A stretch of DNA of 54,023 bases from Acidobacteriota bacterium. GTDB taxonomy: Bacteria; Acidobacteriota; Vicinamibacteria; Vicinamibacterales; UBA8438. Shown in pieces: positions 1 to 54,023 of the stretch. Location: assembly GCA_021296515.1 (NCBI GenBank), contig JAGWAH010000002.1, forward strand, positions 1 to 54,023, written 5' to 3'. Below the pieces are notes generated by a model. It saw only the letters and a program-made list of their open reading frames with translations, was not told the DNA's origin and searched no databases. The translations under genes and the position numbers were made by a program. Position 1 is the stretch's first letter; every line of letters begins with the position of its first letter.

Positions 1-413
1 AACGCAGGCTCGCTCGCTTCCAGGGCCCCCGCATCCGTGTACGTGCCGGGGGAGACCACCCGGACGACCTCGCGGCGAACGATGCCCCGGGCCTTGCGCG
101 GGTCCTCGACCTGCTCGCACACGGCGACCCGGAACCCCTGTTTGACCAGGCGCGCGAGGTACGTGTCGGCCGCGTGCCACGGCACGCCGCACATCGGAAT
201 CTCTCGACCGCCGCGATCCCTGGAACGCGACGTGAGGGTCAGCTCCAGAACCCCGGCCGCGGTGACCGCGTCCTCGTAGAACATCTCGTAGAAGTCGCCC
301 ATCCGGAAGAAGATCAAGGCATCGGGGTACTGCCGCTTGGCCTCCAGGTACTGGCGCATCGCCGGCGTCGTCCCCTGGCCGGCGGCGACCTTCGCCTTGA
401 CGGTGGGCGTCAT
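1..413 (-). CDS. mutS: DNA mismatch repair protein MutS, N-terminal part (cut by window edge)
   Basis: The minus strand encodes the first ~137 residues of MutS, and the gene runs off the left edge. MutS recognises mismatched or looped bases and recruits MutL. Visible here is the mismatch-recognition domain I, including the GDFYEMF segment with the Phe-x-Glu pair that stacks on the mispaired base, and the conserved [10 protein letters not shown] and CEQVEDP segments. I chose the ATG at 413 (MTPTVKAK...). An in-frame ATG at 431 would add six residues, and neither has a clear Shine-Dalgarno. The gene is divergent from tsaB with under 50 bp between starts. The ATPase part lies outside the window, so completeness cannot be judged. 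Confidence 0.93.
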
Positions 414-461
414 CGTGCCCGATGGTAGCATCGCGCGATGGGGTACTCGGCGCGACGGGGA

Positions 462-1145
462 ATGTGGATACTGGCGCTCGATACGAGCACGCGCGAAGGC
501 AGCGTTGCGGTGGCGCGCGGCGGCGACGTCGTCGCGGCGGCCGCGGGAGATCCTTCCCGGACGCACGGCGAGCGGCTGCCGGGCGACCTGCTGGCGATCA
601 CCGCGAAAGCCGGCGTGTCCCTTTCCGCCATCGACCGGTTCGCGGTCTCGTCCGGTCCCGGATCCTTCACCAGCCTGCGGGTGGGGCTCGCGACCATCCA
701 GGCGCTCGCGCTCGTCCACTCGCGGCCCGTGATCCAGGTTTCGACGCTCGAGGCTCTGGCGCGTACCCCGGGCGCGGGAGATCGCGTGCTGGCCTGGATG
801 GACGGACAGCGCCGGGACGTGTTCGCCGCGTTGTACGACCGTGGCCCCCGGGCGTGTATCGCCGGCCCGCGCGTCGGCCGGCCCGCGGAGATACTCGATG
901 CCTGGAAGCCGCAACTGGCGAAGCGCCCGCTGGACGTCGTCGGCAACGCGGTGACCGCGACGCGGGCGCTGCTCGCGGAACGGCTGGGCACCGGGCCCGT
1001 CCTGGTGGACGAGCCGCCGCCACTCGCGCCCGTGATCGCACGCCTCGCGTTCGAGCGTTACGGCGAGGCGGTCGCTCCACACGCCGCTCAGCCGCTGTAC
1101 GTCCGGCGTCCCGACGCGGTGCTCGCCCGCCGGCGAGGACTCTGA
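462..1145 (+). CDS. tsaB: tRNA threonylcarbamoyladenosine biosynthesis protein TsaB
   Basis: TsaB is the ASKHA-fold partner of TsaD in making t6A37 in ANN-decoding tRNAs; it scaffolds the TsaD-TsaB-TsaE complex. The protein (227 aa) begins [10 protein letters not shown], the typical TsaB N-terminus, and carries the [21 protein letters not shown] motif region characteristic of the family. An upstream in-frame ATG at 438 would add eight residues (MGYSARRG). I prefer 462 because family members start right at the ILALDTS strand and a GACGGGGA stretch lies just upstream. Length fits the family (about 220-240 aa). TsaD and TsaE are not in this window. Confidence 0.92.
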
Positions 1146-1152
1146 AACAGTC

Positions 1153-1181
1153 TTGAAACATTCCTGGGGCGTGTGTTACTT
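1153..1181 (+). promoter_or_regulatory. Candidate sigma-70-type promoter for the DUF465 gene
   Basis: TTGAAA (1153-1158) is followed after 17 nt by TTACTT (1176-1181), about 70 nt upstream of the ATG at 1250. The -35 matches 5 of 6 consensus bases; the -10 is weak. Confidence 0.3.
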
Positions 1182-1249
1182 TCCGGCAGCCGTGCGGCCA
1201 TGCACAGGCTCACCGCCCCGGAGCAGGGGAGTCCCACACAGGAGGGAAC

Positions 1250-1504
1250 ATGACCCAGGAGCAACACGCGCGCGAGGTGTTGCTGGAGGAGGACGACGAG
1301 TACCGTGATCTGGCCGAGCAGCATCGGGCCCTGGAGAGTCGCCTCGCCGAGTTGCTCGATTACCCATACCCGTCCGGCGCCGAGCAGGTCGAAGAAGCGA
1401 CGCTCAAGAAAAGAAAGCTCCACATCAAGGACCGCATGGAATACATCCTGCGACGCCGCTTGACGCCGCGGGCCGAAGACGGCGAGCCCCTCCTCGGTAG
1501 CTAG
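1250..1504 (+). CDS. DUF465 (YdcH-like) small protein
   Basis: An 84-aa acidic, helical protein. Its C-terminal half (LKKRKLHIKDRMEYILRR) matches the DUF465/YdcH signature, a short coiled-coil family of unknown molecular function. The start is well supported: AGGAGG lies 6 nt upstream of ATG 1250. The first helix is rich in Glu/Asp and the second in Lys/Arg, consistent with a two-helix hairpin that self-associates. It stands alone between tsaB and psd with its own candidate promoter. Its stop codon abuts a palindromic repeat whose stem begins at the last base of the stop. No function is assigned. Confidence 0.8.
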   Translation: MTQEQHAREVLLEEDDEYRDLAEQHRALESRLAELLDYPYPSGAEQVEEATLKKRKLHIKDRMEYILRRRLTPRAEDGEPLLGS

Positions 1505-1620
1505 CAGTCTGCGCCGTAGAACGGCGCAGACTGCCAGTCAGGTCCGGTTGGGCGGCAATCGGAGGCCGCAGCGCAACCTTGTGGTCGCGTTCGGCGACGA
1601 TTGTCGGGCCAGGAGTCTGC
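1504..1620 (+). repeat. Interspersed palindromic repeat, copy A
   Basis: The copy starts with a perfect 14-bp stem and AGA loop (1504-1534; arms GCAGTCTGCGCCGT and ACGGCGCAGACTGC). A second module follows: GGTTGGGCGGCAATCGGAG (1547-1565), then CGACGATTGTCGGGCC ending at 1610, then another AGGAGTCTGC. Compared with copy B it carries about 25 extra bases inside the second module. It fills the DUF465-psd gap. There is no T-run after the hairpin, so a Rho-independent terminator is not indicated. Confidence 0.85.
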
Positions 1621-1649
1621 GGGCTGCGGCGTCGGCCTGCGCATTGACG

Positions 1650-2297
1650 ATGCCTATCGATCGGTCCGGGGTTCCGTTCGTCCTCGGGGCGGCCGCCGCC
1701 GGCGCGTTGCTCTCATGGCTCGATGTACCCTGGATGCCCGGCGCGTTTTTCTGGCTGTTGGCCGCGGTGTTCGCGTACTTCTTTCGCGACCCCGATCGGC
1801 CGGAGCCGGCCGATGTCGGACTCGATGCCGTGCTGGCGCCGGCCGACGGCCGGATCCTGCATGCCGGCGCCGCCGACGCGGGCATCGCGCCCGCAGGGGG
1901 CTGGCAGCAGGTCAGCATCTTCCTGTCGCCGCTCGATGTCCACGTCAACCGGGCCCCGGTCGGCGGACGGGTGCTGGAGGTGACGTACCGCCCCGGACGA
2001 TTCCTGCCGGCCTATGACCGCCGCTCGGGAGTCGAGAACGAACGCAGCGAGATTCGTGTCGAGCACGAAGGCCAGACCGTCGTCTTCCGGCAGGTCGTCG
2101 GTGTGCTTGCGCGACGGGTGGTCTGCCGTCTGGCGCCGGGCATGACCGTGGCCCGCGGACAGCGGTTCGGTATCATGAAATTCGGATCGCGCATGGACGT
2201 CTTCCTGCCGCAGTCGGCGGACATCGCCGTGACCGTCGGCCAGAGGGTTCGCGGAGGGGAGACCGTGGTGGCGCGTCTGGCGAGCGGCGGGGATTGA
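1650..2297 (+). CDS. psd: Phosphatidylserine decarboxylase (short, PSD-A type)
   Basis: Converts phosphatidylserine to phosphatidylethanolamine at the inner membrane using a pyruvoyl cofactor made by self-cleavage. The protein is 215 aa, the length of the compact Psd class. Two hydrophobic segments lie near the N-terminus (~7-42), then the LAPADGRI and FLSPLDVHVNR motifs. The processing site KFGSR is at ~177-181, with Ser180 predicted to become the pyruvoyl group. I place the start at ATG 1650 (MPIDRSG). The frame stays open back to a TTG at 1548, but those 34 codons lie in repeat copy A and look unlike a Psd N-terminus. pssA follows after 4 bp, making a two-gene PE operon. Confidence 0.93.
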   Translation: MPIDRSGVPFVLGAAAAGALLSWLDVPWMPGAFFWLLAAVFAYFFRDPDRPEPADVGLDAVLAPADGRILHAGAADAGIAPAGGWQQVSIFLSPLDVHVNRAPVGGRVLEVTYRPGRFLPAYDRRSGVENERSEIRVEHEGQTVVFRQVVGVLARRVVCRLAPGMTVARGQRFGIMKFGSRMDVFLPQSADIAVTVGQRVRGGETVVARLASGGD

Positions 2298-2301
2298 GCG
2301 C

Positions 2302-3111
2302 ATGAGCAGAGTCCTGTCGATGTTCAGCGGCCGGAAGCCGCCCCAACGGCGGTTTCGCCGGGGCACGTACCTGCTCCCGAGCCTGTTCACCGTGGCCAAC
2401 ATGTTCTGCGGCTGGGCCTGCATCGTCTTCGCGATGCGGGGCGACTACGTGACCGCAGCGCCGTTCATCGGGTTCGCGATCGTCCTCGACGGGCTGGACG
2501 GCCGCGTCGCTCGGGCGACCGGTGCGACGAGCGACTTCGGCGTCGAGTTCGACTCGCTGGCCGACGTCATCTCGTTCGGCGTCGCGCCGGCGACGCTCGT
2601 CTTCGCCTGGGGGCTCGAACCGCTCGGGCGCCTCGGCTGGGCGGTGGCCTTCCTCTGGCTGGCCGCCGCGGCGGTGCGGCTGGCGCGCTTCAACATCCAG
2701 GGCAAGGAGGGCGACAAGCGCTACTTCATCGGTCTGCCGAGTCCCGCGGCGGCGGGGGTGCCCGCGGCCACGGTGTTCGCCTACCCGCTCGGATTCGCCG
2801 AACCCGGCACGGCGGCCGTCGCATTGCCGATCGTGCTGTTTCCGGCGGCGCTCATGGTCAGCCGCCTGCGGTTCCGGAGCTTCGGGGCGCTGATTCCCGG
2901 TCGTCGCCGGTCCTATCTCACCCCGCTCGCGATCGCCGGGGTCATCGCGGCGATCGCGGCGCAACCCGAGGCCGTGCTGGTCCTGATGGCGTACTCGTAC
3001 CTGGCTTCCGGACTGATTGGCGCCGCAATGAACCGCAGCCAGCGCCAACCGCCGCGCCTGGTTTCACCGGCCGAGCCGGAGGCGCCCTCAGCAGAGCGGT
3101 CCGTCTCCTGA
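2302..3111 (+). CDS. pssA: CDP-diacylglycerol-serine O-phosphatidyltransferase
   Basis: Makes phosphatidylserine from CDP-diacylglycerol and serine, supplying the substrate for the preceding psd product. This 269-aa integral membrane protein carries the full CDP-alcohol phosphatidyltransferase motif: D66-G67, A70-R71, G80, D84 and D88, within LDGLDGRVAR and FDSLADVISFG. Several hydrophobic helices follow. The start ATG 2302 lies 4 bp after the psd stop. Its 3' end overlaps the convergent kinase gene by 24 bp (3088-3111), so the two stop codons lie inside each other's coding sequence. Confidence 0.94.
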   Translation: MSRVLSMFSGRKPPQRRFRRGTYLLPSLFTVANMFCGWACIVFAMRGDYVTAAPFIGFAIVLDGLDGRVARATGATSDFGVEFDSLADVISFGVAPATLVFAWGLEPLGRLGWAVAFLWLAAAAVRLARFNIQGKEGDKRYFIGLPSPAAAGVPAATVFAYPLGFAEPGTAAVALPIVLFPAALMVSRLRFRSFGALIPGRRRSYLTPLAIAGVIAAIAAQPEAVLVLMAYSYLASGLIGAAMNRSQRQPPRLVSPAEPEAPSAERSVS

Positions 3112-6100
3112 ACCCTGCGCGGCGGCCGGACCGGCGGCGCGGCTGCCGGGCTCCTGTTCCACCGGAAAGCGCAGCGTGACCGCGGCGCCGTCTCCTTTGC
3201 GGCTGGCGATCTCGATGGCGCCCCCGTTCAACTCGACGTTGCGCTTGGCGATCGCCATGCCCAGGCCGGTGCCGGAGACCCGGGTCGAGAAGTACGGCTC
3301 GAACACGCGGGAGAGCGCGGCCTCGTCGAGACCGACCCCCGTATCCCGCACGGTCAGAACGACTTCGTGCGCGTTCGCGGTCGCCGACACGGTGAGCCGA
3401 CCCTCGCCCGGCATCGCGTGCAGCGCGTTCTCGACCACGTTGGTGAACGCCCGCGCCACCAGCGTCCTGTCGATCACGACCCGCGGCAGCGTCGCCGGCA
3501 CGTTCACCGCCAGCAGAATCCGACCGGCGAGACCGGTGCGGTAAGGATCGAGGACCTCGTGCACGACATCGGTGAGGACCGTGGACTCCCGGTTCACCGG
3601 CGGCGAGGAAGCGTAGCTGGAAAACTCCGATGCAATCCGGCGGAGCAGACCGACCTGCGTGAGGATCGAATCGACGCAGTCCCGGAGCACGGGGCCGAGG
3701 GGCTCGCCGCGGTCGCGGTGGACGCGCAGCAGGTGCTCGGCAGAGAGCTGGACCGGCGTCAGGGGGTTCTTGATCTCGTGGGCGACCTGCCGCGCCATCT
3801 CGGCCCAGGCTTCGAGACGATGGGTCCGCTCCAGCCTGCGGCGCTGGACGAGGAGATCACCGGCCATGCGATTGAACGCTGCCACCAAGCGCTCGAGCTC
3901 GTCTGCCGAACGGATCGCCACCCGTGCGTCGAAGTCGCCGCGCGCGATGCGGCGCGTCGCGCGGGTCAGCCGCTGGACCGGGTCGGCGATGCGCTCGGCG
4001 ATGTAGAAGCCGCTGGCGGCGCCCAGAAAGACGAGCAGCGTCACGCCGAGCAGAATCCCGCGATCGAGATTGCGGATCTGCCGCTCGATGTCCCGCTGCC
4101 GGGACGCCAGCGCCACGGTCAGGATGGCGTCCGCGCCGGCCGATCGGATGGGCGCGGCGGCGACCAGGTAGTCCTGTGAGCCGAACGCATCCTCGGTAAC
4201 GAACGTGGGGGCCTGGGCCAGGGCAATTGCGTTGTACACGGCGGCCGGGGTACGGGTCGGCAGCAGGCCGGAGGCGAAGAGGTCCCGCTCGCTGGTGGCC
4301 CGGAGCTGCGGTCCCTCGAAGATGTTGATGTCCTGCCCGATGATCTGGCTGACGAAGACGAGCAGGTCGTCCGTCGCGACCGTCGCCGCGGGATCCGCCG
4401 CCTGCTGCAGCTCCGCAATCACCCGCTGCGCGACGACGGCGGTCCGCGCCGCCCCGGCCTCCACGTCGTCGCGGAGCTGTCCGGTGGAGTAGTTTCGAAT
4501 CAGGATGGCGAGGACCAGCACGGGCACGGTCGCCACCGCGACGAAGGCCAGGAACAGCCGGCGATAGAAGCTGACGCGAAGCTCCCGCACCAGTTCCCGC
4601 CCGAGGCTGTACCGCTCCGGGGTCAGCGGTCCCGCCGCGGCCAGGACCAGCATCCACGAGCCGAACGCGGCGCCGGCCAGGGCAACGATCTCGGCCAGTC
4701 GGATCAGGTGGTCGAACCGCGTGAGCATCGGGTAGCCGAGCGCGTAGATGCCGGCGCGGTTGTTCGAGATGTACACGTCCGACGCCCGCCCGCCAGCCTG
4801 CAGCGTCGTCCAGAACGGCTCCCGCGATGCGTAGATGCGTTCGAACAGCGCGTCGTCAATCGTCCACGAGGCGGAACCGTACGTGAAGAGCGGGCTGCGC
4901 CCCCATCCGTAGATCGCCAGGTCCACGTCCGCATCCGCCGGACGCGCGTCGACCGGACGCGGCGCCGCGCGGAGCACGTCGTGATAGGGGTTCTGCGACG
5001 GGATGAAGGGCAGGGCCCGATAGTCGAGCGGTACGTGGACGACCACGGCGCCGGCCACCGCGTCGGCGGCCGGCATGTCGCCGGGCCACGGCAGGCACAC
5101 GCCGCGTTCGGCGTGAAGCACGCGGCGCTCCTGGGCGCCGAACGGAAATACCTCGCCGTACACGTCCCAGTCGCAGCTCGTCCCCAGGAACGAGGGCGCC
5201 GCCGGTGCGTCGGGAAAGTTCAGGGCGAAGCGACTTACGAGGGACCGGTCCGGGCCGTACAGCTCGATGGCCGACGTCAGGCGAAGTCGGGCCAGATCGG
5301 TCCGGCGCCACACCGAGAACGCCGCGTCGGGGGTCGGGGCGCGGTCCGCCGACCTGAAGATGTCGGACGCCAGGGACGCACGCGCGAGGATTGCATCCAC
5401 CTCCCGCTGCGTCCGGGAGAGACTGTCGAGCAGTGCAGCCGGATGATTGGCGGTCGCCGGGGCGAGCTCCTCCTCTATCAGCCGCTGCTTGGCCGCCAAC
5501 CCGTGGTGCACGATAGACGGGTACGAAAGCACCGCGGGTACGATGAGCGACCCGAAGATGGCCGCGAGCTTTCCGGATTCGGACGCATGGCGGAACCAGG
5601 GACGGAGGCGCGGCGCACCCAGCGCCATGCCGACCACGCCGGCGAAAAGGGTGAGATAGGGCCAGGTCGGAACCACGGGGACGGCTGCGAGCACTAGGCC
5701 CGGCGCCGTCGCGCCGGCCAGCGACCGGAGGCGGACCCCGTGCACATGGCGGCTCCAGCGGGCCTCGATGATCAGGAGGACGGATACCCCCAGCCAGATG
5801 GTCGCCGTGGCCGCCAGCAGCAGCCCCAGCAGCAGGCCGATCCGGGACGAGTCCAGCGGGTTGTGCGACCACTGCAGCAGGTCGGCCAGTGAGCCGGCGA
5901 CCGTATCGGCGAGCAGAACCTCGTACGCGCCCAACAGCAGGGCGACCGTCGCGCCGGCCGCGGTGTACGCCCGTACGACGCCGTCGCGGCTCGCCAGCCA
6001 GCGCTGGTGGCGCCATGCCGCGCGGGCCACGCCGGCGAAGCGCACCGCCGTGGTTGCGACGGCGGTGAAAAGCAGCCCCAGCAGCAGCACGTCGGCCGGG

Positions 6101-7092
6101 GATCGGAGCAGGCTCGGGAAGCGGAGCGACGCGTAGGCGGCAGCGGAGAAAAGCCCGGGCCGGACCGGCCCCGGGGTGACGGCGACCCAGAGCAGCAGGC
6201 CGGCGGCGAGCAGCGCGCCTCCGGCCGGCAGCGCGCGTCGCAGACTGGCTTCGGCATCGGCTCGGCGGGGGGCGCTGACGAGTTCGGGAAGCGCAACCAA
6301 CCCCAGCAGCAGGGCGGCGACCACGAGGCCCAGGTCGCGCACCGACCTGCGCCACGCCGAACGGGCCCGATCCAGGTCATCCTCCGCCACGGAGGCGTCG
6401 AGCAGCGGCTCGCCGTTCGGGGCCATCAGCGTGAATCGAAGTCGCCCGGCCTCGGCCTCCGATCCGGCCCGTGCGGCCCGCAGGTCGAGCGGGGCCACCG
6501 GTGACGCCAGCGGCGACGGGCTCCCCCCGGCCGCCACGCCGACGCCGGCCGACAGCAGGCGTTCGGTCGAGACCGAGCCGATCCTGCTGCGGCGGGCGGA
6601 TCCGCTGCCGGTCGCGACGATGGGCTCCACGTAGACGAGACGCAGGCCGAGCGGGCCGGAAGCGACGAGAAACGCCGATTCGGACAGTATCTGGTCGCGG
6701 GTCAGCTCCGATGGACGCCCCGTCCAGGCCCGGGGTGTCGCGGTCGCGTCGTAGACCGTCACGGCGAGGTCGTCCGCGCCCTCCGGAACCGCATCCCGGG
6801 TCAGCTCGAACAGATCGGCCAGCGCGGAGCGATCCCTCGAGAGCCCCCCCGGCACGCCGGGATCGTCCAGAGCGTCGGGCAGGCCGGGACTGTTCGCGAG
6901 CGAGACGGCTGTCCGCCGGAGCGTCCGCGTCAGCTGCTCGAAGCGCCGCCCTACCTGCTGCCGGACGAGCTCGAAGCTGGCTTCGCGGGACGCCCCGAGC
7001 CTCAGGGGCTCGATCAGCGCGCCGGCGGCGGCGGCGAGCGCCGCTGCCGCGGCGGCGGCAAGCACGACTCCCGGCCACGATGTGCGGCGCAT
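3088..7092 (-). CDS. Very large NtrY-like membrane sensor histidine kinase
   Basis: A 1334-aa kinase. After TM1 (~8-26) comes an extracytoplasmic region (~27-255), a block of about eight membrane helices (~260-540), a second long extracytoplasmic region, two more helices, a third sensor loop, a TM and HAMP (FYIAERIADPVQRL, near 1029). HisKA has the phospho-acceptor His near 1105 in VAHEIKNPLTP, typical of NtrY. HATPase_c has the N box NVVENALHAM (~1217) and G boxes DTGVGLDE and GTGLGMAIA. The frame continues 119 codons further upstream, but that part lies inside the PQQ-type gene, so I start at ATG 7092, 4 bp after that gene's stop. No response regulator is adjacent. NtrY itself is usually about 700-770 aa, so the front half is unusual. 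Confidence 0.85.
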   Translation of the reverse strand: MRRTSWPGVVLAAAAAAALAAAAGALIEPLRLGASREASFELVRQQVGRRFEQLTRTLRRTAVSLANSPGLPDALDDPGVPGGLSRDRSALADLFELTRDAVPEGADDLAVTVYDATATPRAWTGRPSELTRDQILSESAFLVASGPLGLRLVYVEPIVATGSGSARRSRIGSVSTERLLSAGVGVAAGGSPSPLASPVAPLDLRAARAGSEAEAGRLRFTLMAPNGEPLLDASVAEDDLDRARSAWRRSVRDLGLVVAALLLGLVALPELVSAPRRADAEASLRRALPAGGALLAAGLLLWVAVTPGPVRPGLFSAAAYASLRFPSLLRSPADVLLLGLLFTAVATTAVRFAGVARAAWRHQRWLASRDGVVRAYTAAGATVALLLGAYEVLLADTVAGSLADLLQWSHNPLDSSRIGLLLGLLLAATATIWLGVSVLLIIEARWSRHVHGVRLRSLAGATAPGLVLAAVPVVPTWPYLTLFAGVVGMALGAPRLRPWFRHASESGKLAAIFGSLIVPAVLSYPSIVHHGLAAKQRLIEEELAPATANHPAALLDSLSRTQREVDAILARASLASDIFRSADRAPTPDAAFSVWRRTDLARLRLTSAIELYGPDRSLVSRFALNFPDAPAAPSFLGTSCDWDVYGEVFPFGAQERRVLHAERGVCLPWPGDMPAADAVAGAVVVHVPLDYRALPFIPSQNPYHDVLRAAPRPVDARPADADVDLAIYGWGRSPLFTYGSASWTIDDALFERIYASREPFWTTLQAGGRASDVYISNNRAGIYALGYPMLTRFDHLIRLAEIVALAGAAFGSWMLVLAAAGPLTPERYSLGRELVRELRVSFYRRLFLAFVAVATVPVLVLAILIRNYSTGQLRDDVEAGAARTAVVAQRVIAELQQAADPAATVATDDLLVFVSQIIGQDINIFEGPQLRATSERDLFASGLLPTRTPAAVYNAIALAQAPTFVTEDAFGSQDYLVAAAPIRSAGADAILTVALASRQRDIERQIRNLDRGILLGVTLLVFLGAASGFYIAERIADPVQRLTRATRRIARGDFDARVAIRSADELERLVAAFNRMAGDLLVQRRRLERTHRLEAWAEMARQVAHEIKNPLTPVQLSAEHLLRVHRDRGEPLGPVLRDCVDSILTQVGLLRRIASEFSSYASSPPVNRESTVLTDVVHEVLDPYRTGLAGRILLAVNVPATLPRVVIDRTLVARAFTNVVENALHAMPGEGRLTVSATANAHEVVLTVRDTGVGLDEAALSRVFEPYFSTRVSGTGLGMAIAKRNVELNGGAIEIASRKGDGAAVTLRFPVEQEPGSRAAGPAAAQGSGDGPLC

Positions 7093-7096
7093 CGGG

Positions 7097-8383
7097 CTAT
7101 CGCGTCGGAACGGAGAACGGCGCTGTTGCCTGCGGCGGCAACGGGTCCTCGAGGCCGGGCACGGTGAGGACCGCGGGAAACGGCGGCGGCGGGTCCGGCC
7201 GGCTGGCCGGGAACCAGTCCACGAAGTCGGCCAGACCGACCTCGGGCGGGCGAGGCAGCAGTGGTTCGAAGAACAGACCGAAGGGCAGATGCGGCGGCCC
7301 GGCGGCGGCGGCCAACCCCACCACCTCGCCTGTCCCGGTGACGAGGACCAGCTTGGGAGAGGGGGAATGGGCAGTCGGGATGACATGGGGTGGTGCGGCA
7401 AGCTCGCTCGACATCTCGTACCGCCCCCGGGGCAGGCCGGTCTTGGCATCGAACAAATCGACGTTCGGAGAGACCCCGGCCACCACTACCACCGAGTCCA
7501 CCCTGATCGGACCGGCCGCGGGGCGTCCCCCCAGGACGCTGCGCCAGCGGCGGGCGCCGTTCCTCCGGTCGAGCGCGCGCAGGACGTTGTCGCGGGCAGT
7601 GAAGTAGACGTGCTCCAGGTCGGCACTCGGCGTCCCTACGATGTCGCCTCCGGTTCGCCAGTACCAGTCGACCGCGCCGTCGGCGAGTCGCAGGCGATAC
7701 AGGAGATTGTCGGTCGATCCGACGAACAGGGCGTCCAGAGGCAGGATGCCCTGCGGCCGGCCGGGGAGAGCGCGTTCCCAGATCAGGGCTCCGGTGCCGA
7801 GGGCCAGCGCGACGATCCGCCCGTCGGCGAGCGCTACGTAGAGGCGTTCTCCGCCGATGGCGGGCCGCACCGTTGCGGTCGCACCCAGGGCGCTCCGCCA
7901 CAGTTCCGTGCCGTCGAATCCTCGGAGGACGACGATCTCTCCGGCCGCCGTAGCCGCCACCAGCCAACCGGTGTTCCAGAGCGGGGGGGCGCTGATCGCC
8001 GAGCCGAATTCTGCGCTCCATAACGTGAGCCCGTCGGAAGCGCGCCGGCCGACGAGCCGGCTCCCGCCGGCCGCGACGACCACGCCGTCGCCTACCGCCG
8101 GCTGATGATCGAGCTCCTGTTCGACGGTCCAGACCATCTCGCCGGTCTGCAACTCGACCGCTGCCAACGTGCCGTTCCGCAACGCGATGTAGGCGCGCAG
8201 GGAATCGTACGCAGGGCCGTGGCGCGGTCCGCTGTCCAGAACGGTCGTCCAGACTGGATCGACCGGCAGCAGGAAGGAAGGCTCGAAGGGCGGCTGCCGC
8301 GGCTGGGCCGCGGCGGGCGGCGCCAGCGTGACCGCCAGCAGCATCGCGACGACCACCGCCGACGTGGTGCGCCGAGCGTTCAC
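7097..8383 (-). CDS. Secreted PQQ-type beta-propeller protein (BamB-like repeats)
   Basis: A 428-aa protein with a clear signal peptide ([27 protein letters not shown]). It then has repeated blades of the PQQ/BamB sort: segments such as [62 protein letters not shown] and [12 protein letters not shown], each ending with the tryptophan docking motif. A proline-rich C-terminal tail follows. There is no lipobox Cys, so it is not an obvious BamB lipoprotein, and I see no dehydrogenase active-site residues. The stop is 4 bp from the kinase ATG, so the two are likely one transcript, and the propeller may supply the kinase with an envelope signal (inference). The start at 8383 fits the signal peptide. 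Confidence 0.8.
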
Positions 8384-8394
8384 GAGGCTATAAT
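8365..8394 (+). promoter_or_regulatory. Candidate guaA promoter with perfect -10 box
   Basis: TATAAT at 8389-8394 is a perfect -10 in an otherwise GC-rich stretch. A weak TGGTGC at 8365-8370 could serve as -35 with 18 nt spacing. Transcription would begin near 8401, about 70 nt ahead of guaA. Confidence 0.45.
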
Positions 8395-8469
8395 AGCGGC
8401 AGCCGGGATCGCCCGCCGAGCGCCTCGCGAACCGGATTCGTTCCCACCGCTGGCTGGCATCGTGTACTC

Positions 8470-10011
8470 GTGACCCATCAGACCATTCTGGTTCTCGATT
8501 TCGGATCCCAGTACACGCAGCTCATCGCCCGCCGTCTTCGCGAGCTGTCCGTTTATTCGGAGATCGTGCCGTTCAGCACCTCCGGGGAGGCCGTTCGGGC
8601 CCGCGGTGCGGCCGGCGTCATCCTGTCGGGTGGGCCGTCGAGCCTGTCGGATGCCGGCGCGCCGCGGTGCGATCCCGCAATCTTCTCGTGCGGCGTCCCG
8701 GTGCTCGGCATCTGCTATGGCATGCAGGAGATGACCGCGGCCCTCGGCGGTGACGTCGGCCAGGCGCCGGAACGCGAGTACGGGCATGCCGAGGTGACGG
8801 TACGGGAGCAGAGCGGCCTGTTCGACGGCGTCCCGAATGAGATACGGGTGTGGGCCAGCCACGGCGACGTGGTGAACGCGGCGCCGCCGGGTTTCTCCGT
8901 CGTCGCCACCAGCTCCAACGCACCGGTTGCCGGCATGACCCATGCCGCGCGCCGCCTCTACGCCTTGCTGTTTCACCCGGAGGTCGCGCACACCGAGCAT
9001 GGTGCACGCATCCTCGCGAATTTCGCCGCCGGGATCTGCGGCTGCAGCGGCGACTGGACGATGGCCTCTTTCGCCGACGAGGCGACCGCGAGAATCCGCG
9101 AGCAGATCGGCGTCCGAGGCAGGGCGGTATGCGGGTTGAGCGGCGGCGTCGACTCGACGGTGGCGGCGCTGCTCGTCCACCGCGCCATCGGTGATCGCCT
9201 GACGTGCATCTTCGTAGACAACGGCCTGCTGCGGCTGAACGAGGCCGCGCAGGTGGAGGAGCGTTTTTCGAGCCGCATGAGCCTGCCCCTGGTGTGCGAG
9301 GACGCATCCGAGCAGTTCGTCGGCGCGCTTGCCGGCGTCACCGATCCCGAACGCAAGCGCAAGATCATCGGCTCGACGTTCATCGATGTCTTCGAGTCGG
9401 TCGCCGCCCGGCTGGGCAGCTTCGACTTTCTCGCACAGGGCACGTTGTACCCCGACGTCATCGAGAGTGTGTCGATCGTCGGCCCGTCGGCCGCCATCAA
9501 GAGCCATCACAACGTGGGGGGGCTGCCGGAGCGTCTGCGGTTCTCGCTGGTCGAGCCGTTGCGCGAGCTGTTCAAGGACGAGGTCAGACAGCTCGGCCGG
9601 GAGCTGGGCCTCGACGACGAGTTCGTCTGGCGCCAGCCGTTTCCGGGCCCCGGCCTCGCGGTGCGCATCCTGGGCGAGGTGACGCCGCGCCGTCTCGATC
9701 TCCTCCGGCGGGCGGATGCCGTGGTGGCGGAGGAGGTCCGCCGGGCGGGGCTCTACCGCCGGCTCTGGCAGTCGTTCGCGGTGCTGCTGCCGCTGCGCAC
9801 CGTCGGCGTCATGGGCGACGAGCGGACCTACGAGCACACGGTGGCGATTCGTGCCGTCGAAAGCCGCGACGGCATGACCGCGGACTGGGCTCGTCTGCCG
9901 TTCGATCTGCTCGCCACCATCTCATCGCGCATCGTCAACGAGGTGCGCGGCATCAACCGGGTGGTCTACGACATCAGCTCGAAGCCACCGTCCACGATCG
10001 AGTGGGAGTAG
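8470..10011 (+). CDS. guaA: GMP synthase (glutamine-hydrolysing)
   Basis: Converts XMP to GMP using glutamine and ATP. At 513 aa it has the full two-domain family length. The N-terminal class I glutamine amidotransferase has nucleophile Cys82 in GICYGMQ and the partner His/Glu in [11 protein letters not shown]. The ATP-pyrophosphatase domain has the P-loop SGGVDS starting near Ser224. The C-terminal dimerisation part ends [11 protein letters not shown], the standard GuaA terminus. The start is GTG 8470, giving [14 protein letters not shown]. dnaE follows after 10 bp, so the two are probably cotranscribed. Confidence 0.97.
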
Positions 10012-10021
10012 GCGACGCACC

Positions 10022-13000
10022 ATGGCCGACTTCGTTCACCTGCACCTGCATACGGAGTACTCGTTGCTCGACGGCGCCTGCCGCATCGGGGAGATGCTCG
10101 ACGAAGCGGTCCGCCTCGAGATGCCGGCGGTGGCGGTGACGGAACATGGGAACCTCTTTTCCGCCGTCAAGTTCCACGACGAGGCGCGCAAGCGGGGAAT
10201 CAAGCCGATCATCGGCTGCGAGGTCTACGTCGCCAACGGCGATCGGCGCAATCACAGCGGCACGCCCGGCGAGACGGCCAACCATCTCGTGCTGCTCGCA
10301 TCCGACCTCGCCGGCTACCACAACCTGATCAAGCTCGTATCGGCGGGCTACACGGAGGGCTTCTACTACAAGCCGCGCATCGACAAGGAGCTGCTGGCCG
10401 ACCATGCCGAGGGCATCATCGGACTCAGCAGTTGCCTGAAGGGGGAGGTGGCCACCCACCTGTGCCGCGATCAGGCGTCGCGAGCCCGCGAAGCCGCCGC
10501 GACGTTCCGGGACATTCTCGGCGCGAACAACTTCTTCCTGGAGATGCAGTACCAGGGCATCGACGACCAGCAGGTGGTCAATCGGGGCCTGCCGCCCATA
10601 GCCGCGGATCTGGGTCTGCCGCTCGTCTGCACGAACGACGTGCACTACCTGCGGCAGGGCGACCATCGCCCGCACGACGTGCTGCTGTGCATCGGGACCG
10701 GAAAGAACGTCGCCGACGAGAAGCGGCTGCGCTACCACGGCGACCAGTTCTACCTGAAGACGCCGGAGGAGATGGCGGCCGTTTTCGGCGATTTTCCCGA
10801 GGCGTTGCGCAATACGGTGGCCATCGCGGAGCGCTGCGACGTGGATCTGTCCGGCACCGTTCACCGGCTGCCGAACTTCGACGTGCCGGCGCCGTTCGAG
10901 TCCCCGGAGGACTACTTCGCCAGCGTGGCGCGCGACGGCTTCGACGAGCGCCGCCCGCGGCTGCAGGCCCTGCGCGAGCGGGGCGCGCTGCGGTACGACG
11001 TCGAGCAGTACGAGCGGCGGTTGGCCTACGAGATCGAGATGATCCGGAAGATGGGTTACGCGGGGTACTTCCTCATCGTCTGGGACTTCATCCGCTACGC
11101 CCGCGAGCGGGGAATCCCGGTCGGGCCGGGCCGCGGATCGGCGGCCGGCAGCCTCGTCGCCTACTGCATGCGGATCACGGACGTCGACCCACTGGAACTG
11201 GACCTGATCTTCGAGCGCTTTCTCAACCCGGAGCGGGTGTCCCTGCCCGACATCGACATCGACTTCTGCGAGCGGCGGCGCGGCGAGGTGATCGAGTACG
11301 TGACGCGCAAGTACGGACGCGAGAACGTGGCCCAGATCATCACGTTCGGCACGATGAAGGCACGGGCGGTCGTACGCGACGTCGGGCGGACTCTCGGCAT
11401 GTCCTATGCCGAAGTCGACCGGGTGGCGAAGCAGATCCCCCAGACCCTCGACATGACGCTCGCCAAGGCGCTCGAGGAGAACCCGACGCTCGGGGAGATG
11501 CAGCGGACCACGCCGCAGGTGAAGGAGTTGCTCGACGTTGCACAGCGGCTCGAAGGGGTCACCCGGCACGCCTCGGTACATGCCGCGGGGGTGGTGATCG
11601 CTCCGGCCCCGATCACCGAGTTCGCTCCGCTCTACAAGAAGGACGACATCGTCACCACGCAGTGGGCCATGAACGAGGTCGAGCGCATCGGCCTCCTCAA
11701 GATGGATTTTCTCGGCCTCAGCACACTGACGCTGTTGCACGACGCGGTGGATCACATCCGGCGCTCGACCGGCGAGACGATCCGGCTGGATGCGATTCCG
11801 CTCGACGACGAGAAGGCTTACCGGCTGTTCGGCAGCGGGCAGACCCTCGGCATTTTCCAGTTCGAGAGCTCCGGCATGCGCGAGACGCTGCGCAAGGCCA
11901 AGCCGCAGCGGTTCGAGGACCTGATCGCCTTGAACGCGCTCTACCGCCCGGGCCCGCTGGGCGCCGGCGTCATCGACACCTTCATCGACCGCAAGGACGG
12001 CAGGGAGGAGATCGCCTACGACACGCCGAAGCTCGAGCCGATTCTGCACGGCACCTACGGCGTGATCGCCTACCAGGAGCAGGTCATGCGCATCGCCAGC
12101 GACCTGGCCGGCTTCACGATGGGCGAGGCCGACGTGCTGCGCAAGGCGATGGGCAAGAAGATCGCGTCGGTGATGGAGGCGCAGCGCGAGAAGTTTCTGA
12201 CCGGTGCGGTCGAGCGGGGTCTCGCCGCGGAGGTCGCCAGGAAGATCTGGGACCTGATGGAGTACTTCGCCGGCTACGGGTTCAACAAGAGCCATTCGGC
12301 GGCGTACGCGCTCCTCGCCTACCAGACCGCGTACCTGAAAGCGAATTACCCGGCGTGCTTCATGGCCGCGCTGCTGACGATCGAGCGGCAGAACACCGAC
12401 AAGGTCGCCCTGTATCTGGGCGAGTGCCGGGATCTCGGGGTGCCGGTCCTGCCCCCCGACGTCAACGAAAGCGAGTGGGCGTTCACCGTGACGCCGGCGG
12501 GCGTGCGCTTCGGGCTCGGCGCGATCAAGAACGTCGGCGACGGCGCGGTCGAGTCGATTCTCGCGGCGCGCCGGGGGTCCGGACGGCTCACGTCGCTGAA
12601 CCGGCTGTGCGAGGACGTGGACCTGCGGCTGGTCAACAAGCGGGTCCTGGAGAGCCTCGTCAAGGCGGGCGCGTTCGACGGCCTTTGCGGAGACGACGCT
12701 GCGAGCGGCAACGGCGCCGGCCGGCGCCGGCGTTCGGCGCAGCTTCTCGCGGCGGTCGACGGCGCGATCGAGCACGGCAGCCGGCGCCAGCGGAACCGCG
12801 ACTGCGGGCAGCACGAGCTGTTCGGAGAATCGGAAGCGGTTCAGGCGGACGGAACCGCGATGCGGCTGCCGGACGTGCCGCCGTGGACCGAGGGTGAGCA
12901 GCTCGCGTGCGAGAAGGAGGCGCTCGGCCTGTACCTCAGCGGCCATCCCATCGACCGGTTCCGCAGGGAGCTCGACCGGGCCGGTGTGCGCTCGATCGAG

Positions 13001-13522
13001 TCCCTGGACCAGCCCGCGGCGTCGGCCACGGTCGCCGGCATCGTCAGCCAGCGGCGGGACCTGAAGACGAAGAAGGGCGATCCGATGGCCGTGATCACCC
13101 TCGAGGACCGCGCGGGACGCCTCGAAGCCGTCGTCTTTCCGGAGGCATTCCGCAAGTACGGCCGGCTGCTGGGGGTGGACGCCCTGGTCACCGTCAACGG
13201 CAAGCTGGAAATCGACGAGGATACGGCCCGGCTGATCGCGAGCGAAGTGCGTCCGGTGGACGCCCTGTTGAGCGCCGCCGGTCGGCCGCTGGCGATCCGC
13301 CTGGCGGCCCCGCCGGCGGACCGGACCACCCTGGAGGCCCTCAGGGATGTCTTCGGGCGCCATCCCGGCAACGGACGCGTCGCCCTGGAGATCGAGCTCC
13401 GCGGCCAGAGCCCGCCGTTGCGGGTGCGCGCGCGCCTGAATCGCGTCCGCGTGCAGCCGTCGGATCGACTGGCGGAGGATGTCGAGAAGGTGTGTGGAAA
13501 GGGCGCCGTCTCGTGGGGCTAG
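10022..13522 (+). CDS. dnaE: DNA polymerase III alpha subunit
   Basis: The replicative polymerase (DnaE class, 1166 aa). The N-terminal PHP domain begins FVHLHLHTEYSLLDGA. The palm has the catalytic aspartates at about 410 and 412 (PDIDIDFCERRR) and 562 (LLKMDFLGL). Finger and helix-hairpin-helix regions follow, then an OB-fold domain (SATVAGIVSQRRDLKTKKG) after residue ~1000. The PHP metal-ligand motif looks intact (HLHLHTEYS), so proofreading or pyrophosphatase activity there cannot be excluded. It follows guaA by 10 bp and overlaps recJ by 10 bp. Confidence 0.97.
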   Translation: MADFVHLHLHTEYSLLDGACRIGEMLDEAVRLEMPAVAVTEHGNLFSAVKFHDEARKRGIKPIIGCEVYVANGDRRNHSGTPGETANHLVLLASDLAGYHNLIKLVSAGYTEGFYYKPRIDKELLADHAEGIIGLSSCLKGEVATHLCRDQASRAREAAATFRDILGANNFFLEMQYQGIDDQQVVNRGLPPIAADLGLPLVCTNDVHYLRQGDHRPHDVLLCIGTGKNVADEKRLRYHGDQFYLKTPEEMAAVFGDFPEALRNTVAIAERCDVDLSGTVHRLPNFDVPAPFESPEDYFASVARDGFDERRPRLQALRERGALRYDVEQYERRLAYEIEMIRKMGYAGYFLIVWDFIRYARERGIPVGPGRGSAAGSLVAYCMRITDVDPLELDLIFERFLNPERVSLPDIDIDFCERRRGEVIEYVTRKYGRENVAQIITFGTMKARAVVRDVGRTLGMSYAEVDRVAKQIPQTLDMTLAKALEENPTLGEMQRTTPQVKELLDVAQRLEGVTRHASVHAAGVVIAPAPITEFAPLYKKDDIVTTQWAMNEVERIGLLKMDFLGLSTLTLLHDAVDHIRRSTGETIRLDAIPLDDEKAYRLFGSGQTLGIFQFESSGMRETLRKAKPQRFEDLIALNALYRPGPLGAGVIDTFIDRKDGREEIAYDTPKLEPILHGTYGVIAYQEQVMRIASDLAGFTMGEADVLRKAMGKKIASVMEAQREKFLTGAVERGLAAEVARKIWDLMEYFAGYGFNKSHSAAYALLAYQTAYLKANYPACFMAALLTIERQNTDKVALYLGECRDLGVPVLPPDVNESEWAFTVTPAGVRFGLGAIKNVGDGAVESILAARRGSGRLTSLNRLCEDVDLRLVNKRVLESLVKAGAFDGLCGDDAASGNGAGRRRRSAQLLAAVDGAIEHGSRRQRNRDCGQHELFGESEAVQADGTAMRLPDVPPWTEGEQLACEKEALGLYLSGHPIDRFRRELDRAGVRSIESLDQPAASATVAGIVSQRRDLKTKKGDPMAVITLEDRAGRLEAVVFPEAFRKYGRLLGVDALVTVNGKLEIDEDTARLIASEVRPVDALLSAAGRPLAIRLAAPPADRTTLEALRDVFGRHPGNGRVALEIELRGQSPPLRVRARLNRVRVQPSDRLAEDVEKVCGKGAVSWG

Positions 13523-15327
13523 CGCGACCTGACGACGGTGGCGCCGGGAGTCTCGCAGACGAGAAGACCCTGCGGCGCGGGCGGCCGGCCCCGGCGAGCG
13601 ACGAGACGGCGCTGCGGGGGGCGGTCTGGCGCCGCCTGGAGTGCGACGTCCCGGCGGCGGAACGACTCCGCCGGGAGCTGTCGGTGCACCCCCTCGTAGC
13701 CCGTCTGCTCGTTCAGCGCGGCCTCTCGGACCCCGACGCGGCGCGCCGGTTCCTGCACCCCAGCCTCGACGATCTGCACGACCCGTCTCGTCTCACGGAC
13801 CTCGACCGCGCCGTCGATCGGCTTCTCCGCGCCGTGGCGCGACGCGAACCGATCGCCGTGCACGGCGACTACGATGCCGATGGAGTCAGTGCCACCGTCA
13901 TGCTGCGGCGCACCCTCGAGCGGCTGGAGGGTGACGTGACGCATTTCATCCCCGAGCGCCTGCAGGACGGCTATGGGCTGCACGCCGAGACGGTCGAGCG
14001 TCTGCATGCGCAGGGTATTCGGGTGATGGTGTCGGTGGACTGCGGCATTCGCAGCATGGGCGCGGCCAGGCGCGCCGGCGAGTTGGGTCTCGATCTGATC
14101 GTCACGGACCACCACGAGCCGGACGCGGTCATTCCACCGGCGTTCGCGGTGCTCAATCCGCGCCGGCCCGACTGCCCCTACCCCGACAAGGACCTGGCCG
14201 GGGTCGGCGTGACGTTCAAGCTCGTGCAGGCGCTGTGCCGGCGTACCGGCCGCACGCCCTGGCTGCAGGGCTTCGTCAAGCTGGCGGCCATCGGCACGCT
14301 TGCCGACGCGGTACCGCTGCGGGGCGAGAACCGCGTTCTGGCCCGGGTCGGGCTCGATCGCCTGTCCGCGGGGCCCCACACGGTAGGGCTGCAGGCGTTG
14401 CTGGAGGCGAGCGGACTGACCGGGCGCAGGATCGCCAGCGACGACGTGGCGTTCCAGGTGGCGCCGCGCATCAACGCGGCCGGCCGCATGAGCTCGGCGG
14501 ATCTCGCGGCCCGGCTCCTGCTGGCGACGGGCGCCGCGGCGGCAGGAGAAGCACGGGAGCTGGCCGGTTCGCTGGACGCCGAGAACGCGCGGCGGCGCGA
14601 AGAGGAGAGCGCGATCGTGGCCGATGCCCGCAAGGTCATCGAACGCGATCCCGACATCGGCGCCCAGAACCTGCTGGTGGTGTGGGCCGACGGCTGGCAC
14701 CGCGGCGTGATCGGGATCGTGGCGTCGAAGCTCGTCGAGACGTTCGGCCGGCCGGCGATCGTGCTGTCGGTGGACGGGGATGAAGCACACGGCTCGGGCA
14801 GGAGCATTCCGGGATTCGATCTCCTCGCTGCGCTGGAGCACAGCGCCGACCTGTTCGTGCGCTTCGGGGGGCACAAGCAGGCGGCCGGCATGGCGATCGA
14901 GTCGCGGCGCCTGAAGGAGATGCGGCGCCGGCTGGCCGCCTACGCCAACGAGCGGCTCGATCCGCAGGATCTGGTGCCGCGGCTGACTGTGGATGCCCCG
15001 TTGGCGCTCACGGACGTGCGCGAGGGGCTGCTTCGAGATCTGGCCGAGCTGGAGCCGTTCGGCAGAGGAAACCTGCGGCCCGTGTTCCAGGCCGCACCGG
15101 TCGAGGTTTCGGAGGGTCCTCACACGATGAAGCAGAACCACCTCCGCATGACGATCCGGCAGGGACGCGCGGCGTTTCCGGCCGTTGCCTGGAGAGCGGC
15201 CCGGAGAGCCGCCGTCCTCGAGCGGCACCGCTCCCGGCTGAGCCTGGCGTTCTCGCTCGACCGGAGCACGTACAGGGGAAACGAGTTCATTCAGTTGCGC
15301 GTTGCCGACGCGGTCGGGCTAGAGTGA
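13513..15327 (+). CDS. recJ: Single-stranded-DNA-specific exonuclease RecJ
   Basis: A 5'-3' single-strand exonuclease of recombination and mismatch repair. The DHH phosphoesterase motifs are clear: HGDYDADG (~117-124), TDHHEPD with DHH at ~199-201, GSGRSIPGFDL, and the DHHA1 motif FGGHKQAAGMAI. At 604 aa it fits the family. I start at GTG 13513, which overlaps the dnaE stop and has GGAAAGGG about 8 nt upstream. The frame is open much further left, but that is dnaE in another frame. An in-frame GTG at 13492 is a less likely alternative. The next gene begins 4 bp after the stop. Confidence 0.94.
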   Translation: MGLARPDDGGAGSLADEKTLRRGRPAPASDETALRGAVWRRLECDVPAAERLRRELSVHPLVARLLVQRGLSDPDAARRFLHPSLDDLHDPSRLTDLDRAVDRLLRAVARREPIAVHGDYDADGVSATVMLRRTLERLEGDVTHFIPERLQDGYGLHAETVERLHAQGIRVMVSVDCGIRSMGAARRAGELGLDLIVTDHHEPDAVIPPAFAVLNPRRPDCPYPDKDLAGVGVTFKLVQALCRRTGRTPWLQGFVKLAAIGTLADAVPLRGENRVLARVGLDRLSAGPHTVGLQALLEASGLTGRRIASDDVAFQVAPRINAAGRMSSADLAARLLLATGAAAAGEARELAGSLDAENARRREEESAIVADARKVIERDPDIGAQNLLVVWADGWHRGVIGIVASKLVETFGRPAIVLSVDGDEAHGSGRSIPGFDLLAALEHSADLFVRFGGHKQAAGMAIESRRLKEMRRRLAAYANERLDPQDLVPRLTVDAPLALTDVREGLLRDLAELEPFGRGNLRPVFQAAPVEVSEGPHTMKQNHLRMTIRQGRAAFPAVAWRAARRAAVLERHRSRLSLAFSLDRSTYRGNEFIQLRVADAVGLE

Positions 15328-15331
15328 AGAG

Positions 15332-17692
15332 ATGGCCTTGTGGCAACGTCCAGCCCGGGTAGCGCTCGCGTCCTTCGCGGTGACGTTCGGTATCACGTTG
15401 CTGTACAGCATGTCCGAACGGACGGCTCCGCCCGCTGCACCCGCGGGCGCCCCGGCCGACCCGAGGGCCGTGATTGCGAGCCGCGGTGCGCGCATCACGC
15501 TCGGCGACGGTTCGGTGATCGTGGCGGATCGGCAGTTCGCCTATGACGACGGTTCGGCCCGGCTGGTCGGCGTCGAGGTCATCGTGCCCGCCGGTGAGGA
15601 TCGAACCGACTTCCGGATCCGCAGCGGCGAAGCGTCCGGCGTCGAGGAGACGGGGGAGTGGCGGCTGTCCGGTACGGTGACGATCCAGACGGGGGACGGG
15701 CTCACCGGGAGTACCTCGGAGGCGTCGTATGCCGATGCTACCGGCGTCGTCGTCATGCCCGAGCCCGCCGCGTTCGAACAGGGCTGGATGCGCCTGGCGG
15801 GCGATGGCGCACGCTACGACCGGCGGCGCGGGGTCGTGCACCTGGAGCGGCGTGCGGTCGTGGAGCTGCAGATCGGATCGGACGGCGACGCGCCGCCGGG
15901 CGTCCGGATCGCCGCGGACGACGCCGAGGTGGACCGGCTTGCCGGCGTCATGCGGTTCCGGCACGCCGTCACGGTCGAAGCGGGCGAGCGCCGCATGCGG
16001 TCGGACGAGGTAGTCGTGCGCTTCGATCCCGACGCGTCGCGCCTCGACGCGATCGAGTTGAGCGGAAGTGCGCGCGTGCTCGGTCGGAACGGCGGGGAAA
16101 CCGATCTCCGGGAGATGTCCGCCGAGAGGATTGGCGTCGCCTACCGGGACAGCGAGCTGGAGCGCGCCGTCCTGTCCGGCGACTCCCGGATTCTGGGAAG
16201 CGACGCGGGACCGGGACGGCTCCGCGACCTGTCGGCGCCGGAGATCGCCGTCGACTACGGCGGCGGCGCACCCGAGCGGGTGGCGCTGGACGGGGGGGGG
16301 CGTCTCGAGCTCTTCGGTGATCCGCCCGGCGCACGCGGATTGACGATTGCCGGACGCTCGATGGACGTGGCGTTGCCGAGGGGCGGCGCGGCAGTGGACG
16401 AGCTGCAGGCGCGCGGGGGAGTGACGCTCGAGTTTCCCGCGCAGGAGGGCTCCGTCCGTCGCATCCGGGCGCAGACTCTGGAGATCGGCCGCGACGCCGG
16501 CGACGGGGAGCGGACATCGGCCCCGGCGGTCGAGCCGCCCCCTCCCTCGACCACCCGCGCGGGTGGCGTCGCACCCGGCAGCGATGCGCTTCCGGCCGGC
16601 GCCGTTGCGACCGGGGTCGAGGTTCGCGCGAGCGACGGTGCGCCGGGGAGCGAACTGCTCGCGGTGTTCGACGGTAACGTCGAGATGCGGGAATCCGACG
16701 CACCGCCGGCGGCCGCCGCGGACGACCGCGTCATGCGGGCGGATCGGCTGGATTCCGTTCTGTCGGAAGGGCTTGCGCAGTTGACGCAGACGCGTTTCAG
16801 CGGAAACGTCAGGCTGGAGTCGGGACGTATCAGGGCGGAGGCCGACGAGGCGGTCTATGCGCCGGACGCCGCGCTGTTCACGCTGCTCGTGTCGGACGCG
16901 ACGGATCGAACGCCACGCCTCGACGACCAGCGCGGATTCGTGCAGGCGGAGACGATTGCCATCGGTCTCGACGGCCCGAACATCGAGGCGATCCGCGACG
17001 TCAAGGGCGTGCTGGCCGCGGCGGAGGCTGACGGCTCGACCACCTCCGTGCGTCCCGGGCTCTTCGCCGCGGGGCCGCCGATACACTTCGTGGCGGGGCG
17101 GTTCGTCTACGACGCCGCGCAGTCCCTGGCGACGTATTCGGACGGCGCCCGGTTGTGGCAGGGCTCCACCGAGTTCCGCGGCCAGACCGTACTCATCGAC
17201 GAAACGACAGGAGACATCTCCGCCGAGGGATCCGTGCGCACCCGCACGACCATGCTGCAGAACGACGAGACGATCGACGACGTCGTGGAAACGACCACCG
17301 AGGGACGCGCCGGGACGCTGTTCTTCGACAATCGGAGCCGCCAGGCCAACTACACGGTGGATGCCCTGCTGAGCAGCCCGGGGTTCACGCTCGGCGGCGA
17401 TGCCATCGAGCTGTTCCTCCACGATGACGCTCGCACGTTGGCTCGGATCGAGGCCGACGGGGACGTCGCGCTCGATCTGGAGACCCGCAGCGTGACCGGC
17501 GGCACGCTGACCTACGACGACCGCGACGGCCGTTACGACCTGACCGGCGATCCGGTTCGGGTCATCGAAGAGATGGAGGACGAGTGTCGAGAGACCACGG
17601 GACGGACCGTGACGTTCTACGCGAGTGGGCAATCGATATCCGCCGACGGGCAGTCCGCCGAGCGGACCGCCTCCACGAGCGAGAGATGTTGA
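15332..17692 (+). CDS. LptC/LptA-type LPS transport protein (large, membrane-anchored)
   Basis: A 786-aa protein with one N-terminal anchor (~10-27, [17 protein letters not shown]) followed almost entirely by beta-jellyroll-type repeats of the LptC/LptA (OstA) kind. Alternating segments such as [45 protein letters not shown] and [21 protein letters not shown] are the usual signature. LptC and LptA form the periplasmic bridge that carries LPS to LptD. LptC is normally ~190 aa and LptA ~185 aa, so this polypeptide is long enough for several stacked domains. Low-complexity stretches sit near 395-420. lptB follows 40 bp downstream, supporting the role. The exact split between LptC-like and LptA-like modules cannot be set by eye. 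Confidence 0.75.
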
Positions 17693-17732
17693 CCGGAGTC
17701 CCTGGCCTGGAGCGAATCGAAGCGTCCGAATC

Positions 17733-18458
17733 ATGGCACTCCTCAAGACGCTCGCGCTGACGAAGTCGTACGGCAGGCGAACCGTCGTGCGCGACGTGAG
17801 CCTGGATGTGCGCCCCGGCGAGGTGGTCGGGTTGCTGGGACCGAACGGCGCCGGCAAGACGACGACCTTCTACATGGTGGTCGGGCTCACGGCTCCCGAT
17901 TCGGGCCGCGTGGTGCTCGACGGGCAGGACATAACCGACGATCCGATGTACGTCAGGGCCAAGAAGGGGATCGGCTATCTCCCGCAGGAGCCGTCCGTCT
18001 TTCGCGGGCTCACGGTGGAGCAGAACGTCCTGGCGATCCTCGAGACGCTGAAGCTCTCTCGCGCCGAACGGCGCCGCCGAGCGGCCGAGCTGCTGGCGGA
18101 GCTCAACCTGACGCCGCTGGCCGCGGCGCGGGCGCACTCGCTGTCCGGCGGCGAGCGGCGCCGCGTCGAGATTACCCGGGCGCTCGTGATGTCACCCTCC
18201 TTCATGCTCCTCGACGAGCCTTTCGCCGGGATCGACCCGATTGCCGTGAGCGACATCCAGGCGATCATCTTTCACCTGAAGGAACGCGGGATCGGGGTTC
18301 TGATGACGGATCACAACGTGCGCGAGACGCTGCGGATCACCGACCGCGCCTGCATCATTCACGACGGAGGCGTGTTCAGGAGCGGGACGCCGGAGGAGCT
18401 GGCAAGCGACGAAGAGGTCAAGCGCATCTATCTGGGCGCGGGATTTCGTTTGGACTAA
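17733..18458 (+). CDS. lptB: LPS export ABC transporter ATP-binding protein LptB
   Basis: The cytoplasmic ATPase that powers LPS extraction by LptF/LptG (241 aa). It has Walker [10 protein letters not shown] (~36-44), the Q-loop in YLPQEPSVF, the signature [11 protein letters not shown] (~137), Walker B LLDEPF with D161 and E162, and the switch His in [10 protein letters not shown]. The sequence [13 protein letters not shown] is typical of LptB. I start at ATG 17733 (MALLKTL); an upstream in-frame extension to 17625 would run into the previous gene. The lptC/A-lptB-rpoN order matches the conserved cluster of many Gram-negatives. Confidence 0.96.
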
Positions 18459-18481
18459 GATCGAAGAGGCGTTCCGGGTCG

Positions 18482-18570
18482 CCAGGAGTCTGCGCCGTAG
18501 CACGGGGCAGACTCCTGGTCGGGCCCGGTTGGGCGGCAATCGGAGCCGGAGGCGACGATTGTCGGGCCAG
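18482..18570 (+). repeat. Interspersed palindromic repeat, copy B
   Basis: It opens with a 17-bp stem (18482-18518, one mismatch, AGC loop; arm CCAGGAGTCTGCGCCGT). Then come GGCCCGGTTGGGCGGCAAT and CGGAG, ending CGACGATTGTCGGGCC near 18568. The second module can fold by pairing GGCCCG with CGGGCC and CAATCG with CGATTG. The copy fills the lptB-rpoN gap and ends 7-9 bp before the rpoN start. Confidence 0.88.
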
Positions 18571-18576
18571 GCATCG

Positions 18577-20022
18577 ATGGCCATTCAGCAGAAGCTCCAG
18601 ACCCGGCTGTCGCAGAAGCTCATCCTCACGCCGTCGCTGCAACAGGCAATCAAGCTGTTGCCCATGCCGACGGTCGAACTGGTGGACTACATAAACCAGG
18701 AAGTCGTCGAGAACCCGGTACTGGAGGAGATCTCGGACGACAGCACACCCCCGGAGCCCGCCGAGCAGGCTGAAAAGGCCGATACGGATCGGAGCGATAC
18801 GCGTGACGCCGAGCCTGCTGCTGACCAGCAGGACGCCTGGGAAGATGCGGACTACGAGTTCTTCGGTGACTATCTGGACGACGGTTACAGGTCACGTACG
18901 CCGACCGAGTTCAGGGAGCTGCCGCCGATAGAGAACACCCTGTCGACGGGCACGTCGCTGTCCGATCATCTGCTGCGCCAGCTCGGGGAGCAGACGGATG
19001 ACGACCGGTTGCGGGAGATTGGGTCCGCGATCGTCGGCAACCTGAACGAGGACGGCTACCTGGTCGCGTCAATCGACGAAATCGCCTCGATGGGGCCGTG
19101 GCCGTCCACCGAGGTCGAACGCGTGCTGGCTCGCGTGCAGACGCTCGATCCCATCGGTGTCGCGGCGCGCGACCTCCGGGAGTGCCTCCTGCTGCAGATG
19201 GAGCAGCACGGCCTGCGTGGGACGGCGTGCGAGACGATAGTCCGGGAGCACCTCCCTCTGCTGCAGCATCGCCGGATGCCGGAGCTCGCACGCAAGCTCG
19301 ACATGAGCATTCCGGCCCTCAAGGAGCACGTCGAGGCCCTGCGTCAGCTCGATCCGAAGCCCGGCAGCCGGTTGAACCCCGTCGAGTCGCGCTACGTCAT
19401 TCCCGACGTCTCGGTCATCAAGGTCGAGAACGACTATGTCGCGGTCCTGAACGACGAGCGCGTGCCGCAGCTTCGGATCAGCCCGGTATACCGGCGCATG
19501 ATGAGCAAGGCCAGCCAGAGCTCGGAGGAGACGCGCGCCTACGTGAAGAAGAAGATCGAGTCCGCGAAGTGGTTGATCAAGTCGGTGGACCAGAGGCAGC
19601 GGACCATCCACAAGGTCGCGACGAGCATCATCCACTTCCAGCGCGGCTTTCTCGATCACGGTATCGAGCATCTGCGCCCGCTCGTGCTGCGCCACGTCGC
19701 GAACGACATCGGCATGCACGAGTCGACGGTGAGTCGCGTCGTGACCAACAAGTACATGCATACGCCGCAGGGCGTGTTCGAGATGAAGTACTTCTTCCAC
19801 AGCGGCATCAACAGCGCTTACGGTGAGAACGTGTCCTCCGTCAAGGTCAAGGAGCGCATCCGCAAGATCATCGCGCAGGAGGATGCCCGAAAGCCCCTGA
19901 GCGACTCCCGGATCGTGCGGCTCCTGCAGGACGATGGGCTGGTGCTGGCGCGGCGGACAATCGCCAAGTACCGTGAAGAGTTGAAGATTCCGACGTCGAG
20001 CCGGCGCCGCGAGCACTACTAG
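18577..20022 (+). CDS. rpoN: RNA polymerase sigma-54 factor
   Basis: Sigma-54 directs RNA polymerase to -24/-12 promoters and needs AAA+ activators. The 481-aa protein has glutamine/leucine-rich region I (QQKLQTRLSQKLILTPSLQQAIKLL), acidic region II (~60-110), the core-binding domain, the HTH region (GMHESTVSRVVTNKYMHTPQG) and the RpoN box (ARRTIAKYREE, ~458-468). I start at ATG 18577 (MAIQQKLQ). The frame is open back to a TTG at 18529, but those 16 codons lie in repeat copy B. No sigma-54 activator is adjacent; the NtrY-like kinase 11 kb away has no visible NtrX. Confidence 0.96.
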   Translation: MAIQQKLQTRLSQKLILTPSLQQAIKLLPMPTVELVDYINQEVVENPVLEEISDDSTPPEPAEQAEKADTDRSDTRDAEPAADQQDAWEDADYEFFGDYLDDGYRSRTPTEFRELPPIENTLSTGTSLSDHLLRQLGEQTDDDRLREIGSAIVGNLNEDGYLVASIDEIASMGPWPSTEVERVLARVQTLDPIGVAARDLRECLLLQMEQHGLRGTACETIVREHLPLLQHRRMPELARKLDMSIPALKEHVEALRQLDPKPGSRLNPVESRYVIPDVSVIKVENDYVAVLNDERVPQLRISPVYRRMMSKASQSSEETRAYVKKKIESAKWLIKSVDQRQRTIHKVATSIIHFQRGFLDHGIEHLRPLVLRHVANDIGMHESTVSRVVTNKYMHTPQGVFEMKYFFHSGINSAYGENVSSVKVKERIRKIIAQEDARKPLSDSRIVRLLQDDGLVLARRTIAKYREELKIPTSSRRREHY

Positions 20023-20040
20023 TCCGAGGAGTCAGCAGCG

Positions 20041-20409
20041 GTGACCGATGGGGAAGCGACGCGGGTCGAGAAGCCGTGGGGCTACGAGCTGATCTGGGCG
20101 AAGACCGGACGCTACGTCGGCAAAGTGATCCACGTGCGCGCCGGACACGCGCTCAGCCTGCAGTACCACAATCGCAAGGAAGAGACCCTGCTGCTCTGGA
20201 GCGGGCGGCTGCTCTTCGAGCTCGGCTCGGCGGGCCGGACCCGCAGTTGGGAGATGCAGCCGGGAGACCGCGTACACATAGCCCCCGGCACCGTGCATCG
20301 GATGACTGCGATCGACGACAGCGACGTATTCGAGGTTTCGACCCCGGAACTCGAAGACGTCGTACGGCTCGATGACCGGTACGGCCGCGAGGGCACGACC
20401 GACGCCTAG
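20041..20409 (+). CDS. Cupin protein, mannose-6-phosphate isomerase type II-like
   Basis: A single-cupin protein of 122 aa. VEKPWGYELIW near the N-terminus, then LSLQYHNRKEETLLLWSGRL and PGDRVHIAPGTVHRM, match the C-terminal cupin of type II phosphomannose isomerase/GDP-mannose pyrophosphorylase. The metal-binding His/Glu set (QYHNRKEE, and the later H in GTVHR) is present. Stand-alone forms may isomerise or bind sugar phosphates, but substrate is not evident. The start is GTG 20041 with GAGGAG about 10 nt upstream. It follows rpoN by 18 bp and ends against repeat copy C. In other bacteria this slot often holds hpf/ptsN, which are absent here. Confidence 0.75.
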   Translation: MTDGEATRVEKPWGYELIWAKTGRYVGKVIHVRAGHALSLQYHNRKEETLLLWSGRLLFELGSAGRTRSWEMQPGDRVHIAPGTVHRMTAIDDSDVFEVSTPELEDVVRLDDRYGREGTTDA

Positions 20410-20500
20410 CCCAATCGTCGCCTCCGGTTCCGATCGCCGCCCAACCGGACCTGTCTAGAAGCCTGCACCGTTTTCCGCGGCGCAGACTCCTGGCCCCTGG
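20407..20500 (-). repeat. Interspersed palindromic repeat, copy C (inverted)
   Basis: This copy is oriented opposite to A and B. On the minus strand it reads CCAGGAGTCTGCGCCG, a loop, an imperfect complement, then GGTCCGGTTGGGCGGCGAT and CGGAACCGGAGGCGACGATTGG. It lies between the convergent cupin and ssb genes and touches the cupin stop. Its stem (about 20456-20491) is the most degraded of the full copies. Confidence 0.8.
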
Positions 20501-20502
20501 CC

Positions 20503-20958
20503 TCAGAACGGAATGTCGTCTTCGGTGAGGTCGGCACCGCCACCCGGCGCCCCCTGCTCGGAGGGGGCCGGCGCCTGACTCCGGCCTTCACCGGCGCCCT
20601 CCGCTCGCCGGCCGCCGCCTTCGCCCCGGCTGTCGAGGAATTCGATGCGGTCGGCGCGGATATCGGTAGAAGACCGCTTGTTGCCGTCACGATCTTCCCA
20701 TTGCCGCGTCCGCAGGCTGCCTTCCACGTAGATCCTCAGCCCCTTCGTCAGGTACTGCTGGAGGGCTTCCGCCCTCTTGCCCCAGATATCCACGCGGTGC
20801 CACTCGGTGTGCTCCTGGCGCTGACCGCTGTTCTTGTCCGTCCAGGTCTCGGTCGTGGCGAGACTGAAGTTCGCCACCGCCGCGCCGCCGGGGGTGTAGC
20901 GCAATTCTGCATCCCGGCCGAGGTTGCCGACGAGAATGACCTTGTTCACACTGCCCAT
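20503..20958 (-). CDS. ssb: Single-stranded DNA-binding protein
   Basis: A 151-aa SSB with an N-terminal OB fold (MGSVNKVILVGNLGRDAELRY, WHRVDIWGKRAEALQQYL, KGLRIYVEGSLRTRQW). A glycine/proline-rich linker follows, then the acidic tip DLTEDDIPF, the docking peptide for partner proteins such as RecJ, whose gene is also in this window. It sits at the end of the Tol-Pal gene run, 33 bp after cpoB, so it may be reached by read-through from the Tol operon. The stop is close to repeat copy C. Confidence 0.96.
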   Translation of the reverse strand: MGSVNKVILVGNLGRDAELRYTPGGAAVANFSLATTETWTDKNSGQRQEHTEWHRVDIWGKRAEALQQYLTKGLRIYVEGSLRTRQWEDRDGNKRSSTDIRADRIEFLDSRGEGGGRRAEGAGEGRSQAPAPSEQGAPGGGADLTEDDIPF

Positions 20959-20991
20959 GCTGTCGTCACCGTATCCTTCCGAAGAACTGGT

Positions 20992-21807
20992 TCACTGGCT
21001 CAGTCTGTCAAGCAATTGCTGTGCCAGAGCGGCCATCCGACTGTCCGGATAGTTCGTTACGACCAGTTCGAACGACTCCCTGGCGCGGTCCGGTTCGCCG
21101 AGGCGATCGAACGCAACGCCCCGCTTGTACGCGGCCTCGGGAACCTTGTCCCCGTTCGGATAATTCATCACGACCTGTTCGTAGGCCTCGACCGCGCCCT
21201 GGAAATCGCCCTGAAGGAAATAGGTCTCACCGACGTAGAACGCGGCGTCATCGGTCATCTCCGAGCGCGGGTACGTCGAGATGTACGCCTCGAAGCCGGT
21301 CACCGCCAAGGCCCATTGACCGGAGGCGTAGTCGGCCCAGGCCGTGTTGTACAGCCGCTGCGGCGAGCCGCCGGCGACCACGGGAGCGGCCGGGGCAGAC
21401 GCCGCCGAGTCGGGTTGCGCCGTCTCCGCATCCTCCGGCAACTGGGTCGTCTGAACCGGCATCGGTGGAATCGAGACACGCAGCGCTTCGACTTCCTGCG
21501 ACAGTGAAGATATTCGCACGTTGGTCTCGTCGAGTTTCTCTCGCAGCACCCGCGTGTTGGAACCCACGTTGTCGATCACCAGCCGCTGATCGGCGAACGC
21601 TCGTCGCATCGCCGATTCGAGCTCTTGCTGGTTTGCCGCGAGTGTCTCGATGGCCTCCACAATGCCGTTGAACGCCAGATGCAGCCGCATCGACTGCTCG
21701 TGCAGCATGCGAATGTCCGCCATGAGTTGCTCGTGCTCGCGGTCCGCGGCCACGGCGGTCGTCGTGGCCGCGAGCACGAGCAGCAATCCAGCCGCGATGC
21801 GTGTCAT
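20992..21807 (-). CDS. cpoB: Cell division coordinator CpoB (YbgF family)
   Basis: A periplasmic protein that links outer-membrane constriction by Tol-Pal to peptidoglycan synthesis. It has a signal peptide (MTRIAAGLLLVLAATTTAVAA), a coiled-coil segment (~30-110, heptads such as LREKLDETNVRISSLSQEVEALRV), an Ala/Pro linker, then TPR repeats (YNTAWADYASGQWALAVTGFEAYI, YVGETYFLQGDFQGAVEAYEQV, YKRGVAFDRLGEPDRARESFELV). I prefer ATG 21807 (271 aa) over 21822 because GGGAG sits 8 nt ahead and the signal peptide then has the normal layout. It lies downstream of pal, its usual place. Confidence 0.92.
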   Translation of the reverse strand: MTRIAAGLLLVLAATTTAVAADREHEQLMADIRMLHEQSMRLHLAFNGIVEAIETLAANQQELESAMRRAFADQRLVIDNVGSNTRVLREKLDETNVRISSLSQEVEALRVSIPPMPVQTTQLPEDAETAQPDSAASAPAAPVVAGGSPQRLYNTAWADYASGQWALAVTGFEAYISTYPRSEMTDDAAFYVGETYFLQGDFQGAVEAYEQVVMNYPNGDKVPEAAYKRGVAFDRLGEPDRARESFELVVTNYPDSRMAALAQQLLDRLSQ

Positions 21808-21943
21808 GAGAGCGTCTCCCATCGGGCCGCAGCCTCACCCGGCACATTCTTCGCCAAGGTCTCAGGCGCTGCCCGAACATTCGTCGAGGTGTGCTCGATA
21901 CTGTACTCCGCGGGTGAGCCGAGCGTCATGCGACTTCGTATTC

Positions 21944-22543
21944 TCATTGGCCGGTGACGACGAAATGGGCCCGCCGATTGGCGGCCCAGGCGTCTTCCGT
22001 TTCGCCGGGCACGAAGGGAAACTCCTCGCCGTAGCTGATGGTCTGCACCCGATCGGGCGAGATCCCCAGGTTGACCAGATGATCCCGGACCGCGTACGCC
22101 CTCCGCTCTCCGAGCGCGAGGTTGTACTCGGGCGTCCCCCGCGAGTCGCAGTGTCCCTCTATCGAAATCACCCACAGCGGGTTCTGCGCCAGGACGGCGG
22201 CATTGGCCTCGACGGCCGCTCTTCCCGCCGCGTCGAGCTCGCTGCTGTCGTACCCGAAGAACACCGCCTGAAGCGGAGCTTCCCGATTGATCTCCTCGAG
22301 CGGCCGTGAGGCGATGTCCTCTTCGGGCAGCGGAGGCGGCACCGGCAGCGGAAGCGGCGGCGCAGCATCCCGTACCGCCAGCGGCTGCGGCCGGACCGGC
22401 GCCACCTGCCGCGCTCCCGGAGGCGGGTCCGGACGCTCGGGTTCGACGGGCGTCGGGTTGCGCACGCAAGATGCCCCGAGCAGGCCCACGAGAGCCACGC
22501 CGACCAGAGCGCGGCGCGGCAACGATGGTTGGTATGCGTTCAT
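21944..22543 (-). CDS. pal: Peptidoglycan-associated lipoprotein Pal
   Basis: An outer-membrane lipoprotein that binds peptidoglycan and TolB. The signal peptide ends in a lipobox, LGASC, with lipid-modified Cys26. A long proline-rich spacer (~30-75) leads to the OmpA-like domain: VFFGYDSSELD, VISIEGHCDSRGTPEYNLALGERRA and NRRAHFVV, including the conserved Asp and Arg that hold diaminopimelate. At 199 aa it is slightly longer than E. coli Pal because of the spacer. It follows tolB by 67 bp. Confidence 0.95.
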   Translation of the reverse strand: MNAYQPSLPRRALVGVALVGLLGASCVRNPTPVEPERPDPPPGARQVAPVRPQPLAVRDAAPPLPLPVPPPLPEEDIASRPLEEINREAPLQAVFFGYDSSELDAAGRAAVEANAAVLAQNPLWVISIEGHCDSRGTPEYNLALGERRAYAVRDHLVNLGISPDRVQTISYGEEFPFVPGETEDAWAANRRAHFVVTGQ

Positions 22544-22610
22544 CTCTGTCCCTCATCCGGCGCCGGCCTCCGCAGCGGAAGCACCGTCGCGTCGATCATG
22601 CCGGCGGCGG

Positions 22611-23990
22611 TCACCGTGACCAGCTCGGCATCTCGTTGTTGCCGATGTAGGTGATCTGCCGGAGCCCGCGTCCGTCCCGGCCGATGACGAAGATCTGCTT
22701 GCTGCCGCTCCCGCGCGTCGAGGAGAACACGAGGTGCCGGCCGTTGGCCGAGTAGCTGGGGCTCTCGTTCGTGCCCTGTCCGAAGGTGAGCTGCCGCACC
22801 TCGTTCGTCGCGAGGTCGACGACCTTGATGTCGTGACCGGGCCCGGTGCGCGACGAATAGGCGACCTCGTTGTACGGACTCGGCGACCACGTGGGGCGAT
22901 CGCAATAGGACTCGAAAGTGATGCGGCGAAGGCCGGCGCCGTCGACGCCGACGACGTAGATCTGCGGCGATCCGGTGCGGTCCGACGTGAACGCGATCTG
23001 GTGCCCGAGCGGCGACCACGTGGGGCTGGTGTCGATCGCGGGGTGGTTGGTCAGACGCCGGAGGTTCGTGCCGTCGACGTTCATGACGTACAGCTCGGGA
23101 TTCCCGTCACGATTGGAATTGAAGGCGATCTGCCTGCCGTCCGGCGAGAAGGCGGGCAGCCAGTTGTGCTCGCGCTCGTTGCCGGAGGCCGGCGTCTCCA
23201 GCCGTCCCTCGTAGATGTGGGAGATGACGATGTCCTGCTGCCCGGAACGGTACGACGTGTACGCGACCGCGCGGGCATCGGGCGTCCAGGCGGGCGTGAC
23301 GTTGAGCGACCGGGTGACGGTCACTCGCCGGACGTTGGCGCCGTCGTAGTCGGACACGTAGATCTCCTTCGTCTGCCGATTCGGCACGAGCCCGAGCACC
23401 GACTCGCTGTCGCGATCGGAAACGAAGGCCAGATGACTGCGCGCGACGCCCTCGAGGCCGCGTTGCTGCCGGTGGATCTCGTTGGACAGCTCGTGCGCAT
23501 AAAGCCGAACGTCGCGGTACGAGCCCGTGTACTCGACGCCGAGGGTGGAGTCCAGCGACCGCACGTTGAACAGCCTCGCCCGGACCAGCAGTTGCCCGTC
23601 CGGTTGCCGCTCCACCGAGCAGCTCACGACACCGTCCGCGCCCAGCTCCTGCCAGGCATCCAGCGGCAGGTCCGTCAGGCTGCGAGCGCGCCGAATGGTG
23701 CGATAGGTGTCGCGGGCCACCATCCGGAACTCGCGCTCGAAGTCGAGGTCGTCGAAGAGCACCTGGGCAATCGTCGCTGCCGCGTCCAGGGTCTCCGGGT
23801 CGCCCGTGAGAGCCAGGCAGTCGGGCACGGCCAGGCGCGGCTGCGCGCCGATGCGATCGCCGATGATGAGATCGATGCCGGACCGAGCGTCCGACGGCTG
23901 ATCCGGTGATTGCTGGGCGAAGAGCAGGGCCCCGGCGGTCGGCAGGGCCAGCACGAGCGACGCAATACGAAGAGCTGGTCTGGTGGTCAT
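22611..23990 (-). CDS. tolB: Tol-Pal system beta-propeller protein TolB
   Basis: A periplasmic propeller that shuttles between TolA and Pal. The protein (459 aa) has a signal peptide (LRIASLVLALPTAGALLFAQ), the N-terminal TolB domain (~30-190), and a C-terminal propeller of TolB/WD40-like blades (AFSPDGRQIAFNSNRDGNPELYVMNVDG, TWSPLGHQIAFTSDRTGSPQIYVV and others). I start at ATG 23990, whose first bases overlap the stop of the upstream tolA/tonB-like gene (ATGA), implying translational coupling. The frame stays open for 73 more codons upstream, but these are inside the neighbour. Confidence 0.95.
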   Translation of the reverse strand: MTTRPALRIASLVLALPTAGALLFAQQSPDQPSDARSGIDLIIGDRIGAQPRLAVPDCLALTGDPETLDAAATIAQVLFDDLDFEREFRMVARDTYRTIRRARSLTDLPLDAWQELGADGVVSCSVERQPDGQLLVRARLFNVRSLDSTLGVEYTGSYRDVRLYAHELSNEIHRQQRGLEGVARSHLAFVSDRDSESVLGLVPNRQTKEIYVSDYDGANVRRVTVTRSLNVTPAWTPDARAVAYTSYRSGQQDIVISHIYEGRLETPASGNEREHNWLPAFSPDGRQIAFNSNRDGNPELYVMNVDGTNLRRLTNHPAIDTSPTWSPLGHQIAFTSDRTGSPQIYVVGVDGAGLRRITFESYCDRPTWSPSPYNEVAYSSRTGPGHDIKVVDLATNEVRQLTFGQGTNESPSYSANGRHLVFSSTRGSGSKQIFVIGRDGRGLRQITYIGNNEMPSWSR

Positions 23991-24787
23991 GGCTGATACT
24001 CGAACGTGAGGCGAACCGGCAGGTCCTCGTCCGGATAGTCCCGGGGCAGCGGTGGCAGAGCGCGGGTCAGCAGCACGGCGCGTTGCGCGCTCATGTCGAG
24101 GGCGAGGTAGCCGCTGGAACGGTCCACGTCCACGCCCCCGATCGCGCCGTTCCGTCCGATGGTGAAGCGAACGACGACCGAGCCGGTGACACGCTGGTTG
24201 TTGTCCCACCGTCTGCGGATCAACTCAATCATCGTCGACAGGTATCGAGGACAGCAGAAGTCCCCGACGTCGAGCTCGGCCCCGTTTCCCCCGAGCCCGC
24301 CCCCCGAGAGCCCGACGCCCATCCCTTCGACCCCCGTATCGGCCATCGCAAGGCCCTCGCGGGTTTCCGGGCCGCGAGTCGGCGTACGCCCGCGGGCCTC
24401 GTCCGGGGCCGTGTCGACCTCGACCTCCGGCTCTGCTCGCCGCGCCGGCACGGCTTCCGGCACGGGCAGGATCATCTTCGGCGGCGCGGCGGTGGGCGGC
24501 TGGATCCACTGCGGGCGGCGGATCTCCTGCAGCGGCACGATCTGCTGAATGGGGCGGGCGCCCAGCGCTGTACGGCCTCCTTCACCCGGCCCCTGCGGAC
24601 CGCCGAGCCGGATCGTCATGACGTCGAGCGCCGGCTCGCTAGTCGAATCGGACAGCCATCCGGCGGGAGTCAACAGGACGGCCGCAATCAGGACGACGTG
24701 CCCGGCCGCCGATACGACGGCCGTACGACGCAACTCGTCGGTTCTGCCCGATCGGGCGGCCAGGAGATCGGATGTCGCTTCCTGCAC
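23987..24787 (-). CDS. TolA/TonB-type energy-transducing protein
   Basis: A 266-aa protein with a cytoplasmic N-terminus, one TM helix (~25-42, VVSAAGHVVLIAAVLLTPAGWL), a proline-rich periplasmic linker, a glycine-rich stretch (GMGVGLSGGGLGGNG) and a C-terminal TonB/TolA domain (YLSTMIELIRRRWDNNQ, GSVVVRFTIGRNGAIGGVDVDRSSG, ALPPLPRDYPDEDLPVRLTFEYQP). Given its slot between tolR and tolB it most likely acts as TolA, coupling TolQR proton flow to TolB-Pal. The C-terminal fold reads more like TonB_C than classic TolA III. A CC pair precedes the folded domain. Confidence 0.85.
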   Translation of the reverse strand: MQEATSDLLAARSGRTDELRRTAVVSAAGHVVLIAAVLLTPAGWLSDSTSEPALDVMTIRLGGPQGPGEGGRTALGARPIQQIVPLQEIRRPQWIQPPTAAPPKMILPVPEAVPARRAEPEVEVDTAPDEARGRTPTRGPETREGLAMADTGVEGMGVGLSGGGLGGNGAELDVGDFCCPRYLSTMIELIRRRWDNNQRVTGSVVVRFTIGRNGAIGGVDVDRSSGYLALDMSAQRAVLLTRALPPLPRDYPDEDLPVRLTFEYQP

Positions 24788-24797
24788 CGGACACCGC

Positions 24798-25259
24798 CTA
24801 TCGCTGACGCGGCTGCTCGAGCACCAGCCCGACGTCTTCGACGCCGCCCTCCTTGAGCTGATCGATCACGGAGACCAGCTCGCCGTACGTGATCTCGCTG
24901 TCCCCGCGCAGAAAGACGCCCTTGTCATCCCGGCCCTCCAGGTCCGCCAGCAGGCGATCCGCCAGCGCACCGATGTCGATGGTGTCGTCGCCGACCTGCA
25001 CCACGCCTTCAGTCCGATAGGCGAGGGGGACCGTGACGAACAGCCGCTCGGACACCAGCGGCTCCGCGCGGCGGGCCTCCGGAAGCTGTACGTCGAGCCC
25101 CCGCTGCATCATGGGCGCGGCCACCATGAAGATGACGAGCATGACGAGCATGACGTCGACCAGCGGCACGACGTTGATCTCCGACAGCGACGTGCCCGTT
25201 CGCCGGCCACGCCGCCGGCTGCTCCCGCCGCCGCTCTCCATCGACTGAACCTTCGGCAT
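24798..25259 (-). CDS. tolR: TolR/ExbD-type proton channel component
   Basis: A 153-aa protein of the TolR/ExbD family. Its single TM helix carries the essential proton-pathway Asp35 in INVVPLVDVMLVMLVIFMV. The periplasmic domain (LPEARRAEPLVSERLFVTV, VFLRGDSEITYGELVSVIDQLKEGGVEDVGLV) is of normal size. It lies 13 bp after tolQ and 10 bp before the TolA-like gene, so it belongs to the Tol operon rather than to a TonB-receptor cluster. The basic, glycine-rich N-terminus (SGGGSSRRRGRRTG) is somewhat longer than usual. Confidence 0.93.
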   Translation of the reverse strand: MPKVQSMESGGGSSRRRGRRTGTSLSEINVVPLVDVMLVMLVIFMVAAPMMQRGLDVQLPEARRAEPLVSERLFVTVPLAYRTEGVVQVGDDTIDIGALADRLLADLEGRDDKGVFLRGDSEITYGELVSVIDQLKEGGVEDVGLVLEQPRQR

Positions 25260-25272
25260 CGTGAAAGCACCC

Positions 25273-26037
25273 TCACCCGGAGAAGTAGCGCTCGGCGATA
25301 TTCAGGAACTCCAGCGAGAAATCGTCGACGGTCGATGCGGTGACCTTCACCCGGTGCGTCAGGTGGTTGTAGAAGTAGACGGCGGGAATCGCCGCGAACA
25401 GACCGGCCGCAGTCGCGATCAGGGCCTCGGCGATGCCCGGCGCTACGACCGCGAGATTCGTCGAGCCGGTCGCGCCGATCTCCTGAAAGGCGTTGATGAT
25501 GCCGACGACGGTCCCGAACAGGCCGATGAACGGTGTGATGCTCGCCGTCGTCGCAAGCAGCGCCACGTGACGCTCCAGCTTGTTGACCTCCACGTTCGTG
25601 GCGCGCAGCAGCGAACGGTCGAGCGCCTCGAAGCTCCGCAGCGCCGGACGCGGCGCGCCCCCGGTCACCGGATCGCCGCCCGGCGACTCGGCGTCCCGAA
25701 GCTGCGCATTGAGCTCGACGTACCCGGCCTGGAACACGCCCGACAGCGGGCTCGCGGCAAGCGACTTGCAGACCGACTGCACTTCCGAGAACTTCCGGCT
25801 CTTGCGGAAGATGGTCACGAACGTCGAGGTCTGCGCGTCGACCTGCCGGAACTGCCAGAGCTTGAAAAGGATGACCGCCCACGAAGCGACCGAGAAAACG
25901 AGCAGGGATGCCAGTACGAACTGACTGATGAGGGACGACCGCGCGATCAGACCCAGCAGGCCGCCGAATGCTTCCCCAGGCTCGTTTGCCACGGGCGCCT
26001 GAAGGAAGGCAAAGGTATAGTATCCAAGGATACGCAC
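25273..26037 (-). CDS. tolQ: TolQ/ExbB-type proton channel component
   Basis: The channel subunit of the Tol motor. The 254-aa protein has TM1 near 35-57 (SQFVLASLLVFSVASWAVIL), a long cytoplasmic loop, and the MotA/TolQ/ExbB core (LERHVALLATTASITPFIGLFGTVVGIINAFQEIG, then GIAEALIATAAGLFAAIPAVYFYNHL) containing the conserved Thr/Ser of the proton path. I choose GTG 26037 because GGAGG lies about 7 nt ahead. A TTG at 26064 would extend it by nine residues, through the Shine-Dalgarno. It is first in the Tol operon and divergent from recN. Confidence 0.93.
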   Translation of the reverse strand: MRILGYYTFAFLQAPVANEPGEAFGGLLGLIARSSLISQFVLASLLVFSVASWAVILFKLWQFRQVDAQTSTFVTIFRKSRKFSEVQSVCKSLAASPLSGVFQAGYVELNAQLRDAESPGGDPVTGGAPRPALRSFEALDRSLLRATNVEVNKLERHVALLATTASITPFIGLFGTVVGIINAFQEIGATGSTNLAVVAPGIAEALIATAAGLFAAIPAVYFYNHLTHRVKVTASTVDDFSLEFLNIAERYFSG

Positions 26038-26097
26038 CTCGATTCCTCCGTCAGATTCTGACAAGTGGCGCGCCGCTGGGAAGGCGCTAGTTGCAGA

Positions 26098-26126
26098 AGG
26101 CTACCATGCCCCCTGGACGCTGTCAA
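26098..26126 (-). promoter_or_regulatory. Candidate promoter of the tolQ-pal operon
   Basis: On the minus strand a perfect -35 TTGACA (26121-26126) is followed after 17 nt by TAGCCT (26098-26103), which keeps the key T, A and final T. Transcription would start near 26091, about 54 nt ahead of the tolQ GTG. Confidence 0.5.
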
Positions 26127-26131
26127 ACATT

Positions 26132-26141
26132 ATGTTAACAT
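26132..26141. promoter_or_regulatory. Palindrome ATGTTAACAT between tolQ and recN
   Basis: A perfect 10-bp palindrome in an AT-rich island (26124-26142) of the divergent tolQ/recN gap, immediately upstream of the proposed tolQ -35 and about 80 bp ahead of recN. It could be an operator; the factor is unknown. Confidence 0.35.
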
Positions 26142-26220
26142 GGCGCTTCCTTCCCCGACCGTCGCGATCCGGCTCGATCCGGCGGGCGCCCGGACCCGGA
26201 GAGACGAACGGCCGCCGGTC

Positions 26221-27906
26221 ATGATTCGCTTCCTCAGCATCCGCGATCTCGCCATCGTCGATGCGATGAACATCGAGTTCGACCACGGGTTCAACGTCCT
26301 GACCGGTGAGACCGGCGCCGGAAAGTCGATCGTCATCGGTGCGCTCGGGCTGTTGGTGGGCGGACGCGGCGGAGCCGATCTGGTGCGCACCGGGGCGTCC
26401 AGAGCCCTCGTTCAGGCGACGTTCGAGACGGAAGACGGCGAGGAGAACATCGTCAGACGCGAGATCCCGGCACAGGGACGCGGCCGGATCTTCATCGACG
26501 ACGCGCTTGCCACGGCGTCGGCACTCCGGACGCTCGGCCGGCGGCTCGTGGACATCCACGGCCAGCACGAGCACCAGGCCCTCCTCGACCCGCGCTCCCA
26601 CGTGGGACTGTTGGACGCCTACGGCGGACTCGAAGCCGCCGCCTCGGAAGTGGCCGCCGCCTACGACCGCTGGCGGAGCGCGGAGATGCGGCTCGAAGCG
26701 GAGCGGGAGGGCGCCCGGGAAGCGGCGGCGCGGATCGAGTTCCTGCAGTTTCAGCTCGAGGAGATCGACAGGATCTCCCCGCAGCCTGGCGAGGACGAGC
26801 TCCTCAGAAGCGAGCGCCGCCGCCTCGCGAACGCGGACCGGCTGCTGCATCTGGCGAGCGAAGCCTACGCCGGGCTGTACGAGCGGGACGACTCGGTGGT
26901 GTCCTCGCTCGGCGTCGTATGGCGTCAGCTCGACGAGCTGGCCGCCCTCGATTCCGCATTCGTCGAGCACGCGGCGGCGCGCGAGACGGTGCCCCCCCTG
27001 CTCGACGACCTCGCCCACGCGCTACGCTCTTATGCCGCCGCCGTCGAGGTGTCGCCGGACCGGCTCGGAGAGGTCGAGACGCGGCTCGCGGCCGTCGAGC
27101 GCCTCGCTCGGAAGTACGGCGGCAGTCTCGACGCAGTCCTCGAACGGCGCACGGCGCTCGACGCCCAGATCCGGCGTTGCACCGACGATGAGACGCGTCG
27201 GGCGGCGCTGGAGTCGGAAACGGTCGCCGCGCGGGCCGCGTACCGCGGCGCGGCCGGAGCGCTCTCGACCCGGCGGGTGACGCAGGCGCGGTCGCTGGCC
27301 CCCGCGCTCGAAGCGGAGCTCCGGCAGTTGGCCATGCCCGACGGACGTGTGGAGGTCATCGTCGAAACCGGACTCCCGGCGGAGCGCTGGGGGCCGCGCG
27401 GCACCGACCGGGTGGAGCTCTTCCTGTCGGCCAACCCCGGCGAGGACGCACGGCCCCTCGCCCGGGTCGCGTCGGGTGGGGAGATCTCGCGCGTGATGCT
27501 GGCCCTCAAGACGCTGGTTGCGACCGACACCCCGGGCAAGACCCTCGTCTTCGATGAAGTCGACGCCGGAATCGGCGGGCGGGCGGCCGATCGGGTGGGG
27601 GAGCGCCTTCGCGCGCTCGGCGAGCGCTACCAGGTCCTGTGCGTAACGCACGCACCGCAGTTGGCGGCGTACGCCACGGCCCATTTCGGCGTCTCGAAGC
27701 GCGTGAGCGAGGGGCGGACCAGAACGGCGGTCGAGCGGCTGAGCCCGGAGGAGCGGATCGCCGAGCTGGCGCGCCTCATGACCGGCTCCGGCAGCTCGGC
27801 CGCTCTCGCGAGCGCGTCCGAGCTGCTCGATTCCAGACACGCCGCGTCCGCGGGGGCGGCGCCGGCCGCGGCGCGGGAGGAGACGCCCCGGGCGACCGGG
27901 GAGTGA
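26221..27906 (+). CDS. recN: DNA repair protein RecN
   Basis: An SMC-like ATPase that helps double-strand-break repair. The protein (561 aa) has N-terminal Walker A GETGAGKS (~29-36), a D-loop-like HGQHEHQALLDPRSH, a long coiled-coil region (~160-370) and C-terminal signature VASGGEISRVMLALK with Walker B TLVFDEVDAGIGG (D445/E446) and VTHAPQLAAYA. I start at ATG 26221 (MIRFLSIRDLAIV), the standard N-terminus; 52 open codons upstream include the promoter region. An Ala/Glu-rich tail ends the protein. miaB follows after 5 bp. Confidence 0.95.
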   Translation: MIRFLSIRDLAIVDAMNIEFDHGFNVLTGETGAGKSIVIGALGLLVGGRGGADLVRTGASRALVQATFETEDGEENIVRREIPAQGRGRIFIDDALATASALRTLGRRLVDIHGQHEHQALLDPRSHVGLLDAYGGLEAAASEVAAAYDRWRSAEMRLEAEREGAREAAARIEFLQFQLEEIDRISPQPGEDELLRSERRRLANADRLLHLASEAYAGLYERDDSVVSSLGVVWRQLDELAALDSAFVEHAAARETVPPLLDDLAHALRSYAAAVEVSPDRLGEVETRLAAVERLARKYGGSLDAVLERRTALDAQIRRCTDDETRRAALESETVAARAAYRGAAGALSTRRVTQARSLAPALEAELRQLAMPDGRVEVIVETGLPAERWGPRGTDRVELFLSANPGEDARPLARVASGGEISRVMLALKTLVATDTPGKTLVFDEVDAGIGGRAADRVGERLRALGERYQVLCVTHAPQLAAYATAHFGVSKRVSEGRTRTAVERLSPEERIAELARLMTGSGSSAALASASELLDSRHAASAGAAPAAAREETPRATGE

Positions 27907-27911
27907 GCACG

Positions 27912-29279
27912 ATGGGAAGGACGTACGCGGTCGAGACGTTCGGTTGCCAGATGAACGTGCACGACAGCGAGCGGCTGGCCGGCCTGCTGCAACGGGCGGG
28001 CTACAAGCCGGCGGCGGTGGAGGAGGAGCCGACCCTTGTCGTCGTCAACACCTGCAGCGTGCGCGAACGGGCGGCGGAGAAGCTCTTCGCCCGCCTCGAC
28101 CGGTATCGGCACCGCGCGCGCGACGAGCGCCCGCTCGTCGCGGTGACCGGCTGCGTGGCGCAGCAGGAGGGATCGCGCATCGTCGATCGCGCGCCGGTGG
28201 TGGACGTCGTCATAGGAACCCAGGCGCTCGCGATGCTTCCCCAGGCCATCGAGGAGGCCGAGCGGACGCGCCGTGCCCAGGTCGATACCAATCCATACGA
28301 CAACGTCTCGTTTCCCCTCGGCGTAGCGGTTCGCGACGATCCGGTCAAGGCCTACGTGACGGTCATCGAGGGCTGCAACGACTTCTGCGCCTTTTGCGTG
28401 GTGCCCTATACCCGAGGCCGCGAACGCATGCGGCCGGTAGCGGAAATCCTGGGCGAGGTCTCGGCGGCGGCCGCCGCCGGGCATAGCGAGGTGCATCTTC
28501 TCGGCCAGATCGTCAATCACTACCGGGCGCCCGATGCGCCGGACTGCGACTTCGCCGGACTGCTCGAGCGCGTCCACGCAATCGACGGCGTCGAGCGCAT
28601 CCGGTTTGCGAGCCCGCATCCGAGGCACGTGACGCGGCGCATGATCGACGCGCTTCGGGATCTGCCGAAGGTGTGCAAGCATCTCCACCTGCCGGTGCAG
28701 TCCGGTTCGACGCGCGTGCTCGGACGGATGCGGCGGCGACACACGCGCGAACGCTACCTCGCTCTGGTCGACGAGATCCGGACGGCGGTAACGGACATCG
28801 CGCTGTCGACCGATATGATCGTCGGGTTCCCGGGGGAGACATCCGAGGACTTCGAGCAGACCCTGAGCCTGACGGAAGCCGTGCGTTACCACAGCATGTT
28901 CTCGTTCAAGTACTCCGAGCGGCCGAACACCTTTGCGCGCGCGCGGATGCCGGACGAGGTGCCGGAGGCCGAGAAGGCGCGCCGCCTCGCCGCGTTGCAG
29001 GCACTGCAGCAGGGGATCCAGCGGGAGCTGCACGCGGCGGCGGTCGGGCGCACCGTCACGGTGCTGGCCGACGCGCCCAGCCGCCGCCGTGACGGCGAGT
29101 TCGCCGGTCGCACGAGCGGCAACACCGTCGTGAACTTTCCGGGCGATCCGACCTGCATCGGCCGCCTGCTCGACGTCCGGATCGAGCGTGCCGGACCGAA
29201 TAGCCTCTGGGGCACCCTGTCCCCGGCGGTCGATCCGCAAACGAGCGGGAATGGGGTGGGTCGATGCAAATCGAGATGA
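27912..29279 (+). CDS. miaB: tRNA-2-methylthio-N6-dimethylallyladenosine synthase MiaB
   Basis: A radical-SAM methylthiotransferase that adds the methylthio group at A37 of tRNAs reading UNN codons. The protein (455 aa) has the N-terminal UPF0004 cluster Cys12 (ETFGCQMN), Cys48 (NTCSVRE) and the TGCVAQQ Cys; the radical-SAM C155-x3-C159-x2-C162 (GCNDFCAFC); and a C-terminal TRAM domain. I prefer ATG 27912 with GGAG 9 nt upstream; GTG 27903, overlapping the recN stop, is possible. The usually conserved LGQNVN stretch reads LGQIVNHYR here (Ile near 200). The 3' end overlaps the next gene by 16 bp. Confidence 0.94.
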   Translation: MGRTYAVETFGCQMNVHDSERLAGLLQRAGYKPAAVEEEPTLVVVNTCSVRERAAEKLFARLDRYRHRARDERPLVAVTGCVAQQEGSRIVDRAPVVDVVIGTQALAMLPQAIEEAERTRRAQVDTNPYDNVSFPLGVAVRDDPVKAYVTVIEGCNDFCAFCVVPYTRGRERMRPVAEILGEVSAAAAAGHSEVHLLGQIVNHYRAPDAPDCDFAGLLERVHAIDGVERIRFASPHPRHVTRRMIDALRDLPKVCKHLHLPVQSGSTRVLGRMRRRHTRERYLALVDEIRTAVTDIALSTDMIVGFPGETSEDFEQTLSLTEAVRYHSMFSFKYSERPNTFARARMPDEVPEAEKARRLAALQALQQGIQRELHAAAVGRTVTVLADAPSRRRDGEFAGRTSGNTVVNFPGDPTCIGRLLDVRIERAGPNSLWGTLSPAVDPQTSGNGVGRCKSR

Positions 29280-29749
29280 CGATCAAGGGACTGATGGTCG
29301 ACCCGATCACGAACATGCCGATCGTCATCCTCCGCGACGAGGGCGGTGAGCACGTCCTTCCGATCTGGGTCGGGATCTTCGAGGCCAATGCGATCGCCCT
29401 GCAGATCGAGAACGTGACCACACCGCGGCCGATGACCCACGACCTGCTGCGCAACCTCATCAGCGATCTGAACGGTACGGTGGAGAAGATCGTCGTGTGC
29501 GATCTGAAGGAGAACACCTTCTACGCCCTCATCCACGTCCGCGTCCAGGGCGAGACGGTCGCCGTCGATGCCCGCCCCAGCGACGCGATCGCGCTGGCCC
29601 TGCGCGTGAGCGCACCGATCTACGTGGAGGACGTCGTCGTCAGGAACGCGAAGAACCTGGACTTCGCCCCCGACAAGGCCGACTCCGAGCGCCTGGCCAA
29701 GTGGCTGGAGAACCTGGACCCGGAGGAGCTGGGCAAGTACAAGATGTAG
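29264..29749 (+). CDS. Bifunctional nuclease family protein (DUF151/BFN)
   Basis: A 161-aa protein matching the BFN/DUF151 family throughout: MTIKGLMVDPITNMPIVILRD, LPIWVGIFEANAIALQIENV, HDLLRNLISDLNG, VDARPSDAIALALRVSAPIYV. Some members have been reported to have nuclease activity, but the biological role in most bacteria is unsettled. The start ATG 29264 lies inside the last codons of miaB, so translation is probably coupled. The charged C-terminal helix (LAKWLENLDPEELGKYKM) is typical. Confidence 0.88.
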   Translation: MQIEMTIKGLMVDPITNMPIVILRDEGGEHVLPIWVGIFEANAIALQIENVTTPRPMTHDLLRNLISDLNGTVEKIVVCDLKENTFYALIHVRVQGETVAVDARPSDAIALALRVSAPIYVEDVVVRNAKNLDFAPDKADSERLAKWLENLDPEELGKYKM

Positions 29750-29847
29750 CGTCAGGCCTCCAACCCGCGCGGCTGTCGGCCGGCCGACATCTTCTGCAAC
29801 CTGCTGATTGCGCAGGGTCTTGTTCGCAGATGACCCCGTGCGCCGCC

Positions 29848-29876
29848 TTGACATGCCGCTGGGGCGTTCCTAGAAT
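29848..29876 (+). promoter_or_regulatory. Promoter of parAB
   Basis: A perfect -35 TTGACA (29848-29853), a 17-nt spacer and -10 TAGAAT (29871-29876; 5 of 6) form the best sigma-70-type promoter in the window. The start point would be near 29883, about 75 nt ahead of parA. This accounts for the 208-bp gap after the BFN gene. Confidence 0.65.
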
Positions 29877-29957
29877 GCCCGCATTCCCGCGGCGTCCAAT
29901 GGTTCCGGTTCCGCCCGCGTCGCACCGTCACGGTCCTTCTCCTTCGACGGCGTTCAG

Positions 29958-30713
29958 ATGATTGTTGCGATCGCCAATCAGAAGGGCGGCGTCGGCAAGA
30001 CCACCACGGCCATCAACCTGGCCTCCGCCCTCGCACTGCGCGGCAAGTCGACCCTGCTCATCGATCTCGACCCCCAGGGCAACAGCACGATCTCCTTCGT
30101 CCAGCGCGACGCGGCCGTCCGCTCCGTGTACGAGACGATGGTCGACGACGGCTGCGGCCTGTCGGACGTGATTCGCCCCTCGCCGCAGGAAAACCTGTGG
30201 ATCGCGCCCGCTCGAATCGCCCTGGCGAAGCTCGAAGCACGTCTGGTGGGGGAACTGGACGCCCACTTCCGTCTCAAGGAGCGGCTCGACGCCCTGGGGG
30301 GGCGCTTCTCGCACGTCGTCATCGACTGCCCGCCGGCGCTCGGCCTGCTCACCGTCAACGCGCTCGTCGCCGCGACGCATCTGCTCATTCCCATCCAGTC
30401 GTCGTACTTCGCCCTCGAAGGCACCGACGACCTTCTGGAGACGGTGCAGCGTGTGCAGACCCGGGCCAACCCGGGGCTCGACATCCTCGGCGTGCTGATC
30501 ACGATGCACGACCGGCGGACCTCGCTCGGACGCGACATCCAGCACCGCATCCGCGAGGCGTTCGGCGCCAAGGTCTTCCGGACCGTGATCTCCAAGAACG
30601 TGCGGCTGGAAGAGGGGCCGGCCTACCGCGAGTCCATCTTCACGTTCGCGCCCAACTCGACCGGTGCGGCGGACTACTACAGTCTGTGCGAGGAGGTCAT
30701 GGACCGTGTCTAA
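29958..30713 (+). CDS. parA: Chromosome partitioning ATPase ParA (Soj)
   Basis: A Walker-type ATPase of 251 aa that forms the DNA-bound gradient used to move ParB-parS complexes. The deviant Walker A KGGVGKTT lies at 9-16 (MIVAIANQKGGVGKTT), followed by LLIDLDPQGN and the VIDCPPALGLLTVNAL motif. It is chromosomal-type: short, with no N-terminal HTH as in plasmid ParA. parB overlaps its last codons, confirming a parAB operon. This pair usually lies near the origin next to gidA/gidB, but neither is visible here. Confidence 0.95.
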   Translation: MIVAIANQKGGVGKTTTAINLASALALRGKSTLLIDLDPQGNSTISFVQRDAAVRSVYETMVDDGCGLSDVIRPSPQENLWIAPARIALAKLEARLVGELDAHFRLKERLDALGGRFSHVVIDCPPALGLLTVNALVAATHLLIPIQSSYFALEGTDDLLETVQRVQTRANPGLDILGVLITMHDRRTSLGRDIQHRIREAFGAKVFRTVISKNVRLEEGPAYRESIFTFAPNSTGAADYYSLCEEVMDRV

Positions 30714-31557
30714 GCGGGGACTGCCCGAGACCGTACGAATGCGCCACGAGGCACACTACGTGGAGACCCTCTCCGCGTCGTCCGGCAAGCCGATCGGCCG
30801 CATGGTGCCCATCGACCGCGTCGACCCCAATCCGGACCAGCCGCGCCAGGTAATGGGAGATCTGACGGAGCTGAAGGCGTCCATCGTCGAGAAGGGAATC
30901 CTCGAACCGTTGATCGTGCGGCCGCGCGGCGAACGCTACGGGATCATTGCCGGAGAACGACGGTACCAGGCGGCCGTGCAGATCGGCCTGACCGAGCTCC
31001 CGGTGGTCGTGCGCCCCGCGGACGAGTCCGAGAGCATCGAGCTGGCGCTCATCGAGAACGTCCAGCGCAAGAAGCTGACCGCATTCGAGGAAGCCGAGGC
31101 GCTCCAGGCTCTCGTCCAGCGCTTCGCCTACACGCACGAGCAGCTTGCGAAGCGGCTCGGCAAGTCGCGCACGTCGATCACCGAGACACTGAGTCTCAAC
31201 ACGATGCCCGAGGAGGTGCAGCGGTTGTGCCGACTCGCCGACATCACATCGAAGTCGGTCCTGCTGGAAATCGTCCGGCAGCGCAGCCCGGAAGCGATGC
31301 TCGCCTTCATCGAGCAGATCACGCGCGACGGAGATGCGACGCGGCAACGCGCACGGGAGACGGCGGCGAGCCGCCGCGGCACGGCACGGGCCAAGCCGTT
31401 CGTGTACCGGTACGCGCCGCCGAACCGGACGTTCAGTCTGCGGCTGGCATTCCGCAAGACGAACGTGCCGCGGGATCAACTGATCGCGGCGCTCGAGGGC
31501 ATCCTCGACGACCTGCGCCGCTCGGACGCCCGTCCGGACCACGACTCCGACGAATGA
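30706..31557 (+). CDS. parB: Chromosome partitioning protein ParB (Spo0J)
   Basis: A CTPase clamp that loads at parS and spreads along DNA. The protein (283 aa) has the N-terminal nucleotide-binding motifs (VDPNPDQPR, GILEPLIVRP, GIIAGERRYQAA, ALIENVQRKKLTAFEEAEAL) and the central HTH (YTHEQLAKRLGKSRTSITETLSL). The C-terminal region (~190-283) is divergent and basic. The start is GTG 30706, with GAGGAGG 9 nt upstream inside parA and an 8-bp overlap with the parA stop. A near-consensus parS sequence occurs at 40660-40675. Confidence 0.94.
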   Translation: MSKRGLPETVRMRHEAHYVETLSASSGKPIGRMVPIDRVDPNPDQPRQVMGDLTELKASIVEKGILEPLIVRPRGERYGIIAGERRYQAAVQIGLTELPVVVRPADESESIELALIENVQRKKLTAFEEAEALQALVQRFAYTHEQLAKRLGKSRTSITETLSLNTMPEEVQRLCRLADITSKSVLLEIVRQRSPEAMLAFIEQITRDGDATRQRARETAASRRGTARAKPFVYRYAPPNRTFSLRLAFRKTNVPRDQLIAALEGILDDLRRSDARPDHDSDE

Positions 31558-31621
31558 GATCGTGGCGGCAAGCGTGCCCGCAACGGGACCCGATGGGGGC
31601 GGCCGAGGGCCGCAAGTTAAC

Positions 31622-31635
31622 ATAAGACCTCTTAT
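31622..31635. promoter_or_regulatory. 14-bp palindrome ahead of the LptF-LptG genes
   Basis: ATAAGACCTCTTAT is a perfect inverted repeat (6-bp arms, CC centre) in the 185-bp gap between parB and the first LptF-LptG gene. GTTAACAT, also found at 26134-26141, ends where it begins. This AT-rich island contrasts with its surroundings and may be an operator. Confidence 0.35.
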
Positions 31636-31656
31636 CGGACCCACGATCCGGTACGG

Positions 31657-31686
31657 TTGGCCAGCACGCCGCACGACCGATAGGAT
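31657..31686 (+). promoter_or_regulatory. Weak promoter candidate for the LptF-LptG pair
   Basis: TTGGCC (31657-31662), an 18-nt spacer and TAGGAT (31681-31686). Both hexamers are only partial matches. The position, about 50 nt ahead of the start codon, is sensible. Confidence 0.25.
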
Positions 31687-31742
31687 CGGATGAGGCGCTG
31701 TCGCGACCTTCGCGTTCGAGCGCCCGGAATCCGGATCACGCA

Positions 31743-34046
31743 ATGTTTGGCATCCTCGGTCGCTACGTCCTGCGGGAAGTGATCCCCCCGTTCTGCCTCG
31801 CGCAGGTGGTCTTCACCTTCCTGCTGATGCTCGACCCGCTCACCAAGCGCGCCGAAGAGCTGATCGGGGTCGGCGTGGACCTGGGCGACGTCCTGCAGAT
31901 CCTGGCGACGGTGCTGCCGTACTCGCTGGGCCTGACGATACCGATGGCGCTCCTGGTCGGGGTCCTGATGGGCCTCGGACGCCTGTCGGGCGACCGCGAG
32001 ATGGTGGCGATGCAGGCGTGCGGCATCGGCATCTTCCGCATCCTCTCTCCGCTCCTCGTACTGGCGGCCCTGGCGGCGGCCATCGACTGCTACCTGCTGG
32101 CCGAGGCGGTGCCGGACGCCAACCGGCGCTTTCGGGAGACGGTGTTCCGCGTGTCGGCGAACCGCGCCGAAGGCGAGATCAAGCCGCGCGTGTTTCAGGT
32201 GGATCGGTTTCCGCGCGCGGTGCTGTACGTGCGGGAGGTCGCGCCGGACGGTTGGAGAGACGTCTTCCTCGCGGACGTCGAGCGGCCGGAACAGCCTGAC
32301 GTCTACGTGGCAGAATGGGGCCGCGTCGCGGTTGACGAGGAGCGCCGCACCGTTGCCGTCACCTTGCGCAACGGTGAGCGGCACCGGGTGGACCCGGCCG
32401 TCCCGGCCGCGTACGAGGTGCACCGCTTCGACGAGCTGACGATCCAGCTCGATGGGTCGTCGCTGTTTCCGGACGGCGGGTTGGCGCGGGCCGTGAACGA
32501 GCTGTCCATTCGGGAGCTGCGGGAAGAAGCCGCGGCGATGCGGGCGGCCGGGACCTCGCCACATCAGCCGATCATGGCAATCCACGAGAAATTCTCGATT
32601 CCCGTGGCCTGCATCGTCTTCGTGCTGCTCGCCGTCGGATTGGGAGCCAGCAGCCGCAGGGAGGGGCGTCTGGCGAGCTTCGCGCTCGGGATCGCCGTCA
32701 TCCTCGCCTACTACGTGATGCTGTACCTGGGCACGGCGCTGGCCAAGGGACAGTGGCTGTCGCCGCACCTCGTGAGGTGGATGCCGAACGCGGTGATGGG
32801 TCTGGCCGGCGCCGGCCTGGTCTGGTGGCGCTCGCGCTCGAACGAGCCGCACGCGGCGCTTCCGTGGCTTGCGTCGCAAGCGTCCCGACCGGCGGAAGCG
32901 CCGGCAGCGGCCGAGCCGGCGGACCTGCCAATCCTCGTCAGGGTGTCCCGCGCGTGGCCGGGAATCGGCCTCCTCGACCGGTACGTGACGCAGATCTACC
33001 TGCGCTGGATGACGCTCGCCTTCGTCGGCCTGCTCGGCCTCTTCTACGTCATCACGTTCCTGGACCTGTCCGACAAGCTGTTCAAGGAGGAGACCACCCT
33101 GCTGAAGCTGCTGGAGTACTTCTGGTACGCCACGCCGCAGTTCGTCTCCTACGTCCTCCCCGTTGCGGCGCTGGTGTCCACGCTCGTGACCGTCGGCCTG
33201 CTGACCCGGACGAACGAGCTGACGGTGATGAAGGCCTGCGGGATCAGTCTGTACCGGATGGCGGCGCCCATCCTCTGCTTCAGCCTGCTGTGGAGCGGTC
33301 TGCTGTTCACGATCGGCGAGAGCGTTCTGGCGCGGGCGAACCGCCGCGCGGAGGCGCTCAACCGCGAGATCCGCACCGGCCGGGCGCAGCCCTTCGGTAC
33401 CGGAGACAGAGCGTGGCTGGTGAACGAGGACGGCGACATCTACCATTACCTGCATTTCGACGCCGCCGGACCCGCGGTGAGCGGCCTGTCGGTCTATGAG
33501 CTCGCGGGTCGTCCCTGGTCGCTGACGGGCCGGACGTACGCCGCCGAGGCGTCGTTCCAGGGCGCCTGGAAGGGCCGCGGCGTCTGGTCGCGCGTGTTCC
33601 CGACGGCGGCGGGCGGCGCCACGACGTACGACCACGGCAGCGAGCAGAGACTGCCGGCGGTGGCGCCGCCTGCCGTGTTCTCGGCCGAGCTGCCGGAAGC
33701 GGAGCTCATGAGTTATCGCGAGCTCGAACGGCACGTCGTGGAGTTGCGGGCGCTCGGCTTCGACGTCGTGAGTCTCGTCGTCGAGCTGCACCGCAAGGCG
33801 TCGTTTCCGTTCGTCACGTTCATCCTCACCCTCATCGCCGTGCCGTTCGCGGTCACGATCGGTCCGCGCGGCGCCCTCTACGGGGTCGGAGCCGGCATCG
33901 TGCTGGCGTTCACCTACTGGATCGTGCTGAGCGTGTTCGGGGCTCTGGGCAGCGCCGGCGTGCTCATGCCGGCCACCGCGGCCTGGGCGCCGAACCTGAT
34001 CTTCGGCGCCGCGGCCGGCTGTTTCCTCTTCTCCGTCCGGACCTGA
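31743..34046 (+). CDS. LptF-LptG fusion, LPS export permease (tandem copy 1)
   Basis: A 767-aa membrane protein made of two successive YjgP/YjgQ (LptF/LptG) permeases. Half 1 (~1-360) starts MFGILGRYVLREVIPPF and has the TM1-3 block (SLGLTIPMALLVGVLMGLGRLSGDREMVAMQACG), a periplasmic jellyroll and the TM4-6 block. After a Pro/Ala linker (~375-400) half 2 begins LLDRYVTQIYLRWMTLAF and repeats the plan (LVTVGLLTRTNELTVMKACGISLYRM; C-terminal HRKASFPFVTFILTLIAVPFAV). The order FL-then-LD starts suggests LptF followed by LptG. With LptB it would make the inner-membrane extractor in one chain instead of a heterodimer. Start ATG 31743. Confidence 0.88.
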   Translation: MFGILGRYVLREVIPPFCLAQVVFTFLLMLDPLTKRAEELIGVGVDLGDVLQILATVLPYSLGLTIPMALLVGVLMGLGRLSGDREMVAMQACGIGIFRILSPLLVLAALAAAIDCYLLAEAVPDANRRFRETVFRVSANRAEGEIKPRVFQVDRFPRAVLYVREVAPDGWRDVFLADVERPEQPDVYVAEWGRVAVDEERRTVAVTLRNGERHRVDPAVPAAYEVHRFDELTIQLDGSSLFPDGGLARAVNELSIRELREEAAAMRAAGTSPHQPIMAIHEKFSIPVACIVFVLLAVGLGASSRREGRLASFALGIAVILAYYVMLYLGTALAKGQWLSPHLVRWMPNAVMGLAGAGLVWWRSRSNEPHAALPWLASQASRPAEAPAAAEPADLPILVRVSRAWPGIGLLDRYVTQIYLRWMTLAFVGLLGLFYVITFLDLSDKLFKEETTLLKLLEYFWYATPQFVSYVLPVAALVSTLVTVGLLTRTNELTVMKACGISLYRMAAPILCFSLLWSGLLFTIGESVLARANRRAEALNREIRTGRAQPFGTGDRAWLVNEDGDIYHYLHFDAAGPAVSGLSVYELAGRPWSLTGRTYAAEASFQGAWKGRGVWSRVFPTAAGGATTYDHGSEQRLPAVAPPAVFSAELPEAELMSYRELERHVVELRALGFDVVSLVVELHRKASFPFVTFILTLIAVPFAVTIGPRGALYGVGAGIVLAFTYWIVLSVFGALGSAGVLMPATAAWAPNLIFGAAAGCFLFSVRT

Positions 34047-34057
34047 CGGAGCGAACC

Positions 34058-36391
34058 ATGGCGCCGAGCATCATCAGTCGCTACGTCGTGCGGGAGGTGG
34101 TCCTCCCCTTCTTCCTGACTCTGCTCGTCTTCACGTTCCTGATGCTGCTGCCGCCCATCATGAATCAGGCGGAAGAGCTGATCCGGATCGGGGTGGACGC
34201 GCGGCAGGTGGCCGAGATGCTGCTGCTGCTCGTCCCGCAGTCGCTCGGCATCACGATACCGATGGCGCTGCTGGTCGGCGTCCTGATGGGACTCGGCCGG
34301 TTGTCCGGAGATCGCGAGACGGTGGCGATGCAGGCCTGCGGCATCAGCCTGTTCCGCATCCTGACTCCCCTGCTGGCCCTGGCCGCCGCCACGGCCGCCG
34401 TCAACTGCTACATGTTGTTGTCCGTGGTGCCGGACGCCAACCAGCGGTTTCGGGAGATTCTCCTGCGCGTGCAGGCGAACCGCGCCGAGGGCGAGGTGAA
34501 GCCGCGGGTGTTCTACGTGGGAGACTTCCCGGACGTCGTGCTGTACGTCCAGGAGGTTTCCAGCTCCGGCGAAGGCTGGTCCGACGTCTTTCTCGCGGAC
34601 GTGCAGCGGCCGGAGCAGCCGGACATCTACATCGCGGAACGCGGCCGCGTCGGCGTGGATCGGGAACGCCGAACCGTTGCCATCGTCCTGGAGAACGGCG
34701 AGCGCCATCGGGTGGATCCCGCCGCCCCGGACGCCTACGAGGTACATGCCTTTCGGGAGCTGCGGATCCAGTTGGACGCCGAGTCCCTGTTTCCCGCCGG
34801 TGGGCCGGACCGGGGCCTGCGCGAGCTGACCATCCCGGAGTTGAACGAGCAGGCCGCCGCGATGCGCGCGGCGGGGGTATCGCCGCACGCGCCGATCATG
34901 GAGGCCCACAAGAAGTTCTCCATTCCGGTCGCGTGCTTCGTCTTCGTGCTGCTCGGCGTGGCTTTCGGCGTGAGCAGCCGCACGGATGGGCGACTGGCCA
35001 GCTTCGCGCTCGGCATCGCGGTCATCTTCGCCTACTACGTGCTGATGTACGAGTCGGAAGCGCTCTCCAAGGGCCAGCGGGTTCCCCCTCATCTGGCGAT
35101 GTGGCTGCCGAACATCGTCCTGGGCCTGGCCGGCGTCGCGTTGATTCGGCGGCGCGCGGGGGGCGTCGAGGGCGGGGTTTCGCTGCCGTGGACGCGGCGG
35201 CGGCCGCCTGCTCCGCCCGCTGGTCCCGCGGTCTCCGCCGGTCCCGCGGTCTCCACCGGCGCCGCCGATCGGGACCCCTTTGTCACGGTGTCCGCCGGAT
35301 CGCTCCCGGGCGTCAACATCCTCGACTGGTACGTGACGAAGATGTACCTGCGCTGGGTGGGCCTCGCGTTCGTGGGCCTGCTCGGGATCTTCTACATCGC
35401 CACCTTCATCGACCTGTCCGACAAGCTGTTCAAGGACGAAACGACGGGCGTAATGCTGCTGCGCTACTTCTGGCACGCGACGCCGCAGTTCGTCTACTAC
35501 GTCCTGCCGATCGCCGGACTCGTGGCGACGCTGGTGACCATCGGCCTGCTGACCAGGACGAGCGAGCTCACCGTGATGAAGGCGTGCGGGATCAGCCTGT
35601 ATCGGGCGGCGTTCCCGATTCTCTGCTTCAGCCTCGTCTGGAGCGGTTTGTTGCTCGCGCTGGGAGAGACGGTGCTCGCGCGGGCGAATCGAACCGCCGA
35701 GACCCTGAACCGCGAGATCCGAACGGGCCGCACGCAGACGTTCGAGGTTCTGGCCCGGCAGTGGCTCTACGACGACGGCGTGATCTACCACTACCGCTAC
35801 TTCGACGCCGATCGATCGGCGATCGACAGCCTGTCCATCTTCGAGCTGGGCGACGGGCCGTGGTCGCTGGTGCGCCGGACGTACGCCACGCACGCGTCGT
35901 ACGGCGACGAGTGGCAGGGCCGGAACGTCTGGTCGCGGGAGTTCGCCACCGCGCCGGAAGCCGCATCCTCCTATCGGAAGGACCCGGCGCGCGCCCTGCA
36001 CGCGGTGTCGGCGCCCGGCGTCTTCGCGGCGGAGAGACCCGACGCCGAGCTCATGAACTTTCGCGAGCTCGAGCGGTACATCACGGACCTGCGCGCGCGG
36101 GGTTTCGACGTCGTCGACCTGGTGGTGGCACTGCACCGCAAGGCGTCCTTCCCCTTCGTCACCGTGATCCTCACGCTCATCGCCGTACCCTTCGCCGTGA
36201 CCACCGGGCCGCGCGGCGCCCTCTACGGCGTGGGCGTCGGCATCGCACTCGCGTTCACGTACTGGATCGTGCTGAGCGTGTTCGGCGCGCTCGGCGGCGC
36301 CGGCGTGCTCATGCCGGCCACCGCCGCCTGGGCCCCGAATCTGATTTTCGGTACGTCCGCCGGGTACTTCCTGCTTACGGTACGGACCTGA
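34058..36391 (+). CDS. LptF-LptG fusion, LPS export permease (tandem copy 2)
   Basis: A 777-aa paralogue of the preceding gene with the same two-permease layout, separated from it by only 11 bp. N-half: IISRYVVREVVLPFFLTLLVF; C-half after ~420: ILDWYVTKMYLRWVGLAFVGL. The last ~85 residues are nearly identical to copy 1 (HRKASFPFVT, LTLIAVPFAVT, GPRGALYGVG, YWIVLSVFGALG), while periplasmic parts and the linker differ more. The linker contains an 18-bp tandem duplication. Both copies are intact, so both are probably made. The stop is 28 bp from the convergent PHP gene. Confidence 0.88.
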   Translation: MAPSIISRYVVREVVLPFFLTLLVFTFLMLLPPIMNQAEELIRIGVDARQVAEMLLLLVPQSLGITIPMALLVGVLMGLGRLSGDRETVAMQACGISLFRILTPLLALAAATAAVNCYMLLSVVPDANQRFREILLRVQANRAEGEVKPRVFYVGDFPDVVLYVQEVSSSGEGWSDVFLADVQRPEQPDIYIAERGRVGVDRERRTVAIVLENGERHRVDPAAPDAYEVHAFRELRIQLDAESLFPAGGPDRGLRELTIPELNEQAAAMRAAGVSPHAPIMEAHKKFSIPVACFVFVLLGVAFGVSSRTDGRLASFALGIAVIFAYYVLMYESEALSKGQRVPPHLAMWLPNIVLGLAGVALIRRRAGGVEGGVSLPWTRRRPPAPPAGPAVSAGPAVSTGAADRDPFVTVSAGSLPGVNILDWYVTKMYLRWVGLAFVGLLGIFYIATFIDLSDKLFKDETTGVMLLRYFWHATPQFVYYVLPIAGLVATLVTIGLLTRTSELTVMKACGISLYRAAFPILCFSLVWSGLLLALGETVLARANRTAETLNREIRTGRTQTFEVLARQWLYDDGVIYHYRYFDADRSAIDSLSIFELGDGPWSLVRRTYATHASYGDEWQGRNVWSREFATAPEAASSYRKDPARALHAVSAPGVFAAERPDAELMNFRELERYITDLRARGFDVVDLVVALHRKASFPFVTVILTLIAVPFAVTTGPRGALYGVGVGIALAFTYWIVLSVFGALGGAGVLMPATAAWAPNLIFGTSAGYFLLTVRT
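35222..35257 (+). repeat. Two-unit 18-bp tandem repeat in the LptF-LptG linker
   Basis: GGTCCCGCGGTCTCCGCC is followed directly by the same unit with one change (…CCACC), encoding GPAVSA-GPAVST in the proline-rich linker between the two permease halves of copy 2. Confidence 0.75.
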
Positions 36392-36419
36392 CCTGTTCCG
36401 GCAGGAGCGAAACGGAAGA

Positions 36420-38144
36420 TCAGTCCAGCGGGCGGGATGCGACGCGAACCGCGCCGACCGTGAGCACACCGCTCGTGCCCGGACGCGTGTTCACGGTGTC
36501 CACGACAAGCAACAGGGCGTCGGCCGCCGCGAGATCCGGCCGGGCCGGCACCTGCCGCCACGCGGGCAGGAACTCGTCGATTCGTGCGTGGACGACTCGC
36601 GGCTCCGGGTCGGCGTAGAACGAGCGCCGCCAACGCAACGACGGCCCGTCGCCGGGACTGCGCAGTTGCAGCGAAGCGCGCATCGGCTGCGTCGCTTCGA
36701 CCTCGAGCCGGAACGCCGCGGCATCCGCCAGCGCCGCCGGAGGCAGAGTCCGGGCGGCGGCGGCGTACGACGCGGCGCTGTCCCCGAGCGTGAAGGCGAA
36801 CCGGAACCTGTCGGGGGTCGCCTCCAGAACGGCCCGAGCGTCGGGACGGCGCTCGATCCGCCAGGGTCCACCCGGAGCCGGCCACCACGCCGCCGGCGTC
36901 TCCGGCTGCGCCGCGGTCGCGGCCGAGCCGCCGACGTAGATGGGATTACTCGTGATCCAGGGCACGGGGGGGCGCCCCGGCGCGTCCGGCAATGCGACCT
37001 CCACCCGGTAGGACGCCGCCTCGGCGCCCGCCGCCGCATGCGCCAGCGTGTAACCGGCTTCCTCCGCCACCACGCGGCCGTTGCGAAGCAACCGGATGGT
37101 GGCGTCCGCCGGTCCCGCCACGGAGACGGTCAGAGTCAGGTCCCGGCCCGGCGGCGCCCGCTCCCCCATCCGGACGCGGCCTCCGTCGGACGTGCGGCCG
37201 GCGTAGGTGAAGCGCACGGGACTCGCCAGGGCGTCGATGGCGGTGTAGGTCCGGCCGGCTCGCAACTGCCGGATGAGGGCGGCGCCGTCCGCGGCCGCGT
37301 CGCCAGCGAGGGGGCGATCGAGCTCGACGCGGATCGCGAGCGTCCGAAAGCTCTCCTCATACCCGGGAAACCGCAGATCGATTCCCCCGCCGTATCCGTC
37401 GCCGTCGTTTCCGAGGGGCAGGCGTGCATGTGCATCCAGCGCACCCAATCCCACGATGGGCCGCTCGGCCGCCAGCGCGTCCCAGCGCGCGAGGGCGCGC
37501 TCCGGTCGCGCGAGGAGGGACGCCAGACTCTCCGGCGCCCGCAACCAGTACCCGGCGGTGGCACGCAGCAACCCCGGCAGACTGTCGTCCCGCCACTGGC
37601 TGTCGCCGTTGATCCACTCGATCCCGTCGACCGGCAGCGACCAGTCCGACCAGACCAGGGCCGGCCGCGGCGAGGTCGGATGAGCGGCCACGCCGAAGCC
37701 CCCCAGCCGCCGGACATCCTCGACCACGCCACGCGGATCGCCCCCGAGCGGATAGGGCGCACTGGGCAAACCCAGCGCCACGTAGTGCCCGCCGTCCGTG
37801 CTGATCTCGACCCCCTCGATGACGAGAACGCCGTCCCGGTAGGTTGGCGGACGGGCGGTCGTGGCGTCGCCGTGATCCGTCAGGACCACAAAGTCCAGGC
37901 CGGCCGCCGCCGCCGCGGACGCGATCTCGTCCACGCTGCCGCTGCCGTCCGACCAGCGGCTGTGAACGTGAAACGCGCCGCGCAGAGTAGCCGCGGTCGC
38001 TGTCGGATCCGGGGCGGGAAACGCATCGAGGCGGACGCTGCGCGAGGCGGGCGGAAGGTTCCACAGCAGCCACGCGAGGAAGAGCCCCAGCCCCAGGGCG
38101 AACATCGTGGCGATGCGCGCGAAGCGCCCGGCCCACGGCCGCAT
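36420..38144 (-). CDS. Membrane-anchored PHP-domain metallohydrolase (CehA/McbA type)
   Basis: A 574-aa protein with an N-terminal membrane anchor (RIATMFALGLGLFLAWLLWNL) and a PHP-fold domain facing outward. FHVHSRWSDGSG is metal motif 1, VLTDHGD motif 2, VIEGVEIST and VAAHPTSP follow, and LGALDAHAR is a further metal-binding segment. This arrangement is that of CehA/McbA-like PHP proteins, whose known members include a carbaryl hydrolase; the substrate here is unknown. The C-terminal ~250 residues look like beta-sandwich domains. I prefer ATG 38144 with GGGAGG just ahead; ATG 38177 would give 585 aa. The gene follows metK by 71 bp. Confidence 0.75.
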   Translation of the reverse strand: MRPWAGRFARIATMFALGLGLFLAWLLWNLPPASRSVRLDAFPAPDPTATAATLRGAFHVHSRWSDGSGSVDEIASAAAAAGLDFVVLTDHGDATTARPPTYRDGVLVIEGVEISTDGGHYVALGLPSAPYPLGGDPRGVVEDVRRLGGFGVAAHPTSPRPALVWSDWSLPVDGIEWINGDSQWRDDSLPGLLRATAGYWLRAPESLASLLARPERALARWDALAAERPIVGLGALDAHARLPLGNDGDGYGGGIDLRFPGYEESFRTLAIRVELDRPLAGDAAADGAALIRQLRAGRTYTAIDALASPVRFTYAGRTSDGGRVRMGERAPPGRDLTLTVSVAGPADATIRLLRNGRVVAEEAGYTLAHAAAGAEAASYRVEVALPDAPGRPPVPWITSNPIYVGGSAATAAQPETPAAWWPAPGGPWRIERRPDARAVLEATPDRFRFAFTLGDSAASYAAAARTLPPAALADAAAFRLEVEATQPMRASLQLRSPGDGPSLRWRRSFYADPEPRVVHARIDEFLPAWRQVPARPDLAAADALLLVVDTVNTRPGTSGVLTVGAVRVASRPLD

Positions 38145-38199
38145 CGGGCCTCCCGGAGGACTCTGCCGCTCGGTCATCCGTGCCGCTGCCCGGCCGTGG

Positions 38200-38235
38200 G
38201 GGACTGCGTTGCGTTCTACGGCGCAGACTCCTGGA
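38200..38235 (-). repeat. Half copy D of the interspersed repeat, overlapping the metK stop
   Basis: On the minus strand CCAGGAGTCTGCGCCGTAGA and ACG matches the first arm and loop of copies A, B and E. The second arm is decayed (CAACGCAGTCC) and the GGTTGGGCGG module is missing. The copy encodes the last residues of MetK, and the TAG of the repeat is the metK stop codon. Confidence 0.7.
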
Positions 38236-39382
38236 CTCCGGCCGCGGCGCTCAGCGCGGCGGCCTTGTCGGTCCGCTCCCACGTGAATTCCGGATCGGTC
38301 CGGCCGAAGTGACCGAAGGCCGCCGTCCCGCGATAGATGGGCCGGCGCAGCGCCAGCGTCTCGATGATGCCCTTCGGCGTCAGCGAGAAATGCTCCCGGA
38401 CGAGAGCGCTGAGCCGCTCCTCGCAGACCTTCCCCGTGCCGAACGTGTCGACCAGGACCGAGACGGGATCGGCGATGCCGATGGCGTAGGCGAGCTGCAC
38501 CTGCACGCGTTCCGCCAATCCTGCCGCCACGCAGTTCTTCGCGATGTAGCGCGCCATGTAGGAAGCGGAACGGTCGACCTTGGTCGGGTCCTTGCCGGAG
38601 AACGCGCCGCCGCCGTGCGGAGCCATGCCTCCGTAGGTGTCGACGATAATCTTGCGCCCGGTCACGCCGGAATCGCCGTGCGGACCGCCGGTCACGAAAC
38701 GGCCGGTCGGGTTGACGTAGATCTTCGTGGTCTCGTCGATCAGCGACTCCGGGACGGTGGCCCGGATGACCTCGCGGGTGACGTCGTCGCGCAACTGCTC
38801 CGTGGAAACCTGGTCGCTGTGCTGGCTCGACACCACGACGGCGTCGATGCGCCGCGGCCGGTCGCCGTCGTATTCCACCGTTACCTGCGACTTGCCGTCC
38901 GGCCGGAGGTAGCTCAGCCGCCCCTCGCGGCGGACGTTGGAGAGCGCCCGCACCAGATGATGCGCGAGCATGAGCGGCAGCGGCATCAGCTCGGGCGTCT
39001 CGTTGCAGGCGTAACCGAACATCAGGCCCTGGTCGCCCGCGCCCCCCGGGTCCACCCCCATGGCGATATCCGGCGACTGTCCGTGCAGGGACGAGAGCAC
39101 GGCGCAGGTATCGGCGTCGAAGCCGAACTTGGCGCGCGTGTAGCCGACGTCCCTCACGGCCTCGCGGGCGACATCCGCGAACTCGACCCTGGCGGTCGTC
39201 GTGATCTCCCCCGCCAGCACGATCAGCCCGGTCGTCAGCAGCGTCTCGCAGGCGACGCGGCCGGTCGGATCTTCCGCCAGAACCGCGTCGAGGACGGCAT
39301 CGGAAACCTGATCGGCTATCTTGTCCGGATGGCCTTCCGTGACCGATTCGGAGGTAAAGAGATAACGGCCTGTCCGGCGCAT
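38216..39382 (-). CDS. metK: S-adenosylmethionine synthase
   Basis: Makes SAM from methionine and ATP. At 388 aa it has the full family length with motif [20 protein letters not shown], the [12 protein letters not shown] loop, [11 protein letters not shown]-like [20 protein letters not shown], and the catalytic [17 protein letters not shown] start at ATG 39382 ([14 protein letters not shown]). The frame is open a further 305 codons upstream inside the xerD region, which is not coding for MetK. The extreme C-terminus (QESAP) and stop are contributed by half copy D of the repeat family. A candidate promoter lies 115 bp upstream. Confidence 0.96.
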
Positions 39383-39496
39383 GTGCGGTGATTCTCCCTT
39401 CGCGGCGATTGGCGGCGTCGTTTTCGGCGGGGCGCCCGCGACCGGCTTGCCACGGTTCGTGACGGCAGGCTTCCGCATGCCCACGCCAACCGCAGA

Positions 39497-39525
39497 CTGT
39501 AACCAAGGATCGGCGCTCCGGTCAA
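39497..39525 (-). promoter_or_regulatory. Candidate metK promoter
   Basis: On the minus strand TTGACC (39520-39525), a 17-nt spacer and TTACAG (39497-39502). It lies in the 143-bp gap between xerD and metK. I looked for SAM-binding leader elements in this gap and recognised none. Confidence 0.35.
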
Positions 39526-40416
39526 TCAAGAACGCGGATGGTACTCGTCGTAGACCGCCTTCAGGCGCGCCGCGAGGACATGCGTATAGATCTGGGTCGT
39601 GGACAGATCGGCGTGTCCGAGAAGGGTCTGAATCGAACGCAGGTCCGCACCCCGCTCGAGCAGGTGCGTCGCGAACGAGTGCCGCAGAACGTGCGGGCTC
39701 AGGTCCCGCGGCAGTCCGGCCTGCCGCGCGTACTGCTTGAGCTTCTTCCAGAAGCCGACCCGGGTGAGTCGGACTCCCCCGCGCGCATTGACGAAGACCC
39801 AGCCGGACGTCCGCGGGCCGAGGAGCGCCGGGCGAGCGGACGCAAGGTAGCGGTGCAGCCATTCGACCGCGGCTCTGCCCATCGGCACGAGCCGCTCCCT
39901 GCCGCCCTTGCCCATGCAGGTCAGATAGCCCGCATCGAGGTGCAGGCTCTCGGGTTGCAGAGACACCAGCTCGGACACCCGCAGGCCTGTCGCATACAGC
40001 AGCTCGATCAACGTCCGGTCGCGAACGCCGACCGCGGTAGTGACGTCCGGCTGATCCAGCAGCACGTCGACGTCGGCGGTGGACAGGAACTTCGGCAGCG
40101 CGGGCCACGATCGCGGCGCGCGCAGGTCGTCGGCCGGGTTCGAGGCCACCTGCCCGTCGGCCAGCAGGAACCGATAGAAGCCCCGCACGCAGGCCACGAC
40201 CCGGGCGACCGACCGCGGCGCGAGACCGGAGCCCATCAGGTCGCGAACGAAGGCCTCCAGGTCGCGTCGATCGAGTCGATCGACGCCTACGTGGCATGCC
40301 TCCGCGAAATCCCCCAGCAGCACAAGGTCCCGGGCGTAGCTGGTCAGCGTGTTGGCGGCCAGGCGACGCCCCGCCTTCAGATCGCTCAGGTACGCGTCTA
40401 TCGGATCGCCGCTCAC
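39526..40416 (-). CDS. xerD: Site-specific tyrosine recombinase, XerD type
   Basis: Resolves chromosome dimers at dif together with XerC. The 296-aa protein has the SAM-like N-terminal DNA-binding domain ([22 protein letters not shown]) and a catalytic domain with all expected residues: Arg near 145 ([10 protein letters not shown]), Lys in MGKGGRER, His242-x2-Arg245 ([12 protein letters not shown]), His268 (LLGHADLS) and nucleophile Tyr277 (TTQIYTHV). I start at GTG 40416, preceded by a G-rich Shine-Dalgarno; the 40 open codons upstream to 40536 look non-coding. Without a XerC in view I cannot fully separate XerC from XerD, but length and sequence favour XerD. Confidence 0.9.
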
Positions 40417-40559
40417 GCCCCCTCTATCGGACCGCCTGGCGGGTACCGCCAGCACGCTCGACGCCCGGGGCGGCGCGGACACCTCCGCACAACGTCCGCG
40501 GCGACTTCGTCGAATACGTACTACTCCAATCTGCACAACGGGTTACAGCCGAACCGCCA

Positions 40560-40589
40560 TTGCGCGCCGGACGTCGGTGGTTATATAAT
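40560..40589 (+). promoter_or_regulatory. Promoter of the DUF3347/cytochrome pair
   Basis: A perfect TATAAT (40584-40589) lies in TTATATAATG, very AT-rich for this genome. TTGCGC (40560-40565) could be a partial -35 at 18 nt. The transcript would start near 40596 with a leader of about 63 nt. Confidence 0.5.
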
Positions 40590-40658
40590 GTGGAGCTTCG
40601 AAAATCTCGAACAGCGATGGTCGCAGCACGTTCAACGCATTTTCAGGGGATCGGCCCA

Positions 40659-41888
40659 ATGTCTCACGTGAAGCACCTTGCCGTTCTCGCCGGCGTGCTC
40701 GGCGTCGTGCTGCTCGGGCCCGGCGCGCGTCACCCGGCCGGGGCGTCGACCGCCGCCGCGCAGGCGGACTTCGGCACGCAGGTCGCCGAGTACGTCCGCG
40801 CGCAGGAAGCCCTCGCCGCCGACGACTTCGAGGAAGCGCGGCGCGCGCTGACCGATCTGATCGCCGTCGCCGACAGCGTCGTCGGGCCGCTGGCCCGGGC
40901 CGCGGCCGGCGCCGGGGACATCGAATCCATGCGGAGCGCGTTCAAGCCGCTGTCCGAGTTGCTCGCGGGAATGGATCTGCCGGCCGGCTACGCGCGGGCG
41001 TACTGCCCGATGTACGACGGCGGGTCGAACTGGGTGCAGGTGGACGGCCCGGTGCGCAACCCGTACTACGGCTCGATGATGCTGACGTGCGGCGTCGTCG
41101 ACGCGGCGCCGGGAGCCCACATGGACCACAGCCCGCGGCACGGCGGGCGCGTCTTCATGGCGCCGGACAGCTTCCACCACATCGAAGGGACGTACCCGGA
41201 ACCGGGCATCTTCCGCCTCTACGCGACCGACAACTACCGCGAGCCGGTCGACGTGACCATGTGGATGGGGCGCGTGGTGCTGCAGGAAGACTACGACCCG
41301 GCGACCGACGAGTTCATCGAGTTGGAGACGGCGGCCCTGCTCCCCTCGCCGGACGGCGCCTATCTGGAGGCGGAGGTCGGCGACCGCGCCCTGCCCGCCG
41401 ATTTCATCGCCAAGATCCGCATGGTCGAGGACTACCCGGAGGATCGGTTCGATTTCATCTTCTCGGAGCCGACTTCCGCCGCGCCGGTCAGGACGGTGGC
41501 CGCGGCGACCGACGTGCCGGCCACGCTGCCGCTCGCCGAGCGGATTCGCCCCCGGATTCCGGAGGCCACGCGGGACATCGTCAGCGGCATCGACGCCCGC
41601 AACGACGAGATCGCGCGCCTCGTGGCGGAGGGCCGGTTCACGGAGATCTTCATCCCCGCCCTGCAATCGAAGGAGCTGGCGCTGGCCCTCGACCAACGCG
41701 CCGAGGCGCTCCCGGCCGAAGGCCGGAATCAGGTGCGCATCGCGGTGCGCAGCCTCGTGCGGGCGGCGTGGCTTCTGGACTGGTACGGCGACCTCGGCAA
41801 CAAGCAGCAGGTGAGCGAGGCGCACGACGTCTTCAGCGAAGCCGTGCGCGGGATCAACCAGGTCTACGACGGCGCAGCCGCGCGGTAG
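40659..41888 (+). CDS. Secreted DUF3347-type periplasmic protein
   Basis: A 409-aa exported protein (signal peptide VKHLAVLAGVLGVVLLGPG, then an Ala-rich cleavage region). The N-terminal helical part followed by ARAYCPMYDGGSNWVQVDG and RNPYYGSMMLTCGVV (Cys116, Cys144) matches the DUF3347 domain, often found on metal-efflux and copper proteins. Next comes a His/Met-rich segment (HMDHSPRHGGRVFMAPDSFHHIEG) of the kind seen in periplasmic metal-handling proteins. The C-terminal third (~300-409) is helical and unrecognised. I infer metal binding, probably copper. AGGGGAT lies 9 nt ahead of ATG 40659. It is cotranscribed with the cytochrome gene downstream. Confidence 0.7.
   Translation: MSHVKHLAVLAGVLGVVLLGPGARHPAGASTAAAQADFGTQVAEYVRAQEALAADDFEEARRALTDLIAVADSVVGPLARAAAGAGDIESMRSAFKPLSELLAGMDLPAGYARAYCPMYDGGSNWVQVDGPVRNPYYGSMMLTCGVVDAAPGAHMDHSPRHGGRVFMAPDSFHHIEGTYPEPGIFRLYATDNYREPVDVTMWMGRVVLQEDYDPATDEFIELETAALLPSPDGAYLEAEVGDRALPADFIAKIRMVEDYPEDRFDFIFSEPTSAAPVRTVAAATDVPATLPLAERIRPRIPEATRDIVSGIDARNDEIARLVAEGRFTEIFIPALQSKELALALDQRAEALPAEGRNQVRIAVRSLVRAAWLLDWYGDLGNKQQVSEAHDVFSEAVRGINQVYDGAAAR
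40660..40675. promoter_or_regulatory. parS-like site
   Basis: TGTCTCACGTGAAGCA matches the widely conserved parS consensus TGTTTCACGTGAAACA at 14 of 16 positions, including the whole central TCACGTGA. It overlaps the first codons of the DUF3347 gene and lies about 9 kb from parB. Confidence 0.4.
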
Positions 41889-41991
41889 CAGGCTACGCGA
41901 GGGTTCGAGGCCCCGGAGCGTCGTGCGGGGCGCCGCCGGTTGCCCGCGGGCCCGCAATCGGCCGCGCCGGACCGACCAGGAGATGATGGAG

Positions 41992-43239
41992 ATGAGCACG
42001 AGGTACGTTCGCTGGTGTCTGGGCGCGGCGGTAGCGCTCGTCGCGGTCGGCGGTCAGATCGAGGAGACGGAGACCCACACGCCGATCGCCTCGCGGTGGA
42101 ACTACAACGAGCACCTGTTTCCGATCTTTCGCGACAACTGCGGGTCCTGCCATCGCGACGGGGGCATCGCCCCGATGTCGCTCGTTTCCTACCGCAGCGC
42201 CTATCCGTGGGCCCAGTCCATCCGCGAGGAGGTGCTCGGGCTGCGAATGCCGCCCTGGAAAGCGGAGGACGGGTTCGGCGATTTCCGGAACGGGCACGCG
42301 CTGCCGGCGCACGAGATGGACATGATCCTCGAGTGGTCCAGCGGCGGCTACCCGCAGGGCCCGCGCTCGCAGAGTCCGGCGGCGCCGGGAGAGCCCGAAG
42401 AGTGGCCGCTGGGCCCACCCGCCCTCGAGCTGCGAATGGCGGAGCCGTTCACGCTCGACTGGAGCACGAACGAGGTTGTCCGCTACTTCGTGCTGCCGAC
42501 CGGGACGACCGAGGAACGGTTCGTGACCGGCGCCGACGTGATGCCGGGGGCCGCCGCGATCGTCCGCGACGTCGCGATCTACATCGATGCGACCGGGACC
42601 GCGCGCGCGCTGGACGCCGAGGACGACGGACCGGGATTCGGAGAGGCGGAGGGACGCGACTTCCCCGCCACCGCGCCGCTGGCGCTCTGGTCGCCGGGGA
42701 GGCCGAGCGTGCGGCAGGAAGACGCCGCGCGCACTCTGCCGGCGGGTGCCGACATCGTGGCGCGCGTGCACTACAAGAAGACCTGGATCACCGAGGGCGA
42801 GGAGTTCGCGGACCAGAGCCGCATCGGGCTCTACGCAGGTGACGAGAGCGACCGGGCGGTCGAGTCGATGCTCCTGTCGTCTCCTGAACGCACCGGCGAG
42901 CTGACGCTGACCTTCAGCCAGGAAGTGGAAACCGACGTTAGCGCGCTCGCCGTCCTGCCGGAGGTCGCCATCGAAGCCAAGGACGTGCAGGTCGTGGCGG
43001 TGACGCCCACCGGGACCCGGGTGCCGATGCTCTTTCTGCGCGAGCCGGACACGGCGTGGCCGACGCGCTACTGGTTCGACACACCGATCGACCTGCCGGC
43101 CGGGTCGACGATCGAGGTCAACGCGATTCTCCACCCGGGAGCGGATTTCACGCCGGGCCGCTCCCTGTTCGGCGCGGACCCGTCGGCTCCCATCCGACTG
43201 GTCGTCGACTACGCGGCCGCCGGCGCGCTGGCCGATTGA
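41992..43239 (+). CDS. c-type cytochrome with type II copper monooxygenase-like domain
   Basis: A 415-aa exported protein. After the signal segment (WCLGAAVALVAVGG) comes a single c-type heme site, CGSCH (C50-H54), within FPIFRDNCGSCHRDGGIAPMSL. The later Met in LGLRMPPWKAE could be the axial ligand. A C-terminal beta-sandwich region (~150-415; HYKKTWITEGEEFADQSRIGLY, ILHPGADFTPGRS) resembles copper type II, ascorbate-dependent monooxygenase-like domains found fused to such cytochromes in Acidobacteria and Planctomycetes. I prefer ATG 41992 with AGGAG 9 nt upstream; ATGs at 41983 and 41986 sit on the Shine-Dalgarno. Electron transfer linked to the metal-binding partner upstream is inference. 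Confidence 0.75.
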   Translation: MSTRYVRWCLGAAVALVAVGGQIEETETHTPIASRWNYNEHLFPIFRDNCGSCHRDGGIAPMSLVSYRSAYPWAQSIREEVLGLRMPPWKAEDGFGDFRNGHALPAHEMDMILEWSSGGYPQGPRSQSPAAPGEPEEWPLGPPALELRMAEPFTLDWSTNEVVRYFVLPTGTTEERFVTGADVMPGAAAIVRDVAIYIDATGTARALDAEDDGPGFGEAEGRDFPATAPLALWSPGRPSVRQEDAARTLPAGADIVARVHYKKTWITEGEEFADQSRIGLYAGDESDRAVESMLLSSPERTGELTLTFSQEVETDVSALAVLPEVAIEAKDVQVVAVTPTGTRVPMLFLREPDTAWPTRYWFDTPIDLPAGSTIEVNAILHPGADFTPGRSLFGADPSAPIRLVVDYAAAGALAD

Positions 43240-43354
43240 GGACGGCCGTCAACTACCTCGGCGTGGCTTCATCGCGCGTAGCAAGACGTTCCCGGGCGTC
43301 AGCAGCGCGGCCGCGCCGGCGCGTGCCGAGATGAGCCGGCAGCGGTTCGCTCGC

Positions 43355-44623
43355 TCAGCGGGTGGCTCGTTCGGCCTGCGGGGCGGTGCCCTCGGGGAAG
43401 AACTCGTCGTGCACGGCGCGCACTGCCTCATCCACGTGCGCGTCGGCGATGACGCAGGCGATCTTCATCTCCGACGAGCTGATGCAGTCGATGTTGATGC
43501 CCTCGCGGGCCAGCACCGCGAACATGCGGGCGGCCAGGCCCGGGGTCGACGCGAGGCGCGATCCGACGATGGAGATCTTGGCGACCTCGCGGTCGACGAT
43601 TCCCGCGGTCGCCAGGCCGCGCGACTTCCAGTCGTCGACGAGCCGTGTGGCGCCCTCGACGTACTCGTCGTCGAGCACGAAAGTGATGCGGCCGAGACCC
43701 GCGGCGCTCGCTCCCTGAATGACCAGCCGCACGCTGATCGCCCTGGCCGCGAGGTCGCGGAACACCTCCGCGGCCAGCCCGGGGCGATCCGGCACGTCGA
43801 TCAGGGTGACCTTGGCGATCTTCCTGTCGCTGCTGACGCCGACCACTGCCGCCTGCTCCATCACCATCTCGTCGCCTCTGCGGATCCACGTGCCCTCGCC
43901 GTCGTGGAAGCTGGACCGTACGTGGATCGGGATTCGGTACGCCATGCACACCTCGGCCGCCCGCGGGTGCAGCACCTTGGCGCCGCTCGACGCCATCTCA
44001 ATCGCTTCCTCGTAACTTATCTCCCGCCACTGCATCGCGTGCGGCACCTTGCGCGGGTCGGCCGAGAGCACGCCGTCGACATCGGTGCAGATTTCGCACA
44101 CGCTGGCGCCGAGGGCCGCGGCCACCGCCGCACCGGTGATGTCGCTCCCGCCGCGGCCGAGCGTGGTGACCTCGTGATCCCGGGTCATCCCCTGGAATCC
44201 GGTGATGATCACCACCCTCTTCCTGTCCAGCTCCGCGAGGATGCGCCGCGTGTCGATGGATTCGATGCGGGCGATGTTGAAGGCGTCGTCGGTCCGGATT
44301 CCGCACTGCGAGGCGGTCAGGGAGATCACGGGGATCCCCTTGTGCTGCAGCGCGAGACCGAGCAGCGAAACGGAGACCTGCTCGCCCGTGGCCAGCAGCA
44401 GATCCATCTCTCGGCCCCGCGGGTCGTCGGAGACCTCGTGGGCGAGCGCCACCAGTCCGTCCGTCGTCTTACCCATCGCCGACAGGACGACGACCAACCG
44501 TGGACTGTCGTCTCGAGCGCGGGCCACCCGCTCCGCGATCGCCCGGATGCGCTCCGCGGTTGCAACGGAGGTGCCGCCGTACTTCTGGACCACGATGGGC
44601 CCCGCGTCGTCCGGGACCGTCAT
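43355..44623 (-). CDS. lysC: Aspartate kinase
   Basis: First enzyme of the aspartate family pathway (Lys, Thr, Met). The 422-aa protein has the kinase N-terminus VVQKYGGTSVATAERI (Lys14 in KYGG), the TLGRGGSDITGAAVAAAL loop and the CTDVDGVLSADPR motif. Two ACT domains follow (VTLIDVPDRPGLAAEVFRDL, ISIVGSRLASTPGLAARMF), so feedback by lysine and/or threonine is expected. The start ATG 44623 overlaps the stop of the upstream gene (ATGA). It is last in the hom-thrC-TIGR00300-lysC operon. Confidence 0.96.
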   Translation of the reverse strand: MTVPDDAGPIVVQKYGGTSVATAERIRAIAERVARARDDSPRLVVVLSAMGKTTDGLVALAHEVSDDPRGREMDLLLATGEQVSVSLLGLALQHKGIPVISLTASQCGIRTDDAFNIARIESIDTRRILAELDRKRVVIITGFQGMTRDHEVTTLGRGGSDITGAAVAAALGASVCEICTDVDGVLSADPRKVPHAMQWREISYEEAIEMASSGAKVLHPRAAEVCMAYRIPIHVRSSFHDGEGTWIRRGDEMVMEQAAVVGVSSDRKIAKVTLIDVPDRPGLAAEVFRDLAARAISVRLVIQGASAAGLGRITFVLDDEYVEGATRLVDDWKSRGLATAGIVDREVAKISIVGSRLASTPGLAARMFAVLAREGINIDCISSSEMKIACVIADAHVDEAVRAVHDEFFPEGTAPQAERATR

Positions 44624-45885
44624 CGTTGCGCTTCGCCGGCGCCCGGTGCGGCGCGTGTGCCGGCCGCCGCATCGAGCTGCGCCGTCAACTGGTGCAGAAA
44701 GAGACCGACGTCGGTCACGATGCCGGCGGTCTGGGACGAGCCGCGATCCGCGAGCTTGGTCACGACGGCCGGGTTGATGTCCACGCACACGACCCGGACG
44801 TGGGACGGCAGCATGTTGCCGACGCCGATGCTGTGCAGCATGGTCGACAACATGACGACCATGCTCACGTCGCGCAGCGCCTCGGCATAGCGATCCTGCG
44901 CCTCGATCAGGTTCATGATGGTGTCCCGCAACGGACCGTCGTCGCGGATGCTCCCCGCGAGCACGTAGTCCACGCCGTGCCGAATCGCCTCGTAGAGAAT
45001 GCCCGAGCGCAGGAGTCCCCGATCGACCGCCGCCCGCAGACCGCCGGCGCGGTTGATCGCGTTGATGGCGCGCATGTGGTTGCGGTGGCCCTCCTCGACC
45101 GCCGTGCCCGCGTTCAGATCGATGCCGAGCGACGTGCCGAACAACGCATGCTCGGCGTCGTGGACCGCGAGCGCGTTCCCGGCCAGGAGCACGTCCACGA
45201 AGCCGCGGCGGATGAGGTCGCAGAAGTAGGCCACGCCGCCGCTGTGGACCACCACGGGGCCGGCCACGAAGGCGATGCGTCCGCCCTCGCGCTTGACGTC
45301 CTCCATCATCGCCAGCACGCGGGCCACGCTGACCTCGACGCGCCGCTCGGTCGACACGTCGTTCACCATGAAGGCGAACCCCAGCCGATCGCGCTCGCGG
45401 AACTCGGGAGAGACGCGGATGCCGCCGACGCCGCAGACGACCGCATCCCCCGCCGCCACGTCGCGCAGCTTGCGGCACGACGCCCGCTCGTCCTCGATCA
45501 CGACGACCGCGTCCATGCGCTGGCCCTCGACCTCCCGCCATGCCCCGCCGTGCCGTACGTACGTGCGGTGGTTGGTCGTCGAGTAGAAGTCGTCGGGCAC
45601 GCACCCGTCCTGCTCGGATCGCTTGAGAACGGCGTCCCGCTCCGGCGTCGGATGACAGCCGAGGGGCATCAGGTCCTCGAGCAGATCGGCGAGGACGGTC
45701 TCGTCCGGCGCGGTCACCCTCAGCTTTAGATGGGAGTACTCGTCGTTCGTGCGACCGATGTCGAACCGCAGCACGTCGAAACGCGCCCGCCGCTCGATCA
45801 CCTTGTCGAAGATCGCGTTCAGCAACTGCGAATCGACCAGGTGGCCTTCCGCCTCGACGATCTCGCTGCGCTCGGACCGGGACAT
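44620..45885 (-). CDS. TIGR00300/LOR-SDH-domain protein, ornithine cyclodeaminase-like
   Basis: A 421-aa protein of the TIGR00300 family. The N-terminal LOR/SDH-type region (SEIVEAEGHLVDSQLLNAIFDKVIERRA, GCHPTPERDAVLKRSEQDGCVPDDFYSTTNHRTYV) is followed by a Rossmann-like part (VAFVAGPVVVHSGG, AGNALAVHDAEHALFGTSLGIDL, RDVSMVVMLSTMLHSIGVGNMLP). Archaeal members and the C-terminal part of cyanobacterial AgrE/ArgZ have been linked to ornithine cyclodeamination (NAD-dependent, ornithine to proline). Here it lies between thrC (2 bp gap) and lysC (ATGA overlap), so a role in aspartate-family metabolism or nitrogen balance is possible. ATG 45885 was chosen from the MSRSERSEIVEAEGH start. Confidence 0.8.
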   Translation of the reverse strand: MSRSERSEIVEAEGHLVDSQLLNAIFDKVIERRARFDVLRFDIGRTNDEYSHLKLRVTAPDETVLADLLEDLMPLGCHPTPERDAVLKRSEQDGCVPDDFYSTTNHRTYVRHGGAWREVEGQRMDAVVVIEDERASCRKLRDVAAGDAVVCGVGGIRVSPEFRERDRLGFAFMVNDVSTERRVEVSVARVLAMMEDVKREGGRIAFVAGPVVVHSGGVAYFCDLIRRGFVDVLLAGNALAVHDAEHALFGTSLGIDLNAGTAVEEGHRNHMRAINAINRAGGLRAAVDRGLLRSGILYEAIRHGVDYVLAGSIRDDGPLRDTIMNLIEAQDRYAEALRDVSMVVMLSTMLHSIGVGNMLPSHVRVVCVDINPAVVTKLADRGSSQTAGIVTDVGLFLHQLTAQLDAAAGTRAAPGAGEAQR

Positions 45886-45887
45886 CG

Positions 45888-47144
45888 TCAGCCGGACACC
45901 GGTTGATGGTCCTGCTGGCGTTCCGCCATGAAGGCTTCGAACTCCGCCAGCGAGCGGCCGAGCGCAGTCGGCGCGGCCAGGGACGACGCGACGACGTCGG
46001 CCGTCTTGTAGCCGTTCCCGGTGATGCAGACCACGGTGCTTTCGTCGCGCGGAATGACCCCCTGCTCGACGAGCTTGCGCGTGACCGCCAGCGTGGTGCC
46101 GCCGGCCGGCTCCGTGAAGATGCCCTCGGTCCGCGCCAACAGGCCGATGGCGTCGACGATCTCGGCGTCGGTGGCCGCCGCCCCGCTGCCTCCCGATTCG
46201 CGCACCGTCCGCAGGACGTGGAAGCCGTCGGCGGGATTGCCGATGGCGATCGACGTGGCGATGGTGTCCGGCCGGACCGGCTCCGGATAGTCGAGGCCTT
46301 CGTCGAGGGCGTGGATGACCGGCGCGCATCCCGCCGCCTGCGCCGCGTGAATGCGCGGCGGCTCGCCGTCCATCAGACCGGCGTCGAGCAGGTCGTGGAA
46401 CCCGCGGCCTATGCGCGGGAGAAGCGTGCCGCCGGCGACGGGACAGACGACGTGGCGCGGAAACCGCCAGCCGAGCTGCTCGACGATCTCGAACCCGTAC
46501 GTCTTCGCCCCCTCGGCGTAGTACGCCCGCAGGTTGATGTTGGCGAACGCCCAGCCGTAGCGCTCGCCGACCTGCGTGCAGAGGCGGTTGACGTCGTCGT
46601 AGTTGCCGTCGATGGCGACGACGTGCGGGCCGCTGACGGCGGATCCGAGGATCTTTCCGGGCTCGAGAGTCCGCGGGATGAAGACGTAGCAGTCGAGGCC
46701 CAGCCGGGCCGCGTGGGCGGCCACGCTGTTGGCGAGGTTGCCGGTCGACGCGCATCCGAAGACGCCGAATCCGAGTTCGCAGGCGCGCGTCGCTGCGACG
46801 GGCACGACGCGATCCTTGTACGACAACGTCGGATGATTGACGGAGTCGTCCTTCACGTAGAGCTCGCGCATGCCGAGTTCTGCGGCCAGCCGGTCCGCCC
46901 GAATCAGCGGCGTGAACCCGGAGGTCAACCCGGTTCGCGGCTCGCCGTCGATCGGCAGGAACTCCCGGTAGCGCCACAGATTGGGAGGCCGCGAGGAAAT
47001 GCCTTCCCGCGAGACGGCGCGGCGAACGGCGTCGCGGTCGTACGTCACCTCGAGCGGCCCGAGGCACTGGTCGCAGACATAGAGCGCCTCGGCCGGAAAC
47101 GGAGTCTGGCACAGAGAACATCGAAGACCGGTGAGGTAGCTCAT
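45888..47144 (-). CDS. thrC: Threonine synthase
   Basis: PLP enzyme converting O-phosphohomoserine to threonine. The 418-aa protein starts with a small zinc-ribbon-like Cys pair set (C9-x2-C12, C24-x2-C27), seen in some threonine synthases. The PLP lysine is about K110 in NHPTLSYKDR. GCASTGNLANSVAAHAARLG and the glycine loop PVAGGTLLPRIGRG are present, with C-terminal TEGIFTEPAGGTTLAV. The start ATG 47144 overlaps the hom stop (ATGA), and the next start lies 2 bp beyond its stop, so the operon is tightly packed. Confidence 0.94.
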   Translation of the reverse strand: MSYLTGLRCSLCQTPFPAEALYVCDQCLGPLEVTYDRDAVRRAVSREGISSRPPNLWRYREFLPIDGEPRTGLTSGFTPLIRADRLAAELGMRELYVKDDSVNHPTLSYKDRVVPVAATRACELGFGVFGCASTGNLANSVAAHAARLGLDCYVFIPRTLEPGKILGSAVSGPHVVAIDGNYDDVNRLCTQVGERYGWAFANINLRAYYAEGAKTYGFEIVEQLGWRFPRHVVCPVAGGTLLPRIGRGFHDLLDAGLMDGEPPRIHAAQAAGCAPVIHALDEGLDYPEPVRPDTIATSIAIGNPADGFHVLRTVRESGGSGAAATDAEIVDAIGLLARTEGIFTEPAGGTTLAVTRKLVEQGVIPRDESTVVCITGNGYKTADVVASSLAAPTALGRSLAEFEAFMAERQQDHQPVSG

Positions 47145-48412
47145 GAGCTGCGTTCTCCACGTGGCAGAATCGGCATCCAGACCGGTGCCCGCGCATGGAA
47201 GTCGAGCGCCCCGATCTCCGTCAGCGCGGCCTGCACGGCTCGGGAGCTGCACGGCTCGAGGGTCACGACGAAAGGCAGTGCCGACTTCGGCCAGTCCGGC
47301 TCCTGCAGTACCGAATCGATGTTGAGTCCGTGCCGCCAGAAGACGCCGGCAAGTGACGCAATGATACCGGGTCGGTCCACGATGACGAAGCGCAGGTACT
47401 GCGGCGCCTCGAAGTCGGGCTCGACCCGCGCCGCCGCCGGTGGGCGCCAGGATCGGGGCGCGGCGACCCCCGTGCGGGCAATGGCCTCGAGATCGGAGAC
47501 AATCGCCACGGCGGTCGGATCGCCGCCGGCGCCGAACCCGCGAAACGCGGTCTCGCCGCCGTGCGACCCGTCGACGACCACCACGTTCTGGCTGCCCTCG
47601 GCGCGCGCGAGCGGCGACGTCAGCGGTACCAGCATCGGCTGCACCGAGGCGGTGACGTCTCCTCGGGCTCCCGGCGACACCTCGGCGCGCGATACCTGGC
47701 GAATGGTGCAACCGAGCCGCCGCGCGTAGTTGAAGTCCACCGGTTCGACCGGACGTATGGAGCGCAGCGGAATCGCCCCGGCCGCCACCTTCCGACCGAG
47801 GCCCACCGCGGAGAGAATCGCCAGCTTCGCCTGCGCGTCGCCGCCGTCGACGTCCGCGGTCGGATCCGCCTCGGCGTACCCCCGCTCCTGCGCCTCCCGC
47901 AGCGCATCGTCGAACGAGACCTGCCCCGCCTCCATGCGTGTCAGCATGTAGTTGCAGGTGCCGTTGAGCACGCCCAGCACCCGTCGCAGCCTGTCGCCGG
48001 CCAGGCCTTCCCGCACTGCCCGGATGATGGGAATGCCTCCCGCCACGGCCCCTTCGAACAGCAGGTGCCGCTGCCGCTCCGCCGCCATCCGCATAAGATC
48101 GGCTCCGGCATGGGCCATGACCTGCTTGTTGGCGGTGACGACCGACTTGCCGGCCTCCAGCGCCTGTCGGATCCAGTCGCCGGCCGGCTCCAGGCCGCCG
48201 ATGAGCTCGACGACAACGTCGGCGTCGGATCGCAGCACGTCGCCGAAGTCGGACGTCCAGGCCACCGCGTCCGGCGCCCAGTCGACGATCTTGCGTTCGA
48301 CGCGGCGGTTGCAGATGTGCGCCAGCGTCAGGGGGCGTTCCTCGCCCTCCCACAGAATGCGCGCCACCGCCCGCCCGACCGTCCCGAATCCGACCAGGGC
48401 GATTCTGATCAC
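47141..48412 (-). CDS. hom: Homoserine dehydrogenase
   Basis: NAD(P)H-dependent reduction of aspartate semialdehyde to homoserine, the branch to Thr and Met. The 423-aa protein has a Rossmann GFGTVG at ~8-13, VVTANKQVMAHAG, the NGTCNYMLTRM motif, EADPTADVDGGDAQAKLAIL, and a C-terminal ACT domain (LRFVIVDRPGIIASLAGVFWRHGLNI). I start at GTG 48412 (VIRIALVGFGTVG) with AGGA 5 nt ahead. An ATG at 48496 is in frame but would carry translation through the terminator hairpin and add 28 residues unlike the family. Confidence 0.95.
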   Translation of the reverse strand: MIRIALVGFGTVGRAVARILWEGEERPLTLAHICNRRVERKIVDWAPDAVAWTSDFGDVLRSDADVVVELIGGLEPAGDWIRQALEAGKSVVTANKQVMAHAGADLMRMAAERQRHLLFEGAVAGGIPIIRAVREGLAGDRLRRVLGVLNGTCNYMLTRMEAGQVSFDDALREAQERGYAEADPTADVDGGDAQAKLAILSAVGLGRKVAAGAIPLRSIRPVEPVDFNYARRLGCTIRQVSRAEVSPGARGDVTASVQPMLVPLTSPLARAEGSQNVVVVDGSHGGETAFRGFGAGGDPTAVAIVSDLEAIARTGVAAPRSWRPPAAARVEPDFEAPQYLRFVIVDRPGIIASLAGVFWRHGLNIDSVLQEPDWPKSALPFVVTLEPCSSRAVQAALTEIGALDFHARAPVWMPILPRGERSS

Positions 48413-48429
48413 GGGATCCTGCCGTTCAG

Positions 48430-48464
48430 AAAAAAGGCCATCACCCTGCTTGCGGATGATGGCC
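48430..48464 (-). terminator. Rho-independent terminator/attenuator in the hom leader
   Basis: Minus-strand stem GGCCATCA/TGATGGCC (48457-48464 with 48436-48443, 13-nt loop) is followed at once by six T (48430-48435). It lies between the hom promoter and the hom start. The segment TCATCCGC (48452-48459), part of the left arm and loop, is exactly complementary to GCGGATGA at 48493-48500, offering an antiterminator. Confidence 0.65.
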
Positions 48465-48492
48465 CCGGGATCACTACAATGTGCCGGCTGCG

Positions 48493-48582
48493 TCATCCGC
48501 TCGCGGTATCCGCCCTCATGGCCGCGGTCTGCATGGACATCGCGAATGGACGACCGGTCGACGCGGGGTTAGGTTTCCACAT
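48493..48582 (-). CDS. Candidate hom leader peptide
   Basis: A 29-codon reading frame (ATG 48582, TGA 48493-48495) begins about 24 nt after the predicted transcription start. It encodes MWKPNPASTGRPF and then AMSMQTAAMRADTASG, with three ACC threonine and four methionine codons. Its last codons and stop form the GCGGATGA strand that can pair with the terminator's left arm, so a ribosome there could control attenuation. The Shine-Dalgarno is weak and Thr enrichment modest, so this is a candidate only. Confidence 0.35.
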   Translation of the reverse strand: MWKPNPASTGRPFAMSMQTAAMRADTASG

Positions 48583-48591
48583 GACGGCCCG

Positions 48592-48620
48592 TTGGTCACG
48601 AGACGATCGATCTTTATACT
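48592..48620 (+). promoter_or_regulatory. Candidate murQ promoter
   Basis: TTGGTC (48592-48597), 17-nt spacer, TATACT (48615-48620; 5 of 6). A transcript would begin about 48627, some 70 nt ahead of murQ. Its -10 overlaps the -10 of the divergent hom promoter. Confidence 0.45.
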
Positions 48621-48642
48621 CCGTCCTTCCGGGGAGCGTCAA
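48613..48642 (-). promoter_or_regulatory. Promoter of the hom-thrC-lysC operon
   Basis: On the minus strand TTGACG (48637-48642; 5 of 6), an 18-nt spacer and TATAAA (48613-48618; 5 of 6). Transcription would start near 48606, giving a leader of about 190 nt. Confidence 0.55.
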
Positions 48643-48696
48643 CCGGCGCGGCGGCCGAGCCGGCGCTCCCGGCACGGCGGCGGATCACGACGGCAG

Positions 48697-49647
48697 ATGA
48701 GTCTCCGCATGTCCTCGAAGTGGAAGGACCTTCCGACCGAAGCCATCAACCCCGCCAGCCTGGCACTGGATCAGGCGTCCACGGAGGACATGATCGACCT
48801 GATGCTGCGCGAGGACCGCAAAATTCTCACGGCGGTGGCGCGCGAGAAGGCACGCATCGCGACGGCCTCGGACCTCATCACGGCCGCGCTCCACAAGGGA
48901 GGGCGCCTGATCTTCGTCGGAGCGGGGACGAGCGGCCGGCTCGGCGTCCTCGAGGCGGCCGAGATGGGACCGACGTTCAGCACCCCGATGCACCTCGTCC
49001 AGGCGATCATGGCCGGCGGCCGGGCCGCGTTCTTCCGGTCGCAGGCCGGGGTGGAGGACAATTTCGAGGAAGGCGCACGGGCCGTCGCCCGCCTGCACCC
49101 GACGCGCAGGGACGTGCTCGTCGGCATCTCGGCGAGCGGGATGACGCAGTTCGTCCGGGGCGCACTGACCCGCGCGCGCCGCAACGGCGTCAAGATCGTG
49201 TTTCTCACCTGCTGGCCGGGAACGGAGTTGCAGACCTTCGTCGACATCGTCATCTCCCCCGCCGTCGGACCGGAGGTCATCGCCGGCTCGACCCGGCTGA
49301 AGGCCGGCACGGCGACCAAGATGGTGCTCAACATGCTCACGACGGTGGCGATGGTGCACCTCGGCAAGACCTACGGCAACCTCATGGTGGACGTGGACGC
49401 CGGCTCCGAGAAGGCGCGCGACCGGGCGCGGCGCATCATCACGACCGTCACCGGACTCGACCACGAGGAAGCGGGAGAGCTCCTGAATCGGGCGCATTGG
49501 AACGTGAAGGCGGCCATCGTCATGGCCCACGCCCAGGTCGGCTACTCCGAGTCGCTGGCGCGCCTCAAGCAGGCGAACGACTCGGTGCGCGCCGCCATCG
49601 GCGAAGAGCGCGAGGGGCGGTTGCGCAGGACGATCGACCCACGGTAG
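48697..49647 (+). CDS. murQ: N-acetylmuramic acid 6-phosphate etherase
   Basis: Cleaves the lactyl ether of MurNAc-6-P to give GlcNAc-6-P and lactate, the committed step of MurNAc recycling. The 316-aa SIS-fold protein has RLIFVGAGTSGRLGVLEAAE, LVGISASGMTQFVRGAL, and the family signature EVIAGSTRLKAGTATKMVLNML. ATG 48697 and ATG 48709 are both possible; neither has a clear Shine-Dalgarno, and I took the first. The second gives MSSKWKDLPTEAINP. A symporter gene follows after 3 bp. No MurNAc kinase or anhydro-MurNAc kinase is visible in the window. Confidence 0.94.
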   Translation: MSLRMSSKWKDLPTEAINPASLALDQASTEDMIDLMLREDRKILTAVAREKARIATASDLITAALHKGGRLIFVGAGTSGRLGVLEAAEMGPTFSTPMHLVQAIMAGGRAAFFRSQAGVEDNFEEGARAVARLHPTRRDVLVGISASGMTQFVRGALTRARRNGVKIVFLTCWPGTELQTFVDIVISPAVGPEVIAGSTRLKAGTATKMVLNMLTTVAMVHLGKTYGNLMVDVDAGSEKARDRARRIITTVTGLDHEEAGELLNRAHWNVKAAIVMAHAQVGYSESLARLKQANDSVRAAIGEEREGRLRRTIDPR

Positions 49648-49650
49648 GAG

Positions 49651-51162
49651 ATGCCGTTCGACCTGGCGGTCGTCGCGGCGTACCTGTTACTGGCGATATG
49701 GGGTGGACGCCGGCTCGCCCGCGGTCGGACGACCCTGCGCGACTACTACCTGACCGGACGGCGCATGCCGTGGTGGGCGGTCGCAGGCTCCATCGTCGCG
49801 ACGGAGACGAGCACGGTAACGGTGATCAGCGTCCCGGCCTACGCGTTCGGGAGCAACCTGACGTTCCTCCAACTCGCCCTCGGCTATCTCGCCGGACGCG
49901 TGCTCGTCGCCTTCGTCCTGCTGCCGGCCTACTTCGGCCGCGATCTGCTCTCCGCGTACCAGTTGCTCAGTGCCCGGGTCGGGCAGGCATTCGGCCGCGG
50001 GGCGGCGGTGGTCTTCCTCCTGACGCGCAACGTGGCGGACGGGTTGCGCCTGTTCGCGACCGCGCTGGTTCTGGCCGCCATGCTCACGACCGTTACCGGC
50101 GCGGTCGGCCTCGCGGGCCTGCCCCAGACGCCGGTGGTGATCTTCGCCATCGCGGTCATCGCCGCGGCCACGCTCGCCTACACGTGGGTCGGCGGCATGA
50201 CTGCGGTGGTCTGGATGGACGTCGTCCAGCTCGCCATCTACCTGTCCGGCGCGCTCGTCGCCGCCGCAACGCTGCTCGCCGGGTTGCCGGGAGGAGCCCG
50301 AGAGGCGGTGGCCGCAGCCGAGGAGGCAGGCAAGCTGGTCATGTTCGATTTCGCGTGGGATCTGCGCCGGGACTACACGTTCTGGTCCGGAGTGTTCGGC
50401 GGCGCGGTCTTCACGGCGTCCACGCACGGAACGGATCAGATGTTCGTGCAACGCTACCTGTGCAGCCGGTCCCTTGCCGACGCACGCCTGGCACTCGTCG
50501 CGAGCGGGGTCTTCGTGTTCTTCCAGTTCGCCCTGTTTCTGGGAATCGGGGTCCTGCTGTGGTCGTTCTACGCGGCCGGCGAGTCGCCGGCGCTCGCTTC
50601 GATCGTCGCGGAGGGCGCCGTGCAGGCCGACCGCGTCTTCCCGCTCTTCCTGATGACCCACCTGCCGACGGGACTCCGGGGACTCGTTCTGGCCGCGGTC
50701 GTCGCGGCCGCGATGTCGACCCTGTCGTCGTCGCTGAACTCCTCGGCGGCGTCGACCATAGGCGACTTCTACCTGGGAGGGGGCACGGCCGGCGTGCAAT
50801 CCGAGGCACGGGCGCTTCGTGCGTCCCGCTGGGTGACCGCCGCCTGGGCGGCGGTGCAGGTATGCGTCGCGGTCGCCGCCATAGGCGTGTCGCAGCGGGT
50901 CATCGACGATGTGCTCACCGTGCAGTTCTTCAGCGGCGGCCTGATGCTCGGCGTGTTCCTGCTCAGCGTGCTGATCGCCAGACCCACTTCCGGGGTCGGG
51001 CTTGCGGGGCTCGCCGGCGGCCTGGTCGCGATCGTGTCCGTGAGCCTGCTGAGCGACCTGTCCTGGCAGTGGTACGTGCTCGTCGGTTCGGCCGCCACGA
51101 TCGGCGCGGGGTACGCCGCGGACCGTATCCGGCAGGCTGCAGCCCCTGGAGACGCGGAATGA
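49651..51162 (+). CDS. Sodium:solute symporter (SSS family), first copy
   Basis: A 503-aa integral membrane protein with about 13 hydrophobic helices. SSS features include YYLTGRRMPWWAVAGSIVATETSTVTVI near TM2, YTWVGGMTAVVWMDVVQ, and AAVVAAAMSTLSSSLNSSAAS near TM8, where serines form the Na2-type sodium site. The family couples Na+ to sugars, amino acids or vitamins, and substrate cannot be read from sequence. It is 3 bp after murQ and overlaps the next gene by 4 bp, so import of a cell-wall sugar or muropeptide fragment is the simplest inference. Confidence 0.88.
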   Translation: MPFDLAVVAAYLLLAIWGGRRLARGRTTLRDYYLTGRRMPWWAVAGSIVATETSTVTVISVPAYAFGSNLTFLQLALGYLAGRVLVAFVLLPAYFGRDLLSAYQLLSARVGQAFGRGAAVVFLLTRNVADGLRLFATALVLAAMLTTVTGAVGLAGLPQTPVVIFAIAVIAAATLAYTWVGGMTAVVWMDVVQLAIYLSGALVAAATLLAGLPGGAREAVAAAEEAGKLVMFDFAWDLRRDYTFWSGVFGGAVFTASTHGTDQMFVQRYLCSRSLADARLALVASGVFVFFQFALFLGIGVLLWSFYAAGESPALASIVAEGAVQADRVFPLFLMTHLPTGLRGLVLAAVVAAAMSTLSSSLNSSAASTIGDFYLGGGTAGVQSEARALRASRWVTAAWAAVQVCVAVAAIGVSQRVIDDVLTVQFFSGGLMLGVFLLSVLIARPTSGVGLAGLAGGLVAIVSVSLLSDLSWQWYVLVGSAATIGAGYAADRIRQAAAPGDAE

Positions 51163-52193
51163 ACGGCTTCGCCGCCGCGGCGCGGGTACTGGACGACGCC
51201 GTCCGGGCAGGCGCCTGCCCCGCCGCGGTGGCCGAAGTGGGCAACCGGTCGGGACATCGGTGGCGGCACGCCGCGGGCCGGCTCACGTTCGAGGCCGACA
51301 GTCCGCGGGCGACGTCGGAAACCGTCTTCGACCTGGCTTCGCTCACCAAGGTCATCGCGACGACGACTCTGGCCATGCGCCAGGTCGATGCCGGCCTGAC
51401 CCCGCTCGATCTGCCCGTCGCCGCCGCGCTCGCGACCTGGCGCGGGACGGATCGCGAGACGGTGACCGTGCGCGATCTGCTGGCCCACGCGTCCGGCTTG
51501 ACGACGCACCTGCCCTTCTTCCGCGATCACTCGAAGCGCGCGGAGTTCGAGCCCGCCATCTGCGGGCTGCCGCTGGAGTACGCGCCGCGCACCCGCTCGC
51601 TCTACAGCGACCTCGGGTTCATCCTGCTCGGCTTCATCCTCGCGGACCGCCACCCCGCGCGGGAGGGTCTGGCCACGCAGTTCGACGCGCTCGCGGCATG
51701 CCGCGGCTGGGGGGAAGTCGGCTTCCACCCGCCGCCGGAGTGGCGCTCCCGCGCGGCGCCGACGGAGATGGACCCCTGGCGCGGGCGAACGCTCGTCGGC
51801 GAAGTCCACGACGAGAACGCCTGGGCGCTCGGCGGCGCGGGGGGGCACGCCGGGCTCTTCGGTACGGCCGCCCGCGACGTGCTGGCCGGCATCCACGGCG
51901 ACAGCCCGCTCGCGTCGCAGCGGATGTTCGACACGTTTCGGGCCCGGACCGCGGTGCCCGGCAGCTCGCGGGCGCTCGGCTGGGATACGATGCTGCCGAC
52001 CTCGTCGTGCGGGACCTGCCTGTCTCCGGCATCGATCGGACACACCGGATTCACGGGGACGTCGCTCTGGATCGACCCGGTCGCAGACCGCTACATGGTC
52101 CTGCTGACGAACCGGGTGCATCCTTCCCGGTCCAACGAGGCGATTCTCGCCGTGCGTCCGGCGTTCCACGACGCGGTGATGGGGGCCGGGTGA
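51159..52193 (+). CDS. Serine hydrolase of the beta-lactamase/DD-peptidase fold
   Basis: A 344-aa penicillin-binding-fold hydrolase. The nucleophile motif S61-x2-K64 (FDLASLTKV) is intact. The second motif reads Y149-S150-D151 instead of YxN, and the third is H295-T-G (GHTGFTGTSLW) instead of KTG, both seen in non-lactamase esterase/amidase members. No signal peptide is evident, so it probably acts in the cytoplasm. Its location beside murQ parallels the B. subtilis mur cluster, where a beta-lactamase-family protein (AmiE) removes the peptide from MurNAc; an amidase role here is inference. ATG 51159 overlaps the symporter stop. Confidence 0.8.
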   Translation: MNGFAAAARVLDDAVRAGACPAAVAEVGNRSGHRWRHAAGRLTFEADSPRATSETVFDLASLTKVIATTTLAMRQVDAGLTPLDLPVAAALATWRGTDRETVTVRDLLAHASGLTTHLPFFRDHSKRAEFEPAICGLPLEYAPRTRSLYSDLGFILLGFILADRHPAREGLATQFDALAACRGWGEVGFHPPPEWRSRAAPTEMDPWRGRTLVGEVHDENAWALGGAGGHAGLFGTAARDVLAGIHGDSPLASQRMFDTFRARTAVPGSSRALGWDTMLPTSSCGTCLSPASIGHTGFTGTSLWIDPVADRYMVLLTNRVHPSRSNEAILAVRPAFHDAVMGAG

Positions 52194-52195
52194 AC

Positions 52196-53941
52196 ATGGC
52201 GCTGACGGCACTCGACTGGCTGCTGCTGGGCATCGCGCTCGCGGCCCCCATCGCCGTGGGCATCGCGTACGGCCGGCGGGCCGGACGCAACCTCTCCGAG
52301 TACTTCCTGTCCGGCCGCGATCTGCCCTGGTGGCTGGCCGGAACGTCGATGGTGGCGACGACGTTCGCCGCGGACACGCCGCTCGCGGTCACCGGGCTGG
52401 TGGCGGCCAGCGGCGTGGCCGGCAACTGGCTCTGGTGGAACGCCGCGCTCGGCAGCATGCTCACCGTCGTCTTCTTCGCCCGGCTGTGGCGCCGCGCGGG
52501 CATCCTGACCGACGTCGAGTTCGTCGAGCTGCGCTACACGGGACGCGCCGCGCGCGCGCTCCGCGCCGTGCGCGCGCTGTATCTGGGACTGGCGGTCAAC
52601 TGTCTCGTGATCGGCTGGGTCAATCTGGCCCTCGCCAAGGTGCTGTCGGTCGCGCTCGGCTGGGAGCGGCTGACCGGGGTCCTCGTCGGACTCGCAGCCA
52701 CCGGCGGCTACGCCGCGCTGGCGGGCCTCCGGGGCGTCGTTGCGGCCGACCTCGTGCAGTTCGCCATCGCGTTGGCCGGCGCCGTCGGGCTGGCGTACTA
52801 CGCGCTCGCCGCGCCCGGAGTCGGCGGGCTGGACGGCCTGCGCGCCGCGCTGCCGGAATCCACCTTCCGGCTGTGGCCGGCGGTGGGTCCGATGGACCCA
52901 ACGCCGGCAGGCACCGCCGCGATGCTGGCGCTGCCGTTCGCGTCGTTCGTCGCCTATCTCGGGGTCCAGTGGTGGGCGAGCTGGTATCCGGGGCAGGAGC
53001 CGGGCGGCGGCGGCTACGTCGCCCAGCGCATGATGTCGGCCCGCGGCGAACGCGACGCGGTCCTGGCGTCGCTCTGGTTCACGGTGGCGCACTATTGCCT
53101 GCGCCCCTGGCCGTGGGTGCTGGTCGCACTCGCCGCTCTGGTCCTCTATCCGGACCTCTCCGATCGCGAAGCGGGCTACGTCCTCGTCCTGCGCGACCAC
53201 TTGCCGGCGGGCTGGCGAGGCCTCCTCGTCGGCGCGTTCTTCGCCGCCTACATGTCCACCGTATCCACGCAGCTCAACTGGGGCACGTCGTACCTGGTCA
53301 ACGATCTGTACAGGCGGTTCGTGCGGCCGGACGCCGGCCAGACGCATCTGGTGCGCGTCTCGCGCCTGACGACCATCCTGGTGATGGCGGCGAGCGGAGT
53401 GATCACCTTCGGACTCGAATCGGTCCGCCAGGCGTGGGAGTTCGTGCTCGAATCCGGCGCAGGCGTCGGCCTGGTGCTGATCCTGCGCTGGTACTGGTGG
53501 CGGGTGACCGCGCTCTCGGAGCTGACGGCCCTGGCCGCGGCCGCCGCCGGCTTCGCCTTCGTGCGGTTCTTCACCACCATTCCGTTTCCCGACTCGCTGC
53601 TCTATCTCGTACCCTGGACGACGGCCTGCTGGATTGCCGTCACGCTGGCCACCCCGCCTGAGCCGCTGGCTCACCTGATCCGGTTCTACCGCCGCACGCG
53701 GCCCGCCGGCCCGGGCTGGCGCCACGTCGCGGCGGCCGCGGCCGAGCCGGCGCCAGCGCCCCTGGCTCCCGATCTCCGCCGCTGGGGAGCCGGCTGCGCC
53801 GCCGTCTACCTGACGCTCGTCGCAACGCACAGCCTGTTGTTCGGCTCGGTCCTCGGCGGGGCGCTGCTGCTTGTCGGCGCCGCCGTCTCGGCCGCGTGGC
53901 TCGTCACGAGCCTGACCCGCAACGGGCCGGCGGGCGATTGA
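52196..53941 (+). CDS. Sodium:solute symporter (SSS family), second copy
   Basis: A 581-aa SSS transporter, clearly different from the first copy. It has EYFLSGRDLPWWLAGTSMVATTFAADTPLAVTG near the N-terminus, GLRGVVAADLVQFAIA, and AAYMSTVSTQLNWGTSYLVND in the sodium-site region. It has more hydrophobic segments at the C-terminus (~14 helices in all) and an Ala/Pro-rich loop near 500-520. I chose ATG 52196, 2 bp after the hydrolase stop; a GTG at 52190 overlaps that stop and is possible. It is last in the murQ cassette and is followed by repeat copy E. Confidence 0.87.
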   Translation: MALTALDWLLLGIALAAPIAVGIAYGRRAGRNLSEYFLSGRDLPWWLAGTSMVATTFAADTPLAVTGLVAASGVAGNWLWWNAALGSMLTVVFFARLWRRAGILTDVEFVELRYTGRAARALRAVRALYLGLAVNCLVIGWVNLALAKVLSVALGWERLTGVLVGLAATGGYAALAGLRGVVAADLVQFAIALAGAVGLAYYALAAPGVGGLDGLRAALPESTFRLWPAVGPMDPTPAGTAAMLALPFASFVAYLGVQWWASWYPGQEPGGGGYVAQRMMSARGERDAVLASLWFTVAHYCLRPWPWVLVALAALVLYPDLSDREAGYVLVLRDHLPAGWRGLLVGAFFAAYMSTVSTQLNWGTSYLVNDLYRRFVRPDAGQTHLVRVSRLTTILVMAASGVITFGLESVRQAWEFVLESGAGVGLVLILRWYWWRVTALSELTALAAAAAGFAFVRFFTTIPFPDSLLYLVPWTTACWIAVTLATPPEPLAHLIRFYRRTRPAGPGWRHVAAAAAEPAPAPLAPDLRRWGAGCAAVYLTLVATHSLLFGSVLGGALLLVGAAVSAAWLVTSLTRNGPAGD

Positions 53942-53946
53942 GCGCG

Positions 53947-54023
53947 CTAGGAGTCTGCGCCGTAGAACGGCGTAGACTCCTAGTCAGGCCCGGTTGGGCG
54001 GCAAGCGGAGCCGCAGGCGACGA
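53947..54023 (+). repeat. Interspersed palindromic repeat, copy E (cut by window edge)
   Basis: An 18-bp stem region with one mismatch (53947-53983; first arm CTAGGAGTCTGCGCCGT, AGA loop) is followed by GGCCCGGTTGGGCGGCAAG and CGGAGCCGCAGGCGACGA up to the window end. It starts 6 bp after the second symporter stop. Confidence 0.85.

Follow-up and report, generated by a model that had tools for sequence, protein, structure and literature searches.

The LptFG locus

The stretch of DNA analysed here, referred to as the window, comes from an uncultured acidobacterium, is 54,023 nucleotides long and carries two adjacent genes, LptFG-A and LptFG-B (A and B below), on a common strand and separated by 11 nt (Table 1). 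A profile search found two PF03739 stretches in each open reading frame, with E-values of 5.8e-147 and 5.4e-152. The N-terminal halves score 316.5 bits (A) and 319.5 bits (B) against the LptF equivalog TIGR04407, for which the cut-off is 230, and the C-terminal halves score 331.4 bits (A) and 368.7 bits (B) against the LptG equivalog TIGR04408, for which it is 240. The initial annotation had described two neighbouring fusions that each contain both permease halves; the open reading frames and their lengths bear this out, and all four halves pass the equivalog cut-offs.

LptF and LptG, the halves of the pump that extracts lipopolysaccharide from the inner membrane, normally form an asymmetric heterodimer, so its stoichiometry must be arranged from two chains. 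Here, each open frame holds both halves in place of separate LptF and LptG chains, and because the halves lie in single open frames, we regard A and B as a fused variant of the LptFG permease family. The two proteins are about 65–67% identical over the full chain and differ at roughly one third of their residues.

The genome to which the window belongs (G000) is a metagenome-assembled genome (MAG) of 3.3 Mb in 158 contigs, 88% complete and with 0.08% contamination. A profile search of this genome for PF03739 returned these four halves and no others. The tandem pair is real: the similarity pattern of its members is far beyond chance, and the pair recurs in an independent genome of the same genus, G025. 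A search for sigma-70-type promoters between positions 31400 and 36600 gave no match, which is weak evidence since the genome is 70% GC.

Table 1. Genes, permease halves and coupling-helix residues of the locus, in window coordinates
Feature	Position	Strand	Description
lptB	17742..18458	+	Sole LptB of the genome to exceed the cut-off of 240, at 354.9 bits
LptC/LptA-like bridge protein (putative), 786 aa	15332..17692	+	PF03968 match, predicted fold, synteny
LptFG-A	31743..34046	+	767-aa LptF-LptG fusion; orthologue is the single copy of G027
LptF half of A, residues 4-362	31752..32828	+	TIGR04407 above cut-off
Coupling-helix Glu86 of A	31998..32000	+	Equivalent to E. coli LptF E84; alignment
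LptG half of A, residues 410-761	32970..34025	+	TIGR04408 above cut-off
Coupling-helix Glu492 of A	33216..33218	+	Equivalent to E. coli LptG E88; alignment
LptFG-B	34058..36391	+	777-aa LptF-LptG fusion; orthologue is the single copy of G026
LptF half of B, residues 5-364	34070..35149	+	TIGR04407 above cut-off
Coupling-helix Glu87 of B	34316..34318	+	Equivalent to E. coli LptF E84; alignment
LptG half of B, residues 421-773	35318..36376	+	TIGR04408 above cut-off
Coupling-helix Glu503 of B	35564..35566	+	Equivalent to E. coli LptG E88; alignment

Predicted structure and coupling helices

An AlphaFold2 model of B, built from 56 sequences (pLDDT 83.7, pTM 0.76), contains two halves, each with six transmembrane helices and a periplasmic jellyroll in its middle, joined by a disordered linker at approximately residues 371–415. 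A Foldseek search with this model matched solved LptG and LptF chains with target TM-scores of about 0.7–0.8. In E. coli, LPS transport and the binding of LptB both depend on LptF E84 and LptG E88 (PMC5082905). Alignment to the E. coli reference sequences (from NC_000913) places a coupling-helix glutamate in all four halves of A and B, and it is kept in 18 of the 19 sampled relatives for each half.

The likeness to E. coli LptF and LptG (YjgP/YjgQ; PF03739, TIGR04407, TIGR04408) therefore takes in both halves, their F-then-G order, the arrangement of six transmembrane helices with a jellyroll, and the coupling glutamates. Where the E. coli LptB2FGC complex has two chains, there is here one chain with a linker of about 50 residues, and there are two paralogous chains in this genome. 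A linker of about 50 residues is also found in most of the fused LptFG chains of the relatives that we compared. The phylum-wide single-copy state, with no second permease chain, strongly suggests that F pairs with G inside one chain. Obligatory cross-chain pairing of A with B is excluded because nearly all relatives carry one chain only.

Putative partners of the permeases

One lptB was found apiece in G000 and in the three other genomes of its genus that we compared (G025, G026 and G027). The next-best ABC protein in G000 reaches 159 bits against the LptB model, so the single lptB noted in the window also holds genome-wide. With the MAG at 88% completeness, a second lptB or lptC may be missing; yet G025, which is 99% complete, likewise has one lptB.

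Directly upstream of lptB, both here and in those family relatives where the two genes were seen, lies a gene that we infer to encode a fused LptC/LptA-like bridge protein. Its predicted structure has a transmembrane helix at residues 5–27 and jellyroll blocks at 48–386 and 442–776 with a disordered stretch between them, and its fold matches are the LptD N-domains, LptA (2r1a) and LptC (4b54). The protein matches PF03968 and scores 59.3 bits against the LptA equivalog TIGR03002, below the cut-off of 71.7. Canonical LptC (PF06835) has no match in the G000 genome; gene neighbourhood and fold are the grounds on which this protein is proposed as the partner. The putative bridge protein resembles E. 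coli LptC and LptA in its N-terminal transmembrane anchor, its jellyroll blocks and its place upstream of lptB, and differs from them in uniting two large jellyroll blocks in a single chain of 786 aa. It is the one LptC/A-like gene found in the G000 genome. Throughout the family, such a protein, mostly in frames of 700–880 aa, occurs instead of an lptC and an lptA gene.

LpxC is present in G000, as is an LptD_2-type protein of the Bacteroidota-like kind (L127, contig C115:14445), the match to which is weak but above cut-off; canonical LptD (PF04453) was not found in this genome. From the presence of LpxC and the LptD_2-type protein, an LPS pathway probably exists.

Duplication history

Within the genus, the tandem pair is found in G000 and G025, and a single gene occupies the same, intact locus in G026 and G027. 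The gene order RecN-MiaB-BFN-ParA-ParB-LptFG-MetK-XerD is conserved in the family. A PHP-domain-like protein is encoded between LptFG-B and metK (window 36420-38300, minus strand) and likewise in G026 and in G024, a member of another genus, and is absent from that position in G025, G027, L042 and L043.

Both copies of G025 are orthologous to their G000 counterparts, at 94% identity each. The G027 gene is of the A type (77% identity to A, 66% to B) and the G026 gene is of the B type (76% to B, 63% to A). A with G027 and B with G026 form separate clades in the trees of the full chain, the F half and the G half, with support of 100/100 for the full chain. The phylogeny of the four halves thus groups the two F halves and the two G halves as duplicates, with the F and G trees in agreement, as expected if the pair arose by duplication, which had been the proposal of the initial annotation. 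Since the F halves and the G halves make up two separate clades overall, fusion preceded duplication and no half was swapped.

Topology tests narrow the date. With 5000 resamplings, below the number that the program advises, the AU test rejected a recent duplication (p ~1e-62) and a sister relationship of the two single genes of G026 and G027 (p ~1e-69). AU values lay at 0.16–0.25 whether the duplication was placed shortly after or shortly before genus g10 (represented by G024) branched off. A tree of seven neighbour proteins (2351 columns) groups G026 with G027 (93/90), and the sister of this pair is G000 plus G025. Taken with the reciprocal retention of the two types, this species relationship makes duplication in the genus ancestor, followed by reciprocal loss in G026 and G027, the simplest history. 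Remnants of the lost copies were sought in the spacers of G026 and G027 and none were found. Only the tandem duplication is local; the fused gene appears to have doubled in the ancestor of this genus or shortly earlier.

Another acidobacterial genome with two fused LptFG genes is G042, whose copies (L076 and L077, on contigs C134 and C163) are 42% identical and lie at separate loci; they form an independent, older paralogue pair.

Probable redundancy and possible specialization of the two copies

Very probably, the locus holds an old tandem duplicate of single-chain LptFG permeases that are largely interchangeable and share one LptB2 and one bridge protein. Each gene would encode a complete permease, consisting of an LptF half, a disordered cytoplasmic linker of about 50 residues and an LptG half. 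A and B would each assemble with the LptB2 and the membrane-anchored LptC/LptA-like protein encoded beside lptB, and would transport LPS. The tandem copies would derive from the doubling of an already fused gene, and both would be kept here by purifying selection. A and B are likely to be largely redundant because the sister species lost one or the other.

By the Nei-Gojobori method, the comparison of G000 with G025 yields dN/dS ratios of 0.21 (A) and 0.18 (B). The ratio is 0.11 for a more distant pair of single-copy genes from a different genus. Judged by these ratios, A and B are both under purifying selection and neither resembles a decaying gene.

The retention of both copies under such selection in two genomes is also what one would expect if A and B were specialized paralogues that compete for one LptB2 and one bridge protein and differ in the LPS or other glycolipid that they handle, or in the growth conditions that they serve. 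The duplication is old, and the identity of A to B, at 67%, is about that to another genus. The A and B types show fixed differences at 79 sites, most densely in the first LptF transmembrane helix, with 14 in residues 1–59, and the independent pair of G042 has diverged further. Set against this, sister species retain A alone or B alone at an intact locus, one LptC/A-like gene and one lptB were found, and no glycolipid biosynthesis gene was recognized among the immediate neighbours. The idea of distinct substrates or LptC partners, raised when the locus was first described, is left unsupported by the single LptC/A-like gene of the genome and by sister species that manage with A or B alone. We consider it unlikely that the two permeases, sharing motor and bridge, select different glycolipids and that each sister species kept only one specificity; if true, this would be a case of one Lpt machine re-tooled through a permease swap. 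The differences between A and B may nevertheless leave room for partial specialization within largely interchangeable permeases, and the first LptF transmembrane segment (window 31743-31920 and 34058-34240) is a possible place for it.

The second copy could in principle have come by transfer, with an ancestor of G000 and G025 that had A receiving a B-type gene from a G026-like relative. This would yield identical clades of A with G027 and of B with G026. It would also require insertion exactly in tandem, at a spacing of 11 nt, and the sister relationship of G026 and G027 in the neighbour-gene tree fits duplication and reciprocal loss with no transfer at all. Moreover, the divergence of B from G026 resembles that of A from G027. 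Transfer is therefore less economical than duplication with reciprocal loss, and we think it rather improbable.

Conservation of the C-terminus

The identity of A and B is uneven along the chain: about 93% in the last ~85 residues, about 50% in the G jellyroll and about 25–30% in the linker. This confirms the contrast, observed at the outset, between near-identical C-termini and divergent jellyrolls and linkers. It had been attributed to partial gene conversion, and a recent duplication whose C-termini were kept alike in this way would indeed produce such a peak. Synonymous divergence, however, is uniform: comparing A with B, the last 85 residues give a dS of 0.74 and the remainder of the G half 0.69, and the corresponding non-synonymous values are 0.06 and 0.25. 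In the quartet of A, G027, B and G026, the informative amino acid sites comprise 79 that follow orthology, 2 that follow conversion and 5 of the random pattern, so conversion-type sites are no commoner than random ones; within the last 85 residues the counts are 4, 0 and 0. The stretch also keeps 87–90% identity when A and B are taken from different genomes. In residues 60–120, A is closer to B than to G027; yet there are no conversion-type amino acid sites there, and four third-position sites fit the conversion pattern.

Equal synonymous divergence and the quartet patterns contradict conversion of the C-terminus. As dS there equals that elsewhere, it is purifying selection that keeps the LptG helices at the C-terminus nearly identical. 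With the AU rejection of a late duplication in addition, a recent origin with conversion is very improbable and, on the present data, refuted.

An assembly artefact or strain chimera as the source of the tandem pair, which the fragmentation of the MAG into 158 contigs might suggest, has next to no probability and is refuted by the same arrangement of orthologous copies in the independent G025, quite apart from the low contamination and the extent to which A and B differ.

The fusion across Acidobacteriota

Both halves share one frame of 760–870 aa in nearly every one of 28 genomes from the family. At phylum level, PF03739 is present in 148 of the 149 genomes of at least 90% completeness and, among the matches listed, the frame is at least 743 aa long in 96 of 97 genomes; in the lone exception (G169), a contig end lies 169 bases from the start of the gene. 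In a divergent class, where PF03739 scores are weak, 24 of 26 genomes have frames of 733–909 aa. The remaining two, G179 (L093) and G183 (L095), show only one half of about 380 aa, which may reflect a split gene, loss or a contig edge.

The LptF-LptG fusion is thus the normal form and an old trait of Acidobacteriota, not particular to this window, and the novelty that had been implied for this organism is misplaced. Other Vicinamibacteria and Acidobacteria MAGs (e.g. L042 and L043) have the same fusion in the same neighbourhood, and the closely compared family members from other genera are 58–64% identical to the window's chains. What differs is copy number: the other Acidobacteriota have one fused LptFG and this genome has a tandem pair.

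According to a survey used in arguments on the origin of the outer membrane, Acidobacteria apparently lack both lptF and lptG (PMC8871954). Orthologues in that survey were chosen by length, profile coverage and copy number (PMC8871954), and under such a selection a fused protein of double length could easily be discarded. The fusion, at about twice the expected length, thus probably accounts for the reported absence. We found no published report of an LptF-LptG fusion in the open literature, which does not disprove the existence of one.

Implications

The most useful outcome of this work is the probable explanation of the absence of lptF and lptG reported for Acidobacteria, and correcting that absence bears on arguments about the evolution of the outer membrane. 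Fusion has fixed F and G at a one-to-one ratio across a whole phylum, and a natural single-chain LptFG would be a convenient scaffold for the biochemistry of F/G asymmetry. Within the window's genus, the reciprocally resolved duplicate offers a natural test of redundancy.
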